Assembly (NCBI GenBank): GCA_029964075.1 | Contig: CM057141.1 | Coordinates: 14,260,001-14,324,000 of the forward strand | Length of the DNA: 64,000 bases | Source of the DNA: Patiria pectinifera | Taxonomy: Eukaryota > Echinodermata > Asteroidea > Valvatida > Asterinidae | Direction: 5' to 3' | Shown: piece by piece, positions 1-64,000 of the stretch | How the letters are laid out: every line of letters begins with the position of its first letter | How positions within the stretch are numbered: position 1 is the first letter of the stretch | Translations under genes and position numbers: made by a program | The notes under the pieces: model-generated | Database searches by the model: none | What the model was told of the DNA's origin: nothing | Seen by the model: the letters and a program-made list of their open reading frames with translations, nothing else

Positions 1-755
1 GGTACCTTAACATGGATGGATTTTGACAAACTATAGCTTGTTGCATAGCGGATGAATAGGCCAACAAGCTGACAGATCGGCAAGGCTTCAGACTTGAAAC
101 TTTTGGAGTGAGCCCCAGACGTAGGTACATGATGCCCCAGTTTCGTTTTTGTGCAGTAAGTCCCATAGCAAGGGCTGTCAGCGCCAGCCGACATGGCTCT
201 CATGTGTCGCGGTCTAAAGGTACCTTAACATGGATGGATTTTGACAAACTATAGCTTGTTGCATAGCGGATGAATAGGCCAACAAGCTGACAGATCGGCA
301 AGGCTTCAGACTTGAAACTTTTGGAGTGAGCCCCAGACGTAGGTACATGATGCCCCCAGTTTCGTTTTTGTGCAGTAAGTCCCATAGCAAGGGCTGTCAG
401 CGCCAGCCGACATGGCTCTCATGTGTCGCGGTCTAAAGGTACCTTAACATGGATGGATTTTGACAAACTATAGCTTGTTGCATAGCGGATGAATAGGCCA
501 ACAAGCTGACAGATCGGCAAGGCTTCAGACTTGAAACTTTTGGAGTGAGCCCCAGACGTAGGTACATGATGCCCCAGTTTCGTTTTTGTGCAGTAAGTCC
601 CATAGCAAGGGCTGTCAGCGCCAGCCGACATGGCTCTCATGTGTCGCGGTCTAAAGGTACCTTAACATGGATGGATTTTGACAAACTATAGCTTGTTGCA
701 TAGCGGATGAATAGGCCAACAAGCTGACAGATCGGCAAGGCTTCAGACTTGCAAC

Positions 756-1255
756 NNNNNNNNNNNNNNNNNNNNNNNNNNNNNNNNNNNNNNNNNNNNN
801 NNNNNNNNNNNNNNNNNNNNNNNNNNNNNNNNNNNNNNNNNNNNNNNNNNNNNNNNNNNNNNNNNNNNNNNNNNNNNNNNNNNNNNNNNNNNNNNNNNNN
901 NNNNNNNNNNNNNNNNNNNNNNNNNNNNNNNNNNNNNNNNNNNNNNNNNNNNNNNNNNNNNNNNNNNNNNNNNNNNNNNNNNNNNNNNNNNNNNNNNNNN
1001 NNNNNNNNNNNNNNNNNNNNNNNNNNNNNNNNNNNNNNNNNNNNNNNNNNNNNNNNNNNNNNNNNNNNNNNNNNNNNNNNNNNNNNNNNNNNNNNNNNNN
1101 NNNNNNNNNNNNNNNNNNNNNNNNNNNNNNNNNNNNNNNNNNNNNNNNNNNNNNNNNNNNNNNNNNNNNNNNNNNNNNNNNNNNNNNNNNNNNNNNNNNN
1201 NNNNNNNNNNNNNNNNNNNNNNNNNNNNNNNNNNNNNNNNNNNNNNNNNNNNNNN
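756..1255. other. assembly gap (500 N)
   Basis: Exactly 500 N interrupt a monomer. The KpnI sites on either side (656 and 1382) are 726 bp apart, which is not a multiple of 218-219, so 500 is probably a placeholder. The true number of missing monomers is unknown. Satellite continues in the same orientation on both sides. Confidence 0.98.
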
Positions 1256-4200
1256 CTTGAAACTTTTGGAGTGAGCCCCAGACGTAGGTACATGATGCCC
1301 CAGTTTCGTTTTTGTGCAGTAAGTCCCATAGCAAGGGCTGTCAGCGCCAGCCGACATGGCTCTCATGTGTCGCGGTCTAAAGGTACCTTGACATGGATGG
1401 ATTTTGATAAACTATAGCTTGTTGCATAGCGGATGAATAGGCCAACAAGCTGACAAATCGGCAAGGCTTCAGACTTGAAACTTTGGAGTGAGCCTCAGAC
1501 GTAGGTACATGATGCCCCCAGTTTCGTTTTTGTGCAGTAAGTCCCATAGCAAGGGCTGTCAGCGCCAGCCGACATGGCTCTCATGTGTCGCGGTCTAAAG
1601 GTACCTTAACATGGATGGATTTTGACAAACTATAGCTTGTTGCATAGCGGATGAATAGGCCAACAAGCTGACAAATCGGCAAGGCTTCAGACTTGAAACT
1701 TTTGGAGTGAGCCCCAGACGTAGGTACATGATGCCCCAGTTTCGTTTTTGTGCAGTAAGTCCCATAGCAAGGGCTGTCAGCGCCAGCCGACATGGCTCTC
1801 ATGTGTCGCGGTCTAAAGGTACCTTAACATGGATGGATTTTGACAAACTATAGCTTGTTGCATAGCGGATGAATAGGCCAACAAGCTGACAAATCGGCAA
1901 GGCTTCAGACTTGAAACTTTTGGAGTGAGTCCCAGACGTAGGTACATGATGCCCCAGTTTCGTTTTTGTGCAGTAAGTCCCATAGCAAGGGCTGTCAGCG
2001 CCAGCCGACATGGCTCTCATGTGTCGCGGTCTAAAGGTACCTTAACATGGATGGATTTTGACAAACTATAGCTTGTTGCATAGCGGATGAATAGGCCAAC
2101 AAGCTGACAAATCGGCAAGGCTTCAGACTTGAAAACTTTGGAGTGAGCCCCAGACGTAGGTACATGATGCCCCCAGTTTCGTTTTGTGCAGTAAGTCCCA
2201 TAGCAAGGGCTGTCAGCGCCAGCCGACATGGCTCTCATGTGTCGCGGTCTAAAGGTACCTTAACATGGATGGATTTTGACAAACTATAGCTTGTTGCATA
2301 GCGGATGAATAGGCCAACAAGCTGACAAATCGGCAAGGCTTCAGACTTGAAACTTTTGGAGTGAGCCCCAGACGTAGGTACATGATGCCCCAGTTTCGTT
2401 TTTGTGCAGTAAGTCCCATAGCAAGGGCTGTCAGCGCAAGCCGACATGGCTCTCATGTGTCGCAGTCTAAAGGTACCTTAACATGGATGGATTTTGACAA
2501 ACTATAGCTTCTTGCATAGCGGATGAACAGGCCAACAAGCTGACAAATCGGCAAGGCTTCAGACTTGAAATATTTTGAGTGAGCCCCAGACGTAGGTAAA
2601 TGATGCCCCTAGTTTCGTTTTGTGCAGTAAGTCCCATAGCAAGGGCTGTCAGCGCCAGCCGACATGGCTCTCATGTGTCGCGGTCTAAAGGTACCTTAAC
2701 ATGGATGGATTTTGACAAACTATAGCTTGTTGCATAGCGGATGAATAGGCCAACAAGCTGACAAATCGGCAAGGCTTCAGACTTGAAACTTTTGGAGTGA
2801 GCCCCAGACGTAGGTACATGATGCCCCCAGTTTCGTTTTTGTGCAGTAAGTCCCATAGCAAGGGCTGTCAGCGCCAGCCGACATGGCTCTCATGTGTCGC
2901 GGTCTAAAGGTACCTTAACATGGATGGATTTTGACAAACTATAGCTTGTTGCATAGCGGATGAATAGGCCAACAAGCTGACAAATCGGCAAGGCTTCAGA
3001 CTTGAAATTTTTTGGAGTGAGCCCCAGACGTAGGTACATGATGCCCCCAGTTTCGTTTTTGTGCAGTAAGTCCCATAGCAAGGGCTGTCAGCGCCAGCCG
3101 ACATGGCTCTCATGTGTCGCGGTCTAAAGGTACCTTAACATGGATGGATTTTGACAAACTATAGCTTGTTGCATAGCGGATGAATAGGCCAACAAGCTGA
3201 CAAATCGGCAAGGCTTCAGACTTGAAACTTGTGGAGTGAGCGCCAGACGTAGGTACATGATGCCCCCAGTTTCGTTTTTGTGCAGTAAGTCCCATAGCAA
3301 GGGCTGTCAGCGACAGCCGACATGGCTCTCATGTGTCGCGGTCTAAGGATACCTTAACATGGATGGATTTTGACAAACTATAGCTTGTTGCATAGCGGAT
3401 GAATAGGCCAACAAACTGACAAATCGGCAAGGCTTCAGACTTGAAACTTTTGGAGTGAGACCCAGACGTAGGTACATGATGCCCCCAGTTTCGTTTGAGT
3501 GCAGTAAGTCCCATAGCAAGGGCTGTCAGCGCCAGCCGACATGGCTCTCATGTGTCGCGGTCTAAAGGTACCTTAACATGGATGGATTTTGACAAACTAT
3601 AGCTTGTTGCATAGCGGATGAATAGGCCAACAAGCTGACAAATCGGCAAGGCTTCAGACTTGAAACTTTTGGAGTGAGCCCCAGACGTAGGTACATGATG
3701 CCCCCAGTTTCGTTTTTGTGCAGTAAGTCCCATAGCAAGGGCTGTCAGCGCCAGCCGACATGGCTCTCATGTGTCGCGGTCTAAAGGTACCTTAACATGG
3801 ATGGATTTTGACAAACTATAGCTTGTTGCATAGCGGATGAATAGGCCAACAAGCTGACAAATCGGCAAGGCTTCAGACTTGAAACTTTTGGAGTGAGCCC
3901 CAGACGTAGGTACATGATGCCCCAGTTTCGTTTTTGTGCAGTAAGTCCCATAGCAAGGGCTGTCAGCGCCAGCCGACATGGCTCTCATGTGTCGCGGTCT
4001 AAAGGTACCTTAACATGGATGGATTTTGACAAACTATAGCTTGTTGCATAGCGGATGAATAGGCCAACAAGCTGACAAATCGGCAAGGCTTCAGACTTGA
4101 AACTGTTGGAGTGAGCCCCAGACTTAGGTACATGATGCCCCCTGTTCCGTTTTTGTGCAGTAAGTCCCATAGCAAGGGCTGTCAGCGCCAGCCGACATGG

Positions 4201-7200
4201 CTCTCATGTGTCGCGGTCTAAAGGTACCTTAACATGGATGGATTTTGACAAACTATAGCTTGTTGCATAGCGGATGAATAGGCCAACAAGCTGACAAATC
4301 GGCAAGGCTTCAGACTTGAAACTTTGGAGTGAGCCCCAGACGTAGGTACATGATGCCCCCAGTTTCGTTTTTGTGCAGTAAGTCCCATAGCAAGGGCTGT
4401 CAGCGCCAGCCGACATGGCTCTCATGTGTCGCGGTCTAAAGGTACCTTAACATGGATGGATTTTGACAAACTATAGCTTGTTGCATAGCGGATGAATAGG
4501 CCAACAAGCTGACAAATCGGCAAGGCTTCAGACTTGAAACTTTTGGAGTGAGCCCCAGACGTAGGTACATGATGCCCCCAGTTTCGTTTTTGTGCAGTAA
4601 GTCCCATAGCAAGGGCTGTCAGCGCCAGCCGACATGGCTCTCATGTGTCGCGGTCTAAAGGTACCTTAACATGGATGGATTTTGACAAACTATAGCTTGT
4701 TGCATAGCGGATGAATAGGCCAACAAGCTGACAAATCGGCAAGGCTTCAGACTTGAAACTTTGGAGTGAGCCCCAGACGTAGGTACATGATGCCCCCAGT
4801 TTCGTTTTTGTGCAGTAAGTCCCATAGCAAGGGCTGTCAGCGCCAGCCGACATGGCTCTCATGTGTCGCGGTCTAAAGGTACCTTAACATGGATGGATTT
4901 TGACAAACTATAGCTTGTTGCATAGCGGATGAATAGGCCAACAAGCTGACAAATCGGCAAGGCTTCAGACTTGAAACTTTTGGAGTGAGCCCCAGACGTA
5001 GGTACATGATTCCACCATGTTTCGTTTTTGTGCAGTAAGTCCCATAACAAGGGCTGTCAGCGCCAGCCGACATGGCTCTCATGTGTCGCCGTCTAAAGGT
5101 ACCTTAACATGGATGGATTTTGACAAACTATAGCTTGTTGCATAGCGGATGAATAGGCCAACAAGCTGACAAATCGGCAAGGCTTCAGACTTGAAACTTT
5201 TGGAGTGAGCCCCAGACGTAGGTACATGATGCCCCCAGTTTCGTTTTTGTGCAGTAAGTCCCATAGCAAGGGCTGTCAGCGCCAGCCGACATGGCTCTCA
5301 TGTGTCGCGGTCTAAAGGTACCTTAACATGGATGGATTTTGACAAACTATAGCTTGTTGCATAGCGGATGAATAGGCCAACAAGCTGACAAATCGGCAAG
5401 GCTTCAGACTTGAAACTTTTGGAGTGAGCCCCAGACGTAGGAACATGATGCCCCAGTTTCGTTTTTGTGCAGTAAGTCCCATAGCAAGGGCTGTCAGCGC
5501 CAGCCGACATGGCTCTCATGTGTCGCGGTCTAAAGGTACCTTAACATGGATGGATTTTGACAAACTATAGCTTGTTGCATAGCGGATGAATAGGCCAACA
5601 AGCTGACAAATCGGCAAGGCTTCAGACTTGAAACTTTTGGAGTGAGCCCCAGACGTAGGTACATGATGCCCCAGTTTCGTTTTTGTGCAGTAAGTCCCAT
5701 AGCAAGGGCTGTCAGCGCCAGCCGACATGGCTCTCATGTGTCGCGGTCTAAAGGTACCTTAACATGGATGGATTTTGACAAACTATAGCTTGTTGCATAG
5801 CGGATGAATAGGCCAACAAGCTGACAAATCGGCAAGGCTTCAGACTTGAAACTTTGGAGTGAGCCCCAGACGTAGGTACATGATGCCCCCAGTTTCGTTT
5901 TTGTGCAGTAAGTACCATAGCAAGGGCTGTCAGCGCCAGCCGACATGGCTCTCTAAAGGTACCTTAACATGGATGGATTTTGACAAACTATAGCTTGTTG
6001 CATAGCGGATGAATAGGCCAACAAGCTGACAAATCGGCAAGGCTTCAGACTTGAAACTTTTGGAGTGAGCCCAGACGTAGGTACATGATGCCCCAGTTTC
6101 GTTTTTGTGCAGTAAGTCCCATAGCAAGGGCTGTCAGCGCCAGCCGACATGGCTCTCATGTGTCGCGGTCTAAAGGTACCTTAACATGGATGGATTTTGA
6201 CAAACTATAGCTTGTTGCATAGCGGATGAATAGGCCAACAAGCTGACAAATCGGCAAGGCTTCAGACTTGAAACTGTTGGAGTGAGCCCCAGACGTAGGT
6301 ACATGATGCCCCCAGTTTCGTTTTTGTGCAGTAAGTCCCATAGCAAGGGCTGTCAGCGCCAGCCGACATGGCTCTCATGTGTCGCGGTCTAAAGGTACCT
6401 TAACATGGATGGATTTTGACAAACTATAGCTTGTTGCATAGCGGATGAATAGGCCAACAAGCTGACAAATCGGCAAGGCTTCAGACTTGAAACTTTGGAG
6501 TGAGCCCCAGACGTAGGTACATGATGCCCCAGGTTTCGTTTTTGTGCAGTAAGTCCCATAGCAAGGGCTGTCAGCGCCAGCCGACATGGCTCTCATGTGT
6601 CGCGGTCTAAAGGTACCTTAACATGGATGGATTTTGACAAACTATAGCTTGTTGCATAGCGGATGAATAGGCCAACAAGCTGACAAATCGGCAAGGCTTC
6701 AGACTTGAAACTTTTGGAGTGAGCCCCAGACGTAGGTACATGATGCCCCAGTTTCGTTTTTGTGCAGTAAGTCCCATAGCAAGGGCTGTCAGCGCCAGCC
6801 GACATGGCTCTCATGTGTCGCGGTCTAAAGGTACCTTAACATGGATGGATTTTGACAAACTATAGCTTGTTGCATAGCGGATGAATAGGCCAACAAGCTG
6901 ACAAATCGGCAAGGCTTCAGACTTGAAACTTTTGGAGTGAGCCCCAGACGTAGGTACATGATGCCCCCAGTTTCGTTTTTGTGCAGTAAGTCCCATAGCA
7001 AGGGCTGTCAGCGCCAGCCGACATGGCTCTCATGTGTCGCGGTCTAAAGGTACCTTAACATGGATGGATTTTGACAAACTATAGCTTGTTGCATAGCGGA
7101 TGAATAGGCCAACAAGCTGACAAATCGGCAAGGCTTCAGACTTGAAACTTTTGGAGTGAGCCCCAGACGTAGGTACATGATGCCTCAGTTTCGTTTTTGT

Positions 7201-10200
7201 GCAGTAAGTCCCATAGCAAGGGCTGTCAGCGCCAGCCGACATGGCTCTCATGTGTCGCGGTCTAAAGGTACCTTAACATGGATGGATTTTGACAAACTAT
7301 AGCTTGTTGCATAGCGGATGAATAGGCCAACAAGCTGACAAATCGGCAAGGCTTCAGACTTGAAACTTTTGGAGTGAGCCCCAGACGTAGGTACATGATG
7401 CCCCAGTTTCGTTTTTGTGCAGTAAGTCCCATAGCAAGGGCTGTCAGCGCCAGCCGACATGGCTCTCATGTGTCGTGGTCTAAAGGTACCTTAACATGGA
7501 TGGATTTTGACAAACTATAGCTTGTTGCATAGCGGATGAATAGGCCAACATGCTGACAAAACGGCAAGGCTTCAGACTTGAAACTTTTGGAGTGAGTGCC
7601 AGACGTAGGTACATGATGCCCCCAGTTTCCTTTTGGTGCAGTAAGTGCCATAGCAAGGGCTGTCAGCGCCAGCCGACATGGCTCTCATGTGTCGCGGTCT
7701 AAAGGTACCTTAACATGGATGGATTTTGACAAACTATAGCTTGTTGCATAGCGGATGAATAGGCCAACAAGCTGACAAATCGGCAAGGCTTCAGACTTGA
7801 AACTTTTGGAGTGAGCCCCAGACGTAGGTACATGATGCCCCCAGTTTCGTTTTTGTGCAGTAAGTCCCATAGCAAGGGCTGTCAGCGCCAGCCGACATGG
7901 CTCTCATGTGTCGCGGTCTAAAGGTACCTTAACATGGATGGATTTTGACAAACTATAGCTTGTTGCATAGCGGATGAATAGGCCAACAAGCTGACAAATC
8001 GGCAAGGCTTCAGACTTGAAACTTTTGGAGTGAGCCCCAGACGTAGGTACATGATGCCCCAGTTTCGTTTTTGTGCAGTAAGTCCCATAGCAAGGGCTGT
8101 CAGCGCCAGCCGACATGGCTCTCATGTGTCGCGGTCTAAAGGTACCTTAACATGGATGGATTTTGACAAACTATAGCTTGTTGCATAGCGGATGAATAGG
8201 CCAACAAGCTGACAAATCGGCAAGGCTTCAGACTTGAAACTTTTGGAGTGAGCCTCAGACGTAGGTACATGATGCCCCCAGTTTCGTTTTTGTGCAGTAA
8301 GTCCCATAGCAAGGGCTGTCAGCGCCAGCCGACATGGCTCTCATGTGTCGCGGTCTAAAGGTACCTTAACATGGATGGATTTTGACAAACTATAGCTTGT
8401 TGCATAGCGGATGAATAGGCCAACAAGCTGACAAATCGGCAAGGCTTCAGACTTGAAACTTTTGGAGTGAGCCCCAGACGTAGGTACATGATGCCCCCAG
8501 TTTCGTTTTGTGCAGTAAGTCCCATAGCAAGGGCTGTCAGCGCCAGCCGACATGGCTCTCATGTGTCGCGGTCTAAAGGTACCTTAACATGGATGGATTT
8601 TGACAAACTATAGCTTGTTGCATAGCGGATGAATAGGCCAACAAGCTGACAAATCGGCAAGGCTTCAGACTTGAAACTTTTGGAGTGAGCCCCAGACGTA
8701 GGTACATGATGCCCCAGTTTCGTTTTTGTGCAGTAAGTCCCATAGCAAGGGCTGTCAGCGCCAGCCGACATGGCTCTCATGTGTCGCGGTCTAAAGGTAC
8801 CTTAACATGGATGGATTTTGACAAACTATAGCTTGTTGCATAGCGGATGAATAGGCCAACAAGCTGACAAATCGGCAAGGCTTCAGACTTGAAACTTTGG
8901 AGTGAGCCCCAGACGTAGGTACATGATGCCCCCAGTTTCGTTTTTGTGCAGTAAGTCCCATAGCAAGGGCTGTCAGCGCCAGCCGACATGGCTCTCATGT
9001 GTCGCAGTCTAAAGGTACCTTAACATGGATGGATTTTGACAAACTATAGCTTCTTGCATAGCGGATGAACAGGCCAACAAGCTGACAAATCGGCAAGGCT
9101 TCAGACTTGAAATATTTTGAGTGAGCCCCAGACGTAGGTACATGATGCCCCTTGTTTCGTTTTTGTGCAGTAAGTTCCATAGCAAGGGCTGTCAGCGCCA
9201 GCCGACATGGCTCTCATGTGTCGCGGTCTAAAGGTACCTTAACATGGATGGATTTTGACAAACTATAGCTTGTTGCATAGCGGATGAATAGGCCAACAAG
9301 CTGACAAATCGGCAAGGCTTCAGACTTGAAACTTTTGGAGTGAGCCCCAGACGTAGGTACATGATGCCCCCAGTTTCGTTTTTGTGCAGTAAGTCCCATA
9401 GCAAGGGCTGTCAGCGCCAGCCGACATGGCTCTCATGTGTCGCGGTCTAAAGGTACCTTAACATGGATGGATTTTGACAAACTATAGCTTGTTGCATAGC
9501 GGATGAATAGGCCAACAAGCTGACAGATCGGCAAGGCTTCAGACTTGAAACATTTGGAGTGAGTCCCAGACGTAGGTACATGATGCCCCCAGTTTCGTTT
9601 GTGTACAGTAAGTCCCATAGCAAGGGCTGTCAGCGCCAGCCGACATGGCTCTCATGTGTCGCGGTCTAAAGGTACCTTAACATGGATGGATTTTGACAAA
9701 CTATAGCTTGTTGCATAGCGGATGAATAGGCCAACAAGCTGACAAATCGGCAAGGCTTCAGACTTGAAACTTTGGAGTGAGCCCCAGACGTAGGTACATG
9801 ATGCCCCCAGTTTCGTTTTTGTGCAGTAAGTCCCATAGCAAGGGCTGTCAGCGCCAGCCGACATGGCTCTCATGTGTCGCGGTCTAAAGGTACCTTAACA
9901 TGGATGGATTTTGACAAACTATAGCTTGTTGCATAGCGGATGAATAGGCCAACAAGCTGACAAATCGGCAAGGCTTCAGACTTGAAACTTTTGGAGTGAG
10001 CCCCAGACGTAGGTACATGATGCCCCCAGTTTCGTTTTTGTGCAGTAAGTCCCATAGCAAGGGCTGTCAGCGCCAGCCGACATGGCTCTCATGTGTCGCG
10101 GTCTAAAGGTACCTTAACATGGATGGATTTTGACAAACTATAGCTTGTTGCATAGCGGATGAATAGGCCAACAAGCTGACAAATCGGCAAGGCTTCAGAC

Positions 10201-13200
10201 TTGAAACTTTTGGAGTGAGCCTCAGACGTAGGTACATGATGCCCCCAGTTTCGTTTTTGTGCAGTAAGTCCCATAGCAAGGGCTGTCAGCGCCAGCCGAC
10301 ATGGCTCTCATGTGTCGCGGTCTAAAGGTACCTTAACATGGATGGATTTTGACAAACTATAGCTTGTTGCATAGCGGATGAATAGGCCAACAAGCTGACA
10401 AATCGGCAAGGCTTCAGACTTGAAACTTTTGGAGTGAGCCCCAGACGTAGGTACATGATGCCCCCAGTTTCGTTTTTGTGCAGTAAGTCCCATAGCAAGG
10501 GCTGTCAGCGCCAGCCGACATGGCTCTCATGTGTCGCGGTCTAAAGGTACCTTAACATGGATGGATTTTGACAAACTATAGCTTGTTGCATAGCGGATGA
10601 ATAGGCCAACAAGCTGACAAATCGGCAAGGCTTCAGACTTGAAACTTTTGGAGTGAGCCCCAGACGTAGGTACATGATGCCCCCAGTTTCGTTTTTGTGC
10701 AGTAAGTCCCATAGCAAGGGCTGTCAGCGCCAGCCGACATGGCTCTCATGTGTCGCGGTCTAAAGGTACCTTAACATGGATGGATTTTGACAAACTATAG
10801 CTTGTTGCATAGCGGATGAATAGGCCAACAAGCTGACATCGGCAAGGCTTCAGACTTGAAACTTTTGGAGTGAGCCCCAGACGTAGGTACATGATGCCCC
10901 CAGTTTCGTTTTTGTGCAGTAAGTCCCATAGCAAGGGCTGTCAGCGCCAGCCGACATGGCTCTCATGTGTCGCGGTCTAAAGGTACCTTAACATGGATGG
11001 ATTTTGACAAACTATAGCTTGTTGCATAGCGGATGAATAGGCCAACAAGCTGACAAATCGGCAAGGCTTCAGACTTGAAACTTGTGGAGTGAGCCCCAGA
11101 CGTAGGTACATGATGCCCCCAGTTTCGTTTTTGTGCAGTAAGTCCCATAGCAAGGGCTGTCAGCGCCAGCCGACATGGCTCTCATGTGTCGCGGTCTAAA
11201 GGTACCTTAACATGGATGGATTTTGACAAACTATAGCTTGTTGCATAGCGGATGAATAGGCCAACAAGCTGACAAATCGGCAAGGCTTCAAACTTGAAAC
11301 TTCTGGAGTGAGCCCCAGACGTAGGTACATGATGCCCCAGTTTCGTTTTTGTGCAGTAAGTCCCATAACAAGGGCTGTCAGCGCCAGCCGACATGGCTCT
11401 CATGTGTCGCGGTCTAAAGGTACCTTAACATGGATGGATTTTGACAAACTATAGCTTGTTGCATAGCGGATGAATAGGCCAACAAGCTGACAAATCGGCA
11501 AGGCTTCAGACTTGAAACTTTGGAGTGAGCCCCAGACGTAGGTACATGATGCCCCCAGTTTCGTTTTTGTGCAGTAAGTCCCATAGCAAGGGCTGTCAGC
11601 GCCAGCCGACATGGCTCTCATGTGTCGCGGTCTAAAGGTACCTTAACATGGATGGATTTTGACAAACTATAGCTTGTTGCATAGCGGATGAATAGGCCAA
11701 CAAGCTGACAAATCGGCAAGGCTTCAGACTTGAAACTTTGGAGTGAGCCCCAGACGTAGGTACATGATGCCCCCAGTTTCGTTTTTGTGCAGTAAGTCCC
11801 ATAGCAAGGGCTGTCAGCGCCAGCCGACATGGCTCTCATGTGTCGCGGTCTAAAGGTACCTTAACATGGATGGATTTTGACAAACTATAGCTTGTTGCAT
11901 AGCGGATGAATAGGCCAACAAGCTGACAAATCGGCAAGGCTTCAGACTTGAAACTTTTGGAGTGAGCCCCAGACGTAGGTACATGATGCCCCCAGTTTCG
12001 TTTTTGTGCAGTAAGTCCCATAGCAAGGGCTGTCAGCGCCAGCCGACATGGCTCTCATGTGTCGCGGTCTAAAGGTACCTTAACATGGATGGATTTTGAC
12101 AAACTATAGCTTGTTGCATAGCGGATGAATAGGCCAACAAGCTGACAAATCGGCAAGGCTTCAGACTTGAAAACTTTGGAGTGAGCCCCAGACGTAGGTA
12201 CATGATGCCCCCAGTTTCGTTTTTGTGCAGTAAGTCCCATAGCAAGGGCTGTCAGCGCCAGCCGACATGGCTCTCATGTGTCGCGGTCTAAAGGTACCTT
12301 AACATGGATGGATTTTGACAAACTATAGCTTGTTGCATAGCGGATGAATAGGCCAACAAGCTGACAAATCGGCAAGGCTTCAGACTTGAAACTTTTGGAG
12401 TAAGCCCCAGACGTAGGTACATGATGCCCCAGTTTCGTTTTGTGCAGTAAGTCCCATAGCAAGGGCTGTCAGCGCCAGCCGACATGGCTCTCATGTGTCG
12501 CGGTCTAAAGGTACCTTAACATGGATGGATTTTGACAAACTATAGCTTGTTGCATAGCGGATGAATAGGCCAACAAGCTGACAAATCAGCAAGGCTTCAG
12601 ACTTGAAACTTTTGGAGTGAGCCCCAGACGTAGGTACATGATGCCCCAGTTTCGTTTTTGTGCAGTAAGTCCCATAGCAAGGGCTGTCAGCGCCAGCCGA
12701 CATGGCTCTCATGTGTCGCGGTCTAAAGGTACCTTAACATGGATGGATTTTGACAAACTATAGCTTGTTGCATAGCGGATGAATAGGCCAACAAGCTGAC
12801 AAATCGGCAAGGCTTCAGACTTGAAACTTTTGGAGTGAGCCCCAGACGTAGGTACATGATGCCCCCAGTTTCGTTTTTGTGCAGTAAGTCCCATAGCAAG
12901 GGCTGTCAGCGCCAGCCGACATGGCTCTCATGTGTCGCGGTCTAAAGGTACCTTAACATGGATGGATTTTGACAAACTATAGCTTGTTGCATAGCGGATG
13001 AATAGGCCAACAAGCTGACAAATCGGCAAGGCTTCAGACTTGAAACTTCTTGAGTGAGCCCCAGACGTAGGTACATGATGCCCCCAGTTTCGTTTTGTGC
13101 AGTAAGTCCCATAGCAAGGGCTGTCAGCGCCAGCCGACATGGCTCTCATGTGTCGCGGTCTAAAGGTACCTTAACATGGATGGATTTTGACAAACTATAG

Positions 13201-16200
13201 CTTGTTGCATAGCGGATGAATAGGCCAACAAGCTGACAAATCGGCAAGGCTTCAGACTTGAAACTTTTGGAGTGAGCCCCAGACGTAGGTACATGATGCC
13301 CCCAGTTTCGTTTTTGTGCAGTAAGTCCCATAGCAAGGGCTGTCAGCGCCAGCCGACATGGCTCTCATGTGTCGCGGTCTAAAGGTACCTTAACATGGAT
13401 GGATTTTGACAAACTATAGCTTGTTGCATAGCGGATGAATAGGCCAACAAGCTGACAAATCGGCAAGGCTTCAGACTTGAAACTTTTGGAGTGAGTCCCA
13501 GACGTAGGTACATGATGCCCCAGTTTCGTTTTTGTGCAGTAAGTCCCATAGCAAGGGCTGTCAGCGCCAGCCGACATGGCTCTCATGTGTCGCGGTCTAA
13601 AGGTACCTTAACATGGATGGATTTTGACAAACTATAGCTTGTTGCATAGCGGATGAATAGGCCAACAAGCTGACAAATCGGCAAGGCTTCAGACTTGAAA
13701 CTTTTGGAGTGAGCCCCAGACGTAGGTACATGATGCCCCAGTTTCGTTTTTGTGCAGTAAGTCCCATAGCAAGGGCTGTCAGCGCCAGCCGACATGGCTC
13801 TCATGTGTCGCGGTCTAAAGGTACCTTAACATGGATGGATTTTGACAAACTATAGCTTGTTGCATAGCGGATGAATAGGCCAACAAGCTGACAAATCGGC
13901 AAGGCTTCAGACTTGAAACTTTGGAGTGAGCCTCAGACGTAGGTACATGATGCCCCAGTTTCGTTTTTGTGCAGTAAGTCCTATAGCAAGGGCTGTCAGC
14001 GCCAGCCGACATGGCTCTCATGTGTCGCGGTCTAAAGGTACCTTAACATGGATGGATTTTGACAAACTATAGCTTGTTGCATAGCGGATGAATAGGCCAA
14101 CAAGCTGACAAATCGGCAAGGCTTCAGACTTGAAACTTTTGGAGTGAGCCCCAGACGTAGGTACATGATGCCCCAGTTTCGTTTTTGTGCAGTAAGTCCC
14201 ATAGCAAGGGCTGTCAGCGCCAGCCGACATGGCTCTCATGTGTCGCGGTCTAAAGGTACCTTAACATGGATGGATTTTGACAAACTATAGCTTGTTGCAT
14301 AGCGGATGAATAGGCCAACAAGCTGACAAATCGGCAAGGCTTCAGACTTGAAACTTTGGAGTGAGCCCCAGACGTAGGTACATGATGCCCCCAGTTTCGT
14401 TTTTGTGCAGTAAGTCCCATAGCAAGGGCTGTCAGCGCCAGCCGACATGGCTCTCATGTGTCGCGGTCTAAAGGTACCTTAACATGGATGGATTTTGACA
14501 AACTATAGCTTGTTGCATAGCGGATGAATAGGCCAACAAGCTGACAAATCGGCAAGGCTTCAGACTTGAAACTTTGGAGTGAGCCCCAGACGTAGGTACA
14601 TGATGCCCCCAGTTTCGTTTTTGTGCAGTAAGTCCCATAGCAAGGGCTGTCAGCGCCAGCCGACATGGCTCTCATGTGTCGCGGTCTAAAGGTACCTTAA
14701 CATGGATGGATTTTGACAAACTATAGCTTGTTGCATAGCGGATGAATAGGCCAACAAGCTGACAAATCGGCAAGGCTTCAGACTTGAAACTTTTGGAGTG
14801 AGCCCCAGACGTAGGTACATGATGCCCCCAGTTTCGTTTTTGTGCAGTAAGTCCCATAGCAAGGGCTGTCAGCGCCAGCCGACATGGCTCTCATGTGTCG
14901 CGGTCTAAAGGTACCTTAACATGGATGGATTTTGACAAACTATAGCTTGTTGCATAGCGGATGAATAGGCCAACAAGCTGACAAATCGGCAAGGCTTCAG
15001 ACTTCAAACTTTGGAGTGAGCCCCAGACGTAGGTACATGATGCCCCAGTTTCGTTTTTGTGCAGTAAGTCCCATAGCAAGGGCTGTCAGCGCCAGCCGAC
15101 ATGGCTCTCATGTGTCGCGGTCTAAAGGTACCTTAACATGGATGGATTTTGACAAACTATAGCTTGTTGCATAGCGGATGAATAGGCCAACAAGCTGACA
15201 AATCGGCAAGGCTTCAGACTTGAAACTTTTGGAGTGAGCCCCAGACGTAGGTACATGATGCCCCCAGTTTCGTTTTTGTGCAGTAAGTCCCATAGCAAGG
15301 GCTGTCAGCGCCAGCCGACATGGCTCTAATGTGTCGCGGTCTAAAGGTACCTTAACATGGATGGATTTTGACAAACTATAGCTTGTTGCATAGCGGATGA
15401 ATAGGCCAACAAGCTGACAAATCGGCAAGGCTTCAGACTTGAAACTTTTGGAGTGAGCCCCAGACGTAGGTACATGATGCCCCCAGTTTCGTTTTGTGCA
15501 GTAAGTCTCATAGCAAGGGCTGTCAGCGCCAGCCGACATGGCTCTCATGTGTCGCGGTCTAAAGGTACCTTAACATGGATGGATTTTGACAAACTATAGC
15601 TTGTTGCATAGCGGATGAATAGGCCAACAAGCTGACAAATCGGCAAGGCTTCAGACTTGAAACTTTTGGAGTGAGCCCCAGACGTAGGTACATGATGCCT
15701 CAGTTTCGTTTTTGTGCAGTAAGTTCCATAGCAAGGGCTGTCAGCGCCAGCCGACATGGCTCTCATGTGTCGCGGTCTAAAGGTACCTTAACATGGATGG
15801 ATTTTGACAAACTATAGCTTGTTGCATAGCGGATGAATAGGCCAACAAGCTGACAAATCGGCAAGGCTTCAGACTTGAAACTTTTGGAGTGAGCCCCAGA
15901 CGTAGGTACATGATGCCCCCAGTTTCGTTTTTGTGCAGTAAGTCCCATAGCAAGGGCTGTCAGCGCCAGCCGACATGGCTCTCATGTGTCGCGGTCTAAA
16001 GGTACCTTAACATGGATGGATTTTGACAAACTATAGCTTGTTGCATAGCGGATGAATAGGCCAACAAGCTGACAAATCGGCAAGGCTTCAGACTTGAAAC
16101 TTTTGGAGTGAGCCCCAGACGTAGGTACATGATGCCCCAGTTTCGTTTTTGTGCAGTAAGTCCCATAGCAAGGGCTGTCAGCGCCAGCCGACATGGCTCT

Positions 16201-19200
16201 CATGTGTCGCGGTCTAAAGGTACCTTAACATGGATGGATTTTGACAAACTATAGCTTGTTGCATAGCGGATGAATAGGCCAACAAGCTGACAAATCGGCA
16301 AGGCTTCAGACTTGAAACTTTTGGAGTGAGCCCCAGACGTAGGTACATGATGCCCCAGTTTCGTTTTTGTGCAGTAAGTCCCATAGCAAGGGCTGTCAGC
16401 GCCAGCCGACATGGCTCTCATGTGTCGCGGTCTAAAGGTACCTTAACATGGATGGATTTTGACAAACTATAGCTTGATGCATAGCGGATGAATAGGCCAA
16501 CAAGCTGACAAATCGGCAAGGCTTCAGACTTGAAACTTTGGAGTGAGCCCCAGACGTAGGTACATGATGCCCCCAGTTTCGTTTTTGTGCAGTAAGTCCC
16601 ATAGCAAGGGCTGTCAGCGCCAGCCGACATGGCTCTCATGTGTCGCGGTCTAAAGGTACCTTAACATGGATGGATTTTGACAAACTATAGCTTGTTGCAT
16701 AGCGGATGAATAGGCCAACAAGCTGACAAATCGGCAAGGCTTCAGACTTGAAACTTTTGGAGTGAGCCCCAGACGTAGGTACATGATGCCCCCAGTTTCG
16801 TTTTTGTGCAGTAAGTCCCATAGCAAGGGCTGTCAGCGCCAGCCGACATGGCTCTCATGTGTCGCGGTCTAAAGGTACCTTAACATGGATGGATTTTGAC
16901 AAACTATAGCTTGTTGCATAGCGGATGAATAGGCCAACAAGCTGACAAATCGGCAAGGCTTCAGACTTGAAACTTTTGGAGTGAGCCCCAGACGTAGGTA
17001 CATGATGCCCCAGTTTCGTTTTTGTGCAGTAAGTCCCATAGCAAGGGCTGTCAGCGCCAGCCGACATGGCTCTCATGTGTCGCGGTCTAAAGGTACCTTA
17101 ACATGGATGGATTTTGACAAACTATAGCTTGTTGCATAGCGGATGAATAGGCCAACAAGCTGACAAATCGGCAAGGCTTCAGACTTGAAACTTTTGGAGT
17201 GAGCCCCAGACGTAGGTACATGATGCCCCCAGTTTCGTTTTTGTGCAGTAAGTCCCATAGCAAGGGCTGTCAGCGCCAGCCGACATGGCTCTCATGTGTC
17301 GCGGTCTAAAGGTACCTTAACATGGATGGATTTTGACAAACTATAGCTTGTTGCATAGCGGATGAATAGGCCAACAAGCTGACAAATCGGCAAGGCTTCA
17401 GACTTGAAACTTTTGGAGTGAGCCCCAGACGTAGGTACATGATGCCCCCAGTTTCGTTTTTGTGCAGTAAGTCCCATAGCAAGGGCTGTCAGCGCCAGCC
17501 GACATGGCTCTCATGTGTCGCAGTCTAAAGGTACCTTAACATGGATGGATTTTGACAAACTATAGCTTGTTGCATAGCGGATGAATAGGCCAACAAGCTG
17601 ACAAATCGGCAAGGCTTCAGACTTGAAACTTTTGGAGTGAGCCCCAGACGTAGGTACATGATGCCCCAGTTTCGTTTTTGTGCAGTAAGTCCCATAGCAA
17701 GGGCTGTCAGCGCCAGCCGACATGGCTCTCATGTGTCGCGGTCTAAAGGTACCTTAACATGGATGGATTTTGACAAACTATAGCTTGTTGCATAGCGGAT
17801 GAATAGGCCAACAAGCTGACAAATCGGCAAGGCTTCAGACTTGAAACTTTTGGAGTGAGCCCCAGACGTAGGTACATGATGCCCCCAGTTTCGTTTTTGT
17901 GCAGTAAGTCCCATAGCAAGGGCTGTCAGCGCCAGCCGACATGGCTCTCATGTGTCGCGGTCTAAAGGTACCTTAACATGGATGGATTTTGACAAACTAT
18001 AGCTTGTTGCATAGCGGATGAATAGGCCAACAAGCTGACAAATCGGCAAGGCTTCAGACTTGAAACTTTTGGAGTGAGCCCCAGACGTAGGTACATGATG
18101 CCCCCAGTTTCGTTTTTGTGCAGTAAGTCCCATAGCAAGGGCTGTCAGCGCCAGCCGACATGGCTCTCATGTGTCGCGGTCTAAAGGTACCTTAACATGG
18201 ATGGATTTTGACAAACTATAGCTTGTTGCATAGCGGATGAATAGGCCAACAAGCTGACAAATCGGCAAGGCTTCAGACTTGAAACTTTTGGAGTGAGCCC
18301 CAGACGTAGGTACATGATGCCCCCAGTTTCGTTTTTGTGCAGTAAGTCCCATAGCAAGGGCTGTCAGCGCCAGCCGACATGGCTCTCATGTGTCGCGGTC
18401 TAAAGGTACCTTAACATAGATGGATTTTGACAAACTATAGCTTGTTGCATAGCGGATGAATAGGCCAACAAGCTGACAAATCGGCAAGGCTTCAGTCTCG
18501 AAATTTTTGGAGTGAGTCCCAGACGTAGGTACATGATGCCCCAGTTTCGTTTTTGTGCAGTAAGTCCCATAGCAAGGGCTGTCAGCGCCAGCCGACATGG
18601 CTCTCATGTGTTGCGGTCTAAAGGTACCTTAACATGGATGGATTTTGACAAACTATAGCTTGTTGCATAGCGGATGAATAGGCCAACAAGCTGACAAATC
18701 GGCAAGGCTTCAGACTTGAAACTTTTGGAGTGAGCCCCAGACGTAGGTACATGATGCCCCCAGTTTCGTTTTTGTGCAGTAAGTCCCATAGCAAGGGCTG
18801 TCAGCGCCAGCCGACATGGCTCTCATGTGTCGCGGTCTAAAGGTACCTTAACATGGATGGATTTTGACAAACTATAGCTTGTTGCATAGCGGATGAATAG
18901 GCCAACAAGCTGACAAATCGGCAAGGCTTCAGACTTGAAACTTTTGGAGTGAGCCCCAGACGTAGGTACATGATGCCCCAGTTTCGTTTTTGTGCAGTAA
19001 GTCCCATAGCAAGGGCTGTCAGCGCCAGCCGACATGGCTCTCATGTGTCGCGGTCTAAAGGTACCTTAACATGGATGGATTTTGACAAACTATAGCTTGT
19101 TGCATAGCGGATGAATAGGCCAACAAGCTGACAAATCGGCAAGGCTTCAGACTTGAAACTTTTGGAGTGAGCCCCAGACGTAGGTACATGATGCCCCCAG

Positions 19201-22200
19201 TTTCGTTTTTGTGCAGTAAGTCCCATAGCAAGGGCTGTCAGCGCCAGCCGACATGGCTCTCATGTGTCGCGGTCTAAAGGTACCTTAACATGGATGGATT
19301 TTGACAAACTATAGCTTGTTGCATAGCGGATGAATAGGCCAACAAGCTGACAAATCGGCAAGGCTTCAGACTTGAAACTTTTGGAGTGAGCCCCAGACGT
19401 AGGTACATGATGCCCCCAGTTTCGTTTTTGTGCAGTAAGTCCCATAGCAAGGGCTGTCAGCGCCAGCCGACATGGCTCTCATGTGTCGCGGTCTAAAGGT
19501 ACCTTAACATGGATGGATTTTGACAAACTATAGCTTGTTGCATAGCGGATGAATAGGCCAACAAGCTGACAAATCGGCAAGGCTTCAGACTTGAAACTTT
19601 TGGAGTGAGCCCCAGACGTAGGTACATGATGCCCCAGTTTCGTTTTTGTGCAGTAAGTCCCATAGCAAGGGCTGTCAGCGCCAGCCGACATGGCTCTCAT
19701 GTGTCGCGGTCTAAAGGTACCTTAACATGGATGGATTTTGACAAACTATAGCTTGTTGCATAGCGGATGAATAGGCCAACAAGCTGACAAATCGGCAAGG
19801 CTTCAGACTTGAAACTTTTGGAGTGAGCCCCAGACGTAGGTACATGATGCCCCCAGTTTCGTTTTTGTGCAGTAAGTCCCATAGCAAGGGCTGTCAGCGC
19901 CAGCCGACATGGCTCTCATGTGTCGCGGTCTAAAGGTACCTTAACATGGATGGATTTTGACAAACTATAGCTTGTTGCATAGCGGATGAATAGGCCAACA
20001 AGCTGACAAATCGGCAAGGCTTCAGACTTGAAACTTTTGGAGTGAGCCCCAGACGTAGGTACATGATGCCCCAGTTTCGTTTTTGTGCAGTAAGTCCCAT
20101 AGCAAGGGCTGTCAGCGCCAGCCGACATGGCTCTCATGTGTCGCGGTCTAAAGGTACCTTAACATGGATGGATTTTGACAAACTATAGCTTGTTGCATAG
20201 CGGATGAATAGGCCAACAAGCTGACAAATCGGCAAGGCTTCAGACTTGAAACTTTGGAGTGAGCCCCAGACGTAGGTACATGATGCCCCCAGTTTCGTTT
20301 TTGTGCAGTAAGTCCCATAGCAAGGGCTGTCAGCGCCAGCCGACATGGCTCTCATGTGTCGCGGTCTAAAGGTACCTTAACATGGATGGATTTTGACAAA
20401 CTATAGCTTGTTGCATAGCGGATGAATAGGCCAACAAGCTGACAAATCGGCAAGGCTTCAGACTTGAAACTTTTGGAGTGAGCCCAGACGTAGGTACATG
20501 ATGCCCCAGTTTCGTTTTTGTGCAGTAAGTCCCATAGCAAGGGCTGTCAGCGCCAGCCGACATGGCTCTCATGTGTCGCGGTCTAAAGGTACCTTAACAT
20601 GGATGGATTTTGACAAACTATAGCTTGTTGCATAGCGGATGAATAGGCCAACAAGCTGACAAATCGGCAAGGCTTCAGACTTGAAACTTTTGGAGTGAGC
20701 CCCAGACGTAGGTACATGATGCCCCCAGTTTCGTTTTTGTGCAGTAAGTCCCATAGCAAGGGCTGTCAGCGCCAGCCGACATGGCTCTCATGTGTCGCGG
20801 TCTAAAGGTACCTTAACATGGATGGATTTTGACAAACTATAGCTTGTTGCATAGCGGATGAATAGGCCAACAAGCTGACAAATCGGCAAGGCTTCAGACT
20901 TGAAACTTTTGGAGTGAGCCCAGACGTAGGTACATGATGCCCCCAGTTTCGTTTTTGTGCAGTAAGTCCCATAGCAAGGGCTGTCAGCGCCAGCCGACAT
21001 GGCTCTCATGTGTCGCGGTCTAAAGGTACCTTAACATGGATGGATTTTGACAAACTATAGCTTGTTGCATAGCGGATGAATAGGCCAACAAGCTGACAAA
21101 TCGGCAAGGCTTCAGACTTGAAACTTTTGGAGTGAGCCCCAGACGTAGGTACATGATGCCCCAGTTTCGTTTTTGTGCAGTAAGTCCCATAGCAAGGGCT
21201 GTCAGCGCCAGCCGACATGGCTCTCATGTGTCGCGGTCTAAAGGTACCTTAACATGGATGGATTTTGACAAACTATAGCTTGTTGCATAGCGGATGAATA
21301 GGCCAACAAGCTGACAAATCGGCAAGGCTTCAGACTTGAAACTTTTGGAGTGAGCCCAGACGTAGGTACATGATGCCCCCAGTTTCGTTTTTGTGCAGTA
21401 AGTCCCATAGCAAGGGCTGTCAGCGCCAGCCGACATGGCTCTCATGTGTCGCGGTCTAAAGGTACCTTAACATGGATGGATTTTGACAAACTATAGCTTG
21501 TTGCATAGCGGATGAATAGGCCAACAAGCTGACAAATCGGCAAGGCTTCAGACTTGAAACTTTTGGAGTGAGCCCCAGACGTAGGTACATGATGCCCCCA
21601 GTTTCGTTTTTGTGCAGTAAGTCCCATAGCAAGGGCTGTCAGCGCCAGCCGACATGGCTCTCATGTGTCGCGGTCTAAAGGTACCTTAACATGGATGGAT
21701 TTTGACAAACTATAGCTTGTTGCATAGCGGATGAATAGGCCAACAAGCTGACAAATCGGCAAGGCTTCAGACTTGAAACTTTTGGAGTGAGCCCCAGACG
21801 TAGGTACATGATGCCCCAGTTTCGTTTTTGTGCAGTAAGTCCCATAGCAAGGGCTGTCAGCGCCAGCCGACATGGCTCTCATGTGTCGCGGTCTAAAGGT
21901 ACCTTAACATGGATGGATTTTGACAAACTATAGCTTGTTGCATAGCGGATGAATAGGCCAACAAGCTGACAAATCGGCAAGGCTTCAGACTTGAAACTTT
22001 TGGAGTGAGCCCCAGACGTAGGTACATGATGCCCCCAGTTTCGTTTTTGTGCAGTAAGTCCCATAGCAAGGGCTGTCAGCGCCAGCCGACATGGCTCTCA
22101 TGTGTCGCGGTCTAAAGGTACCTTAACATGGATGGATTTTGACAAACTATAGCTTGTTGCATAGCGGATGAATAGGCCAACAAGCTGACAAATCGGCAAG

Positions 22201-25200
22201 GCTTCAGACTTGAAACTTTTGGAGTGAGCCCCAGACGTAGGTACATGTTGCCCCAGGTTCGTTTTTGTGCAGTAAGTCCCATAGCAAGGGCTGTCAGCGC
22301 CAGCCGACATGGCTCTCATGTGTCGCGGTCTAAAGGTACCTTAACATGGATGGATTTTGACAAACTATAGCTTGTTGCATAGCGGATGAATAGGCCAACA
22401 AGCTGACAAATCGGCAAGGCTTCAGACTTGAAACTTTTGGAGTGAGCCCCAGACGTAGGTACATGATGCCCCCAGTTTCGTTTTTGTGCAGTAAGTCCCA
22501 TAGCAAGGGCTGTCAGCGCCAGCCGACATGGCTCTCATGTGTCGCGGTCTAAAGGTACCTTAACATGGATGGATTTTGACAAACTATAGCTTGTTGCATA
22601 GCGGATGAATAGGCCAACAAGCTGACAAATCGGCAAGGCTTCAGACTTGAAACTTTTGGAGTGAGCCCCAGACGTAGGTACATGATGCCCCCAGTTTCGT
22701 TTTTGTGCAGTAAGTCCCATAGCAAGGGCTGTCAGCGCCAGCCGACATGGCTCTCATGTGTCGCGGTCTAAAGGTACCTTAACATGGATGGATTTTGACA
22801 AACTATAGCTTGTTGCATAGCGGATGAATAGGCCAACAAGCTGACAAATCGGCAAGGCTTCAGACTTGAAACTTTTGGAGTGAGCCCCAGACGTAGGTAC
22901 ATGATGCCCCCAGTTTCGTTTTTGTGCAGTAAGTCCCATAGCAAGGGCTGTCAGCGCCAGCCGACATGGCTCTCATGTGTCGCGGTCTAAAGGTACCTTA
23001 ACATGGATGGATTTTGACAAACTATAGCTTGTTGCATAGCGGATGAATAGGCCAACAAGCTGACAAATCGGCAAGGCTTCAGACTTGAAACTTTTGGAGT
23101 GAGCCCAGACGTAGGTACATGATGCCCCCAGTTTCGTTTTTGTGCAGTAAGTCCCATAGCAAGGGCTGTCAGCGCCAGCCGACATGGCTCTCATGTGTCG
23201 CGGTCTAAAGGTACCTTAACATGGATGGATTTTGACAAACTATAGCTTGTTGCATAGCGGATGAATAGGCCAACAAGCTGACAAATCGGCAAGGCTTCAG
23301 ACTTGAAACTTTTGGAGTGAGCCCCAGACGTAGGTACATGATGCCCCCAGTTTCGTTTTTGTGCAGTAAGTCCCATAGCAAGGGCTGTCAGCGCCAGCCG
23401 ACATGGCTCTCATGTGTCGCGGTCTAAAGGTACCTTAACATGGATGGATTTTGACAAACTATAGCTTGTTGCATAGCGGATGAATAGGCCAACAAGCTGA
23501 CAAATCGGCAAGGCTTCAGACTTGAAACTTTTGGAGTGAGCCCCAGACGTAGGTACATGATGCCCCAGTTTCGTTTTTGTGCAGTAAGTCCCATAGCAAG
23601 GGCTGTCAGCGCCAGCCGACATGGCTCTCATGTGTCGCGGTCTAAAGGTACCTTAACATGGATGGATTTTGACAAACTATAGCTTGTTGCATAGCGGATG
23701 AATAGGCCAACAAGCTGACAAATCGGCAAGGCTTCAGACTTGAAACTTTTGGAGTGAGCCCAGACGTAGGTACATGATGCCCCCAGTTTCGTTTTTGTGC
23801 AGTAAGTCCCATAGCAAGGGCTGTCAGCGCCAGCCGACATGGCTCTCATGTGTCGCGGTCTAAAGGTACCTTAACATGGATGGATTTTGACAAACTATAG
23901 CTTGTTGCATAGCGGATGAATAGGCCAACAAGCTGACAAATCGGCAAGGCTTCAGACTTGAAACTTTTGGAGTGAGCCCCAGACGTAGGTACATGATGCC
24001 CAAGTTTCGTTTTTGTGCAGTAAGTCCCATAGCAAGGGCTGTCAGCGCCAGCCGACATGGCTCTCATGTGTCGCGGTCTAAAGGTACCTTAACATGGATG
24101 GATTTTGACAAACTATAGCTTGTTGCATAGCGGATGAATAGGCCAACAAGCTGACAAATCGGCAAGGCTTCAGACTTGAAACTTTTGGAGTGAGCCCAGA
24201 CGTAGGTACATGATGTGCCAAGTTTCGTTTTTGTGCAGTAAGTCCCATAGCAAGGGCTGTCAGCGCCAGCCGACATGGCTCTCATGTGTCGCGGTCTAAA
24301 GGTACCTTAACATGGATGGATTTTGACAAACTATAGCTTGTTGCATAGCGGATGAATAGGCCAACAAGCTGACAAATCGGCAAGGCTTCAGACTTGAAAC
24401 TTTTGGAGTGAGCCCCAGACGTAGGTACATGATGCCCCCAGTTTCGTTTTTGTGCAGTAAGTCCCATAGCAAGGGCTGTCAGCGCCAGCCGACATGGCTC
24501 TCATGTGTCGCGGTCTAAAGGTACCTTAACATGGATGGATTTTGACAAACTATAGCTTGTTGCATAGCGGATGAATAGGCCAACAAGCTGACAAATCGGC
24601 AAGGCTTCAGACTTGAAACTTTTGGAGTGAGCCCCAGACGTAGGTACATGATGCCCCAGTTTCGTTTTTGTGTAGTAAGTCCCATAGCAAGGGCTGTCAG
24701 CGCCAGCCGACATGGCTCTCATGTGTCGCGGTCTAAAGGTACCTTAACATGGATGGATTTTGACAAACTATAGCTTGTTGCATAGCGGATGAATAGGCCA
24801 ACAAGCTGACAAATCGGCAAGGCTTCAGACTTGAAACTTTTGGAGTGAGCCCCAGACGTAGGTACATGATGCCCCAGTTTCGTTTTTGTGCAGTAAGTCC
24901 CATAGCAAGGGCTGTCAGCGCCAGCCGACATGGCTCTCATGTGTCGCGGTCTAAAGGTACCTTAACATGGATGGATTTTGACAAACTATAGCTTGTTGCA
25001 TAGCGGATGAATAGGCCAACAAGCTGACAAATCGGCAAGGCTTCAGACTTGAAACTTTTGGAGTGAGCCCCAGACGTAGGTACATGATGCCCCAGTTTCG
25101 TTTTTGTGCAATAAGTCCCATAGCAAGGGCTGTCAGCGCCAGCCGACATGGCTCTCATGTGTCGCGGTCTAAAGGTACCTTAACATGGATGGATTTTGAC

Positions 25201-28200
25201 AAACTATAGCTTGTTGCATAGCGGATGAATAGGCCAACAAGCTGACAAATCGGCAAGGCTTCAGACTTGAAACTTTTGGAGTGAGCCCCAGACGTAGGTA
25301 CATGATGCCCCAGTTTCGTTTTTGTGCAGTAAGTCCCATAGCAAGGGCTGTCAGCGCCAGCCGACATGGCTCTCATGTGTCGCGGTCTAAAGGTACCTTA
25401 ACATGGATGGATTTTGACAAACTATAGCTTGTTGCATAGCGGATGAATAGGCCAACAAGCTGACAAATCGGCAAGGCTTCAGACTTGAAACTTTTGGAGT
25501 GAGCCCCAGACGTAGGTACATGATGCCCCCAGTTTCGTTTTTGTGCAGTAAGTCCCATAGCAAGGGCTGTCAGCGCCAGCCGACATGGCTCTCATGTGTC
25601 GCGGTCTAAAGGTACCTTAACATGGATGGATTTTGACAAACTATAGCTTGTTGCATAGCGGATGAATAGGCCAACAAGCTGACAAATCGGCAAGGCTTCA
25701 GACTTGAAACTTTTGGAGTGAGCCCCAGACGTAGGTACATGATGCCCCCAGTTTCGTTTTTGTGCAGTAAGTCCCATAGCAAGGGCTGTCAGCGCCAGCC
25801 GACATGGCTCTCATGTGTCGCGGTCTAAAGGTACCTTAACATGGATGGATTTTGACAAACTATAGCTTGTTGCATAGCGGATGAATAGGCCAACAAGCTG
25901 ACAAATCGGCAAGGCTTCAGACTTGAAACTTTTGGAGTGAGCCCCAGACGTAGGTACATGATGCCCCCAGTTTCGTTTTTGTGCAGTAAGTCCCATAGCA
26001 AGGGCTGTCAGCGCCAGCCGACATGGCTCTCATGTGTCGCGGTCTAAAGGTACCTTAACATGGATGGATTTTGACAAACTATAGCTTGTTGCATAGCGGA
26101 TGAATAGGCCAACAAGCTGACAAATCGGCAAGGCTTCAGACTTGAAACTTTTGGAGTGAGCCCCAGACGTAGGTACATGATGCCCCCAGTTTCGTTTTTG
26201 TGCAGTAAGTCCCATAGCAAGGGCTGTCAGCGCCAGCCGACATGGCTCTCATGTGTCGCGGTCTAAAGGTACCTTAACATGGATGGATTTTGACAAACTA
26301 TAGCTTGTTGCATAGCGGATGAATAGGCCAACAAGCTGACAAATCGGCAAGGCTTCAGACTTGAAACTTTTGGAGTGAGCCCCAGACGTAGGTACATGAT
26401 GCCCCCAGTTTCGTTTTTGTGCAGTAAGTCCCATAGCAAGGGCTGTCAGCGCCAGCCGACATGGCTCTCATGTGTCGCGGTCTAAAGGTACCTTAACATG
26501 GATGGATTTTGACAAACTATAGCTTGTTGCATAGCGGATGAATAGGCCAACAAGCTGACAAATCGGCAAGGCTTCAGACTTGAAACATTTTGGAGTGAGC
26601 CCAGACGTAGGTACATGATGCCCCCAGTTTCGTTTTTGTGCAGTAAGTCCCATAGCAAGGGCTGTCAGCGCCAGCCGACATGGCTCTCATGTGTCGCGGT
26701 CTAAAGGTACCTTAACATGGATGGATTTTGACAAACTATAGCTTGTTGCATAGCGGATGAATAGGCCAACAAGCTGACAAATCGGCAAGGCTTCAGACTT
26801 GAAACTTTGAGTGAGCCCCAGACGTAGGAACATGATGCCCCAGTTTCGTTTTTGTGCAGTAAGTCCCATAGCAAGGGCTGTCAGCGCCAGCCGACATGGC
26901 TCTCATGTGTCGCGGTCTAAAGGTACCTTAACATGGATGGATTTTGACAAACTATAGCTTGTTGCATAGCGGATGAATAGGCCAACAAGCTGACAAATCG
27001 GCAAGGCTTCAGACTTGAAACTTTTGGAGTGAGCCCCAGACGTAGGTACATGATGCCCCCAGTTTCGTTTTTGTGCAGTAAGTCCCATAGCAAGGGCTGT
27101 CAGCGCCAGCCGACATGGCTCTCATGTGTCGCGGTCTAAAGGTACCTTAACATGGATGGATTTTGACAAACTATAGCTTGTTGCATAGCGGATGAATAGG
27201 CCAACAAGCTGACAAATCGGCAAGGCTTCAGACTTGAAACTTTTGGAGTGAGCCCCAGACGTAGGTACATGATGCCCCCAGTTTCGTTTTTGTGCAGTAA
27301 GTCCCATAGCAAGGGCTGTCAGCGCCAGCCGACATGGCTCTCATGTGTCGCGGTCTAAAGGTACCTTAACATGGATGGATTTTGACAAACTATAGCTTGT
27401 TGCATAGCGGATGAATAGGCCAACAAGCTGACAAATCGGCAAGGCTTCAGACTTGAAACTTTTGGAGTGAGCCCCAGACGTAGGTACATGATGCCCCCAG
27501 TTTCGTTTTTGTGCAGTAAGTCCCATAGCAAGGGCTGTCAGCGCCAGCCGACATGGCTCTCATGTGTCGCGGTCTAAAGGTACCTTAACATGGATGGATT
27601 TTGACAAACTATAGCTTGTTGCATAGCGGATGAATAGGCCAACAAGCTGACAAATCGGCAAGGCTTCAGACTTGAAATTTTTGGAGTGAGCCCCAGACGT
27701 AGGTACATGATGCCCCAGTTTCGTTTTTGTGCAGTAAGTCCCATAGCAAGGGCTGTCAGCGCCAGCCGACATGGCTCTCATGTGTCGCAGTCTAAAGGTA
27801 CCTTAACATGGATGGATTTTGACAAACTATAGCTTGTTGCATAGCGGATGAATAGGCCAACAAGCTGACAAATCGGCAAGGCTTCAGACTTGAAACTTTT
27901 GGAGTGAGCCCCAGACGTAGGTACATGATGCCCCCAGTTTCGTTTTTGTGCAGTAAGTCCCATAGCAAGGGCTGTCAGCGCCAGCCGACATGGCTCTCAT
28001 GTGTCGCGGTCTAAAGGTACCTTAACATGGATGGATTTTGACAAACTATAGCTTGTTGCATAGCGGATGAATAGGCCAACAAGCTGACAAATCGGCAAGG
28101 CTTCAGACTTGAAACTTTTGGAGTGAGCCCCAGACGTAGGTACATGATGCCCCAGTTTCGTTTTTGTGCAGTAAGTCCCATAGCAAGGGCTGTCAGCGCC

Positions 28201-31200
28201 AGCCGACATGGCTCTCATGTGTCGCGGTCTAAAGGTACCTTAACATGGATGGATTTTGACAAACTATAGCTTGTTGCATAGCGGATGAATAGGCCAACAA
28301 GCTGACAAATCGGCAAGGCTTCAGACTTGAAACTTTTGGAGTGAGCCCCAGACGTAGGTACATGATGCCCCAGTTTCGTTTTTGTGCAGTAAGTCCCATA
28401 GCAAGGGCTGTCAGCGCCAGCCGACATGGCTCTCATGTGTCGCGGTCTAAAGGTACCTTAACATGGATGGATTTTGACAAACTATAGCTTGTTGCATAGC
28501 GGATGAATAGGCCAACAAGCTGACAAATCGGCAAGGCTTCAGAATTATAAACTGTGGAGTGAGCCCCAGACGTAGGTACATGATGCCCCCAGTTTCGTTT
28601 TGTGCAGTAAGTCCCATAGCAAGGGCTGTCAGCGCCAGCCGACATGGCTCTCATGTGTCGCGGTCTAAAGGTACCTTAACATGGATGGATTTTGACAAAC
28701 TATAGCTTGTTGCATAGCGGATGAATAGGCCAACAAGCTGACAAATCGGCAAGGCTTCAGACTTGAAACTTTTGGAGTGAGCCCCAGACGTAGGTACATG
28801 ATGCCCCCAGTTTCGTTTTTGTGCAGTAAGTCCCATAGCAAGGGCTGTCAGCGCCAGCCGACATGGCTCTCATGTGTCGCGGTCTAAAGGTACCTTAACA
28901 TGGATGGATTTTGACAAACTATAGCTTGTTGCATAGCGGATGAATAGGCCAACAAGCTGACAAATCGGCAAGGCTTCAGACTTGAAACTTTTGGAGTGAG
29001 CCCCAGACGTAGGTACATGATGCCCCCAGTTTCGTTTTTGTGCAGTAAGTCCCATAGCAAGGGCTGTCAGCGCCAGCCGACATGGCTCTCATGTGTCGCG
29101 GTCTAAAGGTACCTTAACATGGATGGATTTTGACAAACTATAGCTTGTTGCATAGCGGATGAATAGGCCAACAAGCTGACAAATCGGCAAGGCTTCAGAC
29201 TTGAAACTTTTGGAGTGAGCCCCAGACGTAGGTACATGATGCCCCCAGTTTCGTTTTTGTGCAGTAAGTCCCATAGCAAGGGCTGTCAGCGCCAGCCGAC
29301 ATGGCTCTCATGTGTCGCGGTCTAAAGGTACCTTAACATGGATGGATTTTGACAAACTATAGCTTGTTGCATAGCGGATGAATAGGCCAACAAGCTGACA
29401 AATCGGCAAGGCTTCAGACTTGAAACTTTTGGAGTGAGCCCCAGACGTAGGTACATGATGCCCCAGTTTCGTTTTTGTGCAGTAAGTCCCATAGCAAGGG
29501 CTGTCAGCGCCAGCCGACATGGCTCTCATGTGTCGCGGTCTAAAGGTACCTTAACATGGATGGATTTTGACAAACTATAGCTTGTTGCATAGCGGATGAA
29601 TAGGCCAACAAGCTGACAAATCGGCAAGGCTTCAGACTTGAAACTTTTGGAGTGAGCCCAGACGTAGGTACATGATGCCCCCAGTTTCGTTTTTGTGCAG
29701 TAAGTCCCATAGCAAGGGCTGTCAGCGCCAGCCGACATGGCTCTCATGTGTCGCGGTCTAAAGGTACCTTAACATGGATGGATTTTGACAAACTATAGCT
29801 TGTTGCATAGCGGATGAATAGGCCAACAAGCTGACAAATCGGCAAGGCTTCAGACTTGAAACTTTTGGAGTGAGCCCCAGACGTAGGTACATGATGCCCC
29901 CAGTTTCGTTTTTGTGCAGTAAGTCCCATAGCAAGGGCTGTCAGCGCCAGCCGACATGGCTCTCATGTGTCGCGGTCTAAAGGTACCTTAACATAGATGG
30001 ATTTTGACAAACTATAGCTTGTTGCATAGCGGATGAATAGGCCAACAAGCTGACAAATCGGCAAGGCTTCAGACTTGAAACTTTTGGAGTGAGCCCCAGA
30101 CGTAGGTACATGATGCCCCCAGTTTCGTTTTTGTGCAGTAAGTCCCATAGCAAGGGCTGTCAGCGCCAGCCGACATGGCTCTCATGTGTCGCGGTCTAAA
30201 GGTACCTTAACATGGATGGATTTTGACAAACTATAGCTTGTTGCATAGCGGATGAATAGGCCAACAAGCTGACAAATCGGCAAGGCTTCAGACTTGAAAC
30301 TTTTGGAGTGAGCCCCAGACGTAGGTACATGATGCCCCAGTTTCGTTTTTGTGCAGTAAGTCCCATAGCAAGGGCTGTCAGCGCCAGCCGACATGGCTCT
30401 CATGTGTCGCGGTCTAAAGGTACCTTAACATGGATGGATTTTGACAAACTATAGCTTGTTGCATAGCGGATGAATAGGCCAACAAGCTGACAAATCGGCA
30501 AGGCTTCAGACCTGAAACTTTTGGAGTGAGCCCCAGACGTAGGTACATGATCCCCCAATTTCGTTTTTGTGCAGTAAGTCCCATAGCAAGGGCTGTCAGC
30601 GCCAGCCGACATGGCTCTCATGTGTCGCGGTCTAAAGGTACCTTAACATGGATGGATTTTGACAAACTATAGCTTGTTGCATAGCGGATGAATAGGCCAA
30701 CAAGCTGACAAATCGGCAAGGCTTCAGACTTGAAACTTTTGGAGTGAGCCCCAGACGTAGGTACATGATGCCCCCAGTTTCGTTTTTGTGCAGTAAGTCC
30801 CATAGCAAGGGCTGTCAGCGCCAGCCGACATGGCTCTCATGTGTCGCGGTCTAAAGGTACCTTAACATGGATGGATTTTGACAAACTATAGCTTTTTGCA
30901 TAGCGGATGAATAGGCAAAGAAGCTGGCAAATCGGCAAGGCTTCCGACCTGAAACTTTTGGAGTGAGCCCAAGACGTAGGTACATGATGTCCCAGTTTCG
31001 TTTTTGTGCAGTAAGTCCCAAAGCAAGGGCTGTCAGCGCCAGCCGACATGGCTCTCATGTGTTTCGGTTTAAAGGTACCTTAACATGGATGGATTTTGAC
31101 AAACTATAGCTTGTTGCATAGCGGATGAATAGGCCAACAAGCTGACAAATCGGCAAGGCTTCAGACTTGAAACTTTTGGAGTGAGCCCCAGACGTAGGTA

Positions 31201-34200
31201 CATGATGCCCCCAGTTTCGTTTTTGTGCAGTAAGTCCCATAGCAAGGGCTGTCAGCGCCAGCCGACATGGCTCTCATGTGTCGCGGTCTAAAGGTACCTT
31301 AACATGGATGGATTTTGACAAACTATAGCTTGTTGCATAGCGGATGAATAGGCCAACAAGCTGACAAATCGGCAAGGCTTCAGACTTGAAACTTTTGGAG
31401 TGAGCCCAGACGTAGGTACATGATGCCCCCAGTTTCGTTTTTGTGCAGTAAGTCCCATAGCAAGGGCTGTCAGCGCCAGCCGACATGGCTCTCATGTGTC
31501 GCGGTCTAAAGGTACCTTAACATGGATGGATTTTGACAAACTATAGCTTGTTGCATAGCGGATGAATAGGCCAACAAGCTGACAAATCGGCAAGGCTTCA
31601 GACTTGAAACTTTTGGAGTGAGCCCCAGACGTAGGTACATGATGCCCCCAGTTTCGTTTTTGTGCAGTAAGTCCCATAGCAAGGGCTGTCAGCGCCAGCC
31701 GACATGGCTCTCATGTGTCGCGGTCTAAAGGTACCTTAACATGGATGGATTTTGACAAACTATAGCTTGTTGCATAGCGGATGAATAGGCCAACAAGCTG
31801 ACAAATCGGCAAGGCTTCAGACTTGAAACTTTTGGAGTGAGCCCCAGACGTAGGTACATGATGCCCCCAGTTTCGTTTTTGTGCAGTAAGTCCCATAGCA
31901 AGGGCTGTCAGCGCCAGCCGACATGGCTCTCATGTGTCGCGGTCTAAAGGTACCTTAACATGGATGGATTTTGACAAACTATAGCTTGTTGCATAGCGGA
32001 TGAATAGGCCAACAAGCTGACAAATCGGCAAGGCTTCAGACTTGAAACTTTTGGAGTGAGCCCCAGACGTAGGTACATGATGCCCCCAGTTTCGTTTTTG
32101 TGCAGTAAGTCCCATAGCAAGGGCTGTCAGCGCCAGCCGACATGGCTCTCATGTGTCGCGGTCTAAAGGTACCTTAACATGGATGGATTTTGACAAACTA
32201 TAGCTTGTTGCATAGCGGATGAATAGGCCAACAAGCTGACAAATCGGCAAGGCTTCAGACTTGAAACTTTTGGAGTGAGCCCCAGACGTAGGTACATGAT
32301 GCCCCCAGTTTCGTTTTTGTGCAGTAAGTCCCATAGCAAGGGCTGTCAGCGCCAGCCGACATGGCTCTCATGTGTCGCGGTCTAAAGGTACCTTAACATG
32401 GATGGATTTTGACAAACTATAGCTTGTTGCATAGCGGATGAATAGGCCAACAAGCTGACAAATCGGCAAGGCTTCAGACTTGAAACTTTTGGAGTGAGCC
32501 CAGACGTAGGTACATGATGCCCCCAGTTTCGTTTTTGTGCAGTAAGTCCCATAGCAAGGGCTGTCAGCGCCAGCCGACATGGCTCTCATGTGTCGCGGTC
32601 TAAAGGTACCTTAACATGGATGGATTTTGACAAACTATAGCTTGTTGCATAGCGGATGAATAGGCCAACAAGCTGACAAATCGGCAAGGCTTCAGACTTG
32701 AAACTTTTGGAGTGAGCCCCAGACGTAGGTACATGATGCCCCCAGTTTCGTTTTTGTGCAGTAAGTCCCATAGCAAGGGCTGTCAGCGCCAGCCGACATG
32801 GCTCTCATGTGTCGCGGTCTAAAGGTACCTTAACATGGATGGATTTTGACAAACTATAGCTTGTTGCATAGCGGATGAATAGGCCAACAAGCTGACAAAT
32901 CGGCAAGGCTTCAGACTTGAAACTTTTGGAGTGAGCCCAGACGTAGGTACATGATGCCCCAGTTTCGTTTTTGTGCAGTAAGTCCCATAGCAAGGGCTGT
33001 CAGCGCCAGCCGACATGGCTCTCATGTGTCGCGGTCTAAAGGTACCTTAACATGGATGGATTTTGACAAACTATAGCTTGTTGCATAGCGGATGAATAGG
33101 CCAACAAGCTGACAAATCGGCAAGGCTTCAGACTTGAAACTTTTGGAGTGAGCCCCAGACGTAGGTACATGATGCCCCCAGTTTCGTTTTTGTGCAGTAA
33201 GTCCCATAGCAAGGGCTGTCAGCGCCAGCCGACATGGCTCTCATGTGTCGCGGTCTAAAGGTACCTTAACATGGATGGATTTTGACAAACTATAGCTTGT
33301 TGCATAGCGGATGAATAGGCCAACAAGCTGACAAATCGGCAAGGCTTCAGACTTGAAACTTTTGGAGTGAGCCCCAGACGTAGGTACATGATGCCCCCAG
33401 TTTCGTTTTTGTGCAGTAAGTCCCATAGCAAGGGCTGTCAGCGCCAGCCGACATGGCTCTCATGTGTCGCAGTCTAAAGGTACCTTAACATGGATGGATT
33501 TTGACAAACTATAGCTTGTTGCATAGCGGATGAATAGGCCAACAAGCTGACAAATCGGCAAGGCTTCAGACTTGAAACTTTTGGAGTGAGCCCCAGACGT
33601 AGGTACATGATGCCCCCAGTTTCGTTTTTGTGCAGTAAGTCCCATAGCAAGGGCTGTCAGCGCCAGCCGACATGGCTCTCATGTGTCGCGGTCTAAAGGT
33701 ACCTTAACATGGATGGATTTTGACAAACTATAGCTTGTTGCATAGCGGATGAATAGGCCAACAAGCTGACAAATCGGCAAGGCTTCAGACTTGAAACTTT
33801 TGGAGTGAGCCCCAGACGTAGGTACATGATGCCCCCAGTTTCGTTTTTGTGCAGTAAGTCCCATAGCAAGGGCTGTCAGCGCCAGCCGACATGGCTCTCA
33901 TGTGTCGCGGTCTAAAGGTACCTTAACATGGATGGATTTTGACAAACTATAGCTTGTTGCATAGCGGATGAATAGGCCAACAAGCTGACAAATCGGCAAG
34001 GCTTCAGACTTGAAACTTTTGGAGTGAGCCCAGACGTAGGTACATGATGCCCCCAGTTTCGTTTTTGTGCAGTAAGTCCCATAGCAAGGGCTGTCAGCGC
34101 CAGCCGACATGGCTCTCATGTGTCGCAGTCTAAAGGTACCTTAACATGGATGGATTTTGACAAACTATAGCTTGTTGCATAGCGGATGAATAGGCCAACA

Positions 34201-36518
34201 AGCTGACAAATCGGCAAGGCTTCAGACTTGAAACATTTGGAGTGAGCCCCAGACGTAGGTACATGATGCCCCCAGTTTCGTTTTTGTGCAGTAAGTCCCA
34301 TAGCAAGGGCTGTCAGCGCCAGCCGACATGGCTCTCATGTGTCGCGGTCTAAAGGTACCTTAACATGGATGGATTTTGACAAACTATAGCTTGTTGCATA
34401 GCGGATGAATAGGCCAACAAGCTGACAAATCGGCAAGGCTTCAGACTTGAAACTTTTGGAGTGAGCCCAGACGTAGGTACATGATGCCCCAGTTTCGTTT
34501 TTGTGCAGTAAGTCCCATAGCAAGGGCTGTCAGCGCCAGCCGACATGGCTCTCATGTGTCGCGGTCTAAAGGTACCTTAACATGGATGGATTTTGACAAA
34601 CTATAGCTTGTTGCATAGCGGATGAATAGGCCAACAAGCTGACAAATCGGCAAGGCTTCAGACTTGAAACTTTTGGAGTGAGCCCCAGACGTAGGTACAT
34701 GATGCCCCCAGTTTCGTTTTTGTGCAGTAAGTCCCATAGCAAGGGCTGTCAGCGCCAGCCGACATGGCTCTCATGTGTCGCGGTCTAAAGGTACCTTAAC
34801 ATGGATGGATTTTGACAAACTATAGCTTGTTGCATAGCGGATGAATAGGCCAACAAGCTGACAAATCGGCAAGGCTTCAGACTTGAAACTTTTGGAGTGA
34901 GCCCAGACGTAGGTACATGATGCCCCCAGTTTCGTTTTTGTGCAGTAAGTCCCATAGCAAGGGCTGTCAGCGCCAGCCGACATGGCTCTCATGTGTCGCG
35001 GTCTAAAGGTACCTTAACATGGATGGATTTTGACAAACTATAGCTTGTTGCATAGCGGATGAATAGGCCAACAAGCTGACAAATCGGCAAGGCTTCAGAC
35101 TTGAAACTTTTGGAGTGAGCCCCAGACGTAGGTACATGATGCCCCCAGTTTCGTTTTTGTGCAGTAAGTCCCATAGCAAGGGCTGTCAGCGCCAGCCGAC
35201 ATGGCTCTCATGTGTCGCGGTCTAAAGGTACCTTAACATGGATGGATTTTGACAAACTATAGCTTGTTGCATAGCGGATGAATAGGCCAACAAGCTGACA
35301 AATCGGCAAGGCTTCAGACTTGAAACTTTTGGAGTGAGCCCCAGACGTAGGTACATGATGCCCCCAGTTTCGTTTTTGTGCAGTAAGTCCCATAGCAAGG
35401 GCTGTCAGCGCCAGCCGACATGGCTCTCATGTGTCGCGGTCTAAAGGTACCTTAACATGGATGGATTTTGACAAACTATAGCTTGTTGCATAGCGGATGA
35501 ATAGGCCAACAAGCTGACAAATCGGCAAGGCTTTAGACTTGAAACTTTTGGAGTGAGCCCAGACGTAGGTACATGATGCCCCCAGTTTCGTTTTTGTGCA
35601 GTAAGTCCCATAGCAAGGGCTGTCAGCGCCAGCCGACATGGCTCTCATGTGTCGCGGTCTAAAGGTACCTTAACATGGATGGATTTTGACAAACTATAGC
35701 TTGTTGCATAGCGGATGAATAGGCCAACAAGCTGACAAATCGGCAAGGCTTCAGACTTGAAACTTTTGGAGTGAGCCCCAGACGTAGGTACATAATGCCC
35801 CGAGTTTCGCTTTTGTGCAGTAAGTCCCATAGCAAGGGCTGTCAGCGCCAGCCGACATGGCTCTCATGTGTCGCGGTCTAAAGGTACCTTAACATGGATG
35901 GATTTTGACAAACTATAGCTTGTTGCATAGCGGATGAATAGGCCAACAAGCTGACAAATCGGCAAGGCTTCAGACTTGAAACTTTTGGAGTGAGCCCAGA
36001 CGTAGGTACATGATGCCCCAGTTTCGTTTTTGTGCAGTAAGTCCCATAGCAAGGGCTGTCAGCGCCAGCCGACATGGCTCTCATGTGTCGCTGTCTAAAG
36101 GTACCTTAACATGGATGGATTTTGACAAACTATAGCTTGTTGCATAGCGGATGAATAGGCCAACAAGCTGACAAATCGGCAAGGCTTCAGACTTGAAACT
36201 TTTGGAGTGAGCCCCAGACGTAGGTACATGATGCCCCCAGTTTCGTTTTTGTGCAGTAAGTCCCATAGCAAGGGCTGTCAGCGCCAGCCGACATGGCTCT
36301 CATGTGTCGCGGTCTAAAGGTACCTTAACATGGATGGATTTTGACAAACTATAGCTTGTTGCATAGCGGATGAATAGGCCAACAAGCTGACAAATCGGCA
36401 AGGCTTCAGACTTGAAACTTTTGGAGTGAGCCCCAGACGTAGGTACATGATGCCCCCAGTTTCGTTTTTGTGCAGTAAGTCCCATAGCAAGGGCTGTCAG
36501 CGCCAGCCGACATGGCTC

Positions 36519-37830
36519 TCATGTGTCGCGGTCTAAAGGTACCTTAACATGGATGGATTTTGACAAACTATAGCTTGTTGCATAGCGGATGAATAGTCCA
36601 ACAAGCTGACAGATCGGCGAGACTTCAGACTTGAAACTTTTGGAGTGAGCCCAGACGTGGGTACATGATGCCCCCAGTTTCGTTTTTGTGCAGTAAGTCC
36701 CATAGCAAGGGCTGTCAGCGCCAGCCGACATGGCTCTCATGTGTCGCTGTCTAAAGGTACCTTAACATGGATGGATTTTGACAAACTATAGCTTGTTGCA
36801 TAGCGGATGAATAGGCCAACAAGCTGACAAATCGGCAAGGCTTCAGATTTGAAACTTTTGGAGTGATCCCCAGACGTAGGTACATGATGCCCCCAGTTTC
36901 GTTTTTGTGCAGTAAGTCCCATAGCAAGGGCTGTCAGCGCCAGCCGACATGGCTCTCATGTGTCGCGGTCTAAAAGTACCTTAACATGGATGGATTTTGA
37001 CAAACTATAGCTTGTTGCATAGCGGATGAATAGGCCAACAAGCTGACAAATCGGCAAGGCTTCAGACTTGAAACTTTTGGAGTGAGCCCCAGACGTAGGT
37101 ACATGATGCCCCCAGTTTCGTTTTTGTGCAGTAAGTCCCATAGCAAGGGCTGTCAGCGCCAGCCGACATGGCTCTCATGTGTCGCGGTCTAAAGGTACCT
37201 TAACATAGATGGATTTTGACAAACCATAGCTTGTTGCATAGCGGATGAATAGTCCAACAAGCTGACAGATCGGCAAGACTTCAGACTTGAAACTTTTGGA
37301 GTGAGCCCAGACGTAGGTACATGATGCCCCCAGTTTCGTTTTTGTGCAGTAAGTCCCATAGCAAGGGCTGTCAGCGCCAGCCGACATGGCTGTCATGTGT
37401 CGCTGTCTAAAGGTACCTTAAAATGGATGGATTTTGACAGACTATAGCTTGTTGCATAGCGGATGAATAGGCCAACAAGCTGACAAATCGGCAAGGCTTC
37501 AGACTTGAAACTTTTGGAGTGATCCCCAGACGTAGGTACATGATGCCCCCAGTTTCGTTTTTGTGCAGTAAGTCCCATAGCAAGGGCTGTCAGCGCCAGC
37601 CGACATGGCTCTCATGTGTCGCGGTCTAAAAGTACCTTAACATGGATGGATTTTGACAAACTATAGCTTGTTGCATAGCGGATGAATAGGCCAACAAGCT
37701 GACAAATCGGCAAGGCTTCAGACTTGAAACTTTTGGAGTGAGCTCCAGACGTAGGTACATGATGCCCCCAGTTTCGTTTTTGTGCAGTAAGTCCCATAGC
37801 AAGGGCTGTCAGCGCCAGCCGACATGGCTC
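36519..37830. repeat. trimeric higher-order repeat at the satellite's right edge (2 x 656 bp)
   Basis: Three successive monomers carry private markers, and the set repeats once. Monomer 1 has GAATAGTCCA, CAGATCGG and GAGCCCAG. Monomer 2 has CGCTGTCT and GTGATCCCC. Monomer 3 has CTAAAAGTACC in place of the KpnI site. The first set begins at 36519 and the second at 37175, a 656-bp period. Looser versions of the same short-long-long pattern precede it at 35864-36518. This is a local higher-order repeat made by amplifying a three-monomer block. Confidence 0.85.
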
Positions 37831-37979
37831 TCATGTGTCGCGGTCTAAAGGTACCTTAACATGGATGGATTTTGACAAACTATAGCTTGTTGCATAGCGG
37901 ATGAATAGGCCAACAAGCTGACAAATCGGCAAGGCTTCAGACTTGAAACTTTTGGAGTGAGCCCCAGACGTAGGTACAT

Positions 37980-38157
37980 CGTTCCTAAGTCTGCATGTAG
38001 CCATTTTACAAGTTGCATCCATCCTTTTTTTTTTCAGGCAAAGAGGACCAATTTTTCAACCGTATTTTTATCAAGCCTGCGCTTAGATGGAAGCCGAGAA
38101 ATCAGGGAGTTGGTGTTTGGCTATTTTTACACAATTTCGCCGTTTTTCAAACCCAAA
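37980..38157. other. satellite edge / short unique sequence
   Basis: Sequence between the truncated last satellite monomer and the next minisatellite. It contains a polypyrimidine run followed by CAG near 38035, which resembles a splice acceptor. No convincing exon follows, so I do not call one. Confidence 0.6.
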
Positions 38158-39660
38158 CATCTCAAACGCCACAGGTCAATTTAACCTACATATGTATACA
38201 TGCATATAAACCATGTACAAAAACCATCTCAAACGCCACAAGTCGATTTAGCCTGCACATAAAACCATGTACAAAAACCATCTCAAACGGCACAGGTCGA
38301 TTTAGCCTGTACATGCATATAAACCATGTACAAAACCATCTCAAACGGCACAGGTCGATTTAGCCTGTACATACATATAAACCATGTACAAAAACCATCT
38401 CAAACGGCACAGGTCGATTTAGCCTGTACATGCATATAAACCATGTACAAAACCATCTCAAACGGCACAGGTCGATTTAACCTGCACATACATATAAACC
38501 ATGTACAAAAACCATCTCAAACGGCACAGGTCGATTTAACCTGCACATACATATAAACCATGTACAAAACCATCTCAAACGCCACAGGTCGATTTAGCAT
38601 CTACATAAGTGTAAACCATGTACAAAAACCATCTCAAACGGCACAGGTAGATTTAGCATGTCCATGCATATAATCCATGTACAAAACCATCTCAAACGCC
38701 ACAGGTCGATTTAGCATCTACATAAGTGTAAACCATGTACAAAAACCATCTCAAACGGCACAGGTAGATTTAGCCTGTACATGCATATAAACCATGTACA
38801 AAACCATTTCAAACGGCACAGGTAGATTTAACCTACATATGTATACATGCATATAAACCATGTACAAAAACCATCTCAAACGCCACAGGTCGATTTAGCC
38901 TGTACATGCATGTAAACCATGTACAAAAACCATCTCAAACGGCACAGGTCGATTTAACCTGCACATACATATAAACCATGTACAAAACCATCTCAAACGC
39001 CACAGGTCGATTTAGCATCTACATGCATGTAAACCATGTACAAAAACCATCTCAAACGGCACAGGTAGATTTAGCATGTCCATGCATATAATCCATGTAC
39101 AAAACCATCTCAAACGCCACAGGTCGATTTTGCCTGTACATGCATTAAAACATGTACAAAATAACATCTCAAACGCCACAGGTCGATGAGCCTGAACATG
39201 CCTAAACCATGTACAAAAACCATCTCAAACGGCACACGATTTTGCCTATACATGCATATAAACCATGTACAAAACCATCTCAAACGCCACAGGTCGATGA
39301 GCCTGAACATGCCTAAACCATGTACAAAAACCATCTCAAACGCCACAGGTCGATTTAGCCTGTACATGCATCCATGTTCAAAACCATCTCAAACGCCACA
39401 GGTCGATTTTGCCTATACATGCATATATAAACCATGTACAAAAACCATCTCAAACGCCACAGGCCGATCGATTTTGCATAAACACGCTTTAAAAACATGT
39501 ACAAAAAACATCTCAAACTTGAACGCGGAACGCCACAGGTCGATGAGCCTGAACGTGCATAAAAACCATGTACAAAAACCATCTCAAACGCCACAGGTCG
39601 ATTTATAAACCATGTACAAAAACCATCTCAAGGCGCCACAGGTCGATGCACTCATGCAGA
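38158..39660. repeat. minisatellite, about 58-bp unit, about 25 copies
   Basis: Degenerate tandem units built around CATGTACAAAAACCATCTC, AAACGCCACAGGTCGATTTA and a variable CCTGTACATGCATATAAA segment. Successive CTCAAACG motifs lie mostly 58-59 bp apart (for example 38340, 38399, 38457, 38516, 38574). The units are much more diverged than the adjacent satellite. Open frames on both strands here follow the repeat period and are not genes. Confidence 0.93.
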
Positions 39661-41094
39661 TTTATTCCGCGGCCTGTGCCAAACACAGGTCGACTTATTC
39701 GTTATAACTCCACAGAAATACATGAAAAAGATTCAGGAACAATAAACCAGGCCACTGAAGAAGGACCGGGTCCGAACGCTTGAGAATTATTTTGGTAAGC
39801 ACTACTTTGCCGGAAACTTTCTATACCTCCATATAACTTGCATAAAATATTGATAATAATTTATGCACTTAATTCAGACGTAACTAATAATACAAATTAA
39901 AGCACGATAAATTTGGCAAAAAGGACACGTAAAACATTCCAAAACTGAAATCAGCCTGTACACAATAAAGAAAAACACACAACAAACTTTTTTTTATAAC
40001 GAAACACTTCCAGGCTAAATTATCAACGCTAAGCCAGTGAATGACTTGATCAAGTCTAAACCAGCCTCGCACAGCGCCCTCGTGTGGTACGAAACCCATT
40101 TTCCTTCGGATCTTTCTGCTGATGCAGCGTTCGACCTGTGGCGTTTGAGAAATAACATCGACCGTTTGAAAAATATTCGGCGATAACCCAAAGATATAGA
40201 TGCGCATGCGTCATGACCTACTTTATAGCAAAGCATGGTGTCACAAAATATATTCATTACCAACCTCGTCCCCAGTGATTACTTTATTTCCAACCGCGTT
40301 TCCAATAGTAAACCCTGGATAGGAAACTTTCTTCCTGTATCCTGATTGGATACCGCAATTGGCTAGTAATGGATTTTTATCGTGTACTTGGTGCTATATA
40401 TTCACAACGTGCAGTACGTGTTTTCGCGATCATTCGTCCACGCCTTCTCAAAAATACTAATTTCCTTTCCAATTTGCTCATATTAATATGAAAAATGATA
40501 CTGCATGTTGTCTCGATAAGATCGTAACAGTTTGATTTCAAAAATCGTGTTTCCGTAACTCACGCCGTGCTCGCGCTGCTACGAATTGACTCTGTTTTTA
40601 CCCCAGACACCGCATACAAAAACAAACGCTAATGTGTAACGCATATCCAGGCACCAGACTGTTCCTCATTTGCATACGTCTGCAAAAATCTTGCACATGC
40701 AAATGATCCAATACCAGGGTGAGAGAGCAGGTAGTGGTGGGCGCGTACTGCTCGACACCTGGGTACGAGGTTGATTCATTACAAATTAGTAAATATTTCG
40801 CTCCGTAAATGTTCAGATATTTATGTAACGAGGTGGTTTGATACAGTAAATGTAACAATTATAAATAATTTCGGGTAATATATTTTGCAAAAGTTATCTG
40901 AAACTGAAATATTTTGCAAAAGTTATCTGAAACTGAAATAAACACTCGGAACAATACGGGTGGACGGAACAATATGTAAAGTAACACCATTACTACCGGA
41001 AATAAACAACTCCACGTGCACAAAGCGTACGAAAGAAGAACGAGCGGAATATGTTCAGTGTTAAGAAACCGTGATTCAACTATCTAATGTCAAA
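39661..41094. other. unique intergenic DNA upstream of FTO, with presumed promoter
   Basis: About 1.4 kb with no supported exon. Two repeat features are visible. One is a lone 20-bp inverted piece of the preceding minisatellite at 40131-40150 (reverse complement of TCTCAAACGCCACAGGTCGA). The other is a 29-bp unit starting TATTTTGCAAAAG, duplicated in tandem at 40881 and 40910. The last few hundred bases should contain the FTO promoter and 5' UTR, but I cannot place a transcription start or a clear TATA box. Confidence 0.55.
40881..40938. repeat. 29-bp direct tandem duplication
   Basis: Two adjacent near-identical 29-bp copies beginning TATTTTGCAAAAG, at 40881 and 40910, about 160 bp before the FTO start codon. 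They lie in presumed promoter or 5' leader DNA; function unknown. Confidence 0.85.
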
Positions 41095-41137
41095 ATGTCG
41101 AAGAAAAGACAGAATGAAGATCAGGGGAAAGAATTAA
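41087..41137 (+). promoter_or_regulatory. possible overlapping upstream ORF of FTO
   Basis: An ATG at 41087, 8 nt before the FTO start and in another frame, opens 16 codons ending in TAA inside exon 1. Its context is weak (C at -3), whereas the FTO ATG at 41095 has A at -3, so leaky scanning is plausible. It matters only if transcription starts upstream of 41087. Confidence 0.3.
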
Positions 41138-44100
41138 AGGTAGGCAATCACAAATGTCAAGACAGAGTAATCAAGTTTTAGCGCGAAGTTGTCACTAGCT
41201 TGAAATGATAGTCAGTTGTCAGTGTGGTATGATTATTCCTCCACATGTTACTTGTCACCTGGTCACCTGGTCACACTTACCGTGCGGAATATGGTGCAGG
41301 GAATTTAAGTCATTGTCTTGTTGTAACAATCAACGTCTTACGACGTAAACTGACTGAGGTGATAGGAGATAAAATCATTTTCTGTCATCATGCTTGTGTG
41401 TTGCCCTAGTCTATAGCTCAATATGAAAGCATGGTAGTTATTTTCAGTTTTAGACTGGAAGTTATCCGTTTGAAAACTTTTGTACCTGTTTTATATGAGC
41501 ATTGTGAATGGAAGAATGTGTGCAAAATTTGTTTTTACTACACAGAGAAAGAAACTGTTATCTGAGGTTGCCAGAGGAAAGTTACAATTTTTGATGCCTG
41601 ATCATCCAGACTTCAAATCACAGGTAATTTGAATTCTTGACGGAGTTTTGACAAAATACTATCCCGGAACCGGACTTGAAATACATTTTCTAATTCTTGG
41701 TTTCAGCATTGGCTTTGGGCGATCTCTTACAGTGTACTAAGCTCTTGGATTCGAACGCCGGCTAAATTTATGCCCTCCTTCAAAACATTTAATAGATACA
41801 TGCCCACTTTTAAATAATCAGAAACAGTTTTGATGTTGTCAGCAATCAAACCAGATAGCATATAGTCAAACCAGATAGCATATAAGATAGTCAAACCAGA
41901 TAGCATATAAGACTGAAGTTTCACTTCTTGTTAACTGTTCGTGATAGGCCTACAAATATCTTCATTCGTTATACAGTGTTCAAATATTCGTGACTCGAAT
42001 TGACTCAATCTACATATTTGACTCGACTTGACACAACTCGACTGCACTCTGTGACTCTACTCGACCTTCTTGGCCTAACGACTTGACTGGACTCGAGTCA
42101 ATGCTTTAAAATAACTCAAAATGACTTGAGTCACTGAACTTGTGTCTCAAAAAAATTTATACAAATGTATCAAAATAAGTTACCCCTTGTTTACATAGAC
42201 ATATATGCATTTTTCATAAAATAACAATTGGTTATTTTGCCTCTGCAAAACAGATGCGAGAGAAGTATTTCAACTTTGCACATGAACCCAGCAGCTGTAT
42301 TCCAACATCCCCACAGGAGGAACTGCCCTGGGCGTTGAACACACTCCATCACCATGGTTACTTCTATCGGGACTGGGTGAAGGTCAAGGGTCAAACAGTC
42401 CAGACGCCAGTGTCTCGTACTCTGATTGGTGAACCCGAGACAACGTACAAGTACTTGGGCTTGCGCCTGTTTGCAATCCCGTGGTGCTTCGGGGATCATC
42501 AAGTGGAGAGCGAGGTCGAAGTGGCTTGTGGGATTATTGGAAAGCTCAACGAGCACTTCAAAACCGTCTCTAGGAAGTTACTGCTTGAAAGAACAGCAGA
42601 AAAGACTAAGCCAGAGTCTTGTATCTCCCAAAGAGCTGCACAAAGTCCTCCACATCACAGTCCAAGGGAGGAGACTAAGAGTTGTTCAGAACAAAAGCCG
42701 ACAACTTCTCGCCCATCCATCGAAGAGGGAACCGATTTCAATGTTGTGCTCATCAACTACATGGACCCAAAGGATCCAGACCTGAGATTGAAGGCCGAGC
42801 CTTATTATGGGATGGGACCTCTGGCTGTCAGCTGGCACATGGATAGTAATCTGGTCCAGGGCTCCACTGTGGCTGTATACAATCACACCTGCTCATCAGG
42901 TTGTAATATTTGGCCATATTTCTGATCCTCAATCATCTTTTTCTGGGGGAAAGGGTGTAAAGGCCTGTTAATACTTCATGCGAATGCAAATTATGCGATA
43001 CATATTTGAGTCATATCAGAAAGCATTTGCTGTGAAATGTGTTCAACTTTTGCGAATTTGCAGCGCAAAAATTTGCCCTGATGTCACAAATTGGTGTTCA
43101 CTTTCGTGCCAAGTATGAAACAGCCTTTAGACAGAATTTTGTGACATTTTGAGTAGCATTCTGCCCGTGGCTTCAAGTTTACACCATATTAATACATTAC
43201 TTATTGTTAACTGTGCTGTGACTCTAATTAACCTGACAATTAAAAGGCAATGATTATGACATCATGAAAACTCTGTCTGAACACATTTAGGCAAATTATG
43301 CGGGGATTAGTCAATCACAAGTCGGGTCACAAGTCAAAAAAGATGTAAAATGAACAAATTATTTACAGAAGTTTCATTTGAATAGTTTGTCGTTTGACTT
43401 TTGACTTGAGTACAGAATAACTTGTGATTGTTTTGTGATTGACTTGTGATGGACTTGTGATTGACTTGTGATTGACTTGTGATTGACTTTGAACTTTGTG
43501 ATTCAAGGAACAATGAAAAGCGTGGCACACATTCTTCTCGCACATATTTTTTTGAAATATTTCCAGGTGTTAATTTCTGTGTTTTAAACCTGCAACAACA
43601 GATGGAGACAGTTCAAGCGACTCCTCTGATTGGATGGTTGGCCTCAAGGTATCATGGGATATCGAGACACCAGGCGTGGCCGTACCTCTACAAACTGGCG
43701 AGTCATACTTCATGTTGGGGGATCTGAATGATACACATCAGCATTGTGTAGTGGCTGGTGGCCAGGCTAGGTTCAGCACAACTCACAGAGTTGCTGATGT
43801 AAGTTTTGGTTAACTTTAACCCATCAGCATTGTGTAGTGGCTGGTGGCCAGGCTAGGTTCAGCACAACTCACAGAGTTGCTGATGTAAGTTTTGGTTAGC
43901 TTTAACCCATCAGCATTGTGTAGTGGCTGGAGGCCAGGCTACATGTAGGTTCAGCACAACTCACCGAGTTGCTGATGTAAGTTTTGGTTAGCTTTAACCC
44001 ATCAGCATTGTGTAGTGGCTGGTGGCCAGGCTAGGTTCAGCACAACTACAGAGTTGCTGGTGTAAGTTTCGGTTTGCTTTAACCCTTGAGTCACTGTAGC

Positions 44101-47100
44101 GCCCAAAACCGCCCCGCTTATTGCTCACTGTAGCGCCTGAAACCGAAACCACCTGAGCACTCTATGGTTTTATTGATTCTTCAGTGAGTAAACACAATGT
44201 AATACAATGTAGTACAGGTGCTAATAGGTTCAAGAGCAACTGCCATTAATAAAGTACCAGTCAGCTGTTTAACGACCTAGGGTTTGTGTCTAGAATTTAG
44301 AAAGGGTAATAAACCTCACAGTGCGACCGTGCCTGTGGATTTGAGAAACCGTGAGAAAGTTGTCTGGAAAATACAATTTTTTTGAGGAAAAAAACACACT
44401 TTCAGAAAAAATATAAAGTACAAAGTATTAAAAAAAATCAGGGCAGGAGTGAAAATCTAGGCGGGAGGTGATGAAAACCTAAAAATCAACGTTGATTGGC
44501 CTTATTTATTTATTTTTCCTCTCAGTGCAGTCAAGGAACTCTTCCATACATCCAGCGCCGATGCAAAGAGGCGCTGAGTAACCTTGGTGAGACTGAGAAT
44601 GGAGAATATAAACTGACATCTTTGGCCGCTGACCATCTTGAGTTGACTGAAACTATACATAATGAGGTGAGTAGTGAGTATTCAGCTCCTCAAACCTCAC
44701 AAGTTTGAGCCCAAGTCTAGAGTGGTTTGCCTGAATCCCATTTTGTGTACCAAAAATTTGGTTTTGAGAGGATGCTTTAAATTAATTCATGGGAAGAAAC
44801 AGTTTTTTTGAGACTCTGATTTCTATCTAGAGTTTTAATAGAAATGTCCAGAATGTTTTTAAAATCCTGTTTTTTTTTTTATTTGGGGTAACGTCTTGTA
44901 TTTACATGTGGGAACTTTGAAGCAATTGACCTATCGCCATTTGCAAGTAAGCCACGCCCCTTAGACAACCCTCCGGAATTTTTGTACACTAACTTTTGTT
45001 TGTCTCAGATTTTGCGCGTTCGGCGTCCATTTGTTTATCATGTAATTGGACAATATTTCACAAGCTGTGTTGACGCGATTTTACCGTGATTCTACCGCAA
45101 TAGGTCAATTCTGGCAAAATGCCCTTTTTTGAAGGTGCATTTTAAATCAATTTAAAATTGGGGAAAAAATGAGTGTCATTGTTTTTTATTATTTGTAGGT
45201 GGAGTTTGAATGGCTACGGCAATTCTGGATGCAAGGATCTAGGCATGCCGTTGAGAGGAAGGGCTGGGTACCAGCTATGGAGGACCTGGAGGCTGATTGG
45301 CACAAGATGGAACACATGGTAGGTTGGGACCAGTGATAAGAGATTTAAAGGGAAAATACATTTGCAAACATCGAAAAATAAAACTACCAAGTTGTTATGA
45401 AATACCGGTACCTTACTAGGATGTTGGTAAATAACAGTCTAAAGCATCCTGTAAAATTATGGCACCTGGTGTGAAGTCATTTTCAAGAAAAATGGTATTT
45501 TTGTATACATTTCCAACGTTGGTCGGCCGACCACTGTGGGAAAAACCTAACTATTTTTCAACTACTGCTCCGTATTTGCCATTTTTTTCCATTCCAAATT
45601 TTGTTTGCTATTGGTTCCATGCATGTTCATGAACGGATGCAGGCCAGCTAGACTGGTTCCCTTACCTTTCAATTTTCCGGCATTTTTGATCCATTTCATT
45701 TTTAGTGGAGTCAGGGAACCTGACTACTTGAACATTTTTGTTTTTCTTGGTTTTTCCAGCATTTTCGAAAGCAAAACTTCAAACATATCAGTGTAACAAT
45801 ATTTGATCTATTATACTAACCCCCCAAATAGTTCATTTCTGAAAATTACAGCAAAAGCCAATGATGTACATTCCCTTTAATTAGGCTACACTTGAAAGTG
45901 ACATCTTGGTTAACATTCTCTGATGTGGAGTGTCCTGAAAAGCAAATTTTTTTGTGGTATTTCTGACAGACAAAACTTGCGGTCCAGGAAGCGAATGTTC
46001 TTGATGACGAAGAAGGTTTTGCAATTGCCCAGGTCCTTCTCCCACATCTCGAAGAAAGACAGAAGTTGAGACAGGAGTGTCTTGAGAAGTAAGCCTCAGT
46101 GATGTCTACCTCTTTCAGTCTTTTTGCTTCTCTCTGCCTGCCTGTTCTAATCAGTCGGTGAGATAAGTAACCAGTCTAATTCACAGGTAGTGGTGGGAGA
46201 AAGAAGATATTTAAAAATCCAGATATCTTAATTTTTTTATTCCAACCGATTAACGCTTATCCGATTTCACCTCAAGTTTGCATTCTGCTCACAGTCATTT
46301 AAACAAAAAGTGAAGAGTGAGGTGCCGCATACAATGCTGTTCACAATGATTTGGTGTAGTTTGCAGGATTCAATGACCACTAGGCCTTCACAAAAACATT
46401 CCAGAGGTGTAATGTTGCAAAAATGGGTGGGAACGTTAGTGAATGAATGCGCTTACAATCAGAGACCATGGAGCAAATGGGGGGATGTTCCAGTTGTTTT
46501 CTTTAGCTTGTGTCACAAGAAATCAGAAGGCCTAATTGTTGTACCGACTGGAAGTCCGGATTTGAATCCCGTTACTATTCACAAGTGACAGTCTGTCAGT
46601 CAGTCGGGGATTCAGTCAGTGGGGGAGTCAGTCCGTCAGTCGGGGAGTCAGTCAGTCAACATAATGAAAAGTTTGGGGCCCAAACGCGCAAAAGATCAAT
46701 GTGTGTGAGACAGCTCCAAAGCTTACCCAAAGTGACCTTGCGGTTTGCATACCACATGCAACACGCTGGCCACGTGCACTCACACAACTGACCTCTGCAA
46801 GTGGTTTCTTAACCAATGTAATCGAGTCTTATTTGAATGGAAAGAAAACTTCATCCTCTTTACAAAACCGCTACCCCCAGTGTGCTCTGACAGGGTTCTT
46901 GAGATACGTTGAGATAAACAACCAAAGGTCTGTCACAAACGGTCATTTTCTGTTCCGCTCCATAGGCAATTGCCTCATACCCCACATTTTCAATAAAAAA
47001 AATGATCAGTGGTTTTTCTGCCTTTCCAAGCCAGACATAGATAGATTTAAAGCCAGAAGAATGAATTTTCATAATCTGCAACTCCCAGGTTTGTGCGACC

Positions 47101-47719
47101 GACCGTTCTGAAGATACAAGGAATTTAGTGTAAAAATGGGCTATCTTTGTGGTCATTTCCCCACGCTAAAGCTTGTGTGGACATTTCCGGTTGAACAGAT
47201 GTGCGCTACTTTTCATTATGTGTGTCAGTCAGTCAGTGGGGGAGTCAGTCGGTCAATCAATCAGTTAGTTACAAAGAGGACTCTAGATTGGCCCTCTCTG
47301 GGACCACACCCAAAAAAATACTTTTTACGTTTTTCTCTTAGGCATACATAGAACTCTCCACTTGTCAGGCAAATTTCAAATGAAATTGCCACAATAAAGA
47401 TATTAAAAGTTTTGTGGCCTTTTTAAATCTTCATGTTAATATGCCCGTTCGGTTGAAAGAATGTACGGACAAGTTGACTTTGCCTTTTGACCTTGAAAAT
47501 TTCAATTTCTCTTTTTGCAGATTTTCACCCAAGATCTTAGAGACAATGCATGCCGACTTCTTGCCCATCCACAGACCCAAGTGGGAGGATGATGACCTCT
47601 CTCGACCTTTACCCTTTGGCCTCGGCAATATTATCAGCAAGATGAGACTAGTCACTAAGCATGGGAAGACAAGTTGCATCAGTGACTCTGAAAGTTCGGA
47701 CAGTGATTACCACAGCTGA
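41095..47719 (+). CDS. FTO: FTO, 2-oxoglutarate/Fe(II)-dependent nucleic-acid demethylase (8 coding exons)
   Basis: Exons: 41095-41139, 41546-41623, 42254-42899, 43602-43798, 44526-44666, 45199-45318, 45970-46088, 47521-47719. All introns are GT-AG and the phases agree. The sum is 1545 nt, giving 514 aa plus TGA, close to the 505 aa of human FTO. The family oxidatively demethylates N6-methyladenosine, m6Am and 3-methyl-U/T, mainly in the nucleus, using Fe(II), O2 and 2-oxoglutarate. Visible catalytic residues: Fe ligands H236 and D238 (SWHMDSN, end of exon 3) and H304 (THQHCVVAG, exon 4). The 2-oxoglutarate set is N209 (LINYMDP), Y292 (SYFML), and R313, S315 and R319 (ARFSTTHR). Substrate-pocket residues R96, Y106 and Y108 (TPVSR, TYKY) carry the same numbers as in human FTO. 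Exons 5-8 encode the helical C-terminal domain ([20 protein letters not shown] near the end). The start ATG has A at -3. A hydrophilic linker (about residues 142-200) and an acidic Ser-rich tail look lineage-specific. Oddities: the position equivalent to human E234 is S239, and the end of exon 4 is tandemly duplicated in the following intron. Exon boundaries are inferred, not from transcripts. Confidence 0.96.
41847..41912. repeat. short tandem repeat in FTO intron 2
   Basis: Three copies of CAAACCAGATAGCATATA separated by short spacers (AGATAGT or GT). Simple intronic repeat, no function implied. Confidence 0.85.
41985..42130. repeat. degenerate GACTCGA/GACTTGA-rich tract in FTO intron 2
   Basis: Irregular but dense repetition of GACTC, GACTTG and ACTCGAC motifs just upstream of exon 3. 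It is low-complexity sequence, related in character to the GACTTGTGATT repeat in intron 3. Confidence 0.7.
43424..43495. repeat. 11-bp GACTTGTGATT tandem repeat in FTO intron 3
   Basis: About six tandem units of TTGTGATTGAC with single-base variants, about 100 bp before the exon 4 acceptor. Looser CAATCACAAGTC copies in the opposite orientation at 43310-43340 could pair with it in RNA. Confidence 0.85.
43736..44085 (+). repeat. 86-bp tandem duplication of FTO exon 4 end plus splice donor (4 copies)
   Basis: Copies start at 43736, 43822, 43908 and 44000 (periods 86, 86 and 92 bp). Each spans the last 63 nt of exon 4 and about 23 nt of intron, including the GTAAGT donor. Copy 1 is the genuine exon end. 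Copy 2 differs from it by about one base. Copy 3 has a 6-bp insertion (ACATGT). Copy 4 lacks one base in ACTCACAG and is out of frame. The segment encodes the Fe ligand H304 and the 2-oxoglutarate ligands R313, S315 and R319. In copies 2 and 3 an AACCCATCAG sequence could act as acceptor, defining in-frame stop-free mini-exons at 43828-43884 (57 nt) and 43914-43976 (63 nt). Whether they are ever spliced in is unknown. Skipping them leaves the enzyme intact. Confidence 0.95.
44924..45110. mobile_element. small MITE-like element in FTO intron 5
   Basis: A 187-bp segment begins AATTGACCTATCGCC and ends GCAATAGGTCAATT, giving terminal inverted repeats of about 14 bp with one mismatch. The AATT at both ends may be a 4-bp palindromic target duplication or part of the repeat. 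There is no coding capacity. Assignment to a transposon superfamily is not possible from one copy. Confidence 0.6.
45345..45880. mobile_element. TTAA-flanked MITE in FTO intron 6 (family copy 1)
   Basis: A non-coding element of about 528 bp lies between TTAA (45345-45348) and TTAA (45877-45880). Its ends are inverted: AGGGAAAATACAT at the left and ATGTACATTCCCT at the right. Two further copies, one partial, lie at 51106-51564 and 52438-52677. They share interior landmarks such as AGGCCAGCTAGACTGGTTCC. TTAA target sites are typical of piggyBac transposons, so a piggyBac-like MITE is the best guess. The assignment rests only on target site and termini. Confidence 0.75.
46587..46658. repeat. GTCA microsatellite in FTO intron 7 (left)
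   Basis: Runs of GTCAGTCA interrupted by GGGGGAGTCAGT, preceded by GGATTTGAATCCCG near 46558, which resembles a pol III B box. It may mark the 5' part of a dispersed element reaching to the similar tract at 47222. No second copy in the window confirms this. Confidence 0.65.
47222..47272. repeat. GTCA microsatellite in FTO intron 7 (right)
   Basis: A second GTCAGTCAGTCA / GGGGGAGTCAGTCGGT tract in the same orientation, about 630 bp after the first. The pair may bound a retroposon-like insertion, or be two independent expansions of a simple repeat. Confidence 0.6.
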
Positions 47720-48130
47720 CAACTTGTCACCTTTCAATGCATTGTGCAAACCTTCCTGGCAAGTTTGAAAACACAAATCGGACACATATGGGCTGTTTCC
47801 TTTTACTGCCAGTGTCTTTTATTTGCTAAATCTGAATTGAATGCATAAAGATATTGCTTACCGAAATTCCGAAAGTAAGATAAATTGTAAGACAGATAAA
47901 TTTTATAAATGCTATATTTTAAATATATTTAATCATTATGTTCTTTAATCAAACTATTCAGTTATTGAAGAGTCGATCCTGTATGAATTTTGTTCTTATT
48001 TAAAGGGATCATTTAAATTCCATCAGTTTTACAGTTCAGTTTGTATTTGCAGTTGGTACTTTACCATCTGTAGTCACTTAGGTAATTTGTTTCACCTTAT
48101 GTTTACCAGTGCAGATGAATTAAAGTTTTG
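47720..48130 (+). other. FTO 3' UTR (inferred)
   Basis: AT-rich non-coding DNA after the FTO stop codon, ending near the ATTAAA hexamer at 48119-48124. No exon or repeat is evident. The extent is inferred from that signal only. Confidence 0.5.
48119..48124 (+). terminator. candidate FTO polyadenylation signal ATTAAA
   Basis: The commonest variant hexamer, 400 nt after the FTO stop codon, followed by T-rich sequence. It sits 331 bp before the aquaporin start codon, so transcription of FTO would have to end close to the next promoter. Confidence 0.4.
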
Positions 48131-48454
48131 ACTTTGACCCATTATGAAGCAGAGTCCATAATCATTAGTTTCTTGTTTGTGTGTTGAAACTAGTTGTATA
48201 TGAGCTACTAGCTATTCGTTGTCAAACCCCACTTGATATTGGGAGTATTTGATAAGGATCTCTTCGTTATTTACTGTTACAAAGCTGTCAAAATTGGGTC
48301 GTCAATTTAATCTCATTAGCCGCTCACGAGATTAATAGCAAATACGCTATGACTACATGATGTGCATGAATTTTGCATGATGTGCGTCATGGTCGGAGTG
48401 GAACAAACGAATTGTGTTTTGATGAGATCGAAGGAATTCTGAGTGTCTGCCAAA

Positions 48455-50535
48455 ATGGATATCATTCGTAAAAGACTTCGCGGTATCAACGCTGCCACTA
48501 TTTTCCTGTCTTACCACAAACTGCTGAACGAGTCGCACCGGGGTCGGCGGCGGCACGAAGTCGTCTATGAGACTGTGGTTGGGGATTTAATCCTATGGCG
48601 CGCAGTCTTCACAGAATGCCTAGCCGTGTTTCTCTTTGTGTTCTTGGCGGCTGGGTCGTCGGTGGCCTGGCCGGGGGGTAATGCTCCCAGCAACCTCCAC
48701 GTCTCGCTGTCTTTCGGTCTCGTCATCGCATCCTTGGTGCATTGCTTCGGAGATGTGAGCGGGGCGCACCTCAACCCCGCCGTGACGCTGCCGCTGATGT
48801 TCTACCGAGAGCTCAGCCTGGTACGCGGGCTCCTCTACATCATCGCTCAGTGTCTTGGGGGGTTTCTGGGCGCGGCCCTGCTCCGAGTGGCCACACCTAC
48901 CGACCCACGGTATGACACCACCCTGGGGTGTACCCTGCTTGGGGAGAATGTCTCAGCAGGCCAGGGGTTTATCGTAGAACTTGTTGCCTCCCTTCAGCTA
49001 GTATTCACCGTGTTTACGACGACAGACCCTCGGAGGAAGGACAACAGAATCCCGCCTGCGCTGGCCATTGGTGTTTCAGTAGCACTTGGTTTATTATTTG
49101 CAGTAAGTTGAAACCATAAACAAAATTGTATATGTTTTGAATGTCTTTTTATTTTGACTAAATAAGTTACTTTCGTTATCTTTGTTTTTTGTTTTTTTTA
49201 AACAACTGGACATTTTTCCTTAAAAAAAAACAACTTGCACTAAATGTTGTCCTCTACTACACAATACATTTTTTTAATCACGTTATTTCAAATATTAGAT
49301 ACCATATTTTGTTTTACAAGTGTTTGTAACTTCGTCTTTCAACACCATACCACGACAGTATCAGTTAATTGCCATGTTCTTTACTTAGCACTTTGATGAT
49401 TGGTCAGATTCCATTTCGTTCGCCGCCATTTTGTTGACTTTGCTCTCTCTTGATTGGACAGATTCCATTCACTGGCGCCAGTATGAATCCAGCCCGGTCC
49501 TTTGGCCCAGCCTTATCGGCAGGGAACTGGAGTAATCACTGGGTAGGTCATCTGTGTTTTGACAATTTACTTCTCGTAAATCGTGATTCATTTAAAAATA
49601 CAACAGAATGCCGATAAAAATGGAAGATACCAGAATGAAATCTCGCGTAGTTATCTTCTTGATAGCATGCATGGCGATCACCATTTCTTTCGAAAGACAC
49701 TATTCGTGTGTGTTTTTCGTTTGAGAGAGACGCCGATCTAAAAGAAATTTAAAAAAAAATGCCTAATAATCTTTGACCTCGAGTTTTTCGCCATATCTAT
49801 GATGATTATGATTTGTTTGATTCGCTTCTTTACATATTGAAGAGGACCTTCTCCTGGAAACATTTACAATTATTTCCGAAATCTTCAAAAAATTTAAGTT
49901 TATTGACGAAAAAACAGTTTTCACCAACAGAAAGGGAAGACCCGATCGGACTGTATCATTCCTGGATTGGCAGAAGGCTGGGCAGACCCAGTACAAGCTT
50001 CGGCTTTTTGTCTGACCTCCCCATACTATAATTTCAAGTTCCGTTAAACAGTTTGTTCCTATGTATTGTACTTACCTTAAAGTATGGAAATAAACCTTGA
50101 ACCTGAAACCTGAAACTTTGTCCAATATTTTGAGATGTCCCAATAAGTAGTTAACAAATAATGACATCAATTAAGACGGCTCATCAATAGGAGAACAGTT
50201 TTGGCCCATTCTCTACGGTCCAATGAAATGTTGCATTTTTCTTTCAACTCCGGTAGCTGTACTGGATAGCCCCGCTCCTAGCCGGCCTGATTGCCAGCAC
50301 GGTGTACCGTCGACTCTTCGCCCCGGGCACTCTAATCGCCGGCAGCAAGCCGGCCACCACTGCCAGACGACGACACCGGCAGCGGACGGTGGAGGAGGAA
50401 GCCGAAACGGGAAGCATTCACGGAAACACCCTGGAAGAAGACGTCAGTGAGAGAGTGGCGCTGACTCCACCTCATCACGCTGATGAGATCAACAACAATG
50501 TCTTGACGGGGTCGCACATTATCACTGATGTTTAG
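48455..50535 (+). CDS. aquaporin (MIP family) water channel, 3 coding exons
   Basis: Exons 48455-49102, 49462-49542 and 50257-50535, phase-0 GT-AG introns, 335 aa. The start is ATG 48455 (A at -3); an in-frame TGA at 48440 excludes extension. Six membrane segments are visible (about residues 47-71, 81-98, 122-146, 171-190, 200-217 and 243-262) plus the two half-helices with NPA boxes: [10 protein letters not shown] (NPA 107-109) and [13 protein letters not shown] (NPA 225-227). The family forms tetramers conducting water, sometimes small solutes, across plasma membranes. The selectivity filter reads F87, L213, A222, R228. F, A and R match water-specific AQP4-type channels, but the usual His (VALGH) is Leu (VALGL). 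S229, A233, Y245 and W246 fit the water-channel rather than aquaglyceroporin pattern. The C-tail (about 70 residues) is basic then acidic and ends ITDV, a class I PDZ-type motif. The 50-residue N-terminus is basic. It lies 735 bp downstream of the FTO stop, same strand; co-transcription is not implied. The paralogue (AQP1/AQP4-like) cannot be fixed. Confidence 0.95.
49920..50120 (+). mobile_element. possible retroposon 3' end in aquaporin intron 2
   Basis: The segment ends with GGAAATAAACCTTGAACC and short CTGAAAC tandem units, a layout typical of the 3' tail of non-LTR retroposons or SINEs. No tRNA-like head or coding region is visible and there is no second copy in the window. Confidence 0.3.
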
Positions 50536-50624
50536 CAACTGTCTTTATGCTGCATTTAGTAGGATGGATGGGTGGGGCTGGGTGGGTGGGTGTATGCACA
50601 CAGCAATGTTCCACGTTTCTTCGC

Positions 50625-51790
50625 CTATTAAGACAAATTGTTTTTAACAAGAATTCAAAGGAAGCAGAATGGCCTAGCGGTTAGATTCTTATTCACGAAT
50701 CGCAGAGCGCGGGTTCGAATCCCGTCGGTGTATTTTTGCTTTTCAACGCACGCATTCAGTCACTATAAGAGGTTTTATTTCCCGTCGTAAAATACCAACT
50801 GTACCTTAGGTTAATCGGTAAGCACGTACTGCGGCTGGTACTGTCCGTGAGTTCCAGATTGGCGCCTTCGTACAGGTTCAGGGCATGTGGGCTTGGGGCT
50901 TAGGGTGCCGCCCTGTTCCTCCCTTAGCTCTTTGCTTTTATATGACGCCTGGCCCCCGGGGTTATATGGATGGACAGGGAAGGAGGTGTGTATTGGCCGG
51001 GAACGCCGATATCCCAGAAGAGTCCTAAGGGATTTGCTGGGGCATTGTTGCTCAGACCGATCCCTGAATGCTTGGCTAGCACATAACTTTTTGAATTTTT
51101 TTTAAATACAACATTTGCAAACATCGAAAAATAAAACTACCAAGTTTTTACGAAATAAGTTACTAGGATGCAAAAGACAGTCTAAAGCATCCTGTAAAAT
51201 TATGGCACCTGGTGTGAAGTCCAAGAAAATGTACGTTGGTCGGCGTACCACCGTTGGAAAAACCTTTCAACTACTCCTCTAAATTTACCATTTTTTTCAG
51301 TCCAAATTGGTTTTGTTATTGGTTACATGTTCATTAACGGGTGCAGGCCAGCTAGACTGGTTCCCTTATCTTACAATTTTCCGGCATCTATAAATAAAGT
51401 GGAGCCAGGGAACCAGCTACTTGAGCATTTTTGTTTTTCTTGGTTTTTCCAGCATTTTTGAAAACAAAACTTCAAACATGTCAGTGTAACAATATTTGAT
51501 CTATTATACTAACCTCTCAAATCTGAAAATTACAGCCAAAGCCAACGATGTACATTCCCTTTAAACTTTGGTTTAGTTTGATATTTACATCTGCTCGGCA
51601 GGTCTACGGTAATATTAAAATTCGAAACAAAGGTCAATGTCTTAAATCAATGAATATCTAATAATTGAATGTAATCAAAATTAATTTTCGTTCGATCAAT
51701 ATGTCTACCATTATTAATGGCGTAATTTTCAATTGACTTAAGAAACGCCATATTATACGGGGGGGGGATAAAGGTGTAATGTATATTATA
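50625..51790 (+). mobile_element. tRNA-headed dispersed element, copy 1 (interrupted)
   Basis: Begins in sequence shared with copies at 55385-56740 and, inverted, at 62060-63530. A pol III-type head carries an A-box-like TGGCCTAGCGG (50670-50680) and a perfect B box GGTTCGAATCC (50712-50722). About 90 bp on comes a second, weaker tRNA-like stretch (TTAGGTTAATCGGTAAGC). The body contains CTCCCTTAGCTCTTTGC and GCTAGCACATAACTTTTTG. A TTAA-type MITE (51106-51560) splits it, and homology resumes with ACTTTGGTTTAGTTTGATAT. The acceptor arms do not pair, so this is not a functional tRNA gene. A composite SINE-like element is likeliest; its exact ends are undefined. Confidence 0.7.
51106..51564 (+). 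mobile_element. TTAA-type MITE, copy 2, nested in the tRNA-headed element
   Basis: Collinear with the intron-6 copy at 45345-45880 over almost its whole length (shared GCACCTGGTGTGAAGTC and TTCAAACATGTCAGTGTAAC regions). The right end is intact (TACATTCCCT then TTAA); the left terminal AGGGAA is eroded. Nesting shows the MITE inserted after the host element did. About 15 bp of host sequence were lost at the junction. Confidence 0.75.
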
Positions 51791-52949
51791 ACTCGCACCA
51801 TACTTTCAATGGGGGCGATGTTCAAATCTGACGATTATTAACACTACAGATATCCCCTAGCCTAAACGAGCTGCCTCTGCCCGTATTTTGTGCACAGTCG
51901 GACGATAAACAAGTATAATTTTCTTGGGTATCGGAGGGGGGGGGGGGGGGTTGGTTTGTAAAGACTGCCCTTTTCTATTCTAATGTCCTTTTTTCACCAG
52001 CGCTTACCCCCTCCCCAATATTTTGCAAAGATTGCCCCTTTTTTAACAAGTGCCCCTTTTTTTCTGGACAAGTGCCCTTTTTTAAAAGCAGGTGGTGGCC
52101 TTTTTGGTGCCATCGGCCGTTTCGGGTGCCTTTTTTTGTTAATTTCGTTAATTCCGTGAGTGTGCATAATCGTCGGTTTTGAACAGCGCCCCCATCGACA
52201 GATGGTACAGTCCCTCCCCCACTATTTGATTTTACGGAGGTCCGGAGAAAACAAACTTGTCTTCATTTCAGGACGGATGTGCAAGTGCCCTTTTCAAAAA
52301 ATGTTCAACCCCCCCCCCCCCCGATACAAATGACCGTGCTACGCCACTGTAGTGTGAATTAGATAGTATATGCCGGTGTGACAGGTAATTCTGTCCCCCC
52401 TGGTAAATGTGTCCCCCCGGACACATTTACCGGCTCGTTTCAGTCCAAATTGGTTTTGTTATTGGTTACATGTTCATTAACGGGTGCAGGCCAGCTAGAC
52501 TGGTTCCCTTATCTTACAATTTTCCGGCATCTATAAATAAAGTGGAGCCAGGGAACCAGCTACTTGAGCATTTTTGTTTTTCTTGGTTTTTCCAGCATTT
52601 TTGAAAACAAAACTTCAAACATGTCAGTGTAACAATATTTGATCTATTATACTAACCTCTCAAATCTGAAAATTACATAATCGTCGGTTTTGAACAGCGC
52701 CCCCATCGACAGATGGTACAGTCCCTCCCCCACTATTTGATTTTACGGAGGTCCGGAGAAAACAAACTTGTCTTCATTTCAGGACGGATGTGCAAGTGCC
52801 CTTTTCAAAAAATGTTTGCCCCCCCCCCCCCCCCCCGATACAAATGACCGTGCTACGCCACTGTAGTGTGAATTAGATATATGCCGGTGTGACAGGTAAT
52901 TCTGTCCCCCCTGGTAAATGTGTCCCCCCGGACACATTTACCGGCTCGT
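51295..52949 (+). repeat. 1.14-kb tandem duplication with internal deletion in the second copy
   Basis: Segment A (51295-51534) recurs at 52438-52677 without indels, offset 1143. Segment C (52165-52438) recurs at 52676-52949, offset 511. The A-C junction in the second copy is seamless with 2-bp CA microhomology. The simplest history is tandem duplication of 51295-52438, followed by loss of the 630-bp middle (51535-52164) from the right copy. The two C blocks differ mainly by a 3-bp indel and poly-C length. A is the 3' half of the TTAA-type MITE. Confidence 0.9.
51930..52340. mobile_element. G/C-tract-bounded element remnant ending in CGCCACTG
   Basis: Starts near a run of about 14 G and ends with about 15 C, then GATACAAATGACC and TGCTACGCCACTG. 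The reverse complement, CAGTGGCGTAGCA followed by a G tract, resembles termini common in hAT-like non-autonomous DNA elements. Internal sequence repeats AAGTGCCC and CTTTTTT motifs. The matching opposite terminus is not clear, so this is a tentative remnant. The right half is duplicated at 52676-52870. Confidence 0.35.
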
Positions 52950-53064
52950 GACCCGGTAAATGTGTCCGGGGGGACACTTTTACCTAGGTAAATTTGTCCC
53001 CCTCCAGGTAAAAATGTCCCCCTGCCCAACGGTGCCAGTGTCCCCCTGGTAAATGTGTCCCCAT
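52402..53064. repeat. GGTAAATGTGTCC hairpin repeats
   Basis: Hairpins with a 13-bp stem GGTAAATGTGTCC lie at 52402-52431 and 52913-52942 (perfect, loop CCCC) and at 52955-52984 (one mismatch, loop GGGG). After them come degenerate GGTAAA-n-TGTCCCCC half-sites to about 53064. The first sits at the edge of the duplicated C block. This is non-coding. It may be a palindromic mobile unit or the terminal repeats of an unidentified element. Confidence 0.8.
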
Positions 53065-53595
53065 GCAGCGGCGCAACATCAGATCGTGTCAAAAAAGTCT
53101 TTCTTAATATGATTCTAAATAACAATGTTGTTTACAAATGGAATTAAACACAAATTTCTATGAGGACTCAAAGGAGACAACGTACGGAAATAATTTCGGC
53201 CCATGTCAAGCAATCAATTAATTAATTTCAACTTTCGAATTATAAGCGGGACACTCCTTATTCGTTAATTCTGAATACGGGTAGTGCGCGCAAGTTTCAG
53301 AAGTGAAGCCCGCCATTTCAAACCAGCTTTTAAAACTGTGTAACTTGACCGGCAAAAGCAAACAAGCAAATTAATTTGTCACAGGATGTTAACGTCCTTT
53401 AATTTTCGTTCTGAACAGATTATCAGAATTTTGAAAAAAAAAAACCAGGTAGGCCCTACATACCACGTTAAAAAAAAAAGTCATACTTAATGTGTGCGTG
53501 ACGATGGAGTATTTCAAATGATCTCTCAAAAATAGTTGCTGCCTCGCTGAATATTTTTGTTTTTCCTTTTACCGATATTCCTAGCGCCAATCTTA
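53065..53595. other. unique AT-rich intergenic DNA
   Basis: No exon, tandem repeat or paired terminus could be supported here. Short poly-A runs occur at about 53433 and 53470. Confidence 0.5.
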
Positions 53596-53602
53596 CCCAC
53601 CT

Positions 53603-53765
53603 CGGAGCAGTGGCATAGCGGGGGAGGGGGAGGGGGTTTTGCAGAGTGGCAAATTGCAACCGGCTAATGGCGCGGATCCAGGGGTGGGCCGCGGGGGCAC
53701 GTGCCCCCCGTCAAATTAAGTCCACAAAAAAATAAAATAGATAAAACAGGGGGGGGGGGGGAAGA
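53603..53765. mobile_element. possible hAT-like terminal fragments with G tracts
   Basis: CAGTGGCATAGCGGGGGAGG at about 53608 and GGCGCGGATCCAGGGGTGGG at about 53668 resemble the G-rich left ends of hAT-like non-autonomous elements. A run of about 12 G closes the segment near 53750. No partner termini or target duplications were found, so this is a weak call. Confidence 0.3.
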
Positions 53766-54039
53766 TGCATGGGGGAGGTGAGAGAAATGGAGGGAAGGAG
53801 GGGGCAACCTTCTAACAACAATACCGTTGCCGATATGAAACATCAGCGGCCTGCCGGCAAACATTGTGTACTGGCCGTATGACACATAACAGGGAACTCG
53901 AGAAGCTTCGAATAAACGCGATCCCAGCCACCGTACGTACTCCATACGTAACTTAACCCTGCATAGTACAGTATATCGGTTTATGAAATGCGATTCATAT
54001 GAGCGTACGTACCGGTATGGCGTGTCAAACGTTGCAATA

Positions 54040-54485
54040 TTCAATATTTTGCAATATATATGTTGGATGTTCATTATGTGTTTGTTATTTTTTACATTTA
54101 TGTGCGATGTTCAATATAAGTGTGCGATGTTTTTCATTATTTGCGCGATGTTTAATATATTTGTGCGATGTTTTACAATATATGTGCGATGTTCAATATA
54201 TGTGTGCGATGTTTTACATTTATATGCGATTTTCAATTTATATGTGCGATGTTTTTGACGACATAATGTGCGATGTTTTCAATATTATGTTCGATTTTTT
54301 TGCATTAAATGTGCGATGTTTTTCGATACAATTGTGTGTGTTGTTTTACAATATATTTGCGATATTTTCAAATATGTGAGCAATGTTTTACACATATGTT
54401 TGACATTTCGAGCTATTTGTATTCGATGTTTCATCGGTATGTTTGCAATATGCATTTGATGTTTCCCTTTTCATTCGATGTTTCG
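54040..54485. repeat. TGTGCGATGTTTT minisatellite
   Basis: Degenerate tandem array of TGTGCGATGTTTTACA and TGTGCGATGTTCAATATA units spaced roughly 20-30 bp apart, decaying toward the right (CGATGTTTC). Long Cys/Phe-rich open frames here follow from the repeat and have no recognisable homology. Confidence 0.85.
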
Positions 54486-54780
54486 TTAAGAGTCAAAGTC
54501 TGGTTACTAGACCGCGAAAGTTTGACTATTTTGCCTAAAGTCGGTGTATGAGACGTCAGGGGATCGCGTGAAGTAATTAGAGCCAGACCTAAACGGTAAA
54601 AAACGGAATTGTGGGTAATTCTTTAAGCATACGCAATGCGTTCATCATTGTTTGGGCAGTACCCCCAGCTGTGCCTGTACTACCCATAGTGTTGTGTGCA
54701 TCATCTATGCATTGAGGAGTGCATGACACATGGTCTGAGCTCCAAGGCCGATGTGCACCTGTCCCAGTTACCTGATAATT
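54486..54780. other. short unique segment before the palindrome
   Basis: About 300 bp between two minisatellites. A 66-codon minus-strand frame (54589-54789) has unremarkable composition and no family I recognise. I see no splice context or second exon, so it is not called as a gene. Confidence 0.45.
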
Positions 54781-55384
54781 TGTTAGCATAAGCTGATGTA
54801 AAATTGGGCAAAATTAGATGTTTATGAAAAAAAATCAAATTGTAAGGGGTTAACCTTGCATTTTTTAGCAAAATCGGAAAAAATCAGATCTTTCTGGAAA
54901 ATTGCAGATTGTATGGGGTTAGATATTTATGAAACATTTCAAATTGTAAGGGGTGAACATTGCATATGTTAGCGAAATTGGGCAAAATCAGATGTTTCCG
55001 GAAAATTTCAGATGTAAGGGATTAACCTTGCTTTTTTAGTGAAATTTTGCAAGGTTAGATGTTGCGAAAAATTTCAAATTGGAAGGGGTTAACCTCGCAT
55101 TTTTTTAAAGCGAAAATGGGGAAAAAAAATCAAATGTTTCTGGAAAATTGCAGATTGTTAGGGCTTAACCTTGTATTTCAAGCAAAATTGGGCAAAAAGA
55201 AATGTTTATGAAAAATTTTAAATTGAAAGAGGTGTACCTTGTATATTTAGTGAAATTTGGCAAAATCAGATTTGTATGAAAAATCTAAAATGGTAAGGGG
55301 TTAACCTTGCTTTGTTAGCAAAATTTGGAGCATATTTTACTAAAATTGGGCAAAATCAGATGCTTCTAAAAAATCCAGATGTAA
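54781..55384 (+). repeat. minisatellite, left arm outer block
   Basis: Roughly nine forward units (GGGGTTAACCTTGC phase) between unique DNA and the left cassette. The last units match, inverted, the sequence beyond 63530. Confidence 0.85.
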
Positions 55385-56740
55385 AGTTTCCGCAAAAACA
55401 GCTGTTGAAAAAGAGCCCAATGTTGAACTTTACTGAGTCTAAGGTCTATCGAGGGGACGATCCTTCTTTCAACTCCCGGGGATTCGCTGACAGTCTCTAT
55501 TTTCCTTTTTAAGAAAGTCGAAATAGCTGAAGAGGGAGGTGAGAATCTATATGTGCCCAGATACAAAGAGTAGAAATCTACGCGTCTGCCTTTTGAAAAT
55601 ACACAATTGCGGTGTTCATTGTTGCGTAATGATCCGCCTACCACACGACTGTTTTGCACAGTAGGCTGTGTTATGCAGCTTCTTAACAAACCAAACACAC
55701 TGGGCTCATTATATCGACTTGTTTTTACCCATTAAGGTAAAGCAAATGGACCCAGTAATCTTCCTGGCGCGTTTGCTCACCTATAAAGACAACTTTTCTC
55801 AGTTTAAGGAAAATTCTAAGGTAACGAAATGGCCGAGTGGTTACGATTCGTCGTCCACGATTAGCGGGGTCCCGGGTTCGAATCCCGCTGGTGTCTTTTT
55901 GGTTTTTAACGTATGAGTTCAATCATTTACTATAAGGGATTTAATTTCCCGTCGTAAAGTACCAACAGTACCTTAGCTTAATCGGTAAGCACTGCTGCTG
56001 GTACTGTCCGCGAGTTCCAGGTTGGCGCCTTCGTACAGGTTCAGGGCATGTGGTCCACTCGGAGGATCAGGGCTTAGGGGCCGCCCTGTTCCTCCCTTAG
56101 CTCTTTGCTTTTACATGGTGCCTGGCCCTCCGGGGTTATATGGATGGATAGGGAAGGAAGTGTGTATTGGTCGGGGACGCCGAGACCCCGGAAGAGAACT
56201 AAGGGATCGGCTGGGGCATTGTTATGGCTCAGACCGATCCCTGAAAGCTTGACTAGCACATAACTTTTTGATTTTTTTTACCCTCTATCTTTTATACTTT
56301 GGTTTAGTTTGATATCTACAGCTGCTCGGCAGGTCTACGGGTAGTATCAAAATTGAAACAAAGGTGTATGTCATAAATCAAGATGTACATTGTAATATAA
56401 ATATTATTTATACATCTTTCAAATAACGTGTCTTTAATTGTGAGCATTCCAAACAATAAAGTAATTCGCAATAGTAATAGAATGGTATAGGCCTATGATA
56501 GCACGATCATTGCGTCTCTATTAAATTTAAAAAATATAATTTAGGCCCCTATGTGTGAAATATTCTTTGATTGACTATGATCTTCCATACGAATGAGTTA
56601 ATTCGCAAAATATAGCAACAACAAAAGAGAAAGGAAAAAGAGAACATTCCTTTACCCTAAAAAGTGGAAATATAATTTGTTTTAAAAAAGTCAAATGGGA
56701 CACTTCATGTATTGATTTAACAGTTTGCAAGGAGTTAGCC
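55385..56740 (+). mobile_element. left-arm cassette with tRNA-headed element, copy 2
   Basis: Non-minisatellite island with inverted counterpart at 62060-63530. It contains an A-box-like TGGCCGAGTGG (55830-55840) and B box GGTTCGAATCC (55875-55885), a Ser-tRNA-like head, then a degenerate second tRNA-like stretch at about 55973-56045 (TTAGCTTAATCGGTAAGC) and the shared body to GCTTGACTAGCACATAAC. Relative to the right-arm copy it lacks about 145 bp between GTATGTCATAAATCA and AGATGTACATTG near 56384; that segment is also recognisable in copy 1 at about 51650-51770, so the left arm has the deletion. About 60-80-codon frames here are not genes. Confidence 0.75.
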
Positions 56741-59690
56741 TTACATATTTAGCAAAATTGGGAAAAATCAGATGTTTCTGGAAAATATCAGATTGTATGG
56801 GGTTATATGTTTATGAAACATTTCAAATTGTAAGGGGTTGAACCTTGCATATTTTAGCGAAATTGGGCAAAATCAGATCTTTCTGGAAAATTTCAGATTG
56901 TAAGGGTTTAACCTTGCTTTTTTAGTGAAATTTGGCAAAATAAGATGTGGATGAAAAAATTCAAATTGTAAGGGGTTAACCTTGCTTTTTAAGTACAATT
57001 GGAAAAATTTAAATGTTTCTGAAAACTTTCAAATTGTCAGGGGTTAACCTTGCATTTTTTAGCGAAATAGGGCAAATCAGGTGTTTATGGAAAATTTCAG
57101 ATTTTAAGGGGTTAACTTGCATTTTAAGCAAAATTGGGCAAAGTCAGATTTGTATGAAAAATCAAATTTGAAGGGGTTAACCTTGCCAAATTAGGGCAAA
57201 ATCAGATGTTCCTGGAAAATTGCAGATTGAAAGGGGTTAACTTTGCTTTTTTAGTGAAATTTGGCAAAGTTGAATGTTTATCAAAAATTTCAAATTGTAA
57301 GGGGTTAACCCTGCATTTTGTAAACGGAATATGGGAAAAATCAGATGTTTTCGGAAAATTGCAGAATTGTATTGGGTTAACTTGGCATTTTTAGCAAAAC
57401 TGGGCAATATCAGATTTTTATGAAAAATCTCGAATTGTAAGGGGTGAACCTTGCATTTTTAGCAAAATTGGGCAAAATGAGATGTTTCTGAAAAATTTCA
57501 AATTGTAAGGGGTTAACCTTGCATTTTTTAGCAAAATAGAGAAAAATCAGGTGTTTATGAAAAAAAATTCAGATTGTAAAGGGCAAAATCAGAAGTTTCT
57601 AGAAAATTGCAGATTGAAAGGCCAGGGGTTAACCTAGCATTTTTAGCAAAATTTGGCAAAATGAGATTTTTATGAAAAATGTCAAATTGTAAGGGGTTAA
57701 CCTTTGCCAAATTAGGGCAAAATCAGGTGTTTATGAAAAATGTGCAGATTGAAAGGGGTTAACCTTGCATTTTTAGCAAAATTGGGCTGAATCAGATTTG
57801 TATGAAAAATTGTAAGGGGTTAACCTTTGCCAAATTAGGGCAAAATCAGAAGTTTCTAGAAAATTGCAGATTGAAAGGGGTTAATCTTGCATTTTTTGCA
57901 AAATTGGGCAAAATCAGATGTTTCTGAAAAAAATCCGATGTAAAGAATTAACCTTACTTTTTTTTAGTGAAATTTGGCAAAATTAGATGTTTATGAAAAA
58001 TTTCAAATTGTAAGTGGTTCACCTTGCATTTTTAGCAAAATTGGGAAAAATTTTTATGTCTATGAAAAATTTCAAATTGTAAGGGATTAACCATTGATTT
58101 TTTAGCAAAATAGGGCAAAATCAGGTGTTCATGGACAATTTCAGATTGTAAGGGGTTAACTTCGCATTTTTTAAGCAAAATAGGGCAAAATCACAGGTTT
58201 CTGGAAAAGTTCAGATTGTAAGGGGTTAACCTTGCATTTTTAGCAAAATTGGACCAAATCAAATTTAAATAAAAAATAAAAAATTGTAATGGATTAACCT
58301 TGCCAAATTGGGCAAAATCAGATGTTTCTGAAAAAATCCGATGTAAGGAATTAACCTTGCCAAATTAGGGCAAAATCAGAAGTTTCTAGAACATTGCAGA
58401 TTGAAAGGGGTTAACCTTGCTTTTTTTTTTAGTGAAAATTGGCAAAGTTAGATGTTGATGAAAAAATTCAATTTTTTTTTTATTTTTTTTCTTCTGGAAA
58501 ATTGCAGATTGTAAGGGGTGAACCTTGTATATTTAGCAGAATTTGTCAAATTCAGATTTGTATGAAAAATCTACAATTGTAGGGATTTACCTTTCTTTTG
58601 TAGCAAAATTGGGTGCATATTTTACTAAAATTGGGCAAAATCAGATGTTTCTGAAAAATTCCAGATGTAACGGATTAACCTTGCTTTTTTTGTAAAATTG
58701 GGCAAAATTAGATGTTTCTGGAAAATTGCAGATTGTATGGGGTTAGATGTTTATGAAATATTTCATATTGTAAGGGGTGAACATTGCATATTTTAGCGAA
58801 ATTTGGCAAATCAGATGTTTCTGAAAAATTTCAGATGTAAGGAATTTACCTTGCTTTTTTTAAGCGAAAATGGGGGGAAAATTGGGAAATTGTTGAATGT
58901 TGATGACAAATTTCAAATTGTAAGGGATTAACCATTGATTTTTCAGCAAAATAGGGCAAAATCAGGTGTTTATGGAAAAATTCAGATTGTAAGGGGTTAA
59001 CTTTGCATTTTTTTTAGCAAAATAGGGCAAAATCACAGGCTTCTGGGAAAGTTCAGATTGTAAGGGGTTAACCTTGCATTTTTAGCAAAATTGGACCAAA
59101 TCAAATTTAAATAAAAAATTAAAAATTGTAATGGATTAACCTTGCCAAACTAGGGCAAAATCAGATGTTTCTCAAAATTGCAGATTGTAAGGGCTTAACC
59201 TCACATTTTTAGCAAAATTGGGCAAAAAAAATGTTTATGAAATGTTTATTTTTTAGTGAAATTTGGCAAAGTTGGATGTTCATGAAAAATTCAAATTGTA
59301 AGGGGTTAACCCTGCATTTTTTTAAGCGAAATTGGGAAAAATCAGATGTTTCTGGAAAATTGCAGAATTGAATGGGGCTAACTTGGCATTTTTAGCAAAA
59401 TTGGGCAAAATGAGATGTTTCTGAAAAATTTCAGATGTAAGGGGTTAACCTTGCTTTTCAAATTGTTAGGGGTTAACCTTGCATTTTTTAGCAAAATAGG
59501 GCAAAATCAGGTGTTTATTAAAAAATTCAGATTGTAATGGGTTAACGATGCATTTTTAGCAAAATTGGGCTAAATCAGATTTGTATGAAAAATCAAAAAT
59601 TGTAAGGGGTTAACCTTTGCCAAATTAGGGCAAAATCAGAAGTTTCTAGAAAATTGCAGATTGAAAGGGGTTAACCTTGCATTTGGCTAA
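56741..59690 (+). repeat. minisatellite, left arm inner block
   Basis: About 40 forward units. Some stretches repeat as longer blocks: the run around 58100-58330 reappears at 58920-59150 with the same diagnostic AAATCACAGG, GGACCAAATCAAATTTAAAT and GTAATGGATTAACC variants. This indicates higher-order duplication inside the arm. Confidence 0.9.
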
Positions 59691-62059
59691 AAATGTGAGG
59701 TTAAGCCCTTACAATCTGCAATTTTTTGGAAACATCTGATTTTGCCCTAGTTCGGCAAGGTTAATCCATTGCAATTTTTGATTTTTCATTTAAATTTGAT
59801 TTTGCCCAATTTTGCTAACAATGCAAGGTTAATAACCCCTTACAATCTGAACTTTTCCAGAAACCTGTGATTTTGCCCTATTTTGCTAAAAAAAATGCAA
59901 GCTTAACCCCTTACAATTTGAATTTTTCCCAATCTTATTCAAAAAACAAGGTTAATCCCTTACATAAACATGTAACCCCATACATTCTGCAATTTTCCAG
60001 AAATATCTGATTTTTCCCGATTTTGCTAAAAATGCAAGGTTAACGCCTTACAATTTTTTCATAAACATCTAATTTTGCCCAATTTTACAAAAAAAGCAAG
60101 GTTAATCCGTTACATCTGGAATTTTTCAGAAACATCTGATTTTGCCCAATTTTAGTAAAATATGCACCAAATTTTGCTAAATATACAAGGTTCACCCCTT
60201 AGGCCTACAATCTGCAATTTTCCAGAAACATCTGATTGTGCCCTATTTTGCTAAAAAAGAAAATGCAAGGTTAACCCCTTACAATTTGAAATTTTCATAC
60301 ACATCTAATTTTGCCAAATTTTACTAAAAAAGCAAGGTTAGGCCAAAAAAAAAAAAAGTCGGTCTCTGGTCAGCGCGCGCGTCGATTTTAATCATGCGCG
60401 TCGATCCTTTTTTTTTCCAAAATGTTCAGCGGTAGCTCCAACAGCGCCCTCTATTTCCGCACCTCCTCATTTTTTTTTACCAAAGAGCACCAAGGAATGG
60501 GAAATTGCACCAAGGCAAATGATCGAAAGCACCAAGGCAAATTATGGAGGACACCAATGTACATAAGGACACCAAAAAAGCAAAATAGTACCCACCTTGT
60601 CTGTACAATCCAAGCTTGAAGAAGAAGAAAAAAAAAAAGCCGCGTGGCCGCGTCAATTCCGGAACTTTGGTCTGACCAGAGACCGAATATTTTTTTGGGG
60701 GGGGGGGCCTTAATGCCTTAACTATAATTTCTTTTAGAAACATCTGATTTTGCCCAATTTTAGTAAAATATGCACTAAATTTTGTTTAAAAAGCAAGGTT
60801 AACCCCTTACAATTTTTAAATTTTCATGCAAATCTGATTTTGCCCTATTTTGCTAAAGATACAAGGTTAAGCCATTACAATCTGCAACTTTCCAGAAACA
60901 TCTGATGGTGCCCTATTTTCCAAAAAAAAAACAAGGTTAACCCCTTACAGCTTGAATCTTTACATAAACGTCAAATTTTGCCCAATTTGGCTAAAATATG
61001 CAAGGTTCACCCCTTAAAATTTGGAATTTTTCATAAACATTTCTTTTGGCCTAATTTTGCTAAAAATGTGAGGTTAAGCCCTTACAATCTGCAATTTTTG
61101 AGAAACATCTGATGTTGCCCTAGTTCGGCAGGGTTAATCCATTACAATTTTTGATTTTTCATTTAAATTTGATTTTGCCCATTTTTTTCTAAAAATGCAA
61201 GGTAAATAACCCCTTACAATCTGAACTTTTCCAGAAGCCTGTGATTTTGCCCTATTTTGCTCAAAAAAATGCAAAGTTAACCCCTTACAAACTGAAATTT
61301 TCCATAAACACCTGATTTTGCCCTATTTTGCTAAAAAAATCAATGGTTAATCCCTTACAATTTGAAATTTTTTCATCAACATTAAAAATTTTCCCAACTT
61401 TGCTAAAAAAAATGCAATCTTAACCCCTTACTTAGGTTAATTCCTTACATCGGATTTTTTTTCAGAAACATCTGATTTTGCCCAATTTTGCTAAAAATCT
61501 GCAATTTTCTAGAAAATTCTGATTTTGCTCTAATTTGGCAAAGGTTAACCCTTTACAATTTTCGATTTTTCATACAAATCTGATTGAGCCAAATTTTGCT
61601 AAAAATGCAAAGTTAACCCCTTTCAATCCGCAAGTTTTTCATAAACACCTGATTTTGCCCTAATTTGGCAAAGGTTAACCCCTTACAACTCAGTTTTGAT
61701 TTTTCATACAAATCTGATTTAGCCCAATTTTGCTAAAAATGCAAGGTTAACTCCTTACAATCTGAAATTTTTCATAAACATTTAAATTTTTTCCAATTGT
61801 ACTTAAAAAGCAAGGTTAACCCCTTGCAATTTGAAATTTTTCATCCACATCTTATTTTGCAAAATTTCACTAAAAAAGCAAGGTTAACCCCTTACAATCT
61901 GAAATTTTCCAGAAAGATCTGATTTTGCCCAATTTCGCTAAAATATGCAAGGTTCACCCCTTACAATTTGAAATGTTTCATAAACATCTAACCCCATACA
62001 ATCTGCAATTTTCCAGAAACATCTGATTCTTCCCCGATTTTGCTAAAACAATGCAAGGC
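59691..62059 (-). repeat. minisatellite, right arm inner block (inverted)
   Basis: Reverse-complement units (GCAAGGTTAACCCCTTACAA phase). The block 59690-59920 is repeated in the same orientation at about 61050-61300 (AATGTGAGGTTAAGCCCTTA, then CCTAGTTCGGCA). Both are inverted relatives of the left-arm blocks near 58200 and 59100. A DNA transposon interrupts it at 60341-60709. Confidence 0.9.
60341..60709. mobile_element. PIF/Harbinger-like MITE, 369 bp
   Basis: Bounded by perfect 3-bp direct repeats TTA (60338-60340 and 60710-60712). The termini are inverted: GGCC, an A run, then TCGGTCTCTGGTCAG on the left (60359-60373), and CTGACCAGAGACCGA (60672-60686), a T/G run, then GGCC on the right. 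Removing it with one TTA restores a continuous minisatellite unit. TTA/TAA targets are characteristic of PIF/Harbinger transposons, so a non-autonomous member is likely. The interior has tandem GCACCAAGGCAAAT-like motifs and no transposase. A 65-codon frame inside is not a gene. Confidence 0.85.
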
Positions 62060-63530
62060 TAACTCCTTGCAAACTGTTAAATCAATACATGAAGTGTCCC
62101 ATTTGACTTTTTTAAAACAAATTATATTTCCACTTTTTAGGGTAAAGGAATGATCTCTTTTTCCTTTCTCTTTTGTTGTTGCTATATTTTGCGAATTAAC
62201 TCATTCGTATGGAAGATCATAGTCAATCAAAGAATATTTCACACATAAAGACCTAAATTATATTTTTTAAATATAAATTTAAATTTAAATATCATATACC
62301 ATTCTATTACTATTGCGAATTACTGTATTGTTTGGAATGCTCACAATTAAAGACACGTTATTTGAAAGATGTATAAATAATATTTATATTACAATGTACA
62401 TCTTTATTCTTTCCCGGTATAATTTATGGCGTTTCTAACGTCAATTGGCAATCGCGTCATTATGTAATGATAGTCAAATTGATCAAACGAAACTCCGTTT
62501 TGATTTTAGTCAATTATGAAATATTCATTGATTTATGACATACACCTTTGTTTCAATTTTGATACTACCCGTAGACCTGCCGAGCAGCTGCAGATATCAA
62601 ACTAAACCAAAGTATAAAAGATAGAGGGTAAAAAAAATCAAAAAGTTATGTGCTAGTCGAGCTTTCAGGGATCGGTCTGAGCCATAACAATGCCCCAGCC
62701 GATCCCTTAGTTCTCTTCCGGGGTCTCGGCGTCCCCGACCAATACACACTTCCTTCCCTATCCATCCATATAACCCCGGAGGGCCAGGCACCATGTAAAA
62801 GCAAAGAGCTAAGGGAGGAACAGGGCGGCCCCTAAGCCCTGATCCTCCGAGTGGACCACATGCCCTGAACCTGTACGAAGGCGCCAACCTGGAACTCGCG
62901 GACAGTACCAGCAGCAGTGCTTACCGATTAAGCTAAGGTACTGTTGGTACTTTACGACGGGAAATTAAATCCCTTATAGTAAATGATTGAACTCATACGT
63001 TAAAAACCAAAAAGACACCAGCGGGATTCGAACCCGGGACCCCGCTAATCGTGGACGACGAATCGTAACCACTCGGCCATTTCGTTACCTTAGAATTTTC
63101 CTTAAACTGAGAAAAGTTGTCTTTATAGGTGAGCAAACGCGCCAGGAAGATTACTGGGTCCATTTGCTTTACCTTAATGGGTAAAAACAAGTCGATATAA
63201 TGAGCCCAGTGTGTTTGGTTTGTTAGGAAGCTGCATAACACAGCCTACTGTGCAAAACAGTCGTGTGCTAGGCGGATCATTACGCAACAATGAACACCGC
63301 AATTGTGTATTTTCAAAAGGCAGACGCGTAGATTTCTACTCTTTGTATCTGGGCACATATAGATTCTCACCTCCCTCTTCAGCTAATTCGACTTTCTTCA
63401 AAACGAAAAATAGAGACTGTCAGCGAATCTCCGGGAGTTGAAAGAAGGACCGTCCCCTCGATAGACCTCAGACTCAGTAAAGTTCAACATTTGGGCTCTT
63501 TTTCAACAGCTGTTTTTACGGGAACTTTAC
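62060..63530 (-). mobile_element. right-arm cassette with tRNA-headed element, copy 3 (inverted, most complete)
   Basis: Reverse complement of the left-arm cassette over its whole length. B box complement GGATTCGAACC at 63025-63035 and A box complement CCACTCGGCCA at 63069-63079. Keeps the roughly 145-bp segment (about 62405-62548) missing from the left arm. Outer flank matches 55385-55815 inverted. Acceptor-stem halves do not pair, so it is not a tRNA gene. Confidence 0.75.
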
Positions 63531-64000
63531 ATCTGGATTTTTTAGAAGCATCTGATTATGCCCAATTTTAGTAAAATATGCTCCAAATTTCGCTAGAAAA
63601 GCAAGGTTAACCCCTTACCATTTTAGATTTTTCGTACAAATCTGATTTTGCCAAATTTCACTAAATATACAAGGTACACCTCTTTCAATTTAAAATTGTT
63701 CATCAATTTTGCTAGAAATACAAGATTAAGCCCTAACAATCTGCAATTTTCCAGAATCATCTGATTGTGTCCTATTTTGCTAAAACAAATGTAAGCTTAA
63801 CCCCTTACAATCTGCAATTTCCCAGAAACATTTGATTTTTTCCCATTTTCGCTTTAAAAAATGCGAGGTTAACCCCTTTCAATTTGAAATTTTTCGCAAC
63901 ATCTAACCTTGCAAAATTTCACTAAAAAAGCAAGGTTAATCCCTTACATCTAAAAATTTTTCGGAAACATCTGATTTTGCCCAATTTCGCTAAAATATAC
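63531..64000 (-). repeat. minisatellite, right arm outer block (runs off window)
   Basis: Inverted units collinear with 54900-55384 of the left arm, for example the pair CTCGCATTTTTTTAAAGCG and CGCTTTAAAAAATGCGAG. The array continues past the window end, so the true palindrome is longer than seen here. Confidence 0.9.

Follow-up and report, generated by a model that had tools for sequence, protein, structure and literature searches.

A tandem array of an exon end and its splice donor, in four units, at an intron of the FTO gene

Intronic minisatellites, or VNTRs, consist of tandem units within introns, and the number of units can change by slippage or unequal crossing-over. Tandem duplication has also been tied to the gain of introns. 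The accessible part of a report on potato RdRp describes intron gain by tandem duplication across an intron–exon boundary (PMC4974935), and in Drosophila, according to the available portion of another report, novel introns arose from the tandem duplication of AG/GY proto-splice sites (PMC2891723). Here, we analyze an array of splice donors in an FTO gene of Patiria pectinifera. No comparable donor array was found in the literature, as judged from titles and abstract openings, with subscription journals thinly covered.

The gene lies in the window, by which we mean the whole stretch of DNA that was analyzed (64,000 nucleotides; C13:14260001-14324000, in a searched assembly of 613.5 Mb and 1020 contigs). 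Its joined exons, on the + strand, match the Pfam profiles FTO_NTD (284.2 bits) and FTO_CTD (111.3 bits), each against a cut-off of 27 bits, and human FTO chains from the PDB match them with E ~ 4e-75, so FTO was rightly named as the host gene in an earlier note on this DNA. The first recognized exon (41495..41623), provisionally started at the first ATG of the open stretch, ends at a CAG/GTAATT donor at 41624; when it is translated together with exon 2, its alignment to human FTO begins at human residue 32. Exon 2 (42254..42899) carries the HxD metal motif, and exon 3 (43602..43798) encodes the end of the catalytic domain, with the third Fe ligand and two 2OG-binding arginines. The final residue of exon 3 is the final position of the FTO_NTD profile, and the exon reaches its donor at 43799 in phase 0. 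The C-terminal domain starts in exon 4 (44526..44666; acceptor TTTTCCTCTCAG), which is followed by exon 5 (45199..45318), exon 6 (about 46295..46408, with an approximate end), and the last coding exon with the stop (47521..47719). In the part of the source available, HxD...H...R...R is the motif named for FTO, and the human enzyme has H307 as its third Fe ligand and R316 and R322 as its 2OG arginines (PMC4224472). Aligned to human FTO, the window gene holds the complete set, as SWHMD, QHCV (the human chain reads THKHCV), ARF, and THRV. The counterparts of H307, R316, and R322 were placed by combining the PDB-chain alignment with the human numbering.

At the boundary between exon 3 and the following intron, TRF reports a repeat with a period of 86, 4.0 copies, and 92% matches, exactly at 43736-44085. 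Two probes from the unit, 27 and 32 bases long and allowed 3 mismatches at most, gave 4 matches each, all inside the array, while the maximum among 100 shuffles was 0. The four tandem copies of the FTO exon end with its GTAAGT donor that the earlier note had seen are thereby confirmed. Each unit comprises the last 63 nt of exon 3, which encode the third Fe ligand and both 2OG-binding arginines, and the first 23 nt of the intron. The units, all on the + strand, measure 86, 86, 92, and 86 bp. Unit 1 (43736..43821) is the genuine end of exon 3 with its 23 nt of intron, and unit 2 (43822..43907) differs from it at 1 of 86 positions. Unit 3 (43908..43999) is set apart from unit 2 by a 6-nt insertion and 2 substitutions. 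Unit 4 (44000..44085), which runs on into the remaining intron, is the most diverged; the 4 substitutions and one deletion between it and unit 1 are the largest divergence inside the array. This 1-nt deletion shifts the frame between the two arginine codons and leaves the second arginine out of frame. This corrects the earlier note, in which the codons for the Fe ligand and the 2OG arginines had been credited to every copy. The array differs from a tandem exon duplication in that just the last 63 of the 197 nt of exon 3 were copied, without an acceptor and pyrimidine tract of their own. An acceptor-like CATCAG within the unit is exonic, and coding, in unit 1. The insertion in unit 3 creates a perfect CTACATGTAG palindrome (window 43939-43948), and the resulting TA-CATG-TA has what we take to be a resemblance to the excision footprint of a Tc1-type transposon.

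A 401-bp query located three additional places in the assembly, all on contig C20, at 27.141, 27.178, and 27.209 Mb. In each of these three FTO copies (A, B, and C), two tandem units occupy the same position as the array on C13, and the unit start was found six times, two per FTO copy, across the 150 kb of C20 examined. The array thus has the character of an intronic minisatellite, with head-to-tail, near-identical intronic units in a copy number of 4 on C13 and 2 at the three C20 loci. A search of the assembly with exon 2 DNA led to the same four loci. The FTO_NTD profile, with 14 candidates scored, gave at least 13 matches, none of them outside the four loci; match counts in this search are lower bounds, and a repeat-free FTO gene that might serve as an outgroup was not found by it. 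Copy A carries a stop in exon 4, and nothing in it matched the last exon. In copies B and C, exon 2 is interrupted by a stop; copy B has in addition lost one base there, and copy C, for which one TAG is also listed, gave no match for exon 4. Since all three C20 copies are disrupted, the gene in the window is, as far as its sequence tells, the only intact-looking FTO found in the assembly. Homology to the window begins at 41709 in all three C20 copies, and tblastn and blastn of the 100 kb around them gave no convincing match to exon 1. The second units at the three C20 loci have a common TA-to-GG (GTA-to-GGG) change, which is probably one event. In all three C20 introns, unit 2 is separated from the GTCACTGTAGC sequence by a few hundred bases that contain AACCCTGG-type inverted repeats; this stretch is missing at the matching place on C13 and looks like a small mobile element.

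After FTO, the window contains an aquaporin-like gene (48443-49605), whose first exon stretch scores 156 bits as a member of the MIP family. An aquaporin-like region also adjoins two of the three C20 copies (B and C), and because of this, FTO and aquaporin sequence were probably copied together. On the other side of FTO, a 219-bp satellite forms a 36.7-kb array (1256-37979) of 168 copies with 98% matches, which stops about 3.5 kb short of the first FTO exon. It contains no long open frame, with at most 153 codons free of stops, and when 150 kb of C20 and the 10 kb beyond the window were searched with one 219-base stretch of the array, nothing matched. The last part of the window is taken up by a large imperfect inverted repeat (54921-63972) with its center near 59.45 kb; its outer arms are 93% alike over about 1.45 kb, and short 35/68-bp tandem repeats lie inside it in mirrored orientation.

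Between C13 and C20, divergence is about 7% in introns 3 and 4, with 19/264 and 35/518 differences from copy A and 19/254 and 37/520 from copy B in the aligned parts, and 10-11% directly upstream of exon 3 (10/97, 11/97, and 10/97 for A, B, and C). The exons have diverged less. In the part of exon 3 that precedes the units, the differences from A, B, and C are 0, 1, and 0 over 134 positions; exon 4 shows 3 and 2 over 141, exon 5 shows 4 and 3 over 120, and exon 2 shows 22-24 over about 646. Consequently, the C20 copies may have been under some constraint for a time. As all four loci have at least two units, the first duplication would most simply predate the C13/C20 gene duplication, unless gene conversion moved the two-unit state. 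The intron before exon 2 (41709-42253) differs from A, B, and C at only 7, 2, and 4 of 545 sites, a low divergence that suggests sequence exchange between the C13 and C20 loci; such exchange could also have carried the two-unit state from one locus to another.

The younger event looks to be only the growth from two to four units, on C13. In the simplest order, units 1 and 4 would be the old outer pair and the inner units would be younger, and this fits both the greater divergence of unit 4 and the closeness of units 1 and 2 and of units 2 and 3. The duplication had been called recent on the strength of a second copy almost identical to the genuine exon end. While the near-identity is real, it does not date the original event, and the term applies to the growth from two to four rather than to the first duplication. 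At alignment column 58, units 1, 2, and 4 on C13 read AGA, and unit 3 and all six C20 units read CGA, a pattern that speaks against a simple tree and can be explained only if sequence passed between units at least once or the same change arose in parallel. Both the frameshift in unit 4 and the GTA-to-GGG change on C20 are in keeping with a lack of constraint on the extra units. We also considered selection on unit 3, in which GGT to GGA, AGA to CGA, and the in-frame insertion all look harmless to the frame, and dropped it: all six C20 units also have CGA, which leaves unit 3 with just one private substitution and one private insertion.

Of the options offered in the earlier note, a neutral repeat fits best. 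We consider it likely that the array is a small intronic minisatellite, seeded by the duplication of an exon/donor boundary and spliced out as a passenger with the 727-nt intron. A tandem duplication would have copied the end of exon 3 and the adjoining intronic nucleotides, and the second copy would have landed inside the intron. The gene region would then have been copied to the other contig, where the three disrupted copies still show two units, and the array on C13 would later have grown to four, presumably by unequal crossing-over or slippage between near-identical units. In the transcript, the first donor (43799) would be joined to the acceptor at 44526, and units 2-4 would be removed within the intron. 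Splice sites were scored with hand-set weights and not with a trained model, so percentiles are rough; by this measure, the acceptor at 44526 is strong, in the 99th percentile of 676 local AGs. These two sites are most likely the ones used because they are the only combination of strong sites that yields full-length FTO. That the array has been kept in the only intact-looking FTO argues for little harm. Nevertheless, near-identical competing donors in one transcript are a real puzzle for a neutral reading. In the duplicate-site experiments of Reed and Maniatis in 1986, the donor nearer the acceptor reportedly tended to win. If that preference held here, harmful splicing from donors 3 or 4 would be expected unless something opposed it, and this counts against the array being a mere passenger.

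The serious rival is competition among donors with loss of transcripts to nonsense-mediated decay (NMD), which we regard as unlikely. Intronic donors would capture some transcripts, which would then read VSFG and a stop directly behind the catalytic domain; the outcome, to which we also give a low probability, would be either an FTO output lowered via NMD or a C-terminally truncated protein. GTAAGT is kept in all four donors, at 43799, 43885, 43977, and 44062, positions that agree with those first assigned to them, as do the lengths of the two mini-exons considered below. Donors 1-3 read GAT/GTAAGT, share the same exon and intron context nearby, and score equally, in the 99.1st percentile of 753 local GTs; donors 2 and 3 are therefore a match for the genuine one. 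Donor 4 reads GGT/GTAAGT and falls in the 96th percentile. Use of donor 2, 3, or 4 in place of donor 1 leads in every case to DVSFG followed by one shared stop, which is codon 286 in a model starting at exon 2. However, this explanation requires that the longer exon be favored over the ancestral one, and the fact that the only intact-looking gene has kept the array points to an interference that is small, or useful. An extended form, which we think quite improbable, would make the four donors a competition switch and unit 3 an exon in the making that now and then contributes a second Fe/2OG-binding H...R...R segment, with an FTO form of altered or no demethylase activity produced beside truncated forms targeted by NMD.

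Exon birth is the bold alternative, and a very improbable one. Unit 3 would be spliced in as a 63-nt mini-exon, and a second H...R...R segment would be placed where the catalytic domain adjoins the C-terminal domain. The tandem duplication contains splice signals, as expected where introns are gained in this way. However, no intron of splice-competent length lies between neighboring copies, if the limit is taken from human introns: the spacing between neighboring units amounts to an intron of 29 nt, and to 115, 121, or 207 nt only when units are skipped. The shortest human intron named as spliced in the accessible part of one report is 43 nt (PMC4463651), and some ciliates, according to the available part of another, splice introns of about 25 bp (PMC5014332). 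Mini-exons had been proposed in copies 2 and 3. The first of these (43828-43884; 57 nt, in frame) would be hardly usable in animal-like splicing because donor 1, its sole upstream donor, leaves a 29-nt intron. The proposal fares better for unit 3 (43914-43976), which is in frame, leaves the model free of stops from exon 2 to exon 5, and has an upstream intron of sufficient length, at 115 nt. A mini-exon from unit 4 would be shifted in frame and meet a stop at codon 317 of the model. Among the three intronic units, only unit 3 could, judging by sequence, serve as a coding mini-exon preceded by an intron of ordinary length. Its 6-nt insertion preserves the frame, and its acceptor (78.6th percentile) comes near the genuine acceptor of exon 3 (82.0th); the acceptors of units 2-4 (TTTAACCCATCAG) are in the 79th percentile of the local AGs. 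Against exon birth, the pyrimidine tract at unit 3 is weak, the equally strong donor of unit 2 must be passed over, and only one of three intronic units qualifies. In addition, CGA in unit 3 is the C20 state, so no clear synonymous change hints at selection.

An assembly or sequencing artefact is the least probable explanation by our estimate, since, although short near-identical tandem units can be miscounted and one assembly was examined, units 3 and 4 have private changes, the same assembly spans the 36.7-kb satellite array, and the three separate loci on another contig share the duplication in a two-unit form with their own common TA-to-GG change, for which reason we reject the suggested local mis-assembly of the duplication as such. 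The duplication itself is supported by four loci; the exact number of four units comes from one assembly and could be off.

If the ordinary reading as a spliced-out minisatellite holds, the locus is a clean example of the duplication of an exon/donor boundary, in which the two-unit and four-unit states let the steps be ordered. If unit 3 is ever spliced in, the cofactor-binding motif of the enzyme would be duplicated.

The array is a variant of tandem duplication across an exon–intron boundary. As in potato RdRp, the duplication crosses such a boundary and copies ready-made splice signals. As far as the available part of that report describes it, the potato case involves the acceptor side and one new intron that is spliced, with support from RNA-seq, whereas the FTO array involves the donor side, has four units, and would offer 29 nt as an intron between neighbors. 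Similarly to the Drosophila introns, again as given in the accessible portion of the source, the duplicated coding sequence holds a latent acceptor, which in FTO is the CATCAG that is coding in unit 1. However, the Drosophila duplications occurred within coding sequence and became introns, while the extra FTO copies lie inside an existing intron. What sets the FTO unit apart from intronic minisatellites in general is that 63 nt of it are coding sequence and that it carries a functional-looking donor. Like the minigenes of Reed and Maniatis, the array would set identical donors in competition in cis, but as a natural array instead of a construct. It is a natural version of the duplicated-donor experiment, bearing on how a transcript picks among near-identical donors.
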